From: Acidobacteriota bacterium | GTDB lineage: Bacteria; Acidobacteriota; Terriglobia; Acidiferrales; UBA7541 | Direction: 5' to 3' | Length of the DNA: 55,752 nucleotides | Assembly (NCBI GenBank): GCA_003154775.1 | Contig: PMES01000092.1 | Location: 1-55,752 of the forward strand | In this document: piece after piece, positions 1-55,752 of the stretch | Layout: each line of letters opens with the position of its first letter | Position numbering within the stretch: position 1 is the first letter of the stretch | Notes under the pieces: model-generated | Told to the model about the DNA's origin: nothing | Databases searched by the model: none | What the model saw: only the letters and a program-made list of their open reading frames with translations | Program-made: the position numbers and the translations under genes

Positions 1-163
1 CATGAATTTTCCAGGCTAGAAGGTCATCTAGGTAATCGCGTCCGAGCAGAAGGAGCAATTGACTGATGGATTCCTCGATTAAGCCAGGGGGAAGCGAGAG
101 ATCCTCACGCTTCTCATTTGCACCCAGGATCCATTTATAGAGTGCAGTTTCCACCGTCATCAT
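1..163 (-). CDS. 5' part of an unknown protein, cut by the window edge
   Basis: An open frame starts at one of two adjacent ATG codons (163 or 160) and runs off the left edge with no stop, giving about 54 residues (begins MMTVETALYKWILGANEK). AGGTGA lies about ten bases upstream of the start. The visible part is helical-looking and leucine-rich, with no signal peptide and no domain I recognise. It is divergent from the beta-glucosidase gene, so the 230 bases between them should hold promoters for both. No function is proposed. Confidence 0.5.
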   Translation of the reverse strand, partial: MMTVETALYKWILGANEKREDLSLPPGLIEESISQLLLLLGRDYLDDLLAWKIH

Positions 164-322
164 GCCGGTATTATCACCTTTTTGCTCTAACAGTGCCTAT
201 TTAACGCGGCAAGCGGAAATTGCCCCACTACCGACGAACGCGAACAAGCAGATTCTCTGCCGTGACTAGGCAGCATCCCGGAACTGGAACGACTTTGGGT
301 ATTGTGCTAACTTGGCTTTAAC

Positions 323-332
323 AAATCGATTT
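323..332. promoter_or_regulatory. LacI-type operator in front of the beta-glucosidase gene
   Basis: AAATCGATTT is a perfect 10-base palindrome centred on CG, inside a longer near-symmetrical stretch AACAAATCGATTTTGTT (321-337). A central CG with A/T arms is the usual form of LacI-family operators. The core matches the sites in front of glucokinase (15983-15998) and the TonB receptor (36689-36704). It lies 18-60 bases before the candidate start codons of the GH3 gene, where a bound repressor would block transcription. A recognisable -10/-35 pair here is weak. The assignment to one regulator is inference. Confidence 0.45.
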
Positions 333-392
333 TGTTGAGGCCTCCCTCTCGTGCAATTCGAGGTGACCCCAAAAAGATTGGAGCCTACGTCC

Positions 393-2753
393 GTGCCATC
401 CAAATTTCTCCGCTCGCTTTTTCTGTGTGCCCTAACGGCGTGCTTTATCGCCACTTCAGTTTCAGCACAGAGTTCCAAGGAAACCTCCACCTTCCGTGGT
501 GCTCCGGTCCGATCCACACTCGCGGCGCCGGCCATCGAGAAGAAGGTGGATGCCCTGCTTCGCCAAATGACTCTGGAAGAAAAAGTCGGGCAGTTGGTGC
601 AGTATTCGGTTGGCTCGCCGACGGGCCCGGGAACGGGCAGGGGCGGCTACTCGGAAATGGTCGCCAAGGGCCAGGTAGGCTGTCTCTATAATCTGGAGAG
701 CCTAAAGGCCCTGAACCAGTTCCAGCATGACGCCGTCGAGAAGTCACGCCTGCACATCCCTCTGTTGTTCGGCCTTGACGTTATTCACGGCTACCGTACC
801 GTGTTTCCCGTTCCTCTCGGCCTGGCCTCCACCTGGGATCCGCAGATTGTGGAAGCGGCTTCCCGCCTCGCCGCGCAAGAAGCTTCCGCCGCCGGCGTGC
901 GCTGGACGTTTTCGCCGATGGTGGATATTGCACGCGATCCCCGCTGGGGCCGCATCGTCGAAGGAGCGGGCGAAGATCCTTTTCTTGGAAGTGCGATGGC
1001 CCGCGCCTATGTGCGCGGCTATCAAGGTAAGAGCCTGGACGCTCCTGACAGCATCGCCGCCTGTGTCAAGCACTACGTGGGATATGGAGCCGCGGAAGCC
1101 GGGCGCGACTACAACACCACCGAGATCTCAGAGCATAACTTGCGCGAAGTGTATCTGCCGCCTTTCTATGCAGCCCTTGACGAAGGCAGCGCCACCATCA
1201 TGAGCGCCTTCAACTCGCTCAACAGCGTCCCGGCGAGCGCGAATCCCTTCACTTTGACCGAGGTTCTCCGCAACGAGTGGAAATTCCCAGGCATCGTGGA
1301 TAGCGACTGGACTTCCATCGCTGAATTGATACCGCACGGCATCGCCAATGACGGCAAAACGGCCGCGTGGAAAGCATTCACTGCCGGCGTGGATATGGAC
1401 ATGGAGAGCAATCTCTACCATGAGCATCTCGCCGATCTCACCAAGAGTGGCAAGGTGACCCAGGCGCAACTTGATGAAGCGGTGCGCCGGGTTCTTCGCG
1501 TGAAATTTGCGCTCGGCCTCTTTGACAAGCCGTATACCGACGAGTCGCGCGAAAACCATGGCGCGTTGCCCGCGGAAAGCCTGCAACTGGCGCGCACGGC
1601 TGCGGAACGCTCTTTTGTTCTGCTGAAAAACGACTTCATCACTACTCGTCCCGTGTTGCCGCTCGCAAGCGATATACAAACGGTAGCCCTCATCGGCCCG
1701 GCCGCCGATGATGCCGCCAACATGCTGGGTAACTGGTCAGCCCGCGGCAATCCTCTGGATGTAGTGACGCTGAAGACCGCTATGACGCAAAAATTGGGCG
1801 CTGAACACATCAAGTATGCCCAGGGCGGCGAGTATCTCGCCGCGAGTGACGCACAAATCGAAGAGGGCATTGCGGCTGCCCGCGCCTCTGATGTCGCAAT
1901 ACTGGCGCTGGGAGAATACACGCCGGAGATGACGGGCGAGGCAGGTTCTCGCGCGCACCCCGTGCTGCCCGGCCGGCAAGAGGAACTGCTCGAAAAAGTG
2001 TCCGCCACCGGAAAGCCTGTGGTGTTGCTGCTCTTCACAGGCCGCCCGCTTGTGCTGCCATGGGCGTTCGCGCATGTTCCCGCCGTGCTGGAACTCTGGT
2101 CCCCGGGCGTGCAAGCAGGCCCCGCCATCGTACGAACTTTGTTTGGCGAGGCCACGCCGAGCGGCAAACTTACGGTGAGTTGGCCCCGCGCGGTAGGCCA
2201 GATTCCCATTTATTACAACGCGCTCAACACCGGCCGCCCCGCAGGCAATCGCGATCTCACTCGCCCTCCAAAGGACCCTGGCGAGCGCTTTGCCTCCCGC
2301 TACATCGATGAACAGAACACGCCGCAGTTTCCTTTCGGTTATGGTTTGTCCTACACCGATTTTTCGTATGGCGGGCCAGAGATCAGCGCGAAGAAACTCA
2401 GCGCCAAAACTCTGAATGCGGAGTTGCGCAAGAATTCCGCCGACGCAAAGCCGGTCCTTACCGTCACCGCAAATGTTTCCAACACGGGCAAAATGGCGGC
2501 CGAAGAAGTCGTGCAGCTCTACGTTCGCCTGCAAGGCACTAGCGTCGAAGAGCCCGTGCGCAAGCTGAAGGGCTTCCAGCGTGTTGCGCTCGCTCCCGGC
2601 GAAACGAAGAAGGTGACGTTTTCCCTCGGCGCGGATAGCTTTGCCCTCTGGGACATCCGCAACGAATACACCGTGGAGCCAAGCATCGTTCACATCTGGG
2701 TTAGCCCCGACTCTTCGCGCGGTGAAGCGGTCGATCTAGAGATCGCCGACTGA
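393..2753 (+). CDS. bglX: Exported GH3 beta-glucosidase (BglX-like)
   Basis: Glycoside hydrolase family 3 enzyme that releases glucose from beta-linked oligosaccharides, probably in the periplasm. A start at GTG 393 gives a classic signal peptide (basic start, hydrophobic LFLCALTACFIATSVSA, cleavage near SAQ) with GGAG nine bases upstream; GTG 351, preceded by TGAGG, would add 14 residues. Domains in order: GH3 N-terminal barrel with KHYVGYG and the nucleophile Asp in VDSDW (about residue 305), GH3 C-terminal alpha/beta sandwich, and a C-terminal fibronectin III-like domain (NTGKMAAEEVVQLYV). About 786 residues, normal for BglX. A LacI-type palindrome just upstream suggests repression in the absence of sugar. 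Exact substrate is not readable from sequence. Confidence 0.93.
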   Translation: MPSKFLRSLFLCALTACFIATSVSAQSSKETSTFRGAPVRSTLAAPAIEKKVDALLRQMTLEEKVGQLVQYSVGSPTGPGTGRGGYSEMVAKGQVGCLYNLESLKALNQFQHDAVEKSRLHIPLLFGLDVIHGYRTVFPVPLGLASTWDPQIVEAASRLAAQEASAAGVRWTFSPMVDIARDPRWGRIVEGAGEDPFLGSAMARAYVRGYQGKSLDAPDSIAACVKHYVGYGAAEAGRDYNTTEISEHNLREVYLPPFYAALDEGSATIMSAFNSLNSVPASANPFTLTEVLRNEWKFPGIVDSDWTSIAELIPHGIANDGKTAAWKAFTAGVDMDMESNLYHEHLADLTKSGKVTQAQLDEAVRRVLRVKFALGLFDKPYTDESRENHGALPAESLQLARTAAERSFVLLKNDFITTRPVLPLASDIQTVALIGPAADDAANMLGNWSARGNPLDVVTLKTAMTQKLGAEHIKYAQGGEYLAASDAQIEEGIAAARASDVAILALGEYTPEMTGEAGSRAHPVLPGRQEELLEKVSATGKPVVLLLFTGRPLVLPWAFAHVPAVLELWSPGVQAGPAIVRTLFGEATPSGKLTVSWPRAVGQIPIYYNALNTGRPAGNRDLTRPPKDPGERFASRYIDEQNTPQFPFGYGLSYTDFSYGGPEISAKKLSAKTLNAELRKNSADAKPVLTVTANVSNTGKMAAEEVVQLYVRLQGTSVEEPVRKLKGFQRVALAPGETKKVTFSLGADSFALWDIRNEYTVEPSIVHIWVSPDSSRGEAVDLEIAD

Positions 2754-2851
2754 CCAGCCGTTCTCTCAAACCTAAATTGCCCTGCGCCGGGACAACCGCC
2801 TGTGTGAATTGGCACGGTTCCGCAACTTAAGGTGATACTCTCTTAAAGCTT

Positions 2852-3739
2852 ATGAGCCTCCTTTCTAAGTTTCGCCGCGACCGCACCTTTCACCAGCCCA
2901 TCAATTGGGGCGTCACCCTCATCATGATTGGGTTGCACGTCTGCGCCCTTGCAGCCATCTTCCTTTTCACCTGGAAGGCTCTGATTCTCACCGTGGTGAT
3001 GTGGTGGGTTGCTGGCAGCCTGGGCATCGGCATGGGCTACCATCGCCTCCTCACGCATCGCGGCTACAAAACGCCCAAGTGGATTGAATATTCCCTGACG
3101 ACGTGCGGCACGCTGGCCATGGAAGGCGGCCCCATCGCTTGGGTCGCCACGCACCGTATCCATCACCAGAACACCGACAAGGAAGGTGATCCGCACTCAC
3201 CGCGCGATGGCGGCATCTGGTCTCACATGGGCTGGATTATCACGGGCCGCGCGATGCACCAGGACCGCTCCGAACTTCTTCCTTATGTTCCCGATCTGCG
3301 CAAAGACAAATTCCATCTGTGGATCAGCAAATGGCACGTGATCCCTTCGATCGTTCTCGCGGTGATTTTCTATTTCATTGGCGGCTGGCCCTGGGTGATG
3401 TGGGGCGTTTTCCTGCGCACCGTCATCAGCTTGCACGCCACCTGGCTTGTGAATTCCGCCACGCACATGTGGGGCTCGCAACGCTTCGCTACGGGTGATC
3501 TTTCCAGGAATAGCTTTTGGGTGGCTTTTCTCACCTTTGGCGAAGGTTGGCACAATAACCACCACTTCGCGCCGCAATCCGCGCGTCATGGCCTGAAGTG
3601 GTATGAACTCGACATGAATTGGTACGGCATTTTCACCCTCAAACTCCTTGGCCTTGCCTGGGACGTCAAACGCGCCAAACTCGCCGAACTCACCGAACTC
3701 GAATCCCAACAGCCAGCCTTGAGTGAAACAGGCATCTAG
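2852..3739 (+). CDS. Acyl-CoA / fatty acid delta-9 desaturase
   Basis: Membrane di-iron desaturase that introduces a cis double bond into a saturated acyl chain (OLE1/DesC-like). All three histidine boxes of the family are present: HRLLTH (64-69), HRIHH (101-105) and HNNHH (234-238). Two pairs of hydrophobic segments (about 20-58 and 163-197) fit the usual four-helix topology. The length, 295 residues, is short-form bacterial. The start ATG has no clear ribosome-binding site. It stands alone, about 100 bases after the beta-glucosidase. The electron donor and the preferred chain length cannot be told from the sequence. Confidence 0.93.
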   Translation: MSLLSKFRRDRTFHQPINWGVTLIMIGLHVCALAAIFLFTWKALILTVVMWWVAGSLGIGMGYHRLLTHRGYKTPKWIEYSLTTCGTLAMEGGPIAWVATHRIHHQNTDKEGDPHSPRDGGIWSHMGWIITGRAMHQDRSELLPYVPDLRKDKFHLWISKWHVIPSIVLAVIFYFIGGWPWVMWGVFLRTVISLHATWLVNSATHMWGSQRFATGDLSRNSFWVAFLTFGEGWHNNHHFAPQSARHGLKWYELDMNWYGIFTLKLLGLAWDVKRAKLAELTELESQQPALSETGI

Positions 3740-3819
3740 CACTTCAGCCGCAAACCTGAAAACCTCGATTCGCCATGCAGCAGGTGCCATTCTCCCCGCA
3801 AATCTGGGAAGATACGCCT

Positions 3820-3954
3820 ATGCGGCTTCTCCGCGTCGAAGATGATCCACGGATTGCGCGTTTCATGGCCAAAGGATTCCAGGAACAGTCTTATGCCGAG
3901 GATGTCGTCTCCCATGGCCACGACGCAGTCTATGAGGTGGAGATCAACGACTAT
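3820..3954 (+). pseudogene. Relic of an OmpR-family response regulator receiver domain
   Basis: The first 45 residues of an OmpR-type receiver are readable (MRLLRVEDDPRIARFMAKGF, then EQSYAEDVV and INDY), including the acidic pair of the active site (EDD). The phosphoacceptor Asp, the rest of the receiver and the DNA-binding domain are absent. One normally hydrophobic position in the first strand is Arg (LLRVEDD). The frame stays open for another 34 codons of unrelated sequence and then runs into the outer-membrane protein at 4057, so automatic annotation is likely to report one false 350-residue fusion. Confidence 0.7.
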
Positions 3955-4056
3955 AGGGGATCATCTGAGCCGTCCAATCGTCACCGCGTTTTCCGTAGGG
4001 TTACTCGCGTTGGGACTTTCGTACCCTTTCTGCTCCGCACCCTTGCCCCCCTAGCT

Positions 4057-4827
4057 ATGTTGCGGATTCTAATCCCCCTCCTCGCTTTCTTATTTGCTGC
4101 TACCTCCGCATATGCCCAAGGCGGTCCGCCCTACTACACCAATGATCCGGGTACCCCCGGCAATCTCAATTGGGAAATCAATCTCGGCTACATGCCCTTT
4201 TTCTACAGCAACCAGTCCGTTTCGCATACCCCTGACGTCGATATCAATTTCGGCGTGGGCGATCGCATCCAGCTCACTTACGAAAGTGCCTGGTTGCGCG
4301 TCCAAAATCCCTTTTCCACGACTAAATTTGGCTTGGGTCAATCCAATCCCGGCGTCAAGTGGCGTTTCTACGACGCCGGGGAGTCTGGCCTCTCCATCTC
4401 GGTTTTCCCCCAACTCTTCCTCAATAACCCCAACGACGCCGTCCGCCGTGGGATCACCCCCGCGAGCGATACCTTCCTCCTGCCCTTTGAATTCTCCAGA
4501 AAGTTCGGCCCTGTCAACGTGGACTACGAAATCGGTTATCAGTTTGTCCATAAAGGACCAGACGGTTGGCTCACCGGCCTCGTCCTCGGCCACGAATTCA
4601 CTCCAAAACTCGAAATTGATATGGAGCTCTATTCTCAAGGAACCTTCCACCCCTCCGACAGCCAACCCACCATGGGCTTGGGGGCTCGCTACAAAATCCA
4701 TCGTCCGGTGATCCTGCTGCTCATGGCCGGCCGCAGCCTCGAACCCACCCGCAGCAATCAATCCTATTTCATCGGCTATTTCGGCATTCAACTACTGCTG
4801 CCCCCAAAGTCCTACAAACTCGAGTGA
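4057..4827 (+). CDS. Outer-membrane beta-barrel protein, transporter-like
   Basis: Mature-type outer-membrane protein of 256 residues. The start at 4057 is chosen because it opens a clean signal peptide (MLRILIPLLAFLFAATSAYAQ); the frame upstream encodes a response-regulator scrap. The rest alternates polar and aromatic residues in strand-like blocks (NWEINLGYMPFF, GVGDRIQLTYESAW, VDYEIGYQF, TMGLGARYKI), as in small barrels of the MetA/phenol-degradation transporter-like group. No substrate can be assigned. It has no obvious partner: the next gene is convergent. No strong ribosome-binding site is seen before the ATG. Confidence 0.7.
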   Translation: MLRILIPLLAFLFAATSAYAQGGPPYYTNDPGTPGNLNWEINLGYMPFFYSNQSVSHTPDVDINFGVGDRIQLTYESAWLRVQNPFSTTKFGLGQSNPGVKWRFYDAGESGLSISVFPQLFLNNPNDAVRRGITPASDTFLLPFEFSRKFGPVNVDYEIGYQFVHKGPDGWLTGLVLGHEFTPKLEIDMELYSQGTFHPSDSQPTMGLGARYKIHRPVILLLMAGRSLEPTRSNQSYFIGYFGIQLLLPPKSYKLE

Positions 4828-4882
4828 CTCTTCGCCCCGCCGTGCAATAAGGGCTGGACAGTCTTTCCGTGTGATCCGCAGA

Positions 4883-6328
4883 CTATTTTGAGAGGTTGGG
4901 AGGAACGGGCTTGTTCCGCCACCATTCCTGGCCCTGCTGCGGCAAGGTGTAAACGGGATCGTAATACTCATAGCGCCGGGTGAGCGCTTCCGCATCATCG
5001 GCTTCGATGCTCGTGCGGTAATTCTTCGTCCAGTAGGAAATGCCCAGGTGGCGGTCGTATTCCTTCACCTGGTTTACCCAGCGCTTGCCCACGAACGGCA
5101 CGTCGCAAACCATGCGCGGCGTGGCAAACCCCGGCAAATATCCCATGATGTCGTGCTGCAGTTGCTGCGCTTCATGAACGGCCAGGCGCCAGTGCTCGGC
5201 ATTGGGAATCATGTCGCACTGATAGAAGTAGTACGGCATGATCTTGCCGTGATCCAGCAGCATGAAACACAAATCCAGTAATTCTTTCTGCGTATCATTA
5301 ATGCCGCGCAGGAGCACGCCCTGGTTGCGCACGTCACGATAGCCCATGTCCAGCAAGGACTGCACGGCTTTAGCCACCAGTGGCGTCACTTGCCGCGCGC
5401 TGTTCACATGCGTGTGCACGGCAATGTCCACGCCGCGTTCGCGCGCCTTTTTCGCCAGACGATCGAGTCCGGCCTGCACGTCCGCCTGCAAAAAGTGCTG
5501 CGGGATGGCGATCAAGCCTTTCGTGGCCAGGCGAATGTCCTTGATGTTCGGGAGATCCATCAGCTTGGAGCAGAACTCCTCCAGCGTAGCGATGGGCGTG
5601 TTGGCAATGTCGCCGCCGCTCACCACAACGTCACGGACGGAAGGCGTCACGCGCAGATACTCCAGCATCTGCTGGTAACGATCCTTCTGCGGAATCTGAA
5701 ACTTGAGCTTCACAACCAGCGGCACATCGTTCCCTACCAGATCCATGCGCGTGCAATGTCCGCAATATTGCGAACAAGTCGAGAGCATTTCCGCCAGCAC
5801 CTTGGTCGGATAACGGTGCGTCAGGCCTTCCACGGCCCACATGTCCGATTCATGCAAGGAATCGCGGCTGGCCTTGGGATGGCTTGGCCATTCGGGGTGC
5901 CGGTCGTCAAACGCAGGCAGCATGTAGCGCCGCACCGGATCGTTCCACAGATCTTTCTCGTCCATGGTGTTCAGCATGTGCGGCGGCACCAGGATGGACA
6001 TCGTGGCGCGCTCTTTGATATCGCGCTCGAGGCTGGCCATCAGTGTGTCCGGGATCAGGCCGCCGAAAACCTGTTTGAGTTCTTTCAGGTTCTTGACCGT
6101 GTGCCGGCGTTGCCACAGCGCCGTCTCCCACTCTTCGCGCGTGACATTGCGGTAACCCGGCAATCGCCGCCAGTCCGGCTCCACGAACTCGCGTTTCAGC
6201 GGGTAAGTGAACGGCTGCTCGCCGGCATGCACTTTGCCCGCGGGCTTCCAGGTTGGCCGGGCGGCTTTGGTTTCGGGCGTAACTGTTTTGGTGTCAGACG
6301 CAATAGTTTTCGTGTCACTCATAGGCAT
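4883..6328 (-). CDS. kamA: KamA-family radical SAM aminomutase
   Basis: Radical SAM, PLP-dependent aminomutase related to lysine 2,3-aminomutase. The [4Fe-4S] motif is CSQYCGHC (CxxxCxxC). The substrate-site segment PYYFYQCDMIPNAEHWR aligns with the YQCD region of lysine aminomutases, and the later DVPFVGK has a Lys where the family has its PLP lysine (PGGGGK in the classic enzyme). Length is about 481 residues. ATG 6328 is preferred over the frame's upstream ATG because AGGA lies five bases before it. The changed PLP-lysine surroundings and the long C-terminus place it in a side branch, so lysine as substrate is not assured. Monocistronic and convergent with the outer-membrane protein gene. 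Confidence 0.85.
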   Translation of the reverse strand: MPMSDTKTIASDTKTVTPETKAARPTWKPAGKVHAGEQPFTYPLKREFVEPDWRRLPGYRNVTREEWETALWQRRHTVKNLKELKQVFGGLIPDTLMASLERDIKERATMSILVPPHMLNTMDEKDLWNDPVRRYMLPAFDDRHPEWPSHPKASRDSLHESDMWAVEGLTHRYPTKVLAEMLSTCSQYCGHCTRMDLVGNDVPLVVKLKFQIPQKDRYQQMLEYLRVTPSVRDVVVSGGDIANTPIATLEEFCSKLMDLPNIKDIRLATKGLIAIPQHFLQADVQAGLDRLAKKARERGVDIAVHTHVNSARQVTPLVAKAVQSLLDMGYRDVRNQGVLLRGINDTQKELLDLCFMLLDHGKIMPYYFYQCDMIPNAEHWRLAVHEAQQLQHDIMGYLPGFATPRMVCDVPFVGKRWVNQVKEYDRHLGISYWTKNYRTSIEADDAEALTRRYEYYDPVYTLPQQGQEWWRNKPVPPNLSK

Positions 6329-6632
6329 GTTCCTGTATTCGGGGGACTTCCGCGTACAACGGCGTGTGTACAACTAAGGATAGCCGAGAGTGAAAGTTTG
6401 CGCCACCCCCTGGGGAGGCTCAGTCTACAGTTCAGAGTTGCAGATTCAGAGGAAGAGTGATCCTTCGACTCGCCCGACTCGCTCAGGATGAGCATCCTTG
6501 TCGGATGCTCAGTTGAGAGTTTACAGTTCAAGACGTTGCCCGCGTGACTTGTGACTCGTTGTTGGTGATTTGTGTAGGGGCTGGCTTCTGCTTGCCCGCC
6601 GTAGGAGGGAGGCGGGCCGCGGGAGGCAAAAT

Positions 6633-6648
6633 TGTCGGCGCGCCGACA
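6633..6648. repeat. Perfect palindrome TGTCGGCGCGCCGACA, copy 1
   Basis: A 16-base perfect palindrome that recurs exactly at 10192-10207. In both places it is close to a GGGCCGCGGG-type G+C-rich block. The two copies lie on either side of the Shedu-like locus. It may be a folding element of a dispersed repeat family. Confidence 0.7.
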
Positions 6649-6660
6649 TATTGTAGATAC

Positions 6661-6695
6661 GTTACCATACGGGTAACACCCCCCCCCCACCCCCC
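6661..6695. repeat. Inverted repeat plus C10-A-C6 tract
   Basis: GTTACC-ATACG-GGTAAC (6661-6677) is a short hairpin. It is followed by ten C, one A and six C (6679-6695). Homopolymers of this length are prone to slippage. The G-rich strand could also form a quadruplex. The tract lies about 370 bases before the Shedu-like start codon, so an effect on that gene is only a possibility. Confidence 0.6.
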
Positions 6696-6708
6696 TGTTT
6701 TTGCGTAA

Positions 6709-6768
6709 GTAGGGGAAACAAAGGGGTTACGGGCGGATTTCCTGGATGTAGGGGAAACAAAGGAGTTA
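6709..6768. repeat. 21-base direct repeat, period 39
   Basis: GTAGGGGAAACAAAGGGGTTA (6709-6729) returns at 6748-6768 with one G-to-A change. The spacer is TTTCC-rich. The source is unknown; a tandem duplication or direct operator-like sites are both possible. Confidence 0.7.
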
Positions 6769-6909
6769 GAAGGCGCAAGAGCGAAGGGGAGACGAAGAGC
6801 GAAGGTGTGGGGCGTTCCGAAATGGCACAAGAGCAGCATCCCCTCAGCATAACGCCTGAAGCATACCACGTTATTTACCGTTTGTCTACTATTATTTACA
6901 GGGTACTAT

Positions 6910-6932
6910 TTTCGAAACTGGTACGAGGAGGA
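6910..6932 (+). repeat. 23-base dispersed repeat, copy 1 (TTTCGAAACTGGTACGAGG...)
   Basis: The 23 bases here occur again, exactly and on the other strand, at 27701-27723. TTTCGAAA is itself palindromic. Exact conservation of a non-coding 23-mer at two sites 20 kb apart points to a repeat family or the end of a small mobile element. Confidence 0.7.
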
Positions 6933-7064
6933 ATGAGAGGAAGAAAGAGCACCCCAAGAGCCCACATGTAAAACCGACGTATGGGGTACCCGACCTCGTC
7001 ATAACCGTTAAGCCTGGGCCGCACGCCATTCAACGCGCTAGAATATGTTTTAACTGTTTGTGCA

Positions 7065-8348
7065 ATGAACATCCTTTTCGCATCGGTCGGCGACTTCTTG
7101 ACGCTCGAGGCTCAGGAATGCCTCCAAGAGTGGAAGATTCGATACCACGTCGTTGAACAGATAGGCTTCGAGCACGTCACCTCATATCTTCGGTTTGACC
7201 TTGCCAGCACGCTTGCGCTCGTTGACGCGATCGTCTGCATGGCTGATACGAATGCGATTGTATTTCCCTATTCTGAAGAGAGCGACCGCTATTATTCCGC
7301 GCTTGATTTCCCGCTGGAGAAGGCGCTCGCACTGGCAAAGAATGTGCGTGACCTGCCCGAGAGTTGTGCCATGCGGGATGGACGCAAATGGCGGTCGATA
7401 CCATTCGTAATCTTTTGCGGCCCTTTAGATTCCGGGGGATTGTTGGTGAAACAGGGTCAGACCCATGCACATATCCTTCCATCCACTCATCCGATCCTAG
7501 CAATCGATAAAATCCAAGAGCTGGTTGACGAATACCAAGTAAAGGTACTTGAGGGCTATCGCAGTGTCGGTTTCCTCGTTGCCTTTGAGAAAGGGCGTGC
7601 TCAAATCAGGCCAGGGCTCACTTTGAAAGATAACCAGGGGGAGAATGAGTATTATTTCGCACCGAAAGACCGCCGAAGGAACACGCGATGGGTCACGGTA
7701 AAGCGCGACAAAGAGGGACTGCGACAGGATGTGGAACTTTTTCAGATGCTTCTCGACACCGGCGCAACCGAGACCCAAATGCACAGATTCTTCGAAGAGC
7801 ACCCAGCCATTCTTATGGAAGCAAGGATGGGTATCCCGATCTCTCACGGGCCTAAATTTGCTAGGCCCGAAAAACAAGTGCCTGATTTTTCTTTTTCGCC
7901 GATTCTCGGGCCGCACACTGACAAAAGGGTTGATCTACTTGAGCTCAAGGGACCGGGCGAGAGCACTCTTACGAAGGGACTTCACAGGGGGTTTACGGCT
8001 AAAGTGCACCATGCAGTCGACCAAGTGAGAGACTACGGTAGCTACTTGAGCAAGCCAGAAAACATTGAGGCAATCTTGCGCTCGCTGGGGTACGTTCCTG
8101 ATGTTCCTGATGATTCAAAGCTTGCGGTTCTAATCGGACGCTCGCCTGGAAATGAGGCAGATAGGGAGGCTTGGGCTCAACGTCAGGGTGAACTGGAGGT
8201 AAGGGTAGTTACTTACGACGAGATCCTGCAGACACAAGTCAATCAATTGGAGTTCGACCGGTTGCACGGCCCCTACATGCTGCGCTACACGACCGACGAT
8301 TTTAATCCCGCTCGGATCGTCACCGCCAAGAATAAGAAAAGGAAATAA
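7065..8348 (+). CDS. Shedu-type (DUF4263) nuclease, candidate anti-phage defence gene
   Basis: 427 residues. The C-terminal part (about 235-410) carries the Shedu/DUF4263 pattern: FFEEHPAIL, a PDF with Asp274, the ELK triad (Glu293, Lys295), then QVRDYGSYL (Gln320, Tyr324), matching the ExK...QxxxY nuclease core. Shedu proteins are single-gene defence nucleases. The first 160 residues are a separate domain with Rossmann- or receiver-like alternation (NILFASVGDF, ALVDAIVCMAD, IPFVIFCG) that I do not recognise; it may be the sensor. No ribosome-binding site precedes the ATG, and a -10-like TAGAAT lies about 20 bases upstream, so the mRNA may be nearly leaderless. Base composition is less GC-rich than the flanks, suggesting transfer. 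Confidence 0.8.
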   Translation: MNILFASVGDFLTLEAQECLQEWKIRYHVVEQIGFEHVTSYLRFDLASTLALVDAIVCMADTNAIVFPYSEESDRYYSALDFPLEKALALAKNVRDLPESCAMRDGRKWRSIPFVIFCGPLDSGGLLVKQGQTHAHILPSTHPILAIDKIQELVDEYQVKVLEGYRSVGFLVAFEKGRAQIRPGLTLKDNQGENEYYFAPKDRRRNTRWVTVKRDKEGLRQDVELFQMLLDTGATETQMHRFFEEHPAILMEARMGIPISHGPKFARPEKQVPDFSFSPILGPHTDKRVDLLELKGPGESTLTKGLHRGFTAKVHHAVDQVRDYGSYLSKPENIEAILRSLGYVPDVPDDSKLAVLIGRSPGNEADREAWAQRQGELEVRVVTYDEILQTQVNQLEFDRLHGPYMLRYTTDDFNPARIVTAKNKKRK

Positions 8349-8375
8349 AGGCCCGGAACTTTTCGCTCCGGGCCT
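8349..8375. terminator. Bidirectional terminator between convergent defence-locus genes
   Basis: AGGCCCGGA and TCCGGGCCT form a perfect 9-base-pair stem with a 9-base loop, beginning at the stop codon of the Shedu-like gene. On the minus strand it is followed by TTTATTTCCTTTTC, a usable U-rich tail; the plus-strand tail is weaker. It separates the Shedu-like gene from the opposing two-gene operon. Confidence 0.75.
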
Positions 8376-8398
8376 GGTCTCTTTGGATTGTGTGGTCA

Positions 8399-8563
8399 CT
8401 ATTTTTTCAGCGCGGCGCGGCGCAGCGCGACGGCTTCCTTCCAGGTGGCGGAGCCTTCTGTGGTCAAGGCGCGCCATGTACTGTTTTTATCGCCCCTCGG
8501 CCACTTTCTAAACTGATACCGTTCCTTTGTGAATTCCAGACCCGTCCAAACGGTAGCACTCAT
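8399..8563 (-). CDS. 54-residue small protein coupled to the upstream gene
   Basis: ATG at 8563 overlaps the TGA of the preceding 349-residue gene (ATGA, four-base overlap), the classic layout of translational coupling. The frame ends with TAG at 8399, 24 bases before the shared terminator hairpin. The product begins MSATVWTGLEFTKERYQF and ends WKEAVALRRAALKK. It is basic, has three Trp and no membrane segment, and the last 20 residues look like one amphipathic helix. I recognise no family. The coupling and the intact start and stop argue for a real gene that a length cut-off would miss. It might be a regulator or cofactor of its operon partner; that is inference. Confidence 0.6.
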   Translation of the reverse strand: MSATVWTGLEFTKERYQFRKWPRGDKNSTWRALTTEGSATWKEAVALRRAALKK

Positions 8564-9609
8564 CGCCCGTCTTTCTGGGGAGTCATTTTCCCGCCGACGC
8601 TGAAGCCGCCTAGCATTAGTTGCTCAACTGCAACTAACCGCGGCCGCTCTGATATGACTCCGCGCTTTACAGTAGCCGCATGCAGAGGAAACCATTGGTT
8701 CGTGCCACGGTCATATCCGTAAGTTATCTTCTGGGGAATAAAGGGCTCCAAGGCCCCATAAAGGGCACGGATGCGATCTCCCATTTCGTAGATTTGACGA
8801 ACTGCGTCGGTCACGGCAGAGGGATCGCTTGAATCCAGTACGAATTCTATCAGGCACGCGCCAAGCTCGCACCGGAAGACCAGTCGGGATTCTCCTTTTA
8901 GTCTTCTTACCACGCTCCTGCCAACCCATTTTGCGAACTCAATTGACCTCTCGCCTGCCTCTTTACCCCATACTTCCAAAAATTTCCTTGAAAACGGGTT
9001 CGAAATAATTGCGAGAAAAGAAATCGAAAAATACAGAATTTTCAGAGGGTCCGCGGCTTTGCGAAAATGGTGGTCCTCATCACGGACAACGCATGAAGGT
9101 GCATCCAGCATCATTTCTTCGATAGTTTGGTGCTCAACCTCGTGAGGATTAAACTCAAGAACGATGTTCCAACTGGGCTCTTCTCCGACCTTCGCTGAGA
9201 CCCCAAACGGCTCATTGGCCAGCTTTGAGAGGTTTACACCGACGTCAGAAAACTTCGGCAGTTTTTCACTGTCGTAGAGGCCCACTACTGCAGCGATAAA
9301 GTGTTCAGCCGACAGGGGAGCATAAAAAACGTCTGCTGCGATCACACGACCAACGGCTTGGGACAGCGGATCGTGTTGGTGCCCTAGCCACATACCTCTT
9401 TCCCGGATAGATCGCACCATCTGTTCAAGATGATAGAGCTCAAAGGATTCTCCTTGCCTGTCGATACCTGTGCCAGCAAGCACGCACGACTCAATCCTGG
9501 CAAAATGCTCCTCAGGGTATATCTTATGTTCTTCAATCGAATTTATGACGGATCGAGCAAAAGCCGATGCTTCTGGGCATTGATCGAACAGGCTCGCAAT
9601 AGCTGTCAT
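8560..9609 (-). CDS. Unknown protein with a prohead-protease-like N-terminal domain
   Basis: 349 residues with no assignable family. Residues about 35-145 follow the pattern of S78/U35-type phage prohead proteases: GTGIDRQGESFELYHLEQ, a short helix, WLGHQHD with His77 and His79 where the catalytic His lies, then PFGVSAKV with Ser138 in the place of the SxG nucleophile block. A hydrophobic segment (189-204, ILYFSISFLAIISNPF) and a charged C-terminal half (215-349) follow. The start ATG at 9609 has no clear ribosome-binding site. It forms an operon with the 54-residue gene and converges on the Shedu-like gene, which makes a defence role reasonable but unproven. The protease likeness is by eye and could be a shared fold without activity. 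Confidence 0.6.
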   Translation of the reverse strand: MTAIASLFDQCPEASAFARSVINSIEEHKIYPEEHFARIESCVLAGTGIDRQGESFELYHLEQMVRSIRERGMWLGHQHDPLSQAVGRVIAADVFYAPLSAEHFIAAVVGLYDSEKLPKFSDVGVNLSKLANEPFGVSAKVGEEPSWNIVLEFNPHEVEHQTIEEMMLDAPSCVVRDEDHHFRKAADPLKILYFSISFLAIISNPFSRKFLEVWGKEAGERSIEFAKWVGRSVVRRLKGESRLVFRCELGACLIEFVLDSSDPSAVTDAVRQIYEMGDRIRALYGALEPFIPQKITYGYDRGTNQWFPLHAATVKRGVISERPRLVAVEQLMLGGFSVGGKMTPQKDGR

Positions 9610-9826
9610 TGAGCGAATTGTACACCTTTGTCTCCACTATGCGCCGTATGACTCCTGTGCACATAAACAGACGTGCATATTTCGGCCATTGCGCTCCGCT
9701 GGTGGCCCACCCCTAACTCCTGATGCGAATTCGGAGTGGCGGGTGGCACAGTTTTAACTTCTGAAACGAATCTGGGTTGCAGGCGGTTTCGGGTTTGGAG
9801 GGGAGCGGGGCGCCCGGATTCCTGAA

Positions 9827-9934
9827 TCACCGTGGACGGAAGACCCGATGAGCGAGTAGGGACAAAAGGAGAATCGCTAGAAAGATCGCCATCAAGACCT
9901 GTAGGGCAGTTTTCTTAATGCGTTTGGTGTTCAC
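9827..9934 (-). CDS. Possible 35-residue single-pass membrane protein
   Basis: GTG at 9934 opens a 35-residue frame: a basic N-terminus (MNTKRIKKTALQ), a run of about 18 hydrophobic residues (VLMAIFLAILLLSLLA) and a basic tail ending in PRPR-like sequence before TGA. The composition is that of a small membrane protein and unlike random sequence. No convincing ribosome-binding site is seen, and the frame is short, so this remains a candidate. Confidence 0.3.
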   Translation of the reverse strand: MNTKRIKKTALQVLMAIFLAILLLSLLAHRVFRPR

Positions 9935-10191
9935 GGAGCAATGCCACAGGAAGCGGCGGTCGGTGTCAAGAAGATAATCGCGGTTAGAGTTGAAGAGTGC
10001 AAAAGTTCAAGAGTTAAAGAGTGGAAGAGACAAGAGAAGAGGGAGCGGGTGGTGGAGTGATGATCCCATTGAGCGGGGCGAGGATCGATGCAGCCACGAT
10101 CCCTCGACTGCGCGGTCCGACGCGCCATAATTCGGCGCGCAAGACAAATCGGGCCGCTCCGGTCGGGATGACAACGGGGGAGAAGCGCGGG

Positions 10192-10207
10192 TGTCGGCGC
10201 GCCGACA
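10192..10207. repeat. Perfect palindrome TGTCGGCGCGCCGACA, copy 2
   Basis: Exact second copy of the 16-base palindrome at 6633-6648. Confidence 0.7.
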
Positions 10208-10248
10208 TTCCGCCGGGCGAGTGGCGAGCAAGGAGGGAGAAAGAAAAG

Positions 10249-10280
10249 AAGCAGATCCCTCGCGTTGCTCGGGATGACAA
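10249..10280. repeat. Dispersed CAGATCCCTCG...CGGGATGACAA repeat
   Basis: A 32-base unit whose ends (GCAGATCCCTCG and CGGGATGACAA) recur at 12993-13026 in reverse orientation and at 28612-28645 in the same orientation. Internal CCCTCG/CGGG complementarity gives a small hairpin. It belongs to a common intergenic repeat family of this genome. Confidence 0.75.
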
Positions 10281-10370
10281 AGGGGGAGGGCCGCGGGCGG
10301 CAGGATAGAGAGGAGAAACCCAAGAGCACAGGCCCTTCGAGGCTCAGGATGAACAAGAGTGCCTGCGCCA

Positions 10371-10538
10371 CAAGGCACGAAGCACGAGTGACGAATTACG
10401 AGTCACGGGTCACGAAACACGACTCACGGGTCAAGGCGGGGGAGGTTTGAGGGGTTTGTTTTTTGGTGGCTTTATGTCGGAGCTGAAGCTCCGACCCCCT
10501 AAAGATGGTCACGGGTCACGAAGCACGAGTCACGAGAC
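10371..10538. repeat. Degenerate CACGAGTCACGGGT tandem units and a GGAGCTGAAGCTCC element
   Basis: 10371-10435 and 10508-10538 are built from irregular 7-8 base units of the form (A/G)TCACGA(A/G) repeated about a dozen times. Between them, 10474-10501 is a 28-base block containing the palindrome GGAGCTGAAGCTCC that recurs exactly at 28816-28843. Confidence 0.65.
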
Positions 10539-10541
10539 GTT

Positions 10542-10646
10542 CTAGCGGGCGCGGGCGATGACCATTGTTAAGTCATCGGATTGTTCACCGACGTTGAATT
10601 GTTGCACGGCGTTCTGGATGGCGGCGACGATGCCTTTCGGCCGCAA
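10542..10646 (-). pseudogene. C-terminal relic of an RsbU/SpoIIE-type PP2C phosphatase
   Basis: On the minus strand about 33 codons read PKGIVAAIQNAVQQF, NVGEQSDDLTMVIARAR and a TAG stop. The ending GEQSDDLTMVIAR is the metal-binding C-terminus of RsbU/SpoIIE-type serine phosphatases (QxDDxTxVV). An in-frame TAA lies just upstream of the readable part and no N-terminal portion follows, so the gene is gone apart from its tail. The divergent TPM-domain gene starts immediately beyond the break point. Confidence 0.65.
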
Positions 10647-10690
10647 TTATGAGAGAATTCGCCCAGCGGCTGCTCCCCAGACCCCCGCAG

Positions 10691-11521
10691 ATGAGAAGAT
10701 ACTTCGCAAAAGGAATCTGCTATTTCGTGTGGCTCCTGCTACTTGCGGGCGGGGCCGCGCGCGCCGAAAATATCAAGCAGATTCGTCCGACCGGTTACGT
10801 GACCGACCTCGCGGGCATCATTCAACCGCAGACAAAATCCCAACTGGAAGCCCTGTGCACGGAACTCGAACAGAAGACCGGCGCGCAGATGGCCATCGTT
10901 ACGGTGAAATCGCTCGATGGCAATGACGTCCAGACCTACGCGAACGATTTGTATAAACAGCTCGGCATTGGCCAAAAAAAGCAAGACAACGGTGTGATGC
11001 TGCTCGTAGCGCCGAACGATCGGAAGTACTGGACGGAGGTTGGCTACGGCCTCGAACCAGTGATCAACGACGCGCGCGCGGGAGATGCCGGACGCCTGCT
11101 GGTTCCCTATTTCCGGCAAGGCGACTACAACAGCGGCATAGCTGCGACCGCATGGCAGTTGGCAAAATATATTGCCGATGATAAAGGGGTGACGCTGACC
11201 GGAATGCCGCAGCTCCGGCAGGCCCCTCAGGACGAAGATCATGACTTCAGTGGCATCTGGGTCTGGCTCGTCCTTGGCGTCATCGTCTTTTTCGTGCTTG
11301 CAAGCCGCGGCGGCTCCAGTTCCGGCCGGCGCGGCGGAGGGATGGGCACCGGCCTCTTGATCGGTTCCATCCTTGGCAGCATGGGTGGCCGAGGCCGCGG
11401 CGGGTGGGGCAACTCCGGCGGAGGTTGGGGTGGCGGCGGTGGCTGGGGCGGCGGCGGTGGCGGGTTCGGTGGATTTGGCGGCGGGGCGAGCGGTGGCGGC
11501 GGCGCGGGTGGAAGCTGGTAA
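10691..11521 (+). CDS. TPM-domain protein with glycine-rich tail (YgcG family)
   Basis: Exported and membrane-anchored TPM (TLP18.3/Psb32/MOLO-1) protein of about 276 residues. The chosen start opens the signal segment MRRYFAKGICYFVWLLLLAGGAARA; an upstream ATG (10649) would add 14 residues. The TPM domain follows with VTDLAGIIQPQTKSQLEALC, QKTGAQMAIVTV and DNGVMLLVAPNDRKYWTEVG, then a transmembrane helix (IWVWLVLGVIVFFVLA) and a tail of GGGWGGGGGG repeats. TPM proteins of this type usually sit beside LemA, and LemA is two genes downstream here. Role in cell-envelope stress is assumed from the family; the biochemical activity is not established. Confidence 0.88.
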   Translation: MRRYFAKGICYFVWLLLLAGGAARAENIKQIRPTGYVTDLAGIIQPQTKSQLEALCTELEQKTGAQMAIVTVKSLDGNDVQTYANDLYKQLGIGQKKQDNGVMLLVAPNDRKYWTEVGYGLEPVINDARAGDAGRLLVPYFRQGDYNSGIAATAWQLAKYIADDKGVTLTGMPQLRQAPQDEDHDFSGIWVWLVLGVIVFFVLASRGGSSSGRRGGGMGTGLLIGSILGSMGGRGRGGWGNSGGGWGGGGGWGGGGGGFGGFGGGASGGGGAGGSW

Positions 11522-11544
11522 GAGAGATTCTCTGATTGTGGGTG

Positions 11545-12285
11545 ATGGCCATGGAAGCAAAGCTGGCAGAGCTGGTGAGCAGGTTGAAAGAAGCGGCAGG
11601 CAAGAACCTGGAATCCGTGATCCTCTATGGGTCCGCGGCCCGCGGCGAATTCCGCCCCGGCGCCTCGGACCTGAATGTTCTGTGCACGTTGGTGCAGATC
11701 GACGTCAACGAGATGCAGCGTCTGGCCCCGGCAGTGGGCTGGTGGGTTCGGGAAATGAAAGAGCCCGCTCCCCTGTTTTTCCTGACCGAAGAGTTACAGC
11801 GCTCGACCGATGTGTTCGCGATCGAGAGCCTGGATGTGAAGCGCTCGCACCGCGTGCTCTTCGGAAGAGACGTCGTCTCGGATTTGCAAATTCCCATGAA
11901 CCTGCACCGCGTGGAAGTGGAGCATGAGCTGCGTCTGCTGCTGCTCCGCCTGCGGCAGCATCTGCTGCACGCGGGCAGAAATGAACTGGAACTTCTTGCC
12001 GTACTGAAGCGCTCCATCTCCAGCGCCGCGACATTGCTTCGCCACACGCTGCTGGCCTTTGGCGAGGAGCCTCCCCAGGGAGCGCCGAATATCTTCGCGC
12101 GCGTCGAGGAACTCACCGGGGCCAAGGCGGAGGCCTTCTCCCGAATTTACAGCCACCGGGAGACCGGCGCGATCGAGGGCGATTCGCTGGCGGCTTACGA
12201 TGCGTACATGCACGCGCTGGAAAAAGTGATCGTGGCGCTCGACGGGATGGTACCGAAGCGCGAATGGCAGCGAGCGGGACACTAG
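11545..12285 (+). CDS. Minimal nucleotidyltransferase-domain protein
   Basis: About 246 residues. The N-terminus has the polymerase-beta-type nucleotidyltransferase signature VILYGSAARGEF...GASDLNVL (GS, then D with a second acidic position replaced by Asn: SDLN instead of SDLD). The C-terminal half (about 130-240) is helical and could be a HEPN-like partner domain on one chain. ATG 11545 or 11551 is more likely than the upstream TTG. It sits 23 bases after the TPM gene and 31 before lemA, so it is part of that operon. The SDLN change may weaken metal binding. Substrate unknown. Confidence 0.7.
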   Translation: MAMEAKLAELVSRLKEAAGKNLESVILYGSAARGEFRPGASDLNVLCTLVQIDVNEMQRLAPAVGWWVREMKEPAPLFFLTEELQRSTDVFAIESLDVKRSHRVLFGRDVVSDLQIPMNLHRVEVEHELRLLLLRLRQHLLHAGRNELELLAVLKRSISSAATLLRHTLLAFGEEPPQGAPNIFARVEELTGAKAEAFSRIYSHRETGAIEGDSLAAYDAYMHALEKVIVALDGMVPKREWQRAGH

Positions 12286-12316
12286 ATTTTCTGGAACTTC
12301 AATCCTCGAGGTGCCT

Positions 12317-12931
<615 letters not shown>

Positions 12932-12992
12932 CCGGTAGAACCTCACGAATAGCGCACACGCACACAGCGGATTCCCGGCCAACGCTCATTCA

Positions 12993-13026
12993 TTGTCATC
13001 CCGAGCGAAGCGAGGGATCTGCTTTT
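12993..13026. repeat. Dispersed TTGTCATCCCGAGCG...GAGGGATCTGC repeat
   Basis: Reverse-orientation member of the repeat at 10249-10280 and 28612-28645. GAGCGAAGCGAG-type internal symmetry gives a hairpin. Confidence 0.75.
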
Positions 13027-13051
13027 CGCAAGAGACCAGAAAACAACGATG

Positions 13052-13085
13052 GGGCACGGGAATCCTGTGCCCTATCTTTTTATTT
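13052..13085 (+). terminator. Rho-independent terminator of the TPM-lemA operon
   Basis: GGGCACGGG-AAT-CCTGTGCCC forms nine base pairs (one G-U) with a three-base loop, followed by TATCTTTTTATTT. This is a strong terminator on the plus strand and fits the end of the three-gene operon, 120 bases after lemA. Confidence 0.85.
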
Positions 13086-13275
13086 AAGGAATTCGCTGGG
13101 TAGCATGTGAAAGTGGTGCACGCCGTTTTCACGCTGCACGGAATACTGCCAGCGATCGTACAGAGCCGAATGCAGGCCGCGTTGCACCGATTCGCAAATC
13201 CCGATGTCTTCCCGCTGCACCTGATCGCTGAAGTCCACCGCCTTGCGGATGCGATCCTGAAGATGCTCCGGCTAT
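13080..13275 (-). pseudogene. C-terminal relic of a Rieske ring-hydroxylating oxygenase
   Basis: About 64 codons on the minus strand end at TAA 13080. They read HLQDRIRKAVDFSDQVQRED, IGICESVQRGLHSALYDRWQ and YSVQRENGVHHFHMLPSEF. The block VQRG.....YDR..YSV.RE.GVHHFH is the C-terminal signature of Rieske oxygenase alpha subunits. An in-frame TAG sits directly upstream, and the Rieske and mononuclear-iron domains are missing. The remnant lies just downstream of mmsA on the same strand and overlaps the tail of the plus-strand terminator. Confidence 0.7.
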
Positions 13276-13307
13276 TTGTGGAGAATTCGCCCTCCCAGCC
13301 CAGTCCC

Positions 13308-14801
13308 TCAGAACTTGCGCGTCTCCTGCCGTGACCACCGCTCGATCACGATTTTCGATTCCGTGTAAAACTCCACCGCGTCTTTTCCCTGGGCGTGCAG
13401 AATCCCGAAAAAACTTTCCTTCCAGCCGCTGAACGGGAAATAGGCCATCGGGGCGGCCACGCCAATATTGATGCCGATATTGCCCGCAGGCGCTTCGTAC
13501 CGGAATTTGCGCGCCGCCGCTCCACTCGTGGTGAAAAGCGATGCCTGATTCCCGTAGGGACTCTTGCGAATGCATTCGATGGCCTCATCGATGTTGCTGG
13601 CGTGGATGAGGCTGAGCACAGGGCCGAAGATTTCCGTATTGGCAAGCGAACTCGCCGCCGGAACACCGTCCAGAATCGTGGGTTTCAGGAAATTCCCATT
13701 TTCGTAGCCGGCGATCTTCAGATTCCGGCCATCCACGATGGGCTTGGCGCCGTCGCTCACGCCCGTCGCAATCAGCGATTCGATCCGCTGTTTGCTTTCC
13801 CGCGTGATCACGGGCCCCATCTGCACACCGGCGTCGAGACCGTTTCCCACTCTAATCGAGGATGCGGCCTCGGCGATGGCGTCTCGGAAGGTTTTCTGCG
13901 CCTCGCCTATCGTCATCGCAACCGAAACAGCCAGGCAGCGCTGCCCGGCGCAGCCAAATGCCGAATCGCTGATGATCTGCCTGGCCAGGTCCATGTCTGC
14001 ATCCGGCAGAACAATCACGTGATTTTTCGCGCCGCCCTGGCATTGCATCCGCTTGCCGCTCGCCGCGGAACGCTGGTACACATGCTTGGCCACCGGCGTC
14101 GAACCAACGAAACTCACCGCGCGAATCGCTGGATGATCGCAAAGCGCGTCAACCACTTCCCTGCCGCCGTTGATCAGATTCACGACGCCCTTCGGAATCC
14201 CCGTCTTCTCGATCAACTCGATGGCCCGCCGCATCGTGAGCGGGACCCGCTCGCTGGGCTTCAGAACCAGCGTATTCCCGCAGGCCATCGCGTAGGGCAG
14301 GAACCAGAACGGGATCATCGCCGGAAAATTAAACGGCGTGATCGCCGCGACAACGCCTAGCGGCTGCCTTATCAGCGTCTCATCCACTCCCGGCGTGATG
14401 TCCTCCAGGTTATACCCCTGCATCATCATCGGAATGCCGCAGGCCACTTCGACATTCTCGATTCCGCGCCGGATTTCCGCCTTCGCTTCGGTGAAGGTCT
14501 TGCCGTTTTCCAGCGTGATCAGTCTGGCGATCTCGTCAACGTGATCTTCCAGCAGGAATTTCAGCTTGAACAGATATTGAATGCGCTCTCCCGGTGGAGT
14601 GCGGCGCCACGCAGGAAAGGCCTCGGCGGCCGCTTGCACGGCTGCGTCCACATCGGCTGCTGTGGAAAGCGGCGTGCGCGCAATCCGTTCGCCAGTCGCG
14701 GGATTCGTGACGTCGAGAAACTCCGTGGCGGCAGACTTATGCCACGCCCCGCCAAAATAATTCTGAATTTCGATGGCCTGCGAGGTGACGCCACTGCTCA
14801 T
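13308..14801 (-). CDS. mmsA: Methylmalonate-semialdehyde dehydrogenase (CoA-acylating)
   Basis: Converts methylmalonate or malonate semialdehyde plus CoA and NAD to propionyl- or acetyl-CoA and CO2, in valine, beta-alanine or inositol breakdown. 497 residues, normal for MmsA/IolA. The subfamily is shown by [19 protein letters not shown] and [13 protein letters not shown]. The catalytic Cys is in GQRCLA (Cys289). GGAGC lies eight bases before the ATG. No other valine or inositol genes adjoin it; only an oxygenase relic follows. Cytoplasmic homotetramer by family. Confidence 0.95.
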
Positions 14802-14977
14802 GAGGGTTGCTCCGTGCCTCCGGAAGCGATCCGGCAGGGCTTGCAGTATGAAGGATGGCGGTCGGGAAGACCGGCGTAACGAGGTGCCAGTTTACCAAAT
14901 TTATGAAAGGTTGCGTAAATCGGAGGGGACCACACCGCTTTCGCGGCGAACCGACGCGGCGCGGCGCCCGCAATATG

Positions 14978-15958
14978 CTACTTGGCCGCTGCGTAGGCCT
15001 CGTACGCCGCGCCTATCAGCGGCGCGGATTCATTCAGAACAATGGACACCGGAATCTTGGCCATCATCTCTGCATATTGCCACTTATCCCTGAACGCGTT
15101 GAAAAACGTTCCGTCCTTCATTTTTTCGAGAATTTTCACGGCAATCCCGCCGGCAACGTAAACCCCGCCCAGCGCCAGCACTTTCAGCGCAAGGTTGCCC
15201 GCCTCCGCGCCGTACATCGCGGTCCACAGGTCAAGCGTGTCCACGCATACGGGGCAGCTCCTATCCAACCCACTCTTGGTGATGAACGGAGCGGGATCCG
15301 CATCAGGATCATCAAAAATCGGGTGCTTCACATCCGGCGCGATGAATTCGTGCAGGGTGCGGAATCCCCGCCCGGAAAGAATCTGCTCCCCGCTGACTTG
15401 CGGATAGCGGCGCAGCATGAAGCGCAGCAGTTCAACCTGGCGATCCGTGTGCGGCGCGAAATCGGAGTGTCCGCCTTCCGATGGCACCACTTTATACCGC
15501 GAGTCATCCCAGAACAGGATCGACTCGCCGAGCCCCGTCCCTGCGGCGAGCAGCGCGCGGGTCGCATCGGGCACTGCTGAGCCCTCATTCAGCACGCAAA
15601 AATCTTCGGGAGGAAGATGCCCCAGGCTGTGCCCCGTCGCACCCAGGTCGTTCATCAGCACGATGCGTTTTACGTTCAGCTCCTGCGATAGATGTTCCGC
15701 ATCGACAACCCAGGGCAGATTGGTGGCATGGATGCGGTTGTTGATCACTGGCCCGGCCACGCCAAAACCGGCGGCACGCACCCTTTCGTGGCGCAGGTAA
15801 GGCTCGGCCTGCCGGGCAAACTCCTTCACCAGAAGATCAAACTTCCCAAACTCCTTGCTGGGGAAGCGTTGCCGGTAGACAACCTCCAACTTCCCGTTGT
15901 TTTCGGTGAACAGCGCCAGATTGCACTTGGTACCGCCAACATCACCGGCGAGAATCAC
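14978..15958 (-). CDS. glk: Glucokinase
   Basis: Phosphorylates glucose with ATP to glucose 6-phosphate. The hexokinase-fold phosphate motif is AGDVGGTKCNLALF, with GFGVAGPV, the active-site NDLGATGHS and AAGTGLGES following; this is the PF02685-type glucokinase rather than a ROK kinase. The start is taken as GTG 15958, since GGGAGG sits five bases before it; the longer frame starting at TTG 15973 would place that ribosome-binding site inside the gene. About 326 residues. It follows the broken zwf but has its own promoter with an overlapping LacI-type operator. Cytoplasmic. Confidence 0.94.
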   Translation of the reverse strand: MILAGDVGGTKCNLALFTENNGKLEVVYRQRFPSKEFGKFDLLVKEFARQAEPYLRHERVRAAGFGVAGPVINNRIHATNLPWVVDAEHLSQELNVKRIVLMNDLGATGHSLGHLPPEDFCVLNEGSAVPDATRALLAAGTGLGESILFWDDSRYKVVPSEGGHSDFAPHTDRQVELLRFMLRRYPQVSGEQILSGRGFRTLHEFIAPDVKHPIFDDPDADPAPFITKSGLDRSCPVCVDTLDLWTAMYGAEAGNLALKVLALGGVYVAGGIAVKILEKMKDGTFFNAFRDKWQYAEMMAKIPVSIVLNESAPLIGAAYEAYAAAK

Positions 15959-15982
15959 GGGACCTCCCGTCAAACCTTGATT

Positions 15983-16021
15983 GTTAAACCGATTTAATAA
16001 GAAGCCGATGAAAATTGCAAG
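15983..16021 (-). promoter_or_regulatory. glk promoter with overlapping LacI-type operator
   Basis: On the minus strand CTTGCA (16021-16016), a 16-base spacer and TATTAA (15999-15994) form a sigma-70-like promoter. The operator GTTAAACCGATTTAAT (15983-15998, plus strand) overlaps the -10 box and covers the expected start site. It matches the TonB-receptor site (TTAATCCGATTTAATA) at 14 of 15 positions, and the -10/operator offset is identical. Binding would exclude RNA polymerase. Confidence 0.65.
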
Positions 16022-16062
16022 TTTTTCTTCGCGCGATTCCCGCCATCCCGGTCATTCCCCTG

Positions 16063-16762
16063 TCATGGGTTGTACCACTGCCGCGCTTCGCGTTCGAGCA
16101 ATTGGTCGGATTCGCGCGGGCCCCAGGTGCTCGAAGCGTATTGCGCCACGCTCACGCTTTTCGCCGCACTCCAGACTTCCAGGATAGGTTCCACCAGCGA
16201 CCACGCCGCCTCCACCGAATCCCCGCGATCAAACAGTGTCGCGTCGCCCCGCAGACAATCGTTCAACAGGGTGGCGTATGCGGTTCGCGACATTCCCCCA
16301 AATCTCTCGCGGTAGATGAAATTCATCGTCACATTGCCGATGCTCATTTCCGTACCCGGCCTTTTGGCCCCAAACGATACCGAAATTCCTTCATCCGGCT
16401 GAATATTCAAAATCAGGCGGTTCGGCTCCACTTCCCGTTCCCGGAAAACGATGTGCGGCGCGCGCTTGAATTGAATCATGATTTCCGTGCTGCGCTTGGC
16501 CAGGCGTTTCCCCGTGCGCAGATAAAACGGCACGCCCGCCCAGCGCCAGTTGTCGATCAGCAGCCGCATGGCCACGAATGTCTCCGTGCGCGAATCCGAT
16601 GATCGCATAGCGCTCCCCCAACGATTTGTATTGCGCCAGGTCGTACATCGCGGGAATGACCTTGCGCTTCGCCAGGTCTCCCGAAGCCCCGAACAGGATC
16701 ACGGCACAGGGGCCGGCGGCACCACCGTAGATGGAACCAGAGCGATTGGTTTCTTCGGGCAT
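16063..16762 (-). pseudogene. zwf: Glucose-6-phosphate dehydrogenase gene with the middle deleted
   Basis: The start is intact: GGAGG before ATG 16762 and MPEETNRSGSIYGG leading to the NADP site ILFGASGDLAKRKVIPAMYD. After YAIIGFA the sequence jumps to the C-terminal part, DSRTETFVAMRLLIDNWRWA and GVPFYLRTGKRL through to the normal end near QWYNP, in another reading frame. About 45 N-terminal and 180 C-terminal residues remain of roughly 490-510; the missing 265-280 include the catalytic RIDHYLGKE region. GATTCGCGC at 16588-16596 belongs to both sides of the join, which suggests deletion between 9-base direct repeats. Neither fragment can be active. Confidence 0.9.
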
Positions 16763-16812
16763 CCACTTCCTCCGGAAAAAGGTTGAAAATAAGCCTAAAC
16801 GCTGCCCAGTGA

Positions 16813-17424
16813 CTATACCGCAATCCCAAGTGATTGCAGGTCCTTGCGTAATTGGGGTGCGTTCTGATGGTGAACAACATTCATCCCCAGCCGCCGCGGG
16901 TTTTCCAGGTTTAGCGCCCGGTCGTCAATGAACACGCAACTTTCCGGCGAGCGCTGCGTCACTTCCAGCGCAATCCGGTAGATCGTCTCTTCGGGTTTGC
17001 GCGCATTCAGATAGCAGGAGCTGAAGAAGGCCTGGAAATCCCGTCGCAACTGGAATGCTTCAATGCGGTATCGATTGAGTTCCAGCGGCTCATTATTGAT
17101 GGCTGCGATCAGATATTTCCCCGACCGTGCCAGAGCAGACAGAATGGCGCGTGTTTCCGGATACTCCTTCGACTGCGCAAACATGAATGCTGTGAACTCT
17201 TCCCGCGTGAAAGTCCGCAGCCGGTAGAACAGCGTTCGGTCAAGGTACTGATTGAGCGTGATCTGGCCGGCATCGAAAGCCGGGAAGGAAAGATCGTGAC
17301 GATCCTGGAAATCCTCCCAATCGAGCCCGAATGCCTGGGCAGCTTCGCGCCGCCCATCGCGATCCCAGCCGTTCGTGAGAATGACGCCGCCGATATCAAA
17401 AAAAAACGTGGTGATTTCCGGCAC
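16813..17424 (-). CDS. HAD-family hydrolase
   Basis: Haloacid-dehalogenase-type phosphatase of about 203 residues. Motif I is FFFDIGGVI (nucleophile Asp, second position Gly-Gly rather than DxD, as in many subfamily IA members), motif II is near AAINNEP, the motif III lysine is in NARKPEETIY, and motif IV is FIDDRALN. The cap is helical (residues 20-85). GTG 17424 is preferred because GGAGG precedes it by six bases; the frame also has an upstream GTG at 17439 that lies before that ribosome-binding site. It sits between the isomerase-like gene and the broken zwf on the same strand, so a sugar-phosphate substrate is likely. Confidence 0.82.
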   Translation of the reverse strand: MPEITTFFFDIGGVILTNGWDRDGRREAAQAFGLDWEDFQDRHDLSFPAFDAGQITLNQYLDRTLFYRLRTFTREEFTAFMFAQSKEYPETRAILSALARSGKYLIAAINNEPLELNRYRIEAFQLRRDFQAFFSSCYLNARKPEETIYRIALEVTQRSPESCVFIDDRALNLENPRRLGMNVVHHQNAPQLRKDLQSLGIAV

Positions 17425-17499
17425 AGGTAACCTCCGCACAAGAATCCTGAGACATATCAGATGTGCATCCCGGGGAAAAGGGTAAAAGTGCAGCCACCC

Positions 17500-19227
17500 C
17501 TATGGCTTGCGGGCCAGCGCCTGGCTAACAACGTGCCCCAAATTCTCCAACGCCACCGGGATATCCCCAGTGAGGTGGACCCGGACCACGAAACGATCGC
17601 TCTGCACCAATCCTTCAAATTCGCCCAAAGCGAGCGCGCGATACAATTGCCCAAAAGTATAGGAGGCCCCCGGTATGGCAAGGTCGATTGTTGGCTCGGC
17701 CGTGATCACCAGGAACTGTCCGTGCGGCAGTCCTTTGCGGTGCAGATGGCTGTAGTGGTGGAGTGAATGCGGTCCGTAGGCCACGAGCACTGGAAGCAGC
17801 AGCTTTTCGGCAAGTTTTTTCCGGATGGCCTGGAATGCCGCTAACACACTGGGGGTTTGTGGAAGGAAAACCAAAACCGCAAGGAAGCTTTCCGGCTGAA
17901 GCAACTGGAAGAAGGACCCCAGGGATTCCTCGAGGTTCAACGTGGAGATCTCCCGCCTTGTCTTACCCTCAGCATAGAGTTGCAAGCCTCTGTCATCGAG
18001 GCGCGGCCGGCGGCTCAATGTGTCGCTCGCCGGCGAGTACTTGTTGAGGTATTCCATGGCGATGGCACGAGGCAGCCGAGCTTCGGATTTATCGAAGGGA
18101 TCAAATCCCAATCGAGCACACGCCATGACGGTGGCCACCTCCCAACCAAATGTCACCGGGAGCAGGTCAAGAGGCTCAACAATCTGCACATGAACAAACG
18201 GAACGCCGGAGACGCGGAATCGGCTCATCATATCGGAGAGTTCGGGGTCCGTGTCGCCGGCATGCGTCAATACCGCGAACACCGCCTTTTCCTCCAGCGC
18301 GCGAGTATCGCGCGGGAGCTCTCCGTCGATGGGGATCAAGCCGGGCCCTTCTTTCGCCAGGCTTCCCCCGATTAATTGGCTCAGGCAATAGGTGTACGGA
18401 ACGAGAGACGGCGTCGCCAGAAACGCCACATACTGGCGCTTCGCCAGCGCAGCACCAGAGAGGAAGGCCGCCAGTTGCAAGGCGGGGTTTTCCGCTGGAA
18501 TCGCCACGGGCGAACAGGCATGATGCATCTCTTTCGCCGCCGCCACTATTTCTTCCGGCTCCCTTGTATTTTGCGAAGTCAGGAGAGCGCCAAAGTGCCT
18601 CACGGAAGTAAATGGGGCGAGAATGCCGGAGGGATCAGCAAAGGTAGCCCGGAACTTGTATTCCCGGCCTATGGTGGCAAGGTAGGAACCTGGCTCCGTC
18701 TCGGCCACAAAATGCTGCGGTGGCTGTGGCACGCCAACGGATTGCAGCTTTTCCATGAAATAAAGGAAAAGTGCATGATCTTCCAGGTGGTACCCAACAT
18801 TACTCGCAAAGACGAACAGGCTGCGCTCAAGATTGATTTCTTTCTCCGCGCGCAAAATGGCGCCAGGAGACGCGCTGTCGAGGACCACCATCCTATGATC
18901 ATGACCTGCCTGGACTAATGTCTGAACCGCCCTCGCCGCCAGGCTGGCATTCTCGAACGCGATCAGCACAAGGCCATTGAGACCCTCGGTCCTTGCGGAT
19001 GATTCTGTCTCTCGTATTCCTGCGAGAAAAGGCTCAAGCGAGCCGGACAAGTCCAGCCAGCCCAGATTGGAGAGAATGTGGGATTGCTCGAACTTCTCCT
19101 CCGGCCAAAGCGTGGCGTCTTTCGCCCACAGCCGCTCCAGTACGCGGTTCTCAAGAAAGTACTCGAGCTCTCGATGGAATGTAGTCTGCAAACAGCCGGC
19201 CACGATTGATTGCGTGGGAATCGTCAT
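17500..19227 (-). CDS. Phosphoglucose-isomerase-fold protein with altered active site
   Basis: 575 residues, related to the long PGI or PGI half of transaldolase-PGI fusions: RLWAKDATLWP near the start, GWLDLSGSL, VVLDSASPGAI, LSQLIGGSLAKEGPGLIPID. The usual phosphate-binding loops are changed: GMGGSS is replaced by AFENAS, and SKSGTT by SNVGYH. The start ATG 19227 has GAGGG four bases upstream; the open frame extends a further 19 codons. It leads the gene row with the HAD hydrolase, broken zwf and glk. It could bind sugar phosphates without isomerising them, or have a new reaction. Assignment to the fold is strong by pattern; loss of activity is inference. Confidence 0.7.
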   Translation of the reverse strand: MTIPTQSIVAGCLQTTFHRELEYFLENRVLERLWAKDATLWPEEKFEQSHILSNLGWLDLSGSLEPFLAGIRETESSARTEGLNGLVLIAFENASLAARAVQTLVQAGHDHRMVVLDSASPGAILRAEKEINLERSLFVFASNVGYHLEDHALFLYFMEKLQSVGVPQPPQHFVAETEPGSYLATIGREYKFRATFADPSGILAPFTSVRHFGALLTSQNTREPEEIVAAAKEMHHACSPVAIPAENPALQLAAFLSGAALAKRQYVAFLATPSLVPYTYCLSQLIGGSLAKEGPGLIPIDGELPRDTRALEEKAVFAVLTHAGDTDPELSDMMSRFRVSGVPFVHVQIVEPLDLLPVTFGWEVATVMACARLGFDPFDKSEARLPRAIAMEYLNKYSPASDTLSRRPRLDDRGLQLYAEGKTRREISTLNLEESLGSFFQLLQPESFLAVLVFLPQTPSVLAAFQAIRKKLAEKLLLPVLVAYGPHSLHHYSHLHRKGLPHGQFLVITAEPTIDLAIPGASYTFGQLYRALALGEFEGLVQSDRFVVRVHLTGDIPVALENLGHVVSQALARKP

Positions 19228-19447
19228 GGGCCCTCGTTCACCGCCTGCGAAGCGATCGCAGACGTGCTGAATCGGAAAGCCCACTTGGGGATTGAGGTCG
19301 AGCCTGGTTCAGAACGAGCAGTTTGCCCCTGGAGATAAACAAGAAGAGTGGACCCTGCCGTATAGACCGAGCACAGAGTAGCGAGAACAGCCGCGGCTTG
19401 CAACATCTCTTTCTCTAGCCGAGAATGGTGTCTTCCAGGAGGAACGC

Positions 19448-19780
19448 ATGGCCAATGACTCATGTGGACCCACACCCATGCCCAGCGAGCCCATCAAGCC
19501 GGGGACGCGCATGGTGCATTGTGTGAAGTTCGGCAAGGAAATGCCCGGGTTGGAGCGCATCCCCTGGAAGGGTGAACTCGGCAAGCGCGTCTACGAAAAC
19601 GTCTCCAAGGACGCCTGGAAGATGTGGCTGGAATATTCCAAGATGGTCATGAACGAGTACCGCCTCAATCCCATGGATCCAAACTCGCAAAAAATCATGG
19701 AAGAGCAGATGGAACAGTTCTTCTTTGGCGAAGGCGCGAAATTGCCCGAAGGCTACGTGCCCCCCAAGGCAAAAGGCTAA
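19448..19780 (+). CDS. yggX: YggX-like Fe(2+)-trafficking / oxidative damage protection protein
   Basis: A small cytoplasmic protein that protects iron-sulfur clusters from oxidants. MVHCVKFGKEMPGLERIPWK carries the conserved Cys and the MPGL motif; AWKMWLEYSKMVMNEYRLNP and the C-terminal EEQMEQFFFGEG complete the family pattern. 110 residues against about 90 in E. coli, with extra residues at both ends. AGGAGGAA stands seven bases before the ATG. It is divergent from the isomerase-like gene, with about 220 bases between them in which I see no other gene. Confidence 0.93.
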   Translation: MANDSCGPTPMPSEPIKPGTRMVHCVKFGKEMPGLERIPWKGELGKRVYENVSKDAWKMWLEYSKMVMNEYRLNPMDPNSQKIMEEQMEQFFFGEGAKLPEGYVPPKAKG

Positions 19781-19831
19781 CCCCGCACACCCCTCTCCCG
19801 CAAAACTCTGCCGGTAATCCTTTCTGAATTG

Positions 19832-21130
19832 TCAGGACAATCTTCCGCCTTTAGGGTGTTCCACTGGCAGGCGCGCCGTCAGCGTGAATTTTAGTTGGGC
19901 ATGAGCAGCGCGCAGCGCCGCCTCCGCTGCTGCCGGCGTATCGCCCCTCGCAAACAGGAAACCAAGATAGCTTGATCCTTCCGGCCAGGCCGCGATGTAA
20001 TCATGCACGCGCGCTGTGATTTCCAGACTGGTGATCCCGGGAATTAGCCGCGCTGGTTCCTCTCCCTCTACACTCTCGAGAACCCCACTCTGCGGCACTG
20101 GAATCATCATGACTCCCGAAGCGGCTGCTTCGCGGACCGCATCGCCGCCCGGCAAACCAAGTGCGTGGCGCAAGAGCAGTTCCTCCAGCCCGATCTCTTC
20201 TTCTGCATCTGCAGAGCAAAATCGCAAGGCCCTGGCGCATAATCCTCCAATGGGCCTGGGCGCCACTTCGATTGGCCAGACTCCCTGTTCATTCAGACGA
20301 AACTCAGCGTGCACCGGGCCGTGCGTCAATCCCAAGGCTCGCACGGCGGATCGCAAAGAGCTTCCGATGGCCCGCTGCTCGGAATCCGGCAACCGTGAGG
20401 GCGTGACATAGATCGTCTCCTCGAAACAAGGCCCCTCCAGCGGATCCGGCTTGTCGAATATCGCCAGTATGCTCAGCGCCCCCTCGGTCAGCAGCGCCTC
20501 GACGGCCACTTCCCTGCCCGGCAGATAGCCTTCAACGAGCATTTGATCCAGATGCGGTTCGCGTGTCGCGCGTATCTCCGGCGATTCCAGAAGTCTTTTC
20601 AGCCGTGTCGCGCCCGCAGCGAACTCCTCGCGATTGTTGGCGCGCACCACCCCCTGGCTGGCCGATAGCGAGAGCGGCTTGAGTACGCAAGGATAGGTGA
20701 TGCCGAGTAGTGCGGGCTCGGGCACGGCATTCAACGAAACGCCGCGGAACCACGGCACCGGAATTCCGGCTTCACGAAAGACTTCCCGCGTGCGCAGTTT
20801 GTTCCGGCAGGCCTCCACGCTCGCCGGATGATTGTGGAGTAGCCCGAGACCCCTTGCCACATACGCTGCCGTGGGCCCCGGACGATCGCCTAAGGCCAAT
20901 ACACCGTCGACACGAAGTCCTCGTTGCGCTTCCAAGACGGCTCGCGCCGCGGTTTCCGGCGATTCAAAATGCGCGGAGAGCGCGCGGTCGTTCCAGGGAT
21001 CGTCCATCCTCCCGCAGCGATCGGTAACAAAAGCAAGCTCCACGCCAAGCTTTTCCGCCGCGGCGTTGAATGAACGCGTCTGGTACCCGAGCTTTGTGGC
21101 AAACAGCAGCAGCCGTTTTAGTGGATTCAT
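19832..21130 (-). CDS. ATP-grasp ligase of unknown substrate
   Basis: About 432 residues. A Rossmann-like pre-ATP-grasp domain (LLLFATKLGYQTRSFNAAAE) is followed by the ATP-grasp fold: CVLKPLSLSASQGVVRANN for the nucleotide lysine and glycine-rich loop, QMLVEGYLPGREVAVEAL, and the metal-binding GPVHAEFRLNEQGVWPIEVA. Such enzymes join a carboxylate to an amine or thiol through an acyl phosphate. ATG 21130 fits homologues better than the in-frame GTG at 21169; neither has a good ribosome-binding site. It starts 27-66 bases after the true stop of the radical SAM selenoprotein, so the two probably form an operon and a shared pathway. Confidence 0.8.
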   Translation of the reverse strand: MNPLKRLLLFATKLGYQTRSFNAAAEKLGVELAFVTDRCGRMDDPWNDRALSAHFESPETAARAVLEAQRGLRVDGVLALGDRPGPTAAYVARGLGLLHNHPASVEACRNKLRTREVFREAGIPVPWFRGVSLNAVPEPALLGITYPCVLKPLSLSASQGVVRANNREEFAAGATRLKRLLESPEIRATREPHLDQMLVEGYLPGREVAVEALLTEGALSILAIFDKPDPLEGPCFEETIYVTPSRLPDSEQRAIGSSLRSAVRALGLTHGPVHAEFRLNEQGVWPIEVAPRPIGGLCARALRFCSADAEEEIGLEELLLRHALGLPGGDAVREAAASGVMMIPVPQSGVLESVEGEEPARLIPGITSLEITARVHDYIAAWPEGSSYLGFLFARGDTPAAAEAALRAAHAQLKFTLTARLPVEHPKGGRLS

Positions 21131-21196
21131 CAAAGTGCGGTCCCGTATTTCATCGACAATAGTTCTCACACAAACACGCGACCGGCTTCGATCAGG

Positions 21197-22642
21197 CTAA
21201 ACAAACGTCTCCGCCTGCCGCACCGCTTCCTTAGCTTTGGCTATCGGGGCCAACTGGTCCCGTGTCGGCTCCGCTCAACAGTACCAGGGCTCGTTGAGAT
21301 AGGGCACCGTCGCCCGCGCGGCCAGAATCGGCATCGCCGATTCTTCCGTTTTCCGGCCGGCAGCGCGATTCGCGGCTCGCCAAATCCGCTCGAACGTCGC
21401 GGTCCGGCTGCGTTTCATCTTCTCGCTCGCGGCAACGATTTCCTGAGCCTCCTCGGCCAGCCGATCCACCATCGGACGGGGATTTTTCCAGGGATAGACG
21501 AGCGCCCCGGCATCGAACGCTCCAACCATCTCACGGACTTCCGGTAATTCCAGCAGCCGCGACCCCGCGGGAATCAACAGGCGAATGGCCAGTTGGATGG
21601 GCGCGACAGCTTCGGCCAGATTGAGCCGCTGCAGATTCTCGAATAGATCCAGGTAGTTTTCAAATGTGGTCCACGGAGTAAATGGAACAAAGGTCGGCTG
21701 AAGTGTGATGCCGGCGCGCAGGCATTCTTCAACGACACGAAAGAAGTCCGCGCGCGTGTGGCCCTTCTGCAGTTTCCGCAAAATATCGTCGTCCAGAGAC
21801 TCGACGGCGGAAATGATGAACAGGCATCCGGTTTGTCTCAGCGTTTGCAGCAATTCGACATTCTGCAGAAGATGCTCCACTTTGATCGTCACGTCATACG
21901 TGAGCGCGGGGAATTCGCGATGCAGCGCTTCCACAAGCGGAATGGCGTGTCCAACTCCATTGAAGAAATCCGGATCGCCAAACGTGATGTGCTGCGCGCC
22001 CGCAGCCACCTGCTGGCGAATATCCGCAAGCACCACCTCCCGGCCGACGATGCGGAAAACACCGTTGTATACCGGCACAATCGGACAATGCCGGCACAAA
22101 TGCTTGCAGCCGCGGCTCGCTTCCGTATATCCCACTGTGCGATGCTCGCCATCCGGCAGCACCAGGTGCGCGTACGAACGCAGCGGCGGCAATCCCGCGC
22201 GGTCCGGCTTTTGGAAACGCAGACGCGCCAGCGAAACACTTGTGTCCAAAGGATGAATCTGCGGCGCAGCCGATAGGCCTTCCAGGTGCTCCGCAAGATC
22301 CACCAGCGCTTGTTCAAATTCGCCCCCCAATAAACTGTTCACACCGTGGGAGCGAAAACTCTCAGCGGAAAGCGAGGCATACAGCCCATAGGCGCACAAA
22401 TGCGCCCTGGGGTGAATGCGGCGGATAGGCTCCAGCAGTTCCAGCGTGAGCCGTGTCGCGGTATGCATCGGCACATAAAATGCCACCAGCCGCGCCTCGC
22501 GCACAGCCTGTTCGTTCAAAGGTTCTCGCGATAAATCCAGGCAAGTTACCGCATGCCCGCGCTCCCGCAGCCAGGCTGCAGGCGAGGCCAGCCCAAACGG
22601 CTGCCGCCCCAGTTCGTACGTCGAGATCAGGACAATCTTCAC
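21197..22642 (-). CDS. B12-binding radical SAM selenoprotein with C-terminal CUAEP motif
   Basis: 481 residues including selenocysteine. N-terminal cobalamin-binding-type domain ([20 protein letters not shown], about 1-125), then a radical SAM domain with C179, C183 and C186 in CKHLCRHC. The frame meets TGA at 21277-21275 directly after EPWYC and then stays open: Ala-Glu-Pro and 22 more residues to TAG at 21199. Cys-Sec-Ala-Glu-Pro is the tail motif of the family I know as CUAEP/CCAEP-tail radical SAM (seleno)protein. A hairpin fitting the bacterial SECIS rule follows the UGA. GTG 22642 is the start, with GGAAAGG just upstream; the ATG nearby is out of frame. Substrate unknown. An annotation ending at 21275 would lose the functional tail. 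Confidence 0.88.
21245..21277 (-). promoter_or_regulatory. UGA selenocysteine codon and putative bacterial SECIS hairpin
   Basis: TGA is at 21277-21275. After 19 bases comes a loop AGTT (21255-21252) closed by CC/GG, an A-C mismatch and CGGG/CCCG (21262-21259 with 21248-21245). Known bacterial SECIS elements have 16-37 bases between UGA and the apical loop and a G among the first two loop bases; both hold here. The stem is short, so the support comes from combining it with the conserved AEP reading after the UGA. Confidence 0.7.
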
Positions 22643-22726
22643 GGCCTTTCCATTATAGCGTTCCCGCGCCGCCGCGAAATTTCGGTTATTATAGAAGCCC
22701 AACCATTGCGTGAAAGGACCCCTAGA

Positions 22727-25396
22727 ATGCCCATCTCCGCAGCAAATTCCTTCGGAACGCGAGACAATCTGAACGTTGGCGCGCAAACTTTTGAAATTCA
22801 GCGTCTCGAAAAGCTGGAAAAGCAGGGCCTCGGTCAATTCACCAGGCTGCCCTTCTCCCTCCGCATTCTCCTGGAAAATCTGCTGCGCTGTGAGGACGGA
22901 CGCTCCGTTCGCGCCGAGGATATCCGCGCGCTCGCAAGCTGGAAACCCGGCGGCGAGCAAAAAGAAATTGCCTTTATGCCCGCACGCGTTCTGTTGCAGG
23001 ACTTCACCGGAGTCCCCGCCATCGTGGACCTGGCCACGATGCGCGAAGCGGTTCAAAAAATGGGCGGCAATCCCAAGCGCATCAATCCCCTTTTCCCCGC
23101 GGAGCTCGTAATCGACCACTCCGTTCAGGTGGACAGTTTCGGCAACGTGAACGCCTTCGGCATGAACGCGGAACTCGAATTCCAGCGCAATGTCGAGCGC
23201 TACGCTTTCCTGCGCTGGGGACAAACCGCCTTCCGCAATTTCAAGGTCGTGCCACCCGATACGGGCATCTGCCACCAGATCAATATCGAGTACCTCGCGC
23301 GGGTGGTCTGCTCCGTTCCAAGCGGCAGCCGCATCGAAGCGTATCCGGATTCGCTCGTCGGCACGGATTCGCACACCACCATGGTGAATTCGCTGGGCGT
23401 GTTCGGCTGGGGCGTCGGCGGAATTGAAGCGGAGGCCGCCATGCTGGGCCAGCCTCTCTCGATGCTCGTCCCCGAAGTCGTGGGCTTCAAGCTCCACGGC
23501 CGGCTTCGCGAAGGAGCCACTGCGACGGACCTAGTTCTTACGGTCACAGAGATGCTCCGCAAGAAAGGCGTCGTCGGGAAGTTCGTGGAGTTCTACGGTT
23601 CCGGCCTTTCCACATTAAGCGTGCCGGACCGCGCCACCATTGCCAACATGGCTCCCGAATACGGCGCGACCATGGGCTTTTTTCCCGTGGACAAGGAAAC
23701 TCTCGCCTATCTGGAATTCACCGGACGTTCGCACGAACACATCGCGCTGGTGGAAGCCTACTGCAAGGAGCAGTATCTCTTCCGGACCGACGCAAGCCCG
23801 GACCCAGCGTTCAGCGACTCGCTGGAGCTCGATCTCGGCAGCGTTGAGCCCACGGTGGCGGGACCCAAACGCCCGCAAGACCGCGTCGCGCTCAAAAACG
23901 CGAAAGCGTCCTTCACGAAAGTGTTAGAAGGCGCGCCCGCAACACAAGTCCCCGTTAAGAACAATGGCGACGCCTTCGAGCTTTCCAGTGGCGCGGTCGT
24001 GATTGCCGCCATTACGAGTTGCACGAACACCTCCAATCCTTCGCTGATGCTCGGCGCGGGATTAGTGGCCAAGAAAGCCGTCGAGCGCGGGTTGCAGGTC
24101 AAGCCATGGGTCAAGACAAGCCTCGCGCCAGGCTCGAAAGTGGTGACGGACTATCTGCAAGCCTCGGGCCTGATGGCGTACCTCGAAAAACTGAAGTTCC
24201 ACCTGGTGGGCTACGGCTGTACAACCTGCATTGGCAACAGCGGACCTCTGTCCGATCCCATCGGCGCTGCCATCAAGGAAAACAATCTCATTGCCGTGGC
24301 CGTGCTGAGCGGCAACCGCAATTTTGAAGGGCGGGTGCACCCGCTGGTGCGCGCGAATTATCTCGCTTCCCCGCCGCTCGTCGTGGCCTACGCGCTCGCG
24401 GGCCGCATGGACATGGACTTGACCACCGAGCCGCTAGGAACTGACTCCGCCGGAAAGCCCGTCTATTTGCGTGAGATTTGGCCTACCGCGCAGGAGGTAG
24501 AATCCACCGTCCGCGCCGCAGTTTCCACAGCGCAATACCGCAAGGTATACAGCGAAGTCTTCGAGGGCGACGCGCGCTGGAAAGCCATGCCCATTCCCGA
24601 AGGCGATCTGTACAAGTGGGATGCGAACTCCACGTACATAAAGCTGCCTCCGTATTTCGAGAACATGCCGAAGACGCCCGCCCCGCTTGCTGATATTCAT
24701 GGTGCGCGCGTGCTCGCGGTTCTCGGCGATAGCGTGACCACCGATCACATTTCCCCCGCGGGTTCCATCGCCGTGGATTCCCCGGCCGGGAAATACCTGA
24801 TCGCTCATGGCGTGAAGCCGCACGAATTCAACTCTTACGGCGCCCGCCGCGGCAATCATGAGGTGATGATGCGCGGCACGTTTGCGAACATCCGCCTCCG
24901 CAATCAGCTTGCCCCGGGCACGGAAGGCAGTTGGACGCTGCATCTGCCCGAGGGCGAAAAGTTGTTTATCTACGACGCTGCGGTGAAGTACCGCGAAGAC
25001 GGCGTTTCCCTGATCGTGATCGCGGGCAAGGAGTACGGCTCCGGGTCCTCGCGCGACTGGGCCGCCAAGGGCACCCGGCTGCTCGGCGTGCGCGCCGTCA
25101 TCGCGGAGAGCTACGAGCGCATTCACCGCAGCAACCTCGTGGGCATGGGCGTGCTCCCGCTGGAATTCCAGCCCGGCGAAACTCGCGAATCACTTGGCCT
25201 GACGGGACACGAGGTGTTCTCGATTGATGGCGTGTCTGCGCTAGCGCCACGGAAGCAAGTCACCGTTCGCGCCAAGTCGGCGGACGGAACGCAGAAAACC
25301 TTCACGGCAACTGTGCGGGTGGATACGCCGGAAGAGGTGGCGTATTACAAGCATGGCGGCATTCTGCAGTATGTCCTCCGCCAAATGCTCGAATAG
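22727..25396 (+). CDS. acnA: Aconitate hydratase A
   Basis: Interconverts citrate and isocitrate in the TCA cycle with a [4Fe-4S] cluster. 889 residues, typical for AcnA/IRP-type aconitase. Cluster ligands are Cys432 (SCTNTSN) and Cys498/Cys501 ([10 protein letters not shown]). [19 protein letters not shown] is conserved, and the swivel domain has [15 protein letters not shown] and [13 protein letters not shown]. The ATG 22727 start matches the family N-terminus; the open frame upstream is not coding. Only 84 bases separate it from the divergent radical SAM selenoprotein gene, so promoters overlap there. Cytoplasmic. Confidence 0.96.
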
Positions 25397-25461
25397 CGCG
25401 GCACAATCGGGAAGACTCATTTCGATCTGCGGGATTGGCCGCGGCAGGCGTCTTTTGGACG

Positions 25462-26868
25462 TTAGCTGCGGCCTTCGCGTTTCTGCGCAAGCACCAGGCC
25501 GCGCGGGGTGGGCAGGAGCAACACGGAGATGAGTCCCTCAGCTTCGAGTCGCAGGGCACCTTCACGCACACTCTTCATTGCCGAACTTGCATCGTGTATG
25601 AGGATGAGCCCGTACGGATTGATCTGCGGCAGGAAGCGGCGCACCTCTTGTTCGCGCAGTGGCCCATCGCTGTCACAAAAAAGCATGTCGATGCGGCCGT
25701 CAATCTTCATCTCAAGGCTGGATTCGTTGCGCGCCACAATCCATTTGCCGAGCCCGGATCCGGCGAAGCGTTTCTTCGCGGCTTCGTACACTTTCTTGTC
25801 CCACTCGCAGGTGATCACGCGGCCGACGCCGTTCTGCTTCAAGCCCTCCGCGATGCGCAGCGTGCTCAGGCCAGAGAATGTGCCGGTCTCCACGACCAGC
25901 TCGGGCTTGACCGTAGTGACTAGGGCCTTCAGAAAATCGAGAACTTCCACTTCCGCGCTCATCGAGTCATACATATGCCACCGTTCCGGATGCTGGCATT
26001 CGGGTGTTGGGCGATGATACTCGGGTTGCAGCACATCACCGTGGGAAGAAATGTGTTCGACAATGCGATGTTCTTTTTTCAGCGTGTGGTATTGACTCTT
26101 AATACGCCAAAGAAGCACCGCGCCGGCAAGGATGGACAGCACGCTGACGATCTGTGCATTGGTCAAACCCAGAAATACACGTGGGTTGATGCGGATGATC
26201 TCCACCAGAAAGCGTGCGACGCCGGTGAGGATCAGGTAAGCGCAGAAAATTTCGCCCTTGGCCTTCGGGCCCTTCAGCGCTTTCGTGCCCATGTGCCACA
26301 GGAAGGCGCCAATCGCGCACCAGATGAAAAATTCGTAGATCGGAGTGGGATGCACACGACAGCTCGGCGGCCACCCCTGCTGCACGCACGTTATCGTGGT
26401 GGGCATAACTCCGTTCGGAAAGCTCATGCCCCACGGCAAGGTCGTTGGCGTTCCGTAATCGCCGTCGCCGGAGAGCAGGCAGCCCATTCGCCCGATCGCA
26501 TAGCCAAACGAGGCCGCGGGCGTGCAGGCGTCCAGAAACTCCAGCAGAGGAATTTTGGCCCGCCTGCCGAGAATGAGCATTGCAAAAAAACCGCCGAGGA
26601 ATCCCCCAAACCAGGTGAAGCCATAGCGATTGAAGAGTTGCGCGACCGGATGGGCAAGAAATTCCGTGGGCGATTCGAGCGCGCTGTACAGCTTCGAACC
26701 GAAGATGCCCGCCAATCCGGCGATCGTGATCATGGTGAACGCGTCGGCTTTTACGCCACGGCGGTCGAAATCTGCTTGAAAAATGTAGGCAGCGCAGATC
26801 ATACCCAGCGCCACCATCAGACCGTACGTGGGAATCGATAAGGGGCCTATGTGAAGGAAGGGGATCAT
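25462..26868 (-). CDS. lgt: Prolipoprotein diacylglyceryl transferase fused to a methyltransferase domain
   Basis: 468 residues. Residues 1 to about 275 are Lgt, the inner-membrane enzyme that attaches diacylglycerol to the lipobox Cys of prolipoproteins: about seven hydrophobic segments, FTWFGGFLGGFF, the signature GRMGCLLSGDGDYG, HPTPIYE and RFLVEIIRINP. From about 300 a class I SAM methyltransferase follows (VVETGTFSGLSTLRIAEGL motif I, MLFCDSDGP, ILIHDAS), of the Methyltransf_24 type. One uninterrupted frame covers both. ATG 26868 gives the normal Lgt N-terminus (IPFLHIGPLSIPTYGL). The second domain would lie in the cytoplasm. Its substrate is unknown; I do not know this fusion as a standard architecture. 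Confidence 0.85.
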   Translation of the reverse strand: MIPFLHIGPLSIPTYGLMVALGMICAAYIFQADFDRRGVKADAFTMITIAGLAGIFGSKLYSALESPTEFLAHPVAQLFNRYGFTWFGGFLGGFFAMLILGRRAKIPLLEFLDACTPAASFGYAIGRMGCLLSGDGDYGTPTTLPWGMSFPNGVMPTTITCVQQGWPPSCRVHPTPIYEFFIWCAIGAFLWHMGTKALKGPKAKGEIFCAYLILTGVARFLVEIIRINPRVFLGLTNAQIVSVLSILAGAVLLWRIKSQYHTLKKEHRIVEHISSHGDVLQPEYHRPTPECQHPERWHMYDSMSAEVEVLDFLKALVTTVKPELVVETGTFSGLSTLRIAEGLKQNGVGRVITCEWDKKVYEAAKKRFAGSGLGKWIVARNESSLEMKIDGRIDMLFCDSDGPLREQEVRRFLPQINPYGLILIHDASSAMKSVREGALRLEAEGLISVLLLPTPRGLVLAQKREGRS

Positions 26869-27119
26869 AGAGTTGGCAGGCGCGCCTTCAAGATTATACA
26901 CGAGGCAACGTGGAGAGCCTCCCAAGCTGCTGGGGCCCGGACGAGAGATGCGAGGCTAAGGCTGGATGCCCCACCCTCGTTTTCGGAGGTCGGCACCGGC
27001 GCCATTCTAATTCGCGGTGAATTGCTACAGTGGTATCCTAACCAACAACGTGTGACCCAAACCAATCAGGGGAATTCCGTACGGGCCACCTGCCATGGGA
27101 TCATGAGTTCGGAGCAAAT

Positions 27120-27536
27120 ATGCGCAAAATTGTCGGCTTCCTTGCGGTTGTATGCGTCTATGTATCCATCGCCAGCGCTTCGGACCATCCGAAGCGAATG
27201 GTAACTCCTGCCCAAGCGAAAGCTCTTGTCCTTGCATCTCTTACGGCCGAGCAGAAGCGACTGCCACGGCTTGGGGCGGAGCAATACGACGATCCGAACT
27301 CTTCCCGCTTCATGTTTTTCTCTGTAACGTGGGCAGGAGCACCGAATCAAAGCGTCGTTGTAGGAAATTACGCGGTTGACCCTTACACAGGAGACGTTTG
27401 GAGCGCCGTTGTCAGCTGCTACGAGGAGAGCAACCGGGATCTCCGTGCACTTCAGTCCCGAGTGCGTGCCGCCCTTGGACTGTCGCATTCTGAATACATG
27501 CGGTTGAAGACAAAAGGCCCGCTGTGTGAAAGATGA
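27120..27536 (+). CDS. Small exported protein of unknown function
   Basis: 138 residues with a clear signal peptide (MRKIVGFLAVVCVYVSIASA). GGAG lies six bases before the ATG. The mature part has two Cys that may pair (VSCYEES and GPLCER), a segment FMFFSVTWAGAPNQSVVVGN followed by YAVDPYTGDVWSAV that resembles the PepSY-like pattern of a small beta sheet carrying D-xx-TGDVW, and a helical C-terminus. That pattern hints at a periplasmic inhibitor-like fold, but I do not recognise a named family. It stands alone after the divergent lgt gene. Confidence 0.65.
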   Translation: MRKIVGFLAVVCVYVSIASASDHPKRMVTPAQAKALVLASLTAEQKRLPRLGAEQYDDPNSSRFMFFSVTWAGAPNQSVVVGNYAVDPYTGDVWSAVVSCYEESNRDLRALQSRVRAALGLSHSEYMRLKTKGPLCER

Positions 27537-27645
27537 AAAAACTGTTGCCCGCAAACGACGGGGCGGGTGGAGCACCCTTTGCGGCGACGTAAGGATTTGG
27601 CAGGTGGTTCACCCTTGACGCGGTAAGATGACTTTGGGTAGCCTG

Positions 27646-27668
27646 CCCTTTGCGCCTTAGGCAAAGGG
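27646..27668. terminator. Hairpin between convergent genes
   Basis: CCCTTTGC-GCCTTAG-GCAAAGGG forms a perfect 8-base-pair stem. It lies between the convergent 27120 gene and the 27768 gene. Neither side has a long U tract, so the terminator call is tentative. Confidence 0.4.
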
Positions 27669-27700
27669 TGAGTCCGCTCTTCTCCCTTCTTTCCTGACTA

Positions 27701-27723
27701 TCCTCCTCGTACCAGTTTCGAAA
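27701..27723 (-). repeat. 23-base dispersed repeat, copy 2
   Basis: Exact reverse complement of 6910-6932. Confidence 0.7.
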
Positions 27724-27767
27724 CTAGCACCTCATAAATACTAATCGATACTGAGACCAAGCCCTGG

Positions 27768-28478
27768 TCAGTTGGGCTTGGCCTTGAAAACGAAGTTGAC
27801 GGTCTTGGTCTCGCCGCCGCTGATGGTGACATCCTGCGACTGCGCGCCGTAGGACTCATGCCAGGCGGTGATGGTGTACTTGCCCGGGAGCAAGTTTGCC
27901 AGCGAGAACAAACCGCCATCGCCGGTCACGGCATAGTGAGAGTTCGGCAGCACCGCAAACGTGCCATGCATCCAGGGATGCACGTTGCACTTCACGGGTA
28001 TGAATTCCGCCTTGTCGTATTTCTCGCTAATCGGCGGCGCTCCCGGCGGCTGCGATTTATTCCACTCGCGATTCAACTTCGGCAGCGGATGGATGTTGTG
28101 GGAGGTCTGATCCTCGTTGTTGATCTTGAGTTCCTGATTGACCTGCAAGGCCAGCAGGTGAGGGATGTACCGGCAACCCTTCTGCGTGAAGGTCGCAGCG
28201 TTGGAAGGAGCCGCGTCGTTCGGCGCTCCCGCGGATACGTAGACGACCACATTCTCCAGGCTGTTGCCGGCGCCCGTTACGACGGTTTCCGCGAGTTGCG
28301 GCGTCGCGTACATCTTGGCGCAAGAAGGTTCCATGGACATGTCAATCGGTTTCATCTTGGCCGGTGTGCCCTCGTAGGTCACTTTGCCGCTGACAGTGCC
28401 TCCGCTCGGCCCCGCATAGGCCGCGGCCGAAACAACAAGCATGGCCAGTCCTGCGATCACTACATGCTTCGTTTGCAT
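27768..28478 (-). CDS. Exported cupredoxin-like protein with a carboxypeptidase-regulatory domain
   Basis: 236 residues with a signal peptide (VVIAGLAMLVVSAAAYA). A first beta domain (about 45-170) has QTSHNIHPLP and, later, FIPVKCNVHPWMHGTFAVL; His, Cys, His and Met in this order are the ligands of a type-1 copper site, so a cupredoxin fold is likely. The last 65 residues (YAVTGDGGLFSLANLLPGKY, TITAWHESYG) form a carboxypeptidase-D regulatory-like sandwich. AGGAGGA stands eight bases before the ATG. Such proteins are found beside electron-transport modules, but no redox partner adjoins it here. A hairpin CCAAGCCC/GGGCTTGG covers the stop codon. Confidence 0.78.
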   Translation of the reverse strand: MQTKHVVIAGLAMLVVSAAAYAGPSGGTVSGKVTYEGTPAKMKPIDMSMEPSCAKMYATPQLAETVVTGAGNSLENVVVYVSAGAPNDAAPSNAATFTQKGCRYIPHLLALQVNQELKINNEDQTSHNIHPLPKLNREWNKSQPPGAPPISEKYDKAEFIPVKCNVHPWMHGTFAVLPNSHYAVTGDGGLFSLANLLPGKYTITAWHESYGAQSQDVTISGGETKTVNFVFKAKPN

Positions 28479-28896
28479 TCCCTGGTCCTCCTATAGAGCG
28501 TCGCAGATTAGAGTTACACCTTTCGAGCATGGGGAACGCACCCAACGAGAATAGGTTGTCATTGCGAGCGCGAGTTTGGCGCGAGGAATCCGCTGTATCT
28601 TGCTTCCAGGCAAAAGCAGATCCCTCGCTGCGCTCGGGATGACAATACGAGTTTTGTCTCTGTATTCCGCGAAGCCTAGTAGTTTCCGGTACCAGTGTAT
28701 GCATTTCGTCTCTACTTGGCATTTACGATTTCCGTTACAGCTTGTCGTATAAATGGATTCAACAAGAAGGAAGGAGTATCCTCAGGGGCTAAAGCCCGCT
28801 ATATCAGGCAATTTGATGTCGGAGCTGAAGCTCCGACCCCCTATGAAGCATTCATGAGATGGTTTGTAATGGGCTGTCCTTCCCGAAGGAGTGCTT
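28479..28896. other. Intergenic region with dispersed repeats
   Basis: These 418 bases between divergent genes hold no gene I can support. 28556-28645 is an imperfect inverted repeat (TTGTCATTGCGAGCGC at one end, GCGCTCGGGATGACAA at the other, and GAGGAATCCGC against GCAGATCCCTC inside), the longest member of the family seen at 10249 and 12993. 28816-28843 repeats 10474-10501, next to a GGGCTAAAGCCCGC hairpin. Confidence 0.65.
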
Positions 28897-30042
28897 ATGC
28901 AGAAAATCAACGCAGCCATCATTGGATTAGGATTCGTCGGCCGAGCGCACCTGGATGCCTTGCGGCGCCTTGGTATTTCGGTCCAGGGGGTGCTGGGCAG
29001 CACGCCGGAGCGCACCAAAGCTTCGCGGGATGCGCTGGGATTGCCGCGAGCGTACGCTTCGCTCGAGGAACTCGCCGCGGATTCCTCCGTTCAGGTCGTG
29101 CATTTGTGCACGCCAAACAATGAACATTTCCAGGAGGCCAGCCAGCTCCTCCGCGCGGGGAAGAATGTTTTGTGCGAAAAGCCGCTGACGCTGGATTCGC
29201 GGGAATCCGCGGCGCTGGTTTCCCTGGCGAAAGAAACAGGACGGGTGGGCGGAGTGGCGTACAACCTGCGCTACTACCCGCTGTGTCATGAAGCTCGCGC
29301 ATTGATTCGCAAAGGCGCAATCGGGCAGGTGCGACTGGTGCACGGCAGCTTTTTGCAGGATTGGCTGCTATTCCCCACGGATTGGAACTGGCGGCTGGAA
29401 GCAAAGTCGGGCGGCGAACTGCGCGCCGTCTCCGACATTGGCACGCACTGGCTCGACCTGGTGACCTGGCTCACCAATAGCAAGGTGTCCGAGCTTTGCG
29501 CCGATCTGGCCACGGTTCTTCCGACGCGACGAAAACCCAAGGGGCGCGTGGAGACATTTCAGAAAGCTGGCGCGGCAGAGACCGCGGAAGTGTTGATGAC
29601 GACCGACGATTACGCCTCCGTGCTGCTGCGCTTTGAAAACGATGCTCACGGCGTGATGACCGTCTCGCAAGTCAGCGCCGGGCGCAAGGCGCGGTTGTGG
29701 TTTGAGATTGACGGCTCCGAAGCCTCGCTGGCGTTCGATTCCGAATCGCCCAATTCGCTGTGGATTGGCCGGCGCGACCGGGCCAGCGAAGTCCTTCCGA
29801 AAGATCCCGGGCTGCAGTCGCCGGAATCGCGCGGTTATGCAGCTTATCCCGGCGGCCACGCCGAGGGTTACCCCGACACTTTCGTGCAACTTTTCAAGGA
29901 TTTCTACAGCTACATCGCTGCCGGAGATTTTCGCGCGCCAAGAACGTTTCCGACGTTTGAGACGGGCCACGACGAACTCCTGCTATGCGAAGCGATCGCC
30001 GAAAGCGCGCAGAAACGCAGCTGGGTCTCTGTCGGAGCGTAA
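28897..30042 (+). CDS. Gfo/Idh/MocA-family NAD(P)-dependent oxidoreductase
   Basis: 381 residues. The N-terminal Rossmann fold has AAIIGLGFVGRAHLDALRRL, then HLCTPNNEHFQEASQLLRAG and the catalytic-lysine motif CEKPLTLD. The C-terminal alpha/beta domain has GGELRAVSDIGTHWLDLVTW, with the His and Asp expected near the substrate. Members oxidise or epimerise sugars and inositols. ATG 28897 is the start: AAGGAG precedes it by five bases, and the upstream GTG lies in that site. The closest relatives by motif act on hexose- or inositol-type substrates, but this cannot be fixed. It converges on the LacI stub gene. Confidence 0.9.
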   Translation: MQKINAAIIGLGFVGRAHLDALRRLGISVQGVLGSTPERTKASRDALGLPRAYASLEELAADSSVQVVHLCTPNNEHFQEASQLLRAGKNVLCEKPLTLDSRESAALVSLAKETGRVGGVAYNLRYYPLCHEARALIRKGAIGQVRLVHGSFLQDWLLFPTDWNWRLEAKSGGELRAVSDIGTHWLDLVTWLTNSKVSELCADLATVLPTRRKPKGRVETFQKAGAAETAEVLMTTDDYASVLLRFENDAHGVMTVSQVSAGRKARLWFEIDGSEASLAFDSESPNSLWIGRRDRASEVLPKDPGLQSPESRGYAAYPGGHAEGYPDTFVQLFKDFYSYIAAGDFRAPRTFPTFETGHDELLLCEAIAESAQKRSWVSVGA

Positions 30043-30058
30043 GAATTTCCGGTCTACT

Positions 30059-30226
30059 TCAGGTGCGATAGCCAAGGCAGCGCGCTGCCGCCTGGATGCG
30101 CGCATTCGTTTCCGCGTGAATGTAGTTCGACAGCGGAGCGCTGTTCAACACGATGGAGACCGTCGACGCCGAGTAGCCGCTTTCTCGAGCTACATCGCGG
30201 ATCGTGACGACGCCGCTTCTCCCCAT
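30059..30226 (-). pseudogene. Truncated LacI-family regulator: DNA-binding domain only
   Basis: 55 residues from ATG 30226, with GAGGGA eight bases upstream. VTIRDVARESGYSASTVSIV is the LacI helix-turn-helix, followed by ARIQAAARCLGYR, the end of the hinge-proximal helix. A full regulator would continue with PN..ARSLR and a 270-residue sugar-binding domain; here Thr and a TGA follow, and the downstream DNA is the convergent dehydrogenase gene. It lies 10 bases after the ASPIC-domain gene on the same strand. It may be a relic, or a free HTH that still binds the operators listed here. Confidence 0.75.
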
Positions 30227-30236
30227 GTTGTTTCCC

Positions 30237-33200
30237 TCACTTCTGTGCGGGATATTCGTAGCGCAAATTGCCCGGCAGACGATCCGAACGCGAGCGCGTG
30301 TTGTACTCCAATTTGTATCGGAGGTGCTCGTCGTCGAGCGGATAGTCCTTGCCTTCGGGGTAGGGATAGGAAAGCAAGCCATGCCTTGGCAGGGGCTCAA
30401 CCGTAAAGCCGTTGGCCGCGTAAAAATCCATGTCTTTCTCAAAGCCGTCGGCATAGAAAAAATAGTCGCGCACCCAGCCCGCGGGAAGATTCGGGAGATG
30501 TTGCGGATCGAATTCGAGCTTGACGCCTTCGCCAGAACCGAAAACGGCGAATTTGTCGTCGGAAGCGCTGAGCAGGGTTTTAACGTCGCCGTAGCGCGTA
30601 TAGTTCCCCGCGGCGCGCGCATACGGCCCCGTGGCGCTCCGCCGCGTGTAGGAATACACCGTGTCGCTCGCGGGTTGCAGACGAATTTCCTGCGGGTAGC
30701 CGAGAAATTCCAGCGCCGCGGTGGCCAGAGGAACTTCGTTGACGCGGAGATTTTTCGATTCGGGCGTCTGATCGATGCGCACGGCGTCCCAATAAATCTT
30801 CAGGTTGGTGACGATGCGGATGCGGCGCGTGGCGGCGGGAATCTTGCCGCTAAGATCCGCGACCATGGTCCGTTCCAGGCCGGCGGGAAATCCCATATCC
30901 TCGACGACGCGCACCCATTTACCCTGCGCGTCTTGCGCTTCCACGTAAGGCGCAATGACCTTAATGTCCGCCTGATTGGCGGCGTACATGGAAGTCGCGG
31001 TGAAATAGTCGGTGTAGCCATCCAGGAGCAGACGCAGGGGTTTTGCCGCGTCCCATTGGCCGAGATCGAGTTCGATCCAGTGCAATTTGGCGAATCCGGT
31101 GTAGGGCAGGCCTTCAAACTGTGTGACGTATTTGCGGTCGCGCTTGGCGAGCAGCGGCAGCACGTCGTTGCCGTGGTCGTCCCACGCGCCAACCGGCAGT
31201 TGCGGATGCTCCGTGACAATCACGCGAAATTCGGGGAAGGGTGGCGCGCTGGCGAAGCGTTCGTTCGGATTAACCTCGACATCCGCGGGATGATCGATGG
31301 CCAGCAGGCGCACCTGGTCGAGATAAACGGTCTCTTCCATCGGCTCCAGGAAACGGAAACTGAGCAGGCCATTTTTCGGGTGGACACTCTTTGCCGGAAC
31401 TTTCAGATATTCGTCGGGGTCGGGGACGTCGCGCTCCCCCGGGGCTACCCAGTGCCCCACAACCGCGGGGCCGATCATGTCGGCAATGAATTCGTATTCT
31501 TTGCCATTCCAAGAAAAGAGAACGGGGCAGGAACTGCCGCGGCGGTCGAGTTCGTTGATAATCTGGACTTTCCCGGCCTGGAGGTTCACTTCGTCCTGCG
31601 GCACACCCTTTGGCCACAAGAGACGCACCACGTCCGTGGATTTTTCGCTGCCCAGGCCCGCGATCAGTACGGGAGAATTCTGGCCGAGGTAGCCGGAAGC
31701 GCCGGCCATTTCCCATTTCTGGTACAGCCCTCCGGCGAAGATCTCGACTTTAGTGCCGATTCCATTTTTGTTGTCATCCAGGCCCTTGAGGTCGATCTGA
31801 ATCCAGTTGTTTTTGTTGGCGCCAACATTTTCAAGCAGGATGGGTGCGCCTCCCGCTTGGGTCACAATCAGGTCGGGGCTTCCATTGGTTCTCAGATCGG
31901 CTACGGCCAGGGCCACCGGCCTGCTTAACTTGACGGCATCGAGTTGCGTCTTTTTCGTGACATCGGCCCAGCCCGCCTCGCCCAAATTGCGCAACAACCG
32001 AATCTCCCCACCATTCGCGGATTCCCCCACGGCCGCAAGATCGAGCCAGCCATCATTATCGAAATCGAGCGATGTGAGGCCCCAGCCCCTCTTCCAGCCG
32101 AGATCGGGGAGTGGCACGCGTTCGAGTTTCTTGCCCTGGACGTTTCGCCACAGGGTGAGTCCCGGCGGACCAGCGTGGGTAAATGCCAGATCCATCCAGC
32201 CGTCTTTGTCGAAATCAAAGGCGATGACGCCGACAGCGGGCGGCAAATTCTCTTTCGCAAAATCGATCCCCGGGAGCGCCTTGAACTTTCCTTCGCGTGG
32301 ATTCAGGAAAATGGCGGCACCTTGCGGCCCACCGGCAACAACAAAATCAATCGCGCGATCGTTGTTGAAGTCCGTCATAACGACGCCCGCGCCCGTGGCA
32401 TCCAGGCCCATGCCGGATTCTTCCGAGACGTCCGTGAATGTGGAATTTCCGTTGTTGCGCCAAAGCCGGTTCTTACGCGTTTCACTGTCGGGGGCCATGG
32501 TCAGGTAGAGGTCGAGGTCGCCATCGTGGTCGTAATCCACAAAAGTAGCGGCAACACAGCCCTTTTCGCGGCGGATCCCGGTTTTTTCGGTCACATCCTC
32601 AAACTTGCCGTGGCCGTCGTTGCGAAGCAGGCGCACGCCGCCCGTTTCGCAGACGGCCAGATCGGTGTGGCCGTCACTGTCGAAATCGCCTGCGGCGCAC
32701 CCCAATCCCGCGCCTAGACTGCTCAGCCCGGCTTTCTCCGTCACATCCTCAAACTTGCCGTCGCCTAAATTGTGGAGGAGGCGGCTCTTGCCTTCGCCTG
32801 CGCCCACCAGGAAAAGATCGGGTTTGCCGTCCCCGTCATAATCGAGGAAGCACGCGCCGCTGCTCGGACCGATGGCTGAAGTCGTCAAGACGCGATTGGC
32901 AAGAGGTTCCTGCGTGTAATGAACGGAAATCTCCGGTGGGGCCGTAGCCACGGTGCCGTGTACAAATTCCGCGAGTGAGTATTTGCCCTGGTCGCCGTAG
33001 CCCACGCCAAATGGTGCACCGAGATGCTCGGAGTTGATTTTCTGAAACTGCTTCATGCTTTCCCGGGCGGCAACGGCGTCACCTTTCCGCTGGTAGGCGC
33101 GCGCAAGACCGAACTGCGCCGAGGCGTGAAAGGGAGAAAGAGACAACGCTTTTTGGAATGCCGCAATCGCTTCGTCATAGCGTAGCAACTGCGCATTCAT

Positions 33201-33695
33201 GAAACCCTCGAAGTAGAAGGCATCCGGCTCTTCGGGCACAATTTTTTCCACGTGCTGGAACGCGGCGATAGCCTTTTCCGCTTCGTTGCAGTCCTTGTAG
33301 GCGAGGCCCAGGTTGTACCAGGCGTAGGGATCCTGCGGAAGTTTCGCGGTAGCCTCTTCGAGAGCGGCGCGGGCCCGTTCCACTTTCTGCTGGCCCAGGA
33401 AAGAGATGCCCAGATTCATTTTCGCTGCCGCGAATTGTGGGTCTGCCGCCAGTGCTTGCTCGAAATATTTTTGCGCTTCGACGGCTTTTTGCTGGTTCAT
33501 GTAAGCCACGCCCAGGGTATTCAGGCGCAGCGCCTCGGGGGAAATGCCCTCGCCCCCAGCAACACCAGTCTTCGGACCCGCGGGCGTTTGCGTCGCCTTG
33601 AGCCGCAACACTGCCAGGGAGCCAACCGCAAGCAACGTGAGCAACGCACTCAGGACGATAAAACGATGCCGTGAATTGAATTGTGTGAGAGCCAT
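30237..33695 (-). CDS. Large TPR / FG-GAP / ASPIC-UnbV domain protein
   Basis: About 1152 residues. An N-terminal membrane anchor or signal (IVLSALLTLLAVGSLAVL) is followed by five or so TPRs (LNTLGVAYMNQQKAVEAQKY through AQFGLARAYQRKG), then FG-GAP/VCBS repeats with calcium-type loops (DYDGDGKPDLF, DFDSDGHTDLA, DYDHDGDLDLY, DFDKDGWMDLA), then an ASPIC/UnbV domain (NNWIQIDLKGL and VRLLWPKGVPQDE). A C-terminal 400-residue part contains strand-rich sequence of unknown type. The protein is extracytoplasmic. In this phylum such proteins often lie near carbohydrate TonB receptors. ATG 33695 is preferred over an upstream frame start. Confidence 0.85.
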   Translation of the reverse strand: MALTQFNSRHRFIVLSALLTLLAVGSLAVLRLKATQTPAGPKTGVAGGEGISPEALRLNTLGVAYMNQQKAVEAQKYFEQALAADPQFAAAKMNLGISFLGQQKVERARAALEEATAKLPQDPYAWYNLGLAYKDCNEAEKAIAAFQHVEKIVPEEPDAFYFEGFMNAQLLRYDEAIAAFQKALSLSPFHASAQFGLARAYQRKGDAVAARESMKQFQKINSEHLGAPFGVGYGDQGKYSLAEFVHGTVATAPPEISVHYTQEPLANRVLTTSAIGPSSGACFLDYDGDGKPDLFLVGAGEGKSRLLHNLGDGKFEDVTEKAGLSSLGAGLGCAAGDFDSDGHTDLAVCETGGVRLLRNDGHGKFEDVTEKTGIRREKGCVAATFVDYDHDGDLDLYLTMAPDSETRKNRLWRNNGNSTFTDVSEESGMGLDATGAGVVMTDFNNDRAIDFVVAGGPQGAAIFLNPREGKFKALPGIDFAKENLPPAVGVIAFDFDKDGWMDLAFTHAGPPGLTLWRNVQGKKLERVPLPDLGWKRGWGLTSLDFDNDGWLDLAAVGESANGGEIRLLRNLGEAGWADVTKKTQLDAVKLSRPVALAVADLRTNGSPDLIVTQAGGAPILLENVGANKNNWIQIDLKGLDDNKNGIGTKVEIFAGGLYQKWEMAGASGYLGQNSPVLIAGLGSEKSTDVVRLLWPKGVPQDEVNLQAGKVQIINELDRRGSSCPVLFSWNGKEYEFIADMIGPAVVGHWVAPGERDVPDPDEYLKVPAKSVHPKNGLLSFRFLEPMEETVYLDQVRLLAIDHPADVEVNPNERFASAPPFPEFRVIVTEHPQLPVGAWDDHGNDVLPLLAKRDRKYVTQFEGLPYTGFAKLHWIELDLGQWDAAKPLRLLLDGYTDYFTATSMYAANQADIKVIAPYVEAQDAQGKWVRVVEDMGFPAGLERTMVADLSGKIPAATRRIRIVTNLKIYWDAVRIDQTPESKNLRVNEVPLATAALEFLGYPQEIRLQPASDTVYSYTRRSATGPYARAAGNYTRYGDVKTLLSASDDKFAVFGSGEGVKLEFDPQHLPNLPAGWVRDYFFYADGFEKDMDFYAANGFTVEPLPRHGLLSYPYPEGKDYPLDDEHLRYKLEYNTRSRSDRLPGNLRYEYPAQK

Positions 33696-33872
33696 GAAGG
33701 AATGTTCTTTCTGGTCGCGCGACACGCGGTGAATTTGCCCCCGTCCCGCTATCCTTTCGATTGTCTTGGCTCAGCAGGACATCGTCAACCGTTTTTATAG
33801 GGGTCTTCTGCGGTCCGGCCCGGCTAGCCTTGACCGGAAGGACGCCGGCCTTTACCTTGCTGAAGGGACCTC

Positions 33873-35285
33873 ATGGCTACTTTCAATTATTTTCCCATCG
33901 CTGAAACGCTCGAAAAATTCCGCCGAAAAGAAATTTCCCCGGTTGAGGTGATCACGGCACATCTGCAGCGCGCGCAGGCCCTCCAGCCTAAGCTGAATGC
34001 CTTCGTGCATCTGGACGCGGAGTCGGCGCTGGCGCGGGCTCGCCAGGCGGAAGCTGCCATGCAGCGTGGGGAGCCGTTGCGGGCGCTGACAGGCATTCCG
34101 CTCACGGTGAAGTCGTGTATTGATGTCGCCGGCTGGCCCTGCCCGGCGGGCTCGCTCTTGCGCAAAGACTACGTGCCGACGAGCGACGCGACGCTCGTGG
34201 CCCGCCTGGAATCCGCCGGAGCAATCCTGCTAGGCAATACCAACACGCCGGAATTCCTGATGGCCTACGAAACGGACAATCGCGTCTCCGGGAAAACTTC
34301 CAATCCCTGGGACCTTTCCAGATCCGCAGGCGGCTCGAGCGGCGGCGAAGCGGCGGCAATTGCCAGCGGCTGTTCCATGGGCGGGGTAGGCAGCGATGGC
34401 GGCGGTTCCATCCGCGCGCCCGCTCATTTTTCCGGAATTTGCGGACTCAAACCTACGCCGGGCCGGATTCCAGCCACGGGACATTTTCCGCCGGGGGCAG
34501 GCGCGTTCTCGTGGATTGGCGTGGTGGGGCCGATGGCGCGCACGACTGCGGATCTTCGCGCACTCTTCGAAGTGATGGCAGGGCCGGACGCCGGCGACGC
34601 GCTCTCCGCGCCTGTACCCTTGCGCTCTATTCGCGCGGTGGAATTGCGCGGCCTGCGCATCGGAATTCTCGAGAGCGGCGCGCTCGGCACCGCCACGCCC
34701 GAAACGCAAGCCGCCGTGCACCGCGCGGGTCAACTCCTCACGGAGCAGGGCTTCCATGTCGAGCCGATGAAGTTGCAGGGACTCGATCGCGCGCTGCAAT
34801 TGTGGTGGTTCTTCTTTGGACCGGTGATCGGCGATCTGATTCGTCACAGCACGAAGGGCCAGGAAAACTCGTTGAGCCCGATGTTGCGAGAGTATCTTGC
34901 AGCTACAGCGGCGGAACCCGCGGTCACACTGGAATCGTTTATGGCTGCGTGCACGGAACGCGACTTGGTGCGCGCCGATCTGTTCCGGCAAGTGCGCGAG
35001 GTGCCGATCCTTCTCTCGCCTGTTTCCACGGTGCCTGCCTTCCAACATGGCGCGGGCAATTATCGCGCCGGCGATGCGCACAATTACCGGGACACCATGC
35101 GCCACTGTCAGTGGCTGAACCTCGCGGGCTTTCCGGGGCTTTCCCTCCCCTTCGGCCAATCGCCCGAGGGACTTCCCATCAACATCCAACTGATTGCCCG
35201 GCCCTACGAAGAAGAACTCCTCCTCGCCGTCGTCGAAACTCTGGAGCAATCCCGCGGCCCCTGGCAAAAGCCGCCGCAAATCTAG
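33873..35285 (+). CDS. Amidase-signature hydrolase
   Basis: 470 residues of the amidase-signature (GatA-like) family, which hydrolyses or transfers amide nitrogen. The Ser-cisSer-Lys triad is visible: Lys80 in LTVKS, Ser155 in AGGSSGGEAAA, and nucleophile Ser179 in GSDGGGSIRAPA. GAAGGGAC precedes the ATG. No gatB or gatC is near, and the C-terminal part (GNYRAGDAHNYRDTMRHCQW) resembles free-standing amidases, so it is unlikely to be the tRNA amidotransferase subunit. No signal peptide. Substrate unknown. Confidence 0.9.
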   Translation: MATFNYFPIAETLEKFRRKEISPVEVITAHLQRAQALQPKLNAFVHLDAESALARARQAEAAMQRGEPLRALTGIPLTVKSCIDVAGWPCPAGSLLRKDYVPTSDATLVARLESAGAILLGNTNTPEFLMAYETDNRVSGKTSNPWDLSRSAGGSSGGEAAAIASGCSMGGVGSDGGGSIRAPAHFSGICGLKPTPGRIPATGHFPPGAGAFSWIGVVGPMARTTADLRALFEVMAGPDAGDALSAPVPLRSIRAVELRGLRIGILESGALGTATPETQAAVHRAGQLLTEQGFHVEPMKLQGLDRALQLWWFFFGPVIGDLIRHSTKGQENSLSPMLREYLAATAAEPAVTLESFMAACTERDLVRADLFRQVREVPILLSPVSTVPAFQHGAGNYRAGDAHNYRDTMRHCQWLNLAGFPGLSLPFGQSPEGLPINIQLIARPYEEELLLAVVETLEQSRGPWQKPPQI

Positions 35286-35309
35286 CTCTTGCCTTCGCGG
35301 CCGCGCTTT

Positions 35310-36560
35310 TCAGTTCGGCAGTTGGGTCAACTCCGGGCTCGGCACGTACCGCTCTTCCAGCTTTTCCCGATCCTCATTGAACCCTTTGTCCATGAGCTTT
35401 TTCGCGATTTCAAACTCGGTCTTGCCTTCATCCTTGCGGCCCAGGCGTTGCAGCACCTGGCCGCGTATGAAGTGCACGCGCTGGTTTTCCGGCGCCAACT
35501 TTGTCGCTTTATCGATCGCTTGCAATGCCTCGGCATATTTCTTTTGTCTGAGGTAACTTCTTGCAAGACCAAACCAGGCGTTGCCGCTTTTTGGATCCTT
35601 CGCGAGCGCCTTGCGAAATTCCTCCACGCCGTCATCATTCCGCTGCGTGAGCCAGTAGAGGTGCCCAAGCTGGACGTAATTGTCCGCAAGTTCCGGCTCC
35701 AGTTGAATATCCTTGCGGAATTCGGCTTCACTCTTCTCGTAGTTGGCAATGTGCAGGTACGCCACTGCAAGGTTGAAATGCAAATACGGCAGTTGAGGAT
35801 TCAGCGCTTCGGCCTTTCCCAGTTCTGTCAGGGCGCCGGCGATCTCCTCACGCTGGAGATAGGATTTGCCGAGGATCAGATGAAACTCCGGAGTGTCTCC
35901 GCCAATGTCAATGAGCCGGTGGATGGCCTTTTCGTCGAGTTCCTTGTCGCCCGCGCGACTGGCAGCCATACCCAGGACGTAGAGATACATCACGTTGCTG
36001 GACATCGGCTCCCAAAGGGGCTCGAGCGTTTTCACGGCAGCAGCGTAATCCTGCGTGAAGACCTGGCACAGGCCGAGAAGGTAGCGCGCCTGCTGTGAAT
36101 TGGGCTCATCGCGCACGACGCTTTGCAGCGGGGGGATAGCTCCGGCATAGTTCTCGCGGCGAAACTCGACGAGCCCGATGTTCAAGCGAATGCCCGCCAT
36201 TTTGGGGGAAAGCCTCTCTGCCTTTTTCAGATTTTTCAAGGCTTCATCCCACTGCTTGCGGCGCATGGCGATAACGCCCAAATTGGCGTAGGCGGCGCCA
36301 GCTTTTGGATCCGCTGCCAATACCTTGCGGAAAGCGTCTTCGGCCGCTTGCAGATCCCCGCTCTGGAGGGCCGTCTGCCCTTTTTGAAACCATGCTTGAG
36401 GATCACTGGCAGTACGTGTTTGGCGCTCCGAAATCTCCCCAACTGAGAAGCGCGACGCCGCGGGCACTCCGCCGGCCAGGCTGGCCGCGAGCACCAATCC
36501 GCTGCAAATCCCAAGAACTGTTTGTCTGTTTTTCATCCTTCTCAGGCTAGTTTCCGCCAT
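35310..36560 (-). CDS. Exported tetratricopeptide-repeat protein
   Basis: About 416 residues with a signal peptide (VLGICSGLVLAASLAGGVPA) and nine to ten TPRs from about residue 50 to 385, for example AWFQKGQTALQSGDLQAAED, AAYANLGVIAMRRKQWDEAL and AWFGLARSYLRQKKYAEALQ. TPRs are protein-binding scaffolds. The start is uncertain: ATG 36560, ATG 36536 and TTG 36578 are in frame with no good ribosome-binding site for any. It is divergent from the TonB-receptor gene with 305 bases between them, and may serve the same outer-membrane uptake system. Confidence 0.88.
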   Translation of the reverse strand: MAETSLRRMKNRQTVLGICSGLVLAASLAGGVPAASRFSVGEISERQTRTASDPQAWFQKGQTALQSGDLQAAEDAFRKVLAADPKAGAAYANLGVIAMRRKQWDEALKNLKKAERLSPKMAGIRLNIGLVEFRRENYAGAIPPLQSVVRDEPNSQQARYLLGLCQVFTQDYAAAVKTLEPLWEPMSSNVMYLYVLGMAASRAGDKELDEKAIHRLIDIGGDTPEFHLILGKSYLQREEIAGALTELGKAEALNPQLPYLHFNLAVAYLHIANYEKSEAEFRKDIQLEPELADNYVQLGHLYWLTQRNDDGVEEFRKALAKDPKSGNAWFGLARSYLRQKKYAEALQAIDKATKLAPENQRVHFIRGQVLQRLGRKDEGKTEFEIAKKLMDKGFNEDREKLEERYVPSPELTQLPN

Positions 36561-36664
36561 TCTCACTGTCCGCTTCAACCCAGGTTCGCATCATTGGCAA
36601 TGGCCGTACTCTAGCCGGAGGGAGCCAGGGCTGGTGGCCTCGGAGAAAAGGACTTATTTTGTCC

Positions 36665-36705
36665 TTGACAGATGCCCCACTTTCCTTTATTAATCCGATT
36701 TAATA
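36665..36705 (+). promoter_or_regulatory. TonB-receptor promoter with overlapping LacI-type operator
   Basis: TTGACA (36665-36670), a 17-base spacer and TATTAA (36688-36693) form a near-consensus sigma-70 promoter. ATTAATCCGATTTAAT (36689-36704; arms ATTAA/TTAAT, core TCCGAT) overlaps the -10 box and start site. The leader to the start codon is about 165 bases. A near-consensus promoter under an operator is the design of a strongly inducible gene. Confidence 0.75.
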
Positions 36706-36865
36706 GGTTGTTTTGGGACCTGGTCGGGTCCCGTCGGGGGAACCGGGGATGTGGCGGCGAGTGGTCGGATGCGGACTTTAGGGTGGTTTTCGGCTCTTTT
36801 TCCTCTTCCTCCAGCCTCCAATCTCTCCAGCATTCGGGCGAAAATTAAGTTACCGGAGGTTCATC

Positions 36866-39800
36866 GTGATGGCAATTCCATTCGCTTATTACTCGCATGG
36901 CGTGCGGCGCTTCTCCTGCCTTGGGACACTTACTCTTCTCCTCTTGCTCCCGATGCTCGCATCCGCGCAGACGAACGGTCTGATCAGCGGCACGGTCACA
37001 GACAAGACCGGGGCCGCAGTGGTCGGCGCACAGGTGGTTATCGCCAGCGTTGGCGGCAACCTGACGCGCACCACGGAGACGAACGGGGAGGGCGTTTACG
37101 TTGCTTCCTCGCTGCCTTCCGGCACATACAACATTGCGGTCATTGCCAAGGGCTTCCAGAAATTTGAAGCGCAGAACTTCGTTTTGGAAGTGGCGCAAAA
37201 AGCGCGCGTGGACGTGACGCTGATGGTTGGGATGGTTACTGAGGAAGTGGTCGTCACCGGCGAAAACGTCGCCCAAGTGGACACACAATCTTCCGAGATT
37301 GGCAGCACAATTACGGGCAAGCAGGTCCAACAACTCGAACTGAATGGCCGCAACTTCACTCAACTTATCACGCTCTCTCCTGGGGTCGTTAACCAGACGG
37401 GCCAGGATGAAGGCACGGTCGGAGTCGCCGGCAACATCCTATACAGCATCAATGGTGGCCGCACCGAATACAACAACTGGGAAATCGACGGCGGCGACAA
37501 CATGGATAACGGTTCCAACTCCACCCTCAACGTGTACCCCAACCTCGAGGCCATTGCCGAGTTCAAGGTGCTCACCTCGAACTACGGCGCGCAGTATGGC
37601 AAGAACGCCTCCGGGACTGTCGAAGTCGAAACCAAGTCCGGCACCAGTTCCTTCCACGGCAGCGCTTTCTACTATGGCCGCAACGATTTCTTCAACGCCA
37701 ACTCCTGGCAGGACAACGGACAAGGAATTCCGCGTCCTACTTATAAGAAGCATGATTGGGGCTACACGGTCGGCGGCCCGATATATAAAAAGAAGACCTT
37801 CTTTTTCTGGTCGCAGGAATGGCGGCGGGAAATCGAGCCAGGATCGACGATCGCACAGAACGTGCCATCGGACGCGGAACGCGGGGGTAATTTCAATGAC
37901 GTTTGCCCGGTCTACACCGGGGCCGCTTTCGATCCCACAGCCTACCCAGACTGCCCTTCTCAGTCCGGCTCGCCGGGTACACCGTTTGTGAACAACACGC
38001 TTCCCACGCCATTTTCCTCAACCGCAACCGCGCTGCTGACCTTGATCCCTCACGCGAATGGGACGCTGGGACAATATGCCACAGGCCAAGCGGCGGGCAA
38101 TCCGTTGCCGGCATACCTGGCAAATCCCAGCTTGCCGACGCACTGGCGCGAAGAACTGATTCGCGTGGACCACAACCTCACGGACAACCAGCGCTTGACG
38201 TTCCGCTGGATCCATGACACCTGGGGCACGACCAACCAGGGCCCTTTGTGGGGTCAGTACGGCAACACCTTCGATAATACCAATACGAATTTTGCCGGAC
38301 CTACGACCAGCTTTGTGACTCGGCTGACTTCCAATTTTACGCCAACCCTGATGAATGAGTTCGTGGCCAGCTATACGGACGATCACATCTTCCTGTCGAA
38401 CGTGAACAGCGCAGTGAATCTGCCCAGCGGCGGCATTGACCTCGCTCCCTTGTTCGCCAACGGCTTGGCAGGCAAGATTCCGGCTTTCTCTGTGGGCAAC
38501 ACGGCAGGTGTCGCGTATGGCTCCGGCGGCTTTAGTGTGGACACAGGATACTTTCCTTGGAAGAACGCCAACCCGACCTACACCTACCGGGACATCGTAA
38601 CCAAGATCATCAGGACCCACACTTTGATGTTCGGCGGATATTTTGCCGCCGCGCAAAAGAACCAGGAATCCTCGTTCGATCCTCAGGGCCAGTTGGCCTT
38701 CGCGGTCGGCAATCCAATCAGCACTGGCAATCCGTTCGCGGACCTGCTCACCGCCCAGATCGCTACCTACACGCAGAACCAGGCGGACATCTACTACTAT
38801 GATCGCTACAAGATATTTGAACCCTTCTTCCAGGATGATTGGCGCATCACCAAGAAATTCACCCTGAATCTTGGTCTGCGGTGGAGCATTTTCGGACGTT
38901 ACCAGGAGAAGCAAGACCACGAGTTCAATTTCTCCGAGGCCAGCTATAACCCTGCGAATGCCCCGAGTCTGTATCCCTTCAACAGTGCCAACACAGGGTT
39001 GCTTAACATCACGCCCGGTACGAGCCTGTTCAATGGGCTGTCCCAGTGCGGTAATTCCAATCCTACCGTCGCCGGCGTTTCACCTGGCATAACGGGCTGC
39101 ATGAAGAACAAGTGGATGAATCCAGGCCCGCGGCTGGGTTTTGCCTATGACCCCTTTGGTGACGGGAAGTGGGCAATCCGCGGCGGCTATGGCATTTTCT
39201 TCGAGCACATGAACGGAAACGAAGCCAATGCCGAATTGTTGGAGGAAAGCGTCAACCCGTTGGCCGTAAACGGCGCCGTGTACAATGTGCCCGGCTACGC
39301 CAACGTTGCAGGATCCGCGGGACCTTCAGGTCCGCCAAGCCCCATGAGCCCGATCTCCATCCCGGGTCAGGTGCAGTGGCCGTACATGCAACAGTGGAAC
39401 TTGGGCGTCGAGCATCAATTGCCCAGCAACATCATGCTTTCCGTGGCCTTCGTCGGCAGCAAGGGCACGCACCTGACCCGCCAATTCGACGCGAATCAGT
39501 TGACAGAGGCGCCCGCGTCGGAGAATCCCTACATTGCCGCAAGTCTTCCCATTACCGCGGCGGATTGCCCGTCTGACATGAGCAATTTCAATCTGGATTC
39601 AACGGGCCTTCCGATTTCGGCGACCATCAGCAATGGCGCTACGATCAGCGGCCAGGCGGTGCAGAATCTGTTCGTCGCTTGCGGATATGGGGCGGCGAAT
39701 TACTTCCGGAAGTACCAAGGCGTGGGAACGATCGCACGCGTCGAAAATTCCGCCAACTCGAGCTACAACTCCCTCCAGGTGGCGTTGCGCCGCAGCTTGG

Positions 39801-40567
39801 GTGACCTGACATTGAGCGCCAGCTATACCTACAGTCACTCGATTGACGATTCCTCGGACCGCTACGACCCGGTGTTCACGGACCCAGCCGATCCCGCACT
39901 CAGCCGCGCCAGTTCTAACTTTGACGTTCGGCACTCGTTCTCCTTGAGCTACGTCTATGCGCTCCCCTTTTTCAAGCAGCCCGGTGCATTGCACACACTG
40001 TTGGGTGGCTGGCAGGTATCCGGTATCACTACGGCATTGTCCGGATTGCCCTTCACGGTAACAAATGGCACTACGTACAGCGACAACGCGGGAGTTGCGA
40101 ATGGGGTTGGGGTTCTCTCGTACCCGGATGTGGTCGGCGATCCCACTGCGGTGACACAGGCTGAGCAAGCTGCCTATGCCGCGGCAGGTGTCTTCGGAGT
40201 CCTGAAGTACAACCCAGCGGCATATGCGCTTCCGGTGGGACTGACGTTCGGTACCGCCGCGCGCAATCAGTTGCGCCTCCCGGGGCGATTTAACAATGAT
40301 TTCGGTCTGTTCAAGCGCTTTGAGTTTAGAGAGCGCTACGCGTTTGAATTCCGCTGGGAGAACTTCAACGTGTTCAATCACACGCAGTTGGACCAGGTCA
40401 ACGGAAATGGCTCATCTGGCGGCGCCGGCGCAAACGTGGGCATGCCCTGTGTAGGAGGGCCAAACTACAACGCGGGTGCCCCATCGTGCGCCTCTGACGG
40501 CTTCCTTGTGCTGAACGCCTCTCACAACCCGCGCATCATGCAGTTTGGTTTGCGCTTTCAGTTCTAA
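36866..40567 (+). CDS. TonB-dependent receptor with carboxypeptidase-regulatory N-terminal domain
   Basis: 1233 residues, outer membrane. A signal peptide (LGTLTLLLLLPMLASAQ) is followed by a carboxypeptidase-D regulatory domain (ISGTVTDKTGAAVVGAQVVI, YVASSLPSGTYNIAVIAKGF; about 35-120), a plug region (GSTITGKQVQQLELNGRNFT), and a long 22-strand-type barrel with many Asn/Tyr/Gly loops, ending in Phe (FGLRFQF). GGAGG lies six bases before GTG 36866 and nine before ATG 36869; either could start. These Oar-like receptors are abundant in Acidobacteriota and are taken to import oligosaccharides or peptides. Strong promoter with LacI-type operator upstream; a perfect terminator downstream. Confidence 0.93.
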   Translation: MMAIPFAYYSHGVRRFSCLGTLTLLLLLPMLASAQTNGLISGTVTDKTGAAVVGAQVVIASVGGNLTRTTETNGEGVYVASSLPSGTYNIAVIAKGFQKFEAQNFVLEVAQKARVDVTLMVGMVTEEVVVTGENVAQVDTQSSEIGSTITGKQVQQLELNGRNFTQLITLSPGVVNQTGQDEGTVGVAGNILYSINGGRTEYNNWEIDGGDNMDNGSNSTLNVYPNLEAIAEFKVLTSNYGAQYGKNASGTVEVETKSGTSSFHGSAFYYGRNDFFNANSWQDNGQGIPRPTYKKHDWGYTVGGPIYKKKTFFFWSQEWRREIEPGSTIAQNVPSDAERGGNFNDVCPVYTGAAFDPTAYPDCPSQSGSPGTPFVNNTLPTPFSSTATALLTLIPHANGTLGQYATGQAAGNPLPAYLANPSLPTHWREELIRVDHNLTDNQRLTFRWIHDTWGTTNQGPLWGQYGNTFDNTNTNFAGPTTSFVTRLTSNFTPTLMNEFVASYTDDHIFLSNVNSAVNLPSGGIDLAPLFANGLAGKIPAFSVGNTAGVAYGSGGFSVDTGYFPWKNANPTYTYRDIVTKIIRTHTLMFGGYFAAAQKNQESSFDPQGQLAFAVGNPISTGNPFADLLTAQIATYTQNQADIYYYDRYKIFEPFFQDDWRITKKFTLNLGLRWSIFGRYQEKQDHEFNFSEASYNPANAPSLYPFNSANTGLLNITPGTSLFNGLSQCGNSNPTVAGVSPGITGCMKNKWMNPGPRLGFAYDPFGDGKWAIRGGYGIFFEHMNGNEANAELLEESVNPLAVNGAVYNVPGYANVAGSAGPSGPPSPMSPISIPGQVQWPYMQQWNLGVEHQLPSNIMLSVAFVGSKGTHLTRQFDANQLTEAPASENPYIAASLPITAADCPSDMSNFNLDSTGLPISATISNGATISGQAVQNLFVACGYGAANYFRKYQGVGTIARVENSANSSYNSLQVALRRSLGDLTLSASYTYSHSIDDSSDRYDPVFTDPADPALSRASSNFDVRHSFSLSYVYALPFFKQPGALHTLLGGWQVSGITTALSGLPFTVTNGTTYSDNAGVANGVGVLSYPDVVGDPTAVTQAEQAAYAAAGVFGVLKYNPAAYALPVGLTFGTAARNQLRLPGRFNNDFGLFKRFEFRERYAFEFRWENFNVFNHTQLDQVNGNGSSGGAGANVGMPCVGGPNYNAGAPSCASDGFLVLNASHNPRIMQFGLRFQF

Positions 40568-40625
40568 CCCCCAACGTAGCGCCACAGTGCGCGTCCCAGC
40601 GAACGCGCTGTGGCTTCCTCCCAGC

Positions 40626-40662
40626 AAGAGCGCCCCGATCTTCTCGGGGCGCTCTTGTTTTG
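40626..40662 (+). terminator. Rho-independent terminator after the TonB-receptor gene
   Basis: AAGAGCGCCCCGA and TCGGGGCGCTCTT pair over 13 bases with a TCTTC loop, followed by GTTTTG. It lies 59 bases after the receptor stop codon and before the next start. Confidence 0.9.
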
Positions 40663-40696
40663 CTCCTGCCTGGGCGATTCGGTGTACAATCTCCGC

Positions 40697-41584
40697 ATGA
40701 ACCGCCGAACCTTTCTGGAAACTTCCATCGCCACTGCTGTTCTGACTTCCCTTCCCAGCAAGAGCTTCGCCGCCACGCATCAGATCGAAAAAGTCGGCGT
40801 GCAGCTCTACTCCGTCCGCGACCTCATGAAGAGCGACTTCGAGGGCACCATCTCCAAAGTCGCCGCCATCGGCTACAAAGAAGTCGAGTTCGCGGGCCTC
40901 TTCAACCATTCTCCGAAGGACGTTCGCGCCATCCTGGACAAGGATGGGCTGACCGCGCCCTCCTCCCACGTCGGCTACGACATCGTCGAAAGCCATTGGC
41001 CCGAAACGATTGAAGCCGCAAAGATCATGGGGCAGAGCTACATCGTTTGCCCGTGGATTCCGGATGATGCGCGCAAGCAGCCGGATGGCTACAAGCGCAT
41101 CGCTGACGTATTCAACAAGGCCGGGGAAGCCTCGAACAAGGCCGGCATCAACTTCGCCTACCACAATCACACCTGGGAGTTTCAGCCAAGCCCGCTGCTG
41201 GGCGGCAAGCGCCCCTATGATTTTCTGCTCGATTCGACGGACCCGAAATTCTGCAACATGGAAATGGACCTTTGCTGGATTGTCGTCGCCGGCCAGGATC
41301 CCGTTTCCTATTTCAATCGCTACCCGGGCCGTTTCCCGCTGGTCCATGTCAAGGACATGAAGAAGCTCCCGAAACCCTCCGATGACAATACGGTTCTGAC
41401 GAAGCTGGACACTCTGGAGGCCGACATGACCGATGTCGGATCCGGCGTGATCGACTGGAAAAGGATTTTCTCAAACGCGGACAAGGCCGGCATAAAGCAC
41501 TTCATCGTCGAAAACGATTGGCCGAAGGATGCTCTTGCCAGCCTCACCAACAGCTACACCTACCTCTCCAAACTGCGCTTCTAA
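40697..41584 (+). CDS. Exported sugar-phosphate isomerase/epimerase-like TIM-barrel protein
   Basis: 295 residues. A twin-Arg-type leader (MNRRTFLETSIATAVLTSLP) precedes an AP-endonuclease-2/xylose-isomerase-like barrel: VGVQLYSVRDLMKSDFEGTI, GYKEVEFAGLFNH, INFAYHNHTWEF with metal-binding His/Glu, MEMDLCWIV, and PLVHVKDMK. Such proteins (IolE/YcjR-like) isomerise or epimerise sugars or oxidised sugars with a divalent metal. The exported location implies action on periplasmic substrate. The start ATG 40697 lies 35 bases past the receptor terminator, so it has its own promoter. Substrate unknown. Confidence 0.88.
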   Translation: MNRRTFLETSIATAVLTSLPSKSFAATHQIEKVGVQLYSVRDLMKSDFEGTISKVAAIGYKEVEFAGLFNHSPKDVRAILDKDGLTAPSSHVGYDIVESHWPETIEAAKIMGQSYIVCPWIPDDARKQPDGYKRIADVFNKAGEASNKAGINFAYHNHTWEFQPSPLLGGKRPYDFLLDSTDPKFCNMEMDLCWIVVAGQDPVSYFNRYPGRFPLVHVKDMKKLPKPSDDNTVLTKLDTLEADMTDVGSGVIDWKRIFSNADKAGIKHFIVENDWPKDALASLTNSYTYLSKLRF

Positions 41585-41595
41585 GCGCAGCAAGA

Positions 41596-41979
41596 ATGGA
41601 ACAAGTAAAAGGCATCGGGGGCCTGTTCTTTCGCGCGCGTGGTCCTGTTGTGCTTGCGGAGTGGTACCGCGATCATCCGGGCGTGGCGGTCGTTCCTTCG
41701 GATTACGAGACGCCTCCCTGGCAGCAGGAGGCCGGGCCAACGGTCTTCGCGCCTTTCCCGGAAACCACGACATATTTCGGGGACGCCGGCAAAGTGTGGA
41801 TGATCAATTTTCGCGTTGGCAATCTCGATGCGATGGCAGCGCAATTTCGCTCCGCCGGGATCAGCGTCGAGATCGACGCGCAGGTGTACCCAAACGGCCG
41901 CTTCGCGCGCTTGTACGATCCCGAGGGCAACCCCATTGAACTCTGGGAGCCTGCCGGGCGGCGAGACGCCGCGCGATAA
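41596..41979 (+). CDS. VOC-family (glyoxalase/dioxygenase-like) protein
   Basis: 127 residues, cytoplasmic. KGIGGLFFRARGPVVLAEWY opens the first beta-alpha-beta-beta-beta module, and VWMINFRVGNLDAMAAQF with GRFARLYDPEGNPIELWEP forms the second; the final Glu in IELWEP is the usual metal ligand. A WYRDHPGV stretch is typical of glyoxalase-like bacterial members. It begins 11 bases after the isomerase stop, so the two are co-transcribed. No ribosome-binding site stands out. The reaction is not readable. Confidence 0.82.
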   Translation: MEQVKGIGGLFFRARGPVVLAEWYRDHPGVAVVPSDYETPPWQQEAGPTVFAPFPETTTYFGDAGKVWMINFRVGNLDAMAAQFRSAGISVEIDAQVYPNGRFARLYDPEGNPIELWEPAGRRDAAR

Positions 41980-41988
41980 ACTGCCGCG

Positions 41989-43188
41989 TTAAGAGGACAG
42001 AGAGCTTGCTGGACGGTTTAGGCCCGCAGCTTCCGCGGTTACGTCCGTGTACTTGAGTCCCGCGCCCGTGTTGAAGATCACGACGCGGTCTTCGGGCTTA
42101 AGGTAGCCGGTGCTTAGCAAGTGGTCGTAAGCTGCCGTGGCCGCGGCGCCTTCCGGAGATAGAAAGATTCCCTCGTTTTTTGCCCAATCTTTCAGCGAAG
42201 CAAGAATCTGTTCATCGGGGATGGAAAGCGCCACGCCACCCGATTCGCGCAGAATTTCCAGCATGATGTAGTCGCCGTAGGGCTTTGGCACGCGCAGGCC
42301 GGAAGCGAAGGTCGCTGCGTTCTGCCACATCTGACTCGTCTTTTCGCCCTGTTCAAAAGCGCGCACGACTGGCGCGCATCCCGCCGACTGCACCGCGATC
42401 ATGCGCGGTCGCTTGCCGGGCCGCACCCAGCCGAGTTCCTCCAATTCACCAAAAGCTTTCCACATACCGATCAAGCCGACTCCGCCGCCGGTGGGATAGA
42501 ACACCGCCGCGGGATATTCCCAGCCGAGTTGTTCGACCAACTCGTAGCCCATGGTCTTCTTTCCTTCCACGCGAAAGGGCTCTTTCAGCGTGGAGATGTC
42601 GAACCAGCCTTCTTTCTCTTTCCTCTCGGCCACCATCCGGCCGCAATCGGAAATCAGTCCATCCACCAGGGTGACCTTCGCGCCATACAGAACGGCCTCC
42701 ACGTAATTGGCAAACGGCACATCCTTGGGCATGAAGATGTGGGCTTCGAGTCCGCCGGCCGCGGCATAGGCGGCCAGGGCGCCCGCGGCGTTTCCGGCGG
42801 AGGGCACGGCGAGTTTTTTCAACCCGTAATGGCGCGCCATGGTGACGCCGAGCGCCAGACCTCTGGCCTTGAAACTTCCGGTGGGATTCGCGCCTTCCTC
42901 CTTCAGAAAAACGCCGGGATAGCGCCGGCTGCGCAGCATGGGCGTCCAGCCTTCGCCCAAAGTGACCGGCTCGACATCGGGAAGAACGCAGCGGTATCGC
43001 CACAGACCGGACCAGCCGGTCAGAGAGGATTCCCTGGCAATTTGATCACGGTTGGCAATTCCCTTCAGCGGCGCGAGGTCATAGCGCACATACAGCGAGC
43101 CGGCGCACTGCGGGCAAACTGTTTGGGGCTTATCCGCGGCGAGCGTTCCGCGACACCGCGAACATTCCAGATGGCTGATTTTTGACAT
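41989..43188 (-). CDS. thrC: Threonine synthase
   Basis: PLP enzyme that converts O-phosphohomoserine to threonine. An N-terminal zinc-ribbon (Cys9, Cys12, Cys25, Cys28) precedes the fold type II domain; the PLP lysine is Lys107 in NPTGSFKARG, and VPSAGNAAGALAAYAA and YPTGGGVGLIGMWK are the cofactor-binding loops. 399 residues, typical of the zinc-ribbon subgroup. It converges on the VOC gene with only nine bases between the stops. The start codon at 43188 lies seven bases from the frame of the divergent symporter gene. Confidence 0.93.
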   Translation of the reverse strand: MSKISHLECSRCRGTLAADKPQTVCPQCAGSLYVRYDLAPLKGIANRDQIARESSLTGWSGLWRYRCVLPDVEPVTLGEGWTPMLRSRRYPGVFLKEEGANPTGSFKARGLALGVTMARHYGLKKLAVPSAGNAAGALAAYAAAGGLEAHIFMPKDVPFANYVEAVLYGAKVTLVDGLISDCGRMVAERKEKEGWFDISTLKEPFRVEGKKTMGYELVEQLGWEYPAAVFYPTGGGVGLIGMWKAFGELEELGWVRPGKRPRMIAVQSAGCAPVVRAFEQGEKTSQMWQNAATFASGLRVPKPYGDYIMLEILRESGGVALSIPDEQILASLKDWAKNEGIFLSPEGAAATAAYDHLLSTGYLKPEDRVVIFNTGAGLKYTDVTAEAAGLNRPASSLSS

Positions 43189-43325
43189 GCAGGCACGATA
43201 GCAGCCGCTGCGACATTACGGCAAGCCGCCGCGCCCTCTCAAAAAAGAAAAACTGTTCCGGCTCTCGCGCCTCAGGCTATGATGGCGCCACTCGCTCCTT
43301 GCTGAATCCAAACCGGGGACCTCTC

Positions 43326-44702
43326 TTGGCTGACGCGAAATCGAAAAGCTATTCCCTGTTCTTGCCGGCAGGATTGTTGCTCTTTGCGGCGGGGTCGCTG
43401 TTGCCCGTGATTCTGCCGGGGCAAGCCGTGTTGATCGTCCTCCGCTGGGCTGGCCTCTTTTTTCTGGCGCTTGCGGGGCTGCGCAGGAGTTCGCTTACAT
43501 TTTGGATATTCTTCGCCATGCTTGCGGGGCTTGAGGTTGGGCTGGATCGCCCGCAATTCGCGGTGCACCTGCGCCTTCTCAGCGATATTTTTCTGCGCTT
43601 GATCAAGGTGATCGTGGCGCCGTTGATTCTGGGCACGCTCGTAACCGGGATCGCCGGTCATGGTGACCTGAAGAAGGTTGGCAGGATTGGCTTGAAAAGC
43701 CTGGTCTACTTTGAGGCGGTAACGACGCTCGCGTTATTCATCGGGATAGCGGCAATCAACCTCACGCGGGCAGGCCAGGGGTTAGCTTTACATGCCGTGG
43801 TGGCGGAACAACTACAACCGGCGGCTGCACCGCTGAAGTGGGACGATTTCGTGCTGCACATTTTCCCGGAAAATATCGTCAGGGCTATCGGGGATAACCA
43901 GATTCTACAGGTGGCTGTGTTCGCAATTCTATTTGGCATCGCGCTGACGCGTGTGCCGGAAAAATCCCGGCAGCCCATCCTCAGCGTCGCGGAATCGCTC
44001 ACGCAAACGATGTTCCGCTTCACCAATATCGTGATGTACTACGCGCCCATCGGCGTGGGTGCCGCGATGGCCTACACCGTCGGACACATGGGAATGAGCG
44101 TGCTCTTGCCGCTGGCGAAACTGCTGTTGACGGCATGGGGCGGGCTGCTCGCTTTCGTGGTGCTGGTCTTCCTCCCGATTGTGCTGATCGCGCGCTTGCC
44201 GCTGGGGCGTTTTTTGAAAGCCGTGGCGGAGCCCGCCACGATCGCTTTCGCCACCAGCACTTCGGAAGCGGCCTTGCCCCGCGCCATGGAATCCATGGAA
44301 GAGTTTGGCGTGCCCCGGGAAATCGTCGCCTTTGTTATCCCCGCGGGCTACAGCTTCAATCTGGACGGCTCGACACTCTATCTTGCCATGGCTTCGATTT
44401 TTGTGGCGCAGGCCGCGGGCATCCCCATGAGCTGGACGCAGCAACTCTTCATGGTTTTTGCGCTCATGCTCACCAGCAAAGGCGTGGCCGGCGTGCCGCG
44501 CGCTGTTCTCGTCGTGCTCTTGGCCACGGCTGCTACGTTTCATCTGCCCACCGAACCGATCTTCATCATTCTCGGCGTTGATGCCCTGATTGATATGGCG
44601 CGCACGTCGGTCAACGTCATCGGCAACTGTCTGGCCAGCGCGGTCATCGCCCGCTGGGAAGGTGAGCTTCCTCCGGCCAGTTCTTCTGCTGGGACAGTGT
44701 AG
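43326..44702 (+). CDS. Dicarboxylate/amino acid:cation symporter (DAACS family)
   Basis: Inner-membrane transporter of the GltP/DctA type, about 458 residues. Eight or so hydrophobic segments, with VIVAPLILGTLVTGIAGHG, the re-entrant loop ATSTSEAALPRAMESMEEFG and the substrate motif FNLDGSTLYLAMASIF followed by SKGVAGVPRA. It takes up glutamate, aspartate or C4-dicarboxylates with sodium or protons. No ATG is available near the expected N-terminus; TTG 43326 after GGGGA is preferred, and the frame extends upstream without support. Divergent from thrC. Confidence 0.9.
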   Translation: MADAKSKSYSLFLPAGLLLFAAGSLLPVILPGQAVLIVLRWAGLFFLALAGLRRSSLTFWIFFAMLAGLEVGLDRPQFAVHLRLLSDIFLRLIKVIVAPLILGTLVTGIAGHGDLKKVGRIGLKSLVYFEAVTTLALFIGIAAINLTRAGQGLALHAVVAEQLQPAAAPLKWDDFVLHIFPENIVRAIGDNQILQVAVFAILFGIALTRVPEKSRQPILSVAESLTQTMFRFTNIVMYYAPIGVGAAMAYTVGHMGMSVLLPLAKLLLTAWGGLLAFVVLVFLPIVLIARLPLGRFLKAVAEPATIAFATSTSEAALPRAMESMEEFGVPREIVAFVIPAGYSFNLDGSTLYLAMASIFVAQAAGIPMSWTQQLFMVFALMLTSKGVAGVPRAVLVVLLATAATFHLPTEPIFIILGVDALIDMARTSVNVIGNCLASAVIARWEGELPPASSSAGTV

Positions 44703-45000
44703 TGAGAAGTTTCTTCGCCGCTTTCCGATGATCCAAGGGAAGCTCTCAGGATTCGGGAACTGGAGGGCAACCGGGAAATTCGGCGAGCGCGCCTCACCTG
44801 GGTCATCGAGGCTCCTCGTTATTAGGGGTAATTTGCAACTCAGAAGGGCGCGGAACAGCTTATCCTAAAGTGGTTGCGCCGCGAAGCGGGTGAAGGCAAA
44901 TGGGAATACACTGCTCTGCCCGTATAAACGGAAAGGGCGCCCAACCACAGCGCCCAAACCCGTAGCACCACAGGAGTTTACAAATTGGCCGCGATTCACC
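44703..45000. other. Intergenic stretch with a minus-strand terminator
   Basis: No gene is supported in these 298 bases. GGGCGC/GCGCCC (44935-44955) on the minus strand, followed by TTTCC, can end the transcript of the sugar-isomerase-like gene at 45001. Nothing else stands out. Confidence 0.5.
44932..44958 (-). terminator. Likely terminator of the 45001 gene
   Basis: A six-base stem GGGCGC/GCGCCC with a nine-base loop, followed on the minus strand by CTTTCC. Modest stem and short U tract, hence moderate confidence. Confidence 0.5.
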
Positions 45001-46152
45001 TCAAGCCCCGAGAAGTTCGTCGCGAACGTTTTTCAGAACGTACGCAGCGCGTTCCACGCCCACTTCCCCGCTCAGGATCGGATCTTCGTTTTCGATGCTG
45101 AGAATGCCTTCGTAGCCGACGTCCATGTACGCCTGGACGATGGACTTCCAGACTGACGCGCCATGGCCATAGCCGACGGCGCGGAAGGCATCGGAAGCAA
45201 GGGGAAGATCGCCGGTTTCGAAGACAAAGTTAAGGATGCCGTATTTCGCGACGTTTTCCGGGTAAAGAACAGTGTCCTTCATATGCGCGTGATAAATGAT
45301 GCCCTGTTTGCCCAGAAAATGGATCACTTCCACCGGATCGCAACCCTGCCAGAAAAGATGGCTCAGGTCGCAGTTGGCGCCAATCTCTTCGCCAACGGCT
45401 TCGCGGAGCCTCAGCAATGTCCGTGGATTGTAAACGACGAAGTTTGGATGCATCTCGAAAGCCAGGCGGTGTACACCGTGTTCACGCGCAAATTTCGCCA
45501 ATTCCTTCCAGCAAGGAATGACCTTTTCATTCCACTGCCACTTCAGCATGGCGTCGTATTCGGGAGGCCAACGGTACGCGACCCAGTTCGGCTGAGTATC
45601 CGTGGGCGAACCACCCGGACACCCGGAGAAGCCGACGATGACCTTGACTCCAATGCGCTCGGCCAGCAGCACGGTCTTCTTGAACGTCTCCACGTCCGTG
45701 GCGGCGTGTTTGGGATCCGGATGCACGGGATTCCCATGGCAGCTCAGCGTGGCCACGCGAATTCCGCGATCTTCAAACTTCTTAAGCCACGCTTTTGCTT
45801 TCGCTGGATCGGCGAGCAGTTCATCCACCGGGCATTGCCAGGAGCCTGGATAGCCTCCGGTGCCGATCTCCATGGCCTCGAGGCCGAGCGCGCTGACTTT
45901 GTCGAGCATGGCATCGATGGAGAGTTTTTTGTAAACGTCCGCATTGAACACGCCGATAGGGATCTTGCGCTTGTTTCCGGAAGAAACTTGCGGAGCGCGC
46001 GATGATTCGGCGGACAAATGGGACCCGGCACCCATGAACGGAGATGTTGCGGGGAGAGCCGCAGCAAGCACGCCGCTGCCACTGGCGGCCAGAAACTCTC
46101 TACGATCCAGAATTTGTTCTGATTTCGGGGGTTCAAGGTGCTTGACGGACAT
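45001..46152 (-). CDS. Tat-exported sugar isomerase/epimerase-like protein
   Basis: 383 residues. The Tat signal is DRREFLAASGSGVLAAALPA (about residues 16-35). The TIM barrel follows with AMLDKVSALGLEAMEIGTGG, RGIRVATLSCHGNPVHPD, EMHPNFVVYNP, GANCDLSHLFWQG, IYHAHMKDTVLY and YEGILSIENEDPIL; the Glu/Asp/His/Glu set fits a metal-dependent xylose-isomerase-like enzyme. GGAGG lies eight bases before the ATG. Downstream of the two sugar-binding-protein genes on the same strand and probably in one sugar-related operon with them, though 98 bases separate it from the next. Substrate unknown. Confidence 0.88.
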   Translation of the reverse strand: MSVKHLEPPKSEQILDRREFLAASGSGVLAAALPATSPFMGAGSHLSAESSRAPQVSSGNKRKIPIGVFNADVYKKLSIDAMLDKVSALGLEAMEIGTGGYPGSWQCPVDELLADPAKAKAWLKKFEDRGIRVATLSCHGNPVHPDPKHAATDVETFKKTVLLAERIGVKVIVGFSGCPGGSPTDTQPNWVAYRWPPEYDAMLKWQWNEKVIPCWKELAKFAREHGVHRLAFEMHPNFVVYNPRTLLRLREAVGEEIGANCDLSHLFWQGCDPVEVIHFLGKQGIIYHAHMKDTVLYPENVAKYGILNFVFETGDLPLASDAFRAVGYGHGASVWKSIVQAYMDVGYEGILSIENEDPILSGEVGVERAAYVLKNVRDELLGA

Positions 46153-46250
46153 TGGAAGACCTCCAGAAGGTCACAAGAGATGCGTACAACGGATTTCAGC
46201 GGCATTATACGCCGGGAGAAACCGTGAAGAGAGACAATTGTGCAGCGGAC

Positions 46251-47156
46251 TCACTTCTGCGGACGGAGGGTTTCCAGCGGCGGCACGGAGACTGCCACTG
46301 TAATGGCACGCTCGGGAGGCTTCTTGGAATTCTGCAGCGCATCGACAAGCATCTCAATCGCCTGCCCCGTGTTGGGCGGAATATAGATGGTGGCAGCCAG
46401 AAGACCGCTGCGCACCCAGGCCTGCCCGGTTTTCGGAAGGCCGTCGCAGCCGAGGTACGGGATGCCCAGCCATCGTTCCTGCTCGATTTCAGAGGGCAAT
46501 TCCTGAAACGCTTTCCGTGCACCAATCGCCATGGCGTCATCCTGGGCGGCGACCAGGTCGATGTTGGTTCTCCGTGAGGTCGTGAGTTTCAGCCAGGAAC
46601 GCACCGCGCGTCGCGCGCTTTCCTCGGTCCACTGCCCCTTCAACGTGATCAGGTGGATGTTAGCGGGCTTGGCCTCATGCATACCCTGTGCGCGTTCCTT
46701 GGCCGCCGAATTTTCCGAAGGTCCCTCGATGTAGAGGACGGATCCCCCCGTGGGGAGAAGGGCGGCGCACTGGCGCCCCTGAATGCGCCCGATTTCAACG
46801 TGGTCGGAAGTAACGCAGAAAACCGGCGCCTTGTTGGCCGCGCGCAGCTCCGGAATATAGTTGGCGTCGCGATTTAGTACCGCCCAGCCAATTCCGGAAC
46901 TCACCGCCGCGCGGGCCACTTGCGGCAATGCGGTACCTCCCACAGGCTCGAAGATGATGGCATCCGGACGATCTTCGGGCGCGGCCTGGATTGCTCTCAG
47001 GATTTGCGTGCTTTGGTTGATGGCATCGTTGTCCGCGTACGCGACTTCGATGTCCACACCGAGCTTACGTGCGGCTTGCTCGGCAGATTGCGCTTGCTCG
47101 ATCTGATAGTCGTTTTGGTTGGTTGTGAGAGAGACAAGGAATTTTGACTTGGGCAT
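46251..47156 (-). CDS. Cytoplasmic sugar-binding-protein-like protein, paralogue 1
   Basis: 301 residues with the periplasmic-binding-protein type I fold of RbsB-like proteins: NDYQIEQAQSAEQAARKLGV, AIIFEPVGG, VLYIEGPSENSAAKERAQGM, LVAAQDDAMAIGARKAF and GLLAATIYIPPNTGQAIEML. The N-terminus (MPKSKFLVSLTTNQ) begins at the first strand: there is no signal peptide and no LacI-type HTH, and no ABC permease or ATPase is near. It is therefore probably a soluble cytoplasmic ligand binder. Its neighbour at 47310 is about two-thirds identical by eye. Function unknown; a sensing or carrier role is inferred. Confidence 0.8.
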   Translation of the reverse strand: MPKSKFLVSLTTNQNDYQIEQAQSAEQAARKLGVDIEVAYADNDAINQSTQILRAIQAAPEDRPDAIIFEPVGGTALPQVARAAVSSGIGWAVLNRDANYIPELRAANKAPVFCVTSDHVEIGRIQGRQCAALLPTGGSVLYIEGPSENSAAKERAQGMHEAKPANIHLITLKGQWTEESARRAVRSWLKLTTSRRTNIDLVAAQDDAMAIGARKAFQELPSEIEQERWLGIPYLGCDGLPKTGQAWVRSGLLAATIYIPPNTGQAIEMLVDALQNSKKPPERAITVAVSVPPLETLRPQK

Positions 47157-47309
47157 CGCTCCACCGAGATTACAGATTCTTCCTTACAATACACCCGCAG
47201 CAAAAAAAGTGCGCAGGATCGTTTGGGAGATGTCACATGGCAGGAAATTCCCAAGCTCCGTCGCTCGGTTGTCAGGTGGGGACCGCTAAACCGGCCACGG
47301 TCTGTTTTA

Positions 47310-48218
47310 TCAAGTCTTCGCGGGATGCAGCGCCTCAAGCCCTGGGATCGACGTGGGCGCAACGAGCACGCGCTCCGGCGGTATTTTGCCATGTTGGTAT
47401 GCGCCGACGAGCAATTCAATCGCTTGGCCCGCCAACGGCGGCAAGTAAATCGTCGCCGACAGGAGGCCGCTGCGTAACCAGGACTGGCCGGTCTTTGGAA
47501 GGCCATCGCACCCGGTGAAGGGGAGACTCAGCCAGCGATCACGCTCAGCCTCATTGGGAAGTTCCTGGAAAACCTTGCGGACCCCGATGGCCATGGCGTC
47601 ATTCTGCGAGCCAATCAGATCAATGTGAGCCTTCTGCGAGGTGGAAAGCTTAAGCCAGGAGCGCACCGCGCGCTGTGCACTCTCCTCGGTCCATTGTCCT
47701 CTCAAGGAGGTGAGATGAATGTTTGCTGGCTTCACTTCCATCATTCCCAGTAAACGTTCTTTGGCAGCTGCACTATCCGAAGGCCCTTGAATGTGCAGAA
47801 CCGAACCACCGCTGGGGAGAAACGCCATGAACTGGCGCCCCTGGATGCGGCCGGTCTCGAGATGATCGGAACTCAGCGCGAATACGGGAGCCTTGCAGGT
47901 CTGGCGGAGTTCCGCAATGTAAGTGGCCTCCCGATTCATGACCACCCAGCCCACGCCGGCGGTTGCCGCCGCACGGGCGACTTGCGGAAATGCCGTCCCA
48001 CCGACAGGCTCAAATACGACGGCATCGGGGCGCTCCTCGGGAGCAGCCTGAATTGCTTTCAGAATTTGCGTGCTTTGATTGATGGCGTCGTTGTCTGCAT
48101 AAACAATTTTCGCTTCGACACCGAGCTTGCTGGCCATCTGCGTGGCGGAATTGGCCTGTTCAATCTGGTAATCATTGTCGTTGGTCAACAACGCTACAAG
48201 GACCCTGAGAGTTTTCAT
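47310..48218 (-). CDS. Cytoplasmic sugar-binding-protein-like protein, paralogue 2
   Basis: 302 residues, tandem paralogue of the 46251 gene with the same fold and end points: NDYQIEQANSATQMASKLGV, AVVFEPVGG, HIQGPSDSAAAKERLLGM, IGSQNDAMAIGVRKVF and GLLSATIYLPPLAGQAIELL. It also starts at the first beta strand (MKTLRVLVALLTND) without a signal peptide. GAGGA lies eight bases before the ATG. The 153 bases between the two genes hold no other gene. Conserved residues at the ligand hinge (FEPVGG, GCDGLPKTGQ) are the same in both copies, so both probably bind related ligands. Confidence 0.8.
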   Translation of the reverse strand: MKTLRVLVALLTNDNDYQIEQANSATQMASKLGVEAKIVYADNDAINQSTQILKAIQAAPEERPDAVVFEPVGGTAFPQVARAAATAGVGWVVMNREATYIAELRQTCKAPVFALSSDHLETGRIQGRQFMAFLPSGGSVLHIQGPSDSAAAKERLLGMMEVKPANIHLTSLRGQWTEESAQRAVRSWLKLSTSQKAHIDLIGSQNDAMAIGVRKVFQELPNEAERDRWLSLPFTGCDGLPKTGQSWLRSGLLSATIYLPPLAGQAIELLVGAYQHGKIPPERVLVAPTSIPGLEALHPAKT

Positions 48219-48766
48219 TGGCTATCCTCAAGCGAGCACTGAATTCAGCATACTCCCGGGCTCGCCGGGTGGCGGCGAAATATGTAGCAGGTGTTTCACC
48301 CCAGGAATCTTTCGGGCGGGCCGGAGACTGTGGAAAATGCGAGGAAACTCCCAACCTTGGCCGCTCGAGGCTGCGCGGAGGCGGGGAGCGCCGCTCTGAG
48401 CAAAAGAACGCAAGCACCCGCGGCGAGTGGGGCAAAAGCCACAATTGGCCCCATAAGCAAAACTTACCCTGATTATAAGTTCTTTCTTTACAGGGACCTG
48501 GAAAAGACGCTACTCCCCTGTTCTGGTACGCCCCTTGCTGACTTGATTCTGGAGGCGACCTCCGTGGAGTCGCTAGCGTACCGCTTCGTTTTCGCTCCTC
48601 AGCTCTCCCCAGAAATTCACAGCCCCGGACTATCCCCTAACCCTTTGCGCACCCGCCGGATAGCTCCGGGACACGGACTCACCCAGTTCCCCTTATCCGC
48701 TTGGGCTTCGAGCGCTGCGCGACGTTCGGAACGTTCGCGGCACGCAGCAGTTCGCAGAGAGGCGCC
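48219..48766. other. Divergent intergenic region before the CoA-transferase operon
   Basis: These 548 bases separate the sugar-binding paralogue (minus) from the CoA-transferase operon (plus). I see no supportable gene, RNA or classified repeat. GCGACCTCCGTGGAGTCGC near 48556-48574 is a short imperfect hairpin. Promoters for both directions should lie here, but no consensus box stands out. Confidence 0.45.
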
Positions 48767-50086
48767 ATGACCTGGCAAGAGAATTATCGCCGCAAGGCGA
48801 TGCAACCACGCGAAGCGGTTCAATGCATCCAGTCGAACATGCGCGTCTACATCCACCCAGGTTGCGCGGAACCCGAAACTCTCGTGGAAGCACTCATGGC
48901 GCGGGGTCCCTTCGTCAAGAATGTGGAGATCGTCCATCTGTTGACCACCGGGCGCGCGGACTATATCGCGCCGCAAATGGAAGGGCACTTCCGCCATAAC
49001 GCGATGTTCATCGGAAGCAATGTCCGCCAGGCCGTGAATGAAGGGCGCGCGGACTACACCCCGGTGTTCCTTAGCCAGGTGGAAGAAATGTTTGAGAGCG
49101 GGCAGATGCCCATCGACGTGGCCCTCGTTCAGGTTACGCCGCCGGATGCCCACGGCTTCTGCTGCTTCGGGGTGGGCGTGGAAGCAACGATGAATGCCGC
49201 GCGAAACGCCAAGATCGTGGTCGCGCAAGTAAACGACCAGATGCCCCGCACGTTTGGCGATTGCTTCATCCCTGTGAACGAGATCGACATCGTCGTGGAA
49301 GTCTCCCGGCCGTTGTGCGAATTGAAGCCGGTGGAAATCACCCAGACGCATCACGACATCGGGAAAAATGTGGCCGGCCTGATCGAAGACGGCGCCACAC
49401 TCCAACTCGGCATCGGCGCCATCCCCGATGCCGTGCTGCTCGAACTCAAGGATCACCGGGATCTGGGTGTGCACACCGAAATGCTCAGTGACCTGGCCAT
49501 TCCGCTGATCGAATCGGGCGTCATCAATGGCAGCCGCAAAACCATCCATCCGCGCAAAATCGTGTTAGGATTCGTGCTGGGATCGAAAAAACTCTTCGAC
49601 TACGTGGACAATAATCCGCAGTTTGAGTTTCACCCAAGCAAGTACACCAACGACCCCTTTGTAATCTCTCGGAACCACAAGATGGCCGCCGTGAATTCCG
49701 GCTTGCAAGTGGACATCACCGGTCAGGTCTGCGCCGATTCCATCGGAACCTCTTTCTACAGTGGCATCGGCGGCCAGGTGGATTTTATTCGCGGCGCTTC
49801 AGCCTGCAAGGGCGGCAAACCGATTATCGCCCTCCCTGCCACCGCGAAAGGCGGGGCCATTTCACGCATCGTGCCCATGCTCGATCCGGGCGCGGGTGTG
49901 GTCACTTCGCGGGGCTCGGTGCACTACGTCGTGACGGAATTCGGCGTGGCCTATCTGCACGGCCGCACCATCCGCCAGCGCGCCGAAGCGCTCATCGAAA
50001 TTGCCCATCCCAAATTCCGGGAAGAGCTGTACGCGTATTGCGAGAAGACGCGGTGGCTGCAACGTCCCGCGCTTCAGGAGAACTGA
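48767..50086 (+). CDS. Acetyl-CoA hydrolase / CoA-transferase family protein
   Basis: Family I-type CoA-transferase of the acetyl-CoA hydrolase/4-hydroxybutyrate CoA-transferase group, 439 residues. It moves CoA between an acyl-CoA and a free acid through a glutamyl-CoA intermediate; the catalytic Glu is in GVHTEMLSD. LQLGIGAIPDAVLLEL, SGIGGQVDFIRGA and VHYVVTEFGVAYLHG are the other conserved blocks. ATG 48767 is used, with GAGAGG before it. First gene of an operon with a 2-oxoacid:ferredoxin oxidoreductase (spacing 3 bases to the next), so it probably uses the acyl-CoA made there. Cytoplasmic. Confidence 0.9.
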   Translation: MTWQENYRRKAMQPREAVQCIQSNMRVYIHPGCAEPETLVEALMARGPFVKNVEIVHLLTTGRADYIAPQMEGHFRHNAMFIGSNVRQAVNEGRADYTPVFLSQVEEMFESGQMPIDVALVQVTPPDAHGFCCFGVGVEATMNAARNAKIVVAQVNDQMPRTFGDCFIPVNEIDIVVEVSRPLCELKPVEITQTHHDIGKNVAGLIEDGATLQLGIGAIPDAVLLELKDHRDLGVHTEMLSDLAIPLIESGVINGSRKTIHPRKIVLGFVLGSKKLFDYVDNNPQFEFHPSKYTNDPFVISRNHKMAAVNSGLQVDITGQVCADSIGTSFYSGIGGQVDFIRGASACKGGKPIIALPATAKGGAISRIVPMLDPGAGVVTSRGSVHYVVTEFGVAYLHGRTIRQRAEALIEIAHPKFREELYAYCEKTRWLQRPALQEN

Positions 50087-50089
50087 GCC

Positions 50090-50362
50090 ATGGCACAGGC
50101 ACGAGGCAAAGTCACCATTGACACCGAAGAATGCAAAGGCTGCGGCCTTTGCGTGGACGCCTGCCCGCCCAAATGCCTGGAGCTTTTGCCCGGCCTGAAT
50201 CCCTATGGCGTGCATCCGGCGCGCTATACGGGGATGAACTGCTCCGGTTGCGGAATCTGCTTCTATGTGTGCCCGGAACCCGGGGCGATCACTGTGTATC
50301 GGCTGATCGTGCCCAAGGTGGCTCAGCCGCCTAAGGAGGGAAGCCATGCGGCAACTTTGTAA
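50090..50362 (+). CDS. vorC: 2-oxoacid:ferredoxin oxidoreductase ferredoxin subunit
   Basis: 90 residues with two 4Fe-4S motifs, [15 protein letters not shown] and [12 protein letters not shown], about 40 residues apart. This is the small delta subunit that passes electrons from the thiamine-bound intermediate to free ferredoxin. AGGAGAA stands just before the ATG. It begins three bases after the CoA-transferase stop and overlaps the next gene by 17 bases, so the subunits are made together. Confidence 0.9.
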
Positions 50363-51410
50363 GGGCAACGTGGCGATAGTGAAGGGCGCGCTGCTGGCAG
50401 GATGCCGGTCGTATTACGGCTACCCGATTACGCCGGCCAGTGAAATCGCCGAAGCGGCTGCGGAGTACATGCCGCAGGTCGGCGGCACGTTTCTGCAGGC
50501 GGAAAGCGAAGTCGCCGCCATCAATATGGTCTACGGCGCAGCCTCCGCGGGACTTCGCGTCATGACCGCCTCCTCCGGCCCTGGGATCAGCTTGATGCAG
50601 GAAGGCATCTCGTACCTGGCTGGCTCGGAACTTCCCTGCGTGATTGTGGACGTCGTGCGCGGCGGGCCGGGACTTGGAAACATCGCCCCGGAGCAGAGCG
50701 ACTATTTCGCCATCGTGAAGGGCGGCGGCCACGGCAATTACAAAAACCTTGTGGTGGCGCCCGCCTCGGTGCAGGAGATGGCAGACCTGACCCGGCTCGC
50801 TTTTGAGCTCGCGGACCGTTACCGCAATCCCGCCGTTGTCCTGACCGATGGCTTCATCGGCCAGATGATGGAACCACTGGAACTGCAGGCCGTGGAAAGT
50901 GTGCAGCCGGAAAAGCCCTGGGCCGTAAAAGGCACGCGTGAGACCAGAAAGAATCTTATCGCTTCAATCTATTTGGAGCCCGATGAGCTCGAAGCCCACG
51001 TCCGCAAGCTCGAGGATAAATACAAGAAAGCTGCGGAAGTGGAATCGCGGCACGAGTTGTATCGCGCGGACGATCCGGAAGTACTCTTGGTGGGCTATGG
51101 GATCACCTCACGCGTGTTGCGCACCGTCGTGGACCTCATGCGCAAGGAAGGCGTTCGCGCTGGGTTGTTCCGTCCGATCACGCTGTGGCCCTTTCCGGCG
51201 GAGGCATTGCGCCACGCCGCGCGCCGCGCACAAATGGTTTTGGTTGTGGAGATGAGCACCGGTCAGATGGTCGAAGACGTGCGCCTGGCGCTGGATGGCC
51301 GAGTGGACGTCGAGTTTTACGGCCGGACGGGCGGCAACGTGCCCATGGCCGATGAGGTTTGCAAGGAATTAACGGAACGCATGGGCATGACCGCCGAGTG
51401 GGGCGTTTAA
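50346..51410 (+). CDS. vorB: 2-oxoacid:ferredoxin oxidoreductase alpha subunit (VorB-like)
   Basis: 354 residues of the pyrimidine-domain subunit. [56 protein letters not shown], then [38 protein letters not shown] and [14 protein letters not shown] match proteins named 3-methyl-2-oxobutanoate dehydrogenase subunit VorB, which suggests branched-chain 2-oxoacids as substrates. AAGGAGG precedes the ATG. Stands between the ferredoxin and the thiamine-pyrophosphate subunit. 2-Oxoglutarate as substrate remains possible. Confidence 0.9.
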
Positions 51411-51437
51411 GCCGTTGGAATTTGAAGAGGTGACGCT

Positions 51438-52907
51438 GTGGACGAATACCAAGTGATTGAGTCGAAGTCACCGGTTTTTTACGACAAGTACGTGCGCAAG
51501 TCGGAGTTGCAGCACCAGACGCACTACTGCCCCGGGTGCGGGCACGGCGTGGTGCACAAGCTGATCGCCGAGGCCATTGCGGACCTGGGCGTCCAGGACC
51601 GCGCGATTCTTGTGACCCCGGTGGGCTGTTCCGTGTTTGCCTACTACTATTTCGACATGGGGAATGTGCAGGCGGCTCACGGACGGGCTCCCGCGGTGGC
51701 TACGGCTGTAAAACGATCGAATCCCGAAAGCATCGTGATCGGGTATCAGGGCGACGGCGACCTGGCAGCCATCGGCACGGCGGAAATCGTGCATGCTGCC
51801 AATCGCGGCGAAAAGATCACCATCTTTTTCGTGAACAACGCTATCTACGGAATGACCGGCGGGCAGATGGCCCCGACGACTCTGATTGGCCAGTACAGCA
51901 CCACTTCCCCCTGGGGACGCCGGCCCTCCAACGAGGGCTATCCGTTGCGCATGGCTGAGTTGCTTGCCACGCTGGAAGCGCCGGTGTACATCGAACGTGT
52001 GGCTCTCTGCGATAACAAGAACATCATGAAAACGCGGAAAGCGGTGCGCAAGGCGTTGGAATTGCAGCGCGATGGCGCCGGCTTCAGCTTCATTGAGATT
52101 CTGTCACCGTGCCCGACGATCTGGAAAATGACGCCGCAGGAATCGCGAAAGTGGATCGAAGAAAAAATGCTCGCGGTCTTCCCGCTGGGTGTCTTCCGCG
52201 ATCGCAAGCTTGCGCCAATGGCAGACGCTGTGCCGCAAACTAGCGTGACGAAGCTTCTTGGTCTGGACAAGCCGCAGGAAGTAGTGACGCGTCCGATGGC
52301 CGTAAAGGACTCTCAACCGGACCTCACCGTGAAGATCGCAGGCTTCGGCGGCCAAGGTGTGCTTTTGCTGGGGCAAATCCTGGCGGAAATGGGTATGCGC
52401 GAAGGGCGCGAGGTAAGTTGGCTGCCGTCCTACGGGCCGGAGATGCGCAGCGGCAGCGCGCACTGCCACGTGTGCCTCTCGCATGAACGCGTCGGCTCGC
52501 CCGTGATCGAGCATCCCGACGTCCTCATCGCGATGAACGAGCCCTCCTTGCATAAATTCTCGAAGATGGTGGAGGCGCATGGCACCATCCTGTACAACAG
52601 TGACAAGCTGCCCGCTGGATTGCCGCCTTGCGAGGCCAAGATTTACTGCGTGCCCGCTTTGGAGATCGCCGACGGCCTTGGCACCACCAAAGCCACCAAT
52701 ATGGTCATGCTCGGAGCATTGCTCGAATTGACCCACACGCTGCCCCGGGAAACAGCCCTTGCGCTGCTGAAAGCGAAGGTGCGCAACGTGAAACTCTTGG
52801 ATGTGGATTGCCAGGCCATCGACGCGGGAATGGCCTGCCTGCGTAAGCAACTGGGACCTGCCACGGACGCGCACGCACACGATGGAGAACTGGCGCCCTG
52901 TTCTTGA
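51438..52907 (+). CDS. 2-oxoacid:ferredoxin oxidoreductase beta-gamma fusion
   Basis: 489 residues. Residues 1 to about 270 are the thiamine-pyrophosphate subunit: HYCPGCGHGVVHKLIAEA (Cys31, Cys34), QGDGDLAAIG (105-108) and FVNNAIYGMTGGQMAPTT, the GDGD...NN cofactor motif. After a linker, residues from about 290 form the gamma domain (VKIAGFGGQGVLLLGQILAE, WLPSYGPEMRSGSAHCHV, NEPSLHKF). Beta and gamma are often separate genes; here they are one chain. GTG 51438 with GAAGAGGTG upstream starts it. Together with the alpha and ferredoxin subunits it makes a complete enzyme: 2-oxoacid + CoA + oxidised ferredoxin to acyl-CoA + CO2 + reduced ferredoxin. Confidence 0.9.
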   Translation: MDEYQVIESKSPVFYDKYVRKSELQHQTHYCPGCGHGVVHKLIAEAIADLGVQDRAILVTPVGCSVFAYYYFDMGNVQAAHGRAPAVATAVKRSNPESIVIGYQGDGDLAAIGTAEIVHAANRGEKITIFFVNNAIYGMTGGQMAPTTLIGQYSTTSPWGRRPSNEGYPLRMAELLATLEAPVYIERVALCDNKNIMKTRKAVRKALELQRDGAGFSFIEILSPCPTIWKMTPQESRKWIEEKMLAVFPLGVFRDRKLAPMADAVPQTSVTKLLGLDKPQEVVTRPMAVKDSQPDLTVKIAGFGGQGVLLLGQILAEMGMREGREVSWLPSYGPEMRSGSAHCHVCLSHERVGSPVIEHPDVLIAMNEPSLHKFSKMVEAHGTILYNSDKLPAGLPPCEAKIYCVPALEIADGLGTTKATNMVMLGALLELTHTLPRETALALLKAKVRNVKLLDVDCQAIDAGMACLRKQLGPATDAHAHDGELAPCS

Positions 52908-52964
52908 CGCGATCTCGAGCGATCCATTCATTTCAATGGTGCAGAGGGGCTAACCGCAATACTG

Positions 52965-52992
52965 TTCACTTAATGAATTTGGGGGGTATTAT
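52965..52992 (+). promoter_or_regulatory. Possible promoter for the zinc-ribbon protein gene
   Basis: TTCACT, a 16-base spacer and TATTAT resemble a sigma-70 promoter, about 118 bases upstream of the start at 53111. CCAGAC/GTCTGG (53014-53036) is an inverted repeat within the leader. Both are by eye. Confidence 0.4.
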
Positions 52993-53110
52993 GGACAGCG
53001 TAAAACGCAAGCTCCAGACGTGAAGCTGATGTCTGGGGCACCCGACGCAGCCAGACAATTTGTTTTACTTGTTGACGACTTCGCCGAACAGGCGCTAACT
53101 TCGCAGCGTA

Positions 53111-54019
53111 ATGATTGACGTTAGGTGTGCGCGTTGTGGAACCGTACACCACGCATCCTTGGAGCACTTAGGACGGCAACTTAGATGCGCTGGGTGCGAC
53201 GCTCCTGTCTTGATCGCGCTTCCGCCGAACCAAGCCACTCTTTCGAGTGGTACCCACGTAGAGGCTCCAAAATCGCCCAATTGGAGATCCCCAAAGAATC
53301 GCACTATTCTGTCTTGGCTACCGGTAGTCTCGGGTCGACTACCCCGCCCGTTTTTGATTGGTGCCTTGTCGCTCGTGACGCTGTTAATTCTGACAGCCGT
53401 CGGCATCGAATTCTTTAGCAAAAATCGATCCTCGAACATGGGTGCGGCAAGTAGTGGTCTCAGCGCTCCAATAAAATCAGAGTCTCAAGATGTAGTTCTG
53501 CCACAGCAGTCGGCCCCTACTGGGGGAGTGTTGTCGGTACCGGCGCCTCGAGATTGTGAGGAAAAAAGCGCGCGGCGCTTAGCAAATGGCCTCTTGCTTG
53601 GCGACGAGGCGAGGACAGGTGGACACGGGATTGTCAGGATTAGCAACGGCACCAAGTACGACGCTGTTGTGAACCTCGTTGCCTCAGACTCGGGCGAGAC
53701 AATACGAAGTGTGTACATTAGGAATCGCGATGACGTGAGCCTCCGACAATTGACTCCTGGTACTTATCGAGCCTACTTCGCACTAGGGATGGATTGGGAT
53801 GACGACGAAGATTCATTTGTTTGCAATCCGGACTACAAAGAGTTCGGCAGATCGCTTGTGCTTGAGGAACGGATCGATGCCAATCGAACGGAATACACGA
53901 AGCTTGAAATAACTCTTCATCCGGTCATCGCCGGAAATGTTGTCTCCTCAACGATTTCAAAAGGAGCGTTCCATTTGACCATGCCCCACAGGCACTCTCA
54001 ACGGAACCATTCGGACTAG
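53111..54019 (+). CDS. Zinc-ribbon membrane protein of unknown function
   Basis: 302 residues. The N-terminus is a zinc-ribbon (CARCGTVHHASLEHLGRQLR, then CAGC), of the MJ0042-like short type. One transmembrane helix (about 83-103, LIGALSLVTLLILTAVGIEFF) leads to an extracytoplasmic part with a low-complexity linker and a C-terminal beta-sandwich (GIVRISNGTKYDAVVNLVAS, LRQLTPGTYRAYFALGMDWD) that looks carrier- or Ig-like. The DWDDDEDSF loop is acidic. No ribosome-binding site precedes the ATG. Composition is less GC-rich than average, and no family name is offered. Confidence 0.65.
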   Translation: MIDVRCARCGTVHHASLEHLGRQLRCAGCDAPVLIALPPNQATLSSGTHVEAPKSPNWRSPKNRTILSWLPVVSGRLPRPFLIGALSLVTLLILTAVGIEFFSKNRSSNMGAASSGLSAPIKSESQDVVLPQQSAPTGGVLSVPAPRDCEEKSARRLANGLLLGDEARTGGHGIVRISNGTKYDAVVNLVASDSGETIRSVYIRNRDDVSLRQLTPGTYRAYFALGMDWDDDEDSFVCNPDYKEFGRSLVLEERIDANRTEYTKLEITLHPVIAGNVVSSTISKGAFHLTMPHRHSQRNHSD

Positions 54020-54046
54020 GGTGGCCAGGGTTCGCGACTCTAATCG

Positions 54047-54724
54047 TCAGAACGAAACAGCGCGCACAGCGAGAGCGGTCATGTCGTCGGCTCTGCCGGC
54101 TCGGCCAGCGGCGTCCAGAATGGCCGGTGGAAGCTCAGAGAAGTGTTTGCCAACGGAACCGAGTATAGCTTTCTTGAGGAGGGGCAGGCCAAGGGGAGTC
54201 CAGGCACCATCGGTGAGGAAAAGGAGAATGTCCCCCGAGGCAAGCGCACCATGAAAGGGAAAAGCCTGCGCTTCGCCGCTGCCGAGGCGGCTGTTGCTTG
54301 CGGTATCAGTGAGGATGCGCAAATCCCCATTGCGGGTGAAGAGATAGGATCGAGAGTCTCCGGCGCATGCACCGAAGTATTCGGAGCCGAAGAAAACTGC
54401 CGCGAGGAACGTTGTTTGTGCACCGCCGGCGAAACCGGAGTCTAGCAGGCGTATCCATTTCGACCAGGTTTCCGCCGCCCGTGCCTCGTTGAAGCCAACA
54501 TCTTTCAGCAGCACTTCAAACTGTTTGATGGCGCGCTTCGCCGCACGCTCGGCGTTGCCCGCCCCATCGCAAAGAACGACATACGGCACGGCGTCGCGGC
54601 CGATTAGAAAAGCGTCTTCGTTCTGCGGGCGCCCTTGCTGAGTTCGCGTAGCCGCGTATATTTCAATTCGCATTGTTAGTCCGAGATTGGCACTATTCTC
54701 AGTTAGTGTCGAGGGTCCGTGCAT
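54047..54724 (-). CDS. PP2C-type protein phosphatase
   Basis: 225 residues of the PPM fold, dephosphorylating Ser/Thr. NEDAFLIG, YVVLCDGAGN, GAQTTFLAAVFFG, CAGDSRSYLF, LFLTDGAWTP and RADDMTALAV are the PP2C motifs, with the metal-binding Asp residues in CDG, TDG and DDM. ATG 54724 is the start because AAGGAGG sits eight bases upstream; the inner ATG 54673 lacks one. The domain is short for the family, and no sensor domain is attached. It converges on the zinc-ribbon gene and is divergent from the small membrane protein. A matching kinase is not in the window. Confidence 0.85.
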   Translation of the reverse strand: MHGPSTLTENSANLGLTMRIEIYAATRTQQGRPQNEDAFLIGRDAVPYVVLCDGAGNAERAAKRAIKQFEVLLKDVGFNEARAAETWSKWIRLLDSGFAGGAQTTFLAAVFFGSEYFGACAGDSRSYLFTRNGDLRILTDTASNSRLGSGEAQAFPFHGALASGDILLFLTDGAWTPLGLPLLKKAILGSVGKHFSELPPAILDAAGRAGRADDMTALAVRAVSF

Positions 54725-54822
54725 TGGAAAAGCCTCCTTAATGGGCTTACATTCCAGGACGGGCGGAGTTCCAGAATCCCGGAAGCTTGGATGCCGGAGG
54801 TTTCAAGAAGAGGAGACCGACG

Positions 54823-55353
54823 ATGATAAAAATCCTAGGCGGGATTCTGGTCGGAGGGGTGATCCTCGCGATAAGCGTAAATCTGTGGGCCATCATGAAG
54901 TCATGGGCGTTTTTCAGGAGTCTACTTGCTGACCCCACGGAATTAAGAAGAATAATTCTCTCACGAGGAGTCGACGAGTTCTTGACCGAGACTGGAAAGA
55001 TATCTGAGATCGGTGGCTCATTCGCTGTGAATATTCGAATCCTCACAGAAGCACATTTTGGAGCACTCAAGAAAACCAGAAATGTTCTAATCGCGAGCTC
55101 CCTAATCTTGATACTTGTGCTCTACGTCATGGGCTTCAAGTACCTGATCGCGGGGATCTGCGTCCTTATCCTCCCTTCGCTGCTCGAGATCCCTGCCTCA
55201 GCGAAGAACTATAACGCGACTCTTGCATTCGAGGTTGCCGTCATTCTCCGCAAATGGAACCAAGTGAACCAAAACGAGTGCCGTACTTTCTGTAAAGAGA
55301 AGATTCCCCGTTTCAAGGAAATGTACAAAGTGCTTGAGGAGCTTTCGCGTTAG
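54823..55353 (+). CDS. Small membrane protein of unknown function
   Basis: 176 residues with an N-terminal hydrophobic helix (MIKILGGILVGGVILAISVN) and a central hydrophobic pair (about 88-125, VLIASSLILILVLYVMGFKY and LIAGICVLILPSLLEIP). The C-terminus is charged and helical (NQNECRTFCKEKIPRFKEMY). GAGGAGA lies before ATG 54823; an upstream in-frame ATG (54787) is less likely. Lysine- and isoleucine-rich, less GC-rich than most of the window. No recognised family. Confidence 0.6.
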   Translation: MIKILGGILVGGVILAISVNLWAIMKSWAFFRSLLADPTELRRIILSRGVDEFLTETGKISEIGGSFAVNIRILTEAHFGALKKTRNVLIASSLILILVLYVMGFKYLIAGICVLILPSLLEIPASAKNYNATLAFEVAVILRKWNQVNQNECRTFCKEKIPRFKEMYKVLEELSR

Positions 55354-55383
55354 CTGTTCAAGGGCCGGGGAGAAGGTGCAGAC

Positions 55384-55412
55384 AAAAAAAGGGCCGCCGA
55401 TTTCTCAGCGGC
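55384..55412 (-). terminator. Rho-independent terminator of the 16S rRNA transcript
   Basis: On the minus strand GCCGCTGA-GAAA-TCGGCGGC forms eight base pairs (one G-U) closed by a GNRA tetraloop, followed by CC and seven T (55390-55384). The wobble pair exists only on this strand and the U tract is only here, so it serves leftward transcription. It stands about 190 bases beyond the 16S 3' end. Confidence 0.88.
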
Positions 55413-55601
55413 TCTTCATTCATTGAATTTTCTCTTCGCGCAACCGATAGCGATCTGCCAGAACCTGCCCGAGCGCCCCTAAGGCGAACCTTCGGGGTAA
55501 GAGTAAACCGAGTCTAGCAAGCAGCGGGCTCGTGAGAGCTGCCGCTTGCGGTTGGAGACCATCCTCCGCACACCATAGCGGAGTAGATCTCGCTTATTTA
55601 G

Positions 55602-55752
<151 letters not shown>

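What the first reader, a model, noticed from the sequence alone, without database searches (positions are those of the whole stretch)
21197..22642. The radical SAM gene is a selenoprotein: Cys-UGA-Ala-Glu-Pro tail read through to TAG
Seen: the frame reaches TGA (21277-21275) right after EPWYC, and the next codons read Ala-Glu-Pro and then 22 more residues to TAG at 21199, with good coding character ([20 protein letters not shown]). Known: a radical SAM family with a C-terminal CUAEP or CCAEP motif has selenoprotein members, and the N-terminal sequence here fits it. Inference: UGA is recoded as selenocysteine 456. A standard gene caller would end the protein at the UGA and lose the probably redox-active Cys-Sec pair.
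Basis: partly seen in the sequence, partly recalled or inferred. Interest (0 to 1): 0.85.

Follow-up and report, generated by a model that had tools for sequence, protein, structure and literature searches.

The report
Selenocysteine-tailed radical SAM enzyme
A soil bacterium's enzyme gene carries a stop-like UGA codon that is very probably read as selenocysteine, which places it in an already named selenoprotein family; what is added here is that, in the genomes sampled, the gene goes with a partner ligase gene and usually lies near iron-sulfur upkeep genes, a first testable clue to its job.

Summary
Window 21197-22642 (-) encodes a 481-residue radical SAM protein with UGA as codon 456 (WYC-U-AEP). 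It belongs to NCBIfam NF040546, 'CUAEP/CCAEP-tail radical SAM (seleno)protein' (639 bits, cut-off 500), so the kind is already named. Of 80 related loci, 79 cover the codon: 59 TGA, 20 TGC/TGT, nothing else. A stem-loop 12 nt after the UGA is kept in TGA genes (60 genes: 93% of stem cells paired, 62% after synonymous resampling; second set of 38: 92%, 60%) and not in Cys genes (20: 59%, 53%; 8: 44%, 43%). The genome has selA, selB, selC and selD. Beyond the finding: in 297 Acidobacteriota genomes all 50 with this gene also have the neighbouring ATP-grasp ligase; 4 of 247 others do. Nfu-type carrier, YggX or aconitase genes lie in the fetched stretches around the pair in 45 of 49 other genomes, around selB in 0 of 20. 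Best function guess, unproven: a Cys-Sec tail serves an ArsL-like radical enzyme in a two-gene pathway linked to Fe-S upkeep.

The parts
21197..22642 (-). CUAEP-tail radical SAM selenoprotein gene, 481 aa (GTG start, TAG stop)
   Evidence: NF040546 639 bits; Radical_SAM PF04055; CxxxCxxC at residues 179-186
21275..21277 (-). in-frame UGA, codon 456, read as selenocysteine
   Evidence: 59 TGA, 14 TGC and 6 TGT in 79 homologous loci; 38 TGA and 8 TGC in a second set of 46
21245..21262 (-). SECIS-type stem-loop 12 nt after the UGA (CGGGACC-AGUU-GGCCCCG; 6 of 7 pairs, one A.C mismatch)
   Evidence: conserved in TGA genes, not in Cys genes; coordinates
21200..21274 (-). C-terminal tail AEP...ETFV translated past the UGA
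   Evidence: alignment A1
19832..21169 (-). ATP-grasp / L-amino-acid-ligase-type gene, next gene in the same direction, partner of the radical SAM gene
   Evidence: PF13535 and LAL_C2 PF18603; a homologue in 50 of 50 sampled genomes with the radical SAM gene
19448..19780 (+). YggX-type iron-trafficking protein, PF04362
   Evidence: ORF; a homologue in the fetched stretches of 21 of 49 other genomes
22553..25396 (+). aconitase AcnA, divergent neighbour; the ORF's first start is used here, the true start is probably near 22730, so the overlap with the radical SAM gene is an ORF-calling effect
   Evidence: TIGR01341 1392 bits, match from residue 84; NF006757 from residue 64

Best explanation
Supported by sequence evidence: the gene encodes a radical SAM protein of family NF040546 whose C-terminal Cys-UGA is recoded as Cys-Sec. 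SelB with Sec-tRNA(UCA) would be recruited by a stem-loop 12 nt after the UGA, and translation would run 25 codons further to the TAG. Inferred: the Cys-Sec pair, on a tail after the radical SAM core, acts at the active site, either as a redox-active vicinal pair, as in the C-terminal Cys-Sec of mammalian thioredoxin reductase (recalled), or as a soft-metal or substrate ligand, as the Cys-Cys tail of its sister enzyme ArsL may do. Because an ATP-grasp ligase was found in every sampled genome that has the gene, and Nfu, YggX or aconitase genes usually lie near the pair, I think the two enzymes most likely make a small amino-acid-derived compound used in iron or Fe-S cluster upkeep. My probability is about 0.95 for Sec decoding and about 0.3 for this functional step. 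The confidence below is for Sec decoding plus family membership.
For: Family 639 bits against a cut-off of 500. Codon 456 is TGA in 59 and Cys in 20 of 79 loci, with AEP or SEP following in every one. Sec and Cys exchange at least 6 times on a quick tree built without residue 456 and the tail. Hairpin: 0.934 of stem cells paired in 60 TGA genes against 0.617 (sd 0.016) after synonymous resampling; 0.589 against 0.531 (sd 0.028) in 20 Cys genes; 59 of 60 TGA genes have at most one mismatch. Second set, none identical in sequence to the first: 38 TGA genes 0.918 against 0.602 (sd 0.02), 8 Cys genes 0.440 against 0.43 (sd 0.04). Own genome: selB 361.5 bits, selA 543.4, selD 349.9, tRNA-Sec with TCA anticodon. 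selB over its cut-off in 53 of 59 TGA genomes (27 of 30, 26 of 29). In the phylum sample selB in 35 of 38 genomes with a TGA in the match, against 150 of 247 genomes without the family. ATP-grasp homologue in 50 of 50. Nfu, YggX or aconitase in 45 of 49, control 0 of 20. ArsL-type tail CCLKC aligned with the CU tail.
Against: In the window's own 38 nt the minimum-energy fold is a different hairpin (-13.4 kcal/mol; the conserved one with its A.C mismatch scores -8.8), and that alternative is itself above resampling in TGA genes (0.804 against 0.626) and slightly so in Cys genes (0.667 against 0.590). Rfam gave no match in the region. Six of 59 TGA genomes showed no selB over the cut-off: L016, L022, L040 (two part-matches on two contigs, the likely cause), L059, L063, L077; L022, L040, L059 and L063 lie in genomes of 1.3-2.2 Mb, L016 and L077 in genomes of 4.5 and 6.9 Mb. 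In the phylum sample 3 of 38 lacked it, of 95%, 75% and 75% completeness. 17 of 20 Cys-type genomes also have selB, so the machinery does not decide which residue is used. The functional step rests on gene context only; 24 of 80 loci of the first set show neither Nfu nor YggX, among them seven Bryobacter/Solibacter-clade loci (L064, L080, L081, L085, L088, L090, L091) that also lack a nearby ATP-grasp gene. The model gives the Cys-Sec block a mean pLDDT of 81, so it does not itself show a floppy arm.
Confidence: 0.93

Rival explanations
1. The UGA is a genuine stop: the protein ends at Cys455 and the tail is an untranslated relic.
For: The mechanical ORF here and the public T. roseum CDS end at the TGA.
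Against: AEP or SEP follows in 79 of 79 covering loci; Cys replaces the codon in 20; the hairpin goes with TGA and not with Cys.
Confidence: 0.03
2. The UGA is read through by another route (near-cognate tRNA or a suppressor) that gives Trp or Cys instead of Sec.
For: Not excluded for any single genome, in particular for the 6 of 59 TGA genomes without a clear selB.
Against: Only Cys codons alternate with TGA, no Trp codon, in 79 and 46 sites. A hairpin sits at SECIS distance. A complete Sec system is in this genome. TGA is also the terminal stop in 30 of 60 TGA genes and 17 of 20 Cys genes, so a general reassignment of UGA in these genomes is unlikely.
Confidence: 0.03
3. The enzyme works like ArsL: it transfers the 3-amino-3-carboxypropyl group of SAM to a metalloid or chalcogen held by the Cys-Sec tail, and the ATP-grasp ligase then joins the product to an amino acid.
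For: ArsL is the second-best NCBIfam hit (275.8 bits). The ArsL-type tail CCLKC aligns with the CU tail. A Priestia cluster with an RCCLKC-tail member also carries an ATP-grasp gene related to the window's (26% over 252 aa, E 6e-21).
Against: No ars gene among the five window neighbours scanned or the recurrent neighbour families scanned; other neighbours were not annotated. The score is below the ArsL cut-off of 450.
Confidence: 0.25
4. Nfu and YggX merely rebuild the radical SAM enzyme's own Fe-S cluster, as NfuA does for lipoyl synthase; the product has nothing to do with Fe-S upkeep.
For: Nfu lies directly beside the radical SAM gene in many genomes. NfuA is needed to regenerate the LipA auxiliary cluster (title of a cited reference seen in PMC8593673).
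Against: Nfu or YggX also lies near the ATP-grasp gene where that is on another contig than the radical SAM gene: G080, G123, G152, G159, G189, G200; contig breaks in drafts weaken this. No auxiliary-cluster Cys set was identified.
Confidence: 0.3

Closest known systems
NCBIfam NF040546, CUAEP/CCAEP-tail radical SAM (seleno)protein
   Same: Match over residues 3-465, 639 bits over a cut-off of 500; CUAEP tail
   Different: No difference found in the protein; the partner ATP-grasp gene, the SECIS-type hairpin and the Fe-S context are not in the model's name (its curation notes were not seen), and no paper in the held library used the motif name
ArsL, arsinothricin radical SAM enzyme (NF040542)
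   Same: 31% and 34% identity to two members, same core, C-terminal vicinal Cys pair
   Different: RCCLKC instead of CUAEP; 275.8 bits, below the 450 cut-off; no arsM or arsQ among the neighbours scanned
Other radical SAM selenoproteins (TIGR04167; TrsS NF045646)
   Same: Radical SAM proteins with Sec, listed in the review PMC13188914 (passages seen)
   Different: Neither appears among the 14 NCBIfam hits of this protein
Thioredoxin reductase C-terminal Cys-Sec
   Same: Vicinal Cys-Sec near a C-terminus (recalled)
   Different: Unrelated protein (recalled); here 25 residues follow the Sec

Membership tests
NF040546 CUAEP/CCAEP-tail radical SAM (seleno)protein | score over the curated cut-off of 500 bits | tested here: met
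   639 bits over residues 3-465
NF040546 CUAEP/CCAEP-tail radical SAM (seleno)protein | C-terminal CUAEP or CCAEP | tested here: met
   YCUAEP at residues 454-459
bacterial selenoprotein | in-frame UGA aligned with Cys in homologues, conserved past it | tested here: met
   59 TGA and 20 Cys of 79 loci; 38 TGA and 8 Cys of 46
bacterial selenoprotein | SECIS element just after the UGA | tested here: met
   60 and 38 TGA genes against 20 and 8 Cys genes; caveats: the window's own lowest-energy fold differs and Rfam gave no match
bacterial selenoprotein | selA, selB, selC, selD in the genome | tested here: met
bacterial selenoprotein | selenium present in the protein | not testable with these tools
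   needs 75Se labelling or mass spectrometry
ArsL (NF040542) | score over the curated cut-off of 450 | tested here: not met
   275.8 bits
ArsL (NF040542) | C-terminal RCCLKC | tested here: not met
   tail is CUAEP
cobalamin-binding radical SAM enzymes | B12-binding fold | tested here: inconclusive
   model resembles OxsB Z 27.7, AprD4 Z 27.5, TsrM Z 25.9; PF02310 25.6 bits, under its 32.1 cut-off
cobalamin-binding radical SAM enzymes | DxHxxG cobalamin motif (recalled; some members lack it) | tested here: not met
   absent in the window protein and in 31 of 31 rows of A1

The most novel reading that the evidence does not exclude
A two-enzyme pathway, a selenocysteine-tailed radical SAM enzyme plus a co-occurring ATP-grasp ligase, makes an unknown amino-acid- or peptide-type compound that buffers iron or protects Fe-S enzymes such as aconitase. 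It would take over part of glutathione's role in soil bacteria in which no gshB was found, and it may use ArsL-type carboxypropyl chemistry.
Probability: 0.25. Interest if true: 0.75.

Novelty: new member of a known kind. Interest (0 to 1): 0.45.

Why it matters
A gene caller that stops at the UGA cuts the last 26 residues, with the reactive Sec, off this enzyme, as happened in the public T. roseum record; expressed in a host that cannot read the signal it would be truncated (inferred). The strict pairing with an ATP-grasp ligase in the sampled genomes and the Fe-S gene company turn an enzyme family whose name states no function into a defined, testable two-gene pathway, sister to arsinothricin chemistry.

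Tried and rejected
Rfam on 301 bases around the site gave no match up to E 5, so no curated SECIS family is claimed. PDB sequence search gave one sequence, AprD4 (6fd2), E 5.5e-4. Position of the tail relative to the cluster: the structure tool returns no coordinates, so not tested; block means of pLDDT are 63 for residues 431-440, 81 for 451-460 (which hold the Cys-Sec pair), 58 for 461-470 and below 50 after. Glutathione replacement: gshB matches in 16 of 297 Acidobacteriota genomes at E 1e-40 and in none of the 50 with this gene (compared by eye with the list), but gshB is rare and 12 of the 16 lie in one family, so this is weak. One fixed stem register for the TGA genes fitted poorly (291 of 420 cells); two registers, loop of 4 or 5 nt, were used, and taking the better register was applied to the resampled sequences too. 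Literature: no held paper with CUAEP or CCAEP as the motif (5 hits, unrelated by title); none with selenoprotein, ATP-grasp and radical SAM together; none with selenoprotein, Acidobacteria, selenocysteine and radical SAM; the broader listings named no paper on this family (titles and abstract starts only). NF040546 does not occur in the main text of the review PMC13188914 (find). The two selenoprotein-family papers by Haft and colleagues that it cites are not held, so prior description of the partner gene cannot be excluded. The search (Thermomicrobium roseum with selenocysteine) gave 3 papers, none read.

Full report
What is there. The reverse strand of 21197-22642 encodes a 481-residue protein in which codon 456 is TGA (21277-21275), directly after EPWYC; translation continues [25 protein letters not shown] to TAG at 21199-21197. 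The protein scores 639 bits against NCBIfam NF040546 'CUAEP/CCAEP-tail radical SAM (seleno)protein', cut-off 500, over residues 3-465, and matches Pfam Radical_SAM. CxxxCxxC stands at residues 179-186.

Is the UGA decoded? 79 of 80 cover the codon: 59 TGA, 14 TGC and 6 TGT, no other codon, with AEP or SEP following in each; L050 is matched only to residue 428. On a quick tree of 80 rows (79 loci plus the window), made without residue 456 and the tail, Sec and Cys exchange at least six times, four of them forced by starred branches. TGA is also the terminal stop in 30 of 60 TGA-type genes, so UGA is not reassigned in general.

Recoding element. In the RNA after the UGA, a stem of 6-7 pairs starts 12 nt downstream and closes a loop that begins AGUU or AGGU. 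Across 60 TGA genes (window included) 93.4% of stem cells pair, against 61.8% (sd 1.7) when codons are resampled synonymously; the 20 Cys genes give 58.9% against 53.2% (sd 2.9) (repeated: z 20.3 and 2.1). Loop position 2 is G in 60 of 60 TGA genes; the Cys genes show four loop types. Stem pairs include compensated types, for example G-C, A-U, C-G and U-A at one pair of the second register. A second set, from the phylum sample and with no sequence identical to the first, was scored with the same registers: 38 TGA genes 91.8% against 60.2% (sd 2.1), loop position 2 G in 36 of 38; 8 Cys genes 44.0% against 42.9% (sd 4.1). Resampling does not model relatedness; the Cys genes are the better control. 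Folding energy against synonymous resampling: mean z -0.93 in TGA genes and 0.01 in Cys genes (Mann-Whitney p 2e-4; raw energies differ less clearly, p 0.07). Against it: in the window itself one pair is A.C, the conserved hairpin scores -8.8 kcal/mol and an alternative hairpin -13.4; the alternative is also above resampling in TGA genes (0.804 against 0.626) and slightly in Cys genes (0.667 against 0.590); Rfam has no match.

Machinery. The window's genome (4.63 Mb, 98.2% complete) has selB (361.5 bits), selA (543.4), selD (349.9, itself with one in-frame TGA) and a tRNA-Sec with anticodon TCA. selB passes the cut-off in 53 of 59 TGA genomes and 17 of 20 Cys genomes (L050's genome was not searched; misses among TGA: L016, L022, L040, L059, L063, L077; among Cys: L046, L049, L065). 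In a sample of 297 Acidobacteriota genomes, 50 carry the family at E 1e-100, 48 of them over its cut-off: 38 with a TGA in the match, 8 reaching the tail without a stop, 4 whose match ends before it. Read at the site itself in the fetched stretches, the 49 other genomes give 38 TGA (37 of the above plus G292, whose gene is split over two contigs), 8 TGC, and 3 not covered (G080, G207, G267). selB is found in 35 of the 38 genomes with a TGA in the match, and in 150 of 247 genomes without the family (Fisher p 8e-5, not corrected for relatedness).

Annotation loss. In Thermomicrobium roseum the public CDS ends exactly at the TGA, though the next codons read AEP.

A partner gene. The next gene in the same direction, 19832-21169, is an ATP-grasp ligase with an L-amino-acid-ligase C-terminal domain; it passes no NCBIfam cut-off. 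It is a neighbour in 62 of 81 loci, window included. In the 297-genome sample, a homologue at E 1e-60 is present in 50 of 50 genomes with the radical SAM gene and in 4 of 247 without; 33 pairs lie within 1.5 kb, one lies 30 kb apart and 16 have the two matches on different contigs. Some of these 16 are contig breaks: in G292 the rest of the radical SAM gene lies directly beside the ATP-grasp gene. The Fisher value ignores relatedness; by genus the counts are 38 and 39 of 167.

Company of Fe-S genes. I fetched 66 stretches of 5-15 kb around the two genes in the 49 other genomes of the 50. 45 of 49 contain an NfuA-type Fe-S carrier (24), a YggX-type protein (21) or aconitase (7). The four without are G120, G167, G267 and G289; in G120 and G167 the ATP-grasp gene lies within 150 bases of the contig end. 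The same queries found none in 20 stretches, 262 kb, around selB of 20 of these genomes. In the 80 loci of the first set, 56 show Nfu or YggX, among them the Methylomirabilota loci L067, L068, L070 and L089 (Nfu) and the Tectomicrobia loci L058 and L075 (YggX), so the link crosses phyla. 24 of 80 show neither; several of these are short, but seven Bryobacter/Solibacter-clade loci (L064, L080, L081, L085, L088, L090, L091) show neither of these nor a nearby ATP-grasp gene. In the window, YggX lies at 19448-19780 (+) and AcnA at 22553-25396 (+).

Mechanism. The model (mean pLDDT 88.6) has the fold of cobalamin-type radical SAM enzymes: OxsB Z 27.7, AprD4 Z 27.5, TsrM Z 25.9, MgmA Z 25.8. DxHxxG is absent in 31 of 31 rows of the alignment, so cobalamin use is open. 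The sister family ArsL, whose Burkholderia member is proposed to move the carboxypropyl group of SAM to arsenite (PMC8552651, abstract and passages seen), ends in CCLKC, which the alignment sets against the CU tail. Both families therefore carry a vicinal pair at or near the end of the chain. A Priestia cluster with an RCCLKC-tail member has an ATP-grasp gene related to the window's (26% over 252 residues). I infer a Cys-Sec arm that acts at the active site, and a pathway in which the ligase extends the product. The model does not show the arm as floppy: its block has mean pLDDT 81, after a weaker linker of 63. Reviewed work ties NfuA to Fe-S maturation under oxidative stress (PMC8593673, passages seen); the review also cites a study of yggX and gshA mutants and the labile iron pool (title only). 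This makes an iron- or Fe-S-protecting compound the most economical guess, at about 0.3. Its main rival is that Nfu and YggX only service the radical SAM enzyme's cluster.

Verdict. Selenoprotein: well supported, in a family already named. 

Noticed in passing
window 25462-26925 (-): Prolipoprotein diacylglyceryl transferase (Lgt) in one frame with a C-terminal methyltransferase domain; near-full-length matches of the whole fusion in L026, L045 and L052.
   Followed up: partly
genome contig C102:51375-52337 (L103): SelD of the same genome has an in-frame TGA, so it is probably a selenoprotein too.
   Followed up: no
L043, L057, L060, L086, L093, L117: A DUF169 (COG2043) gene sits beside or near the radical SAM gene, between it and the ATP-grasp gene in L043, L057 and L060.
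   Followed up: partly
L123 9935-11371: Public T. roseum CDS of the CUAEP protein stops at the TGA although its product name includes the tail.
   Followed up: yes
window 17500-19284 (-): 594-aa protein like the isomerase half of a bifunctional transaldolase/phosphoglucose isomerase (303 bits, under the 712 cut-off), without a Pfam match.
   Followed up: no
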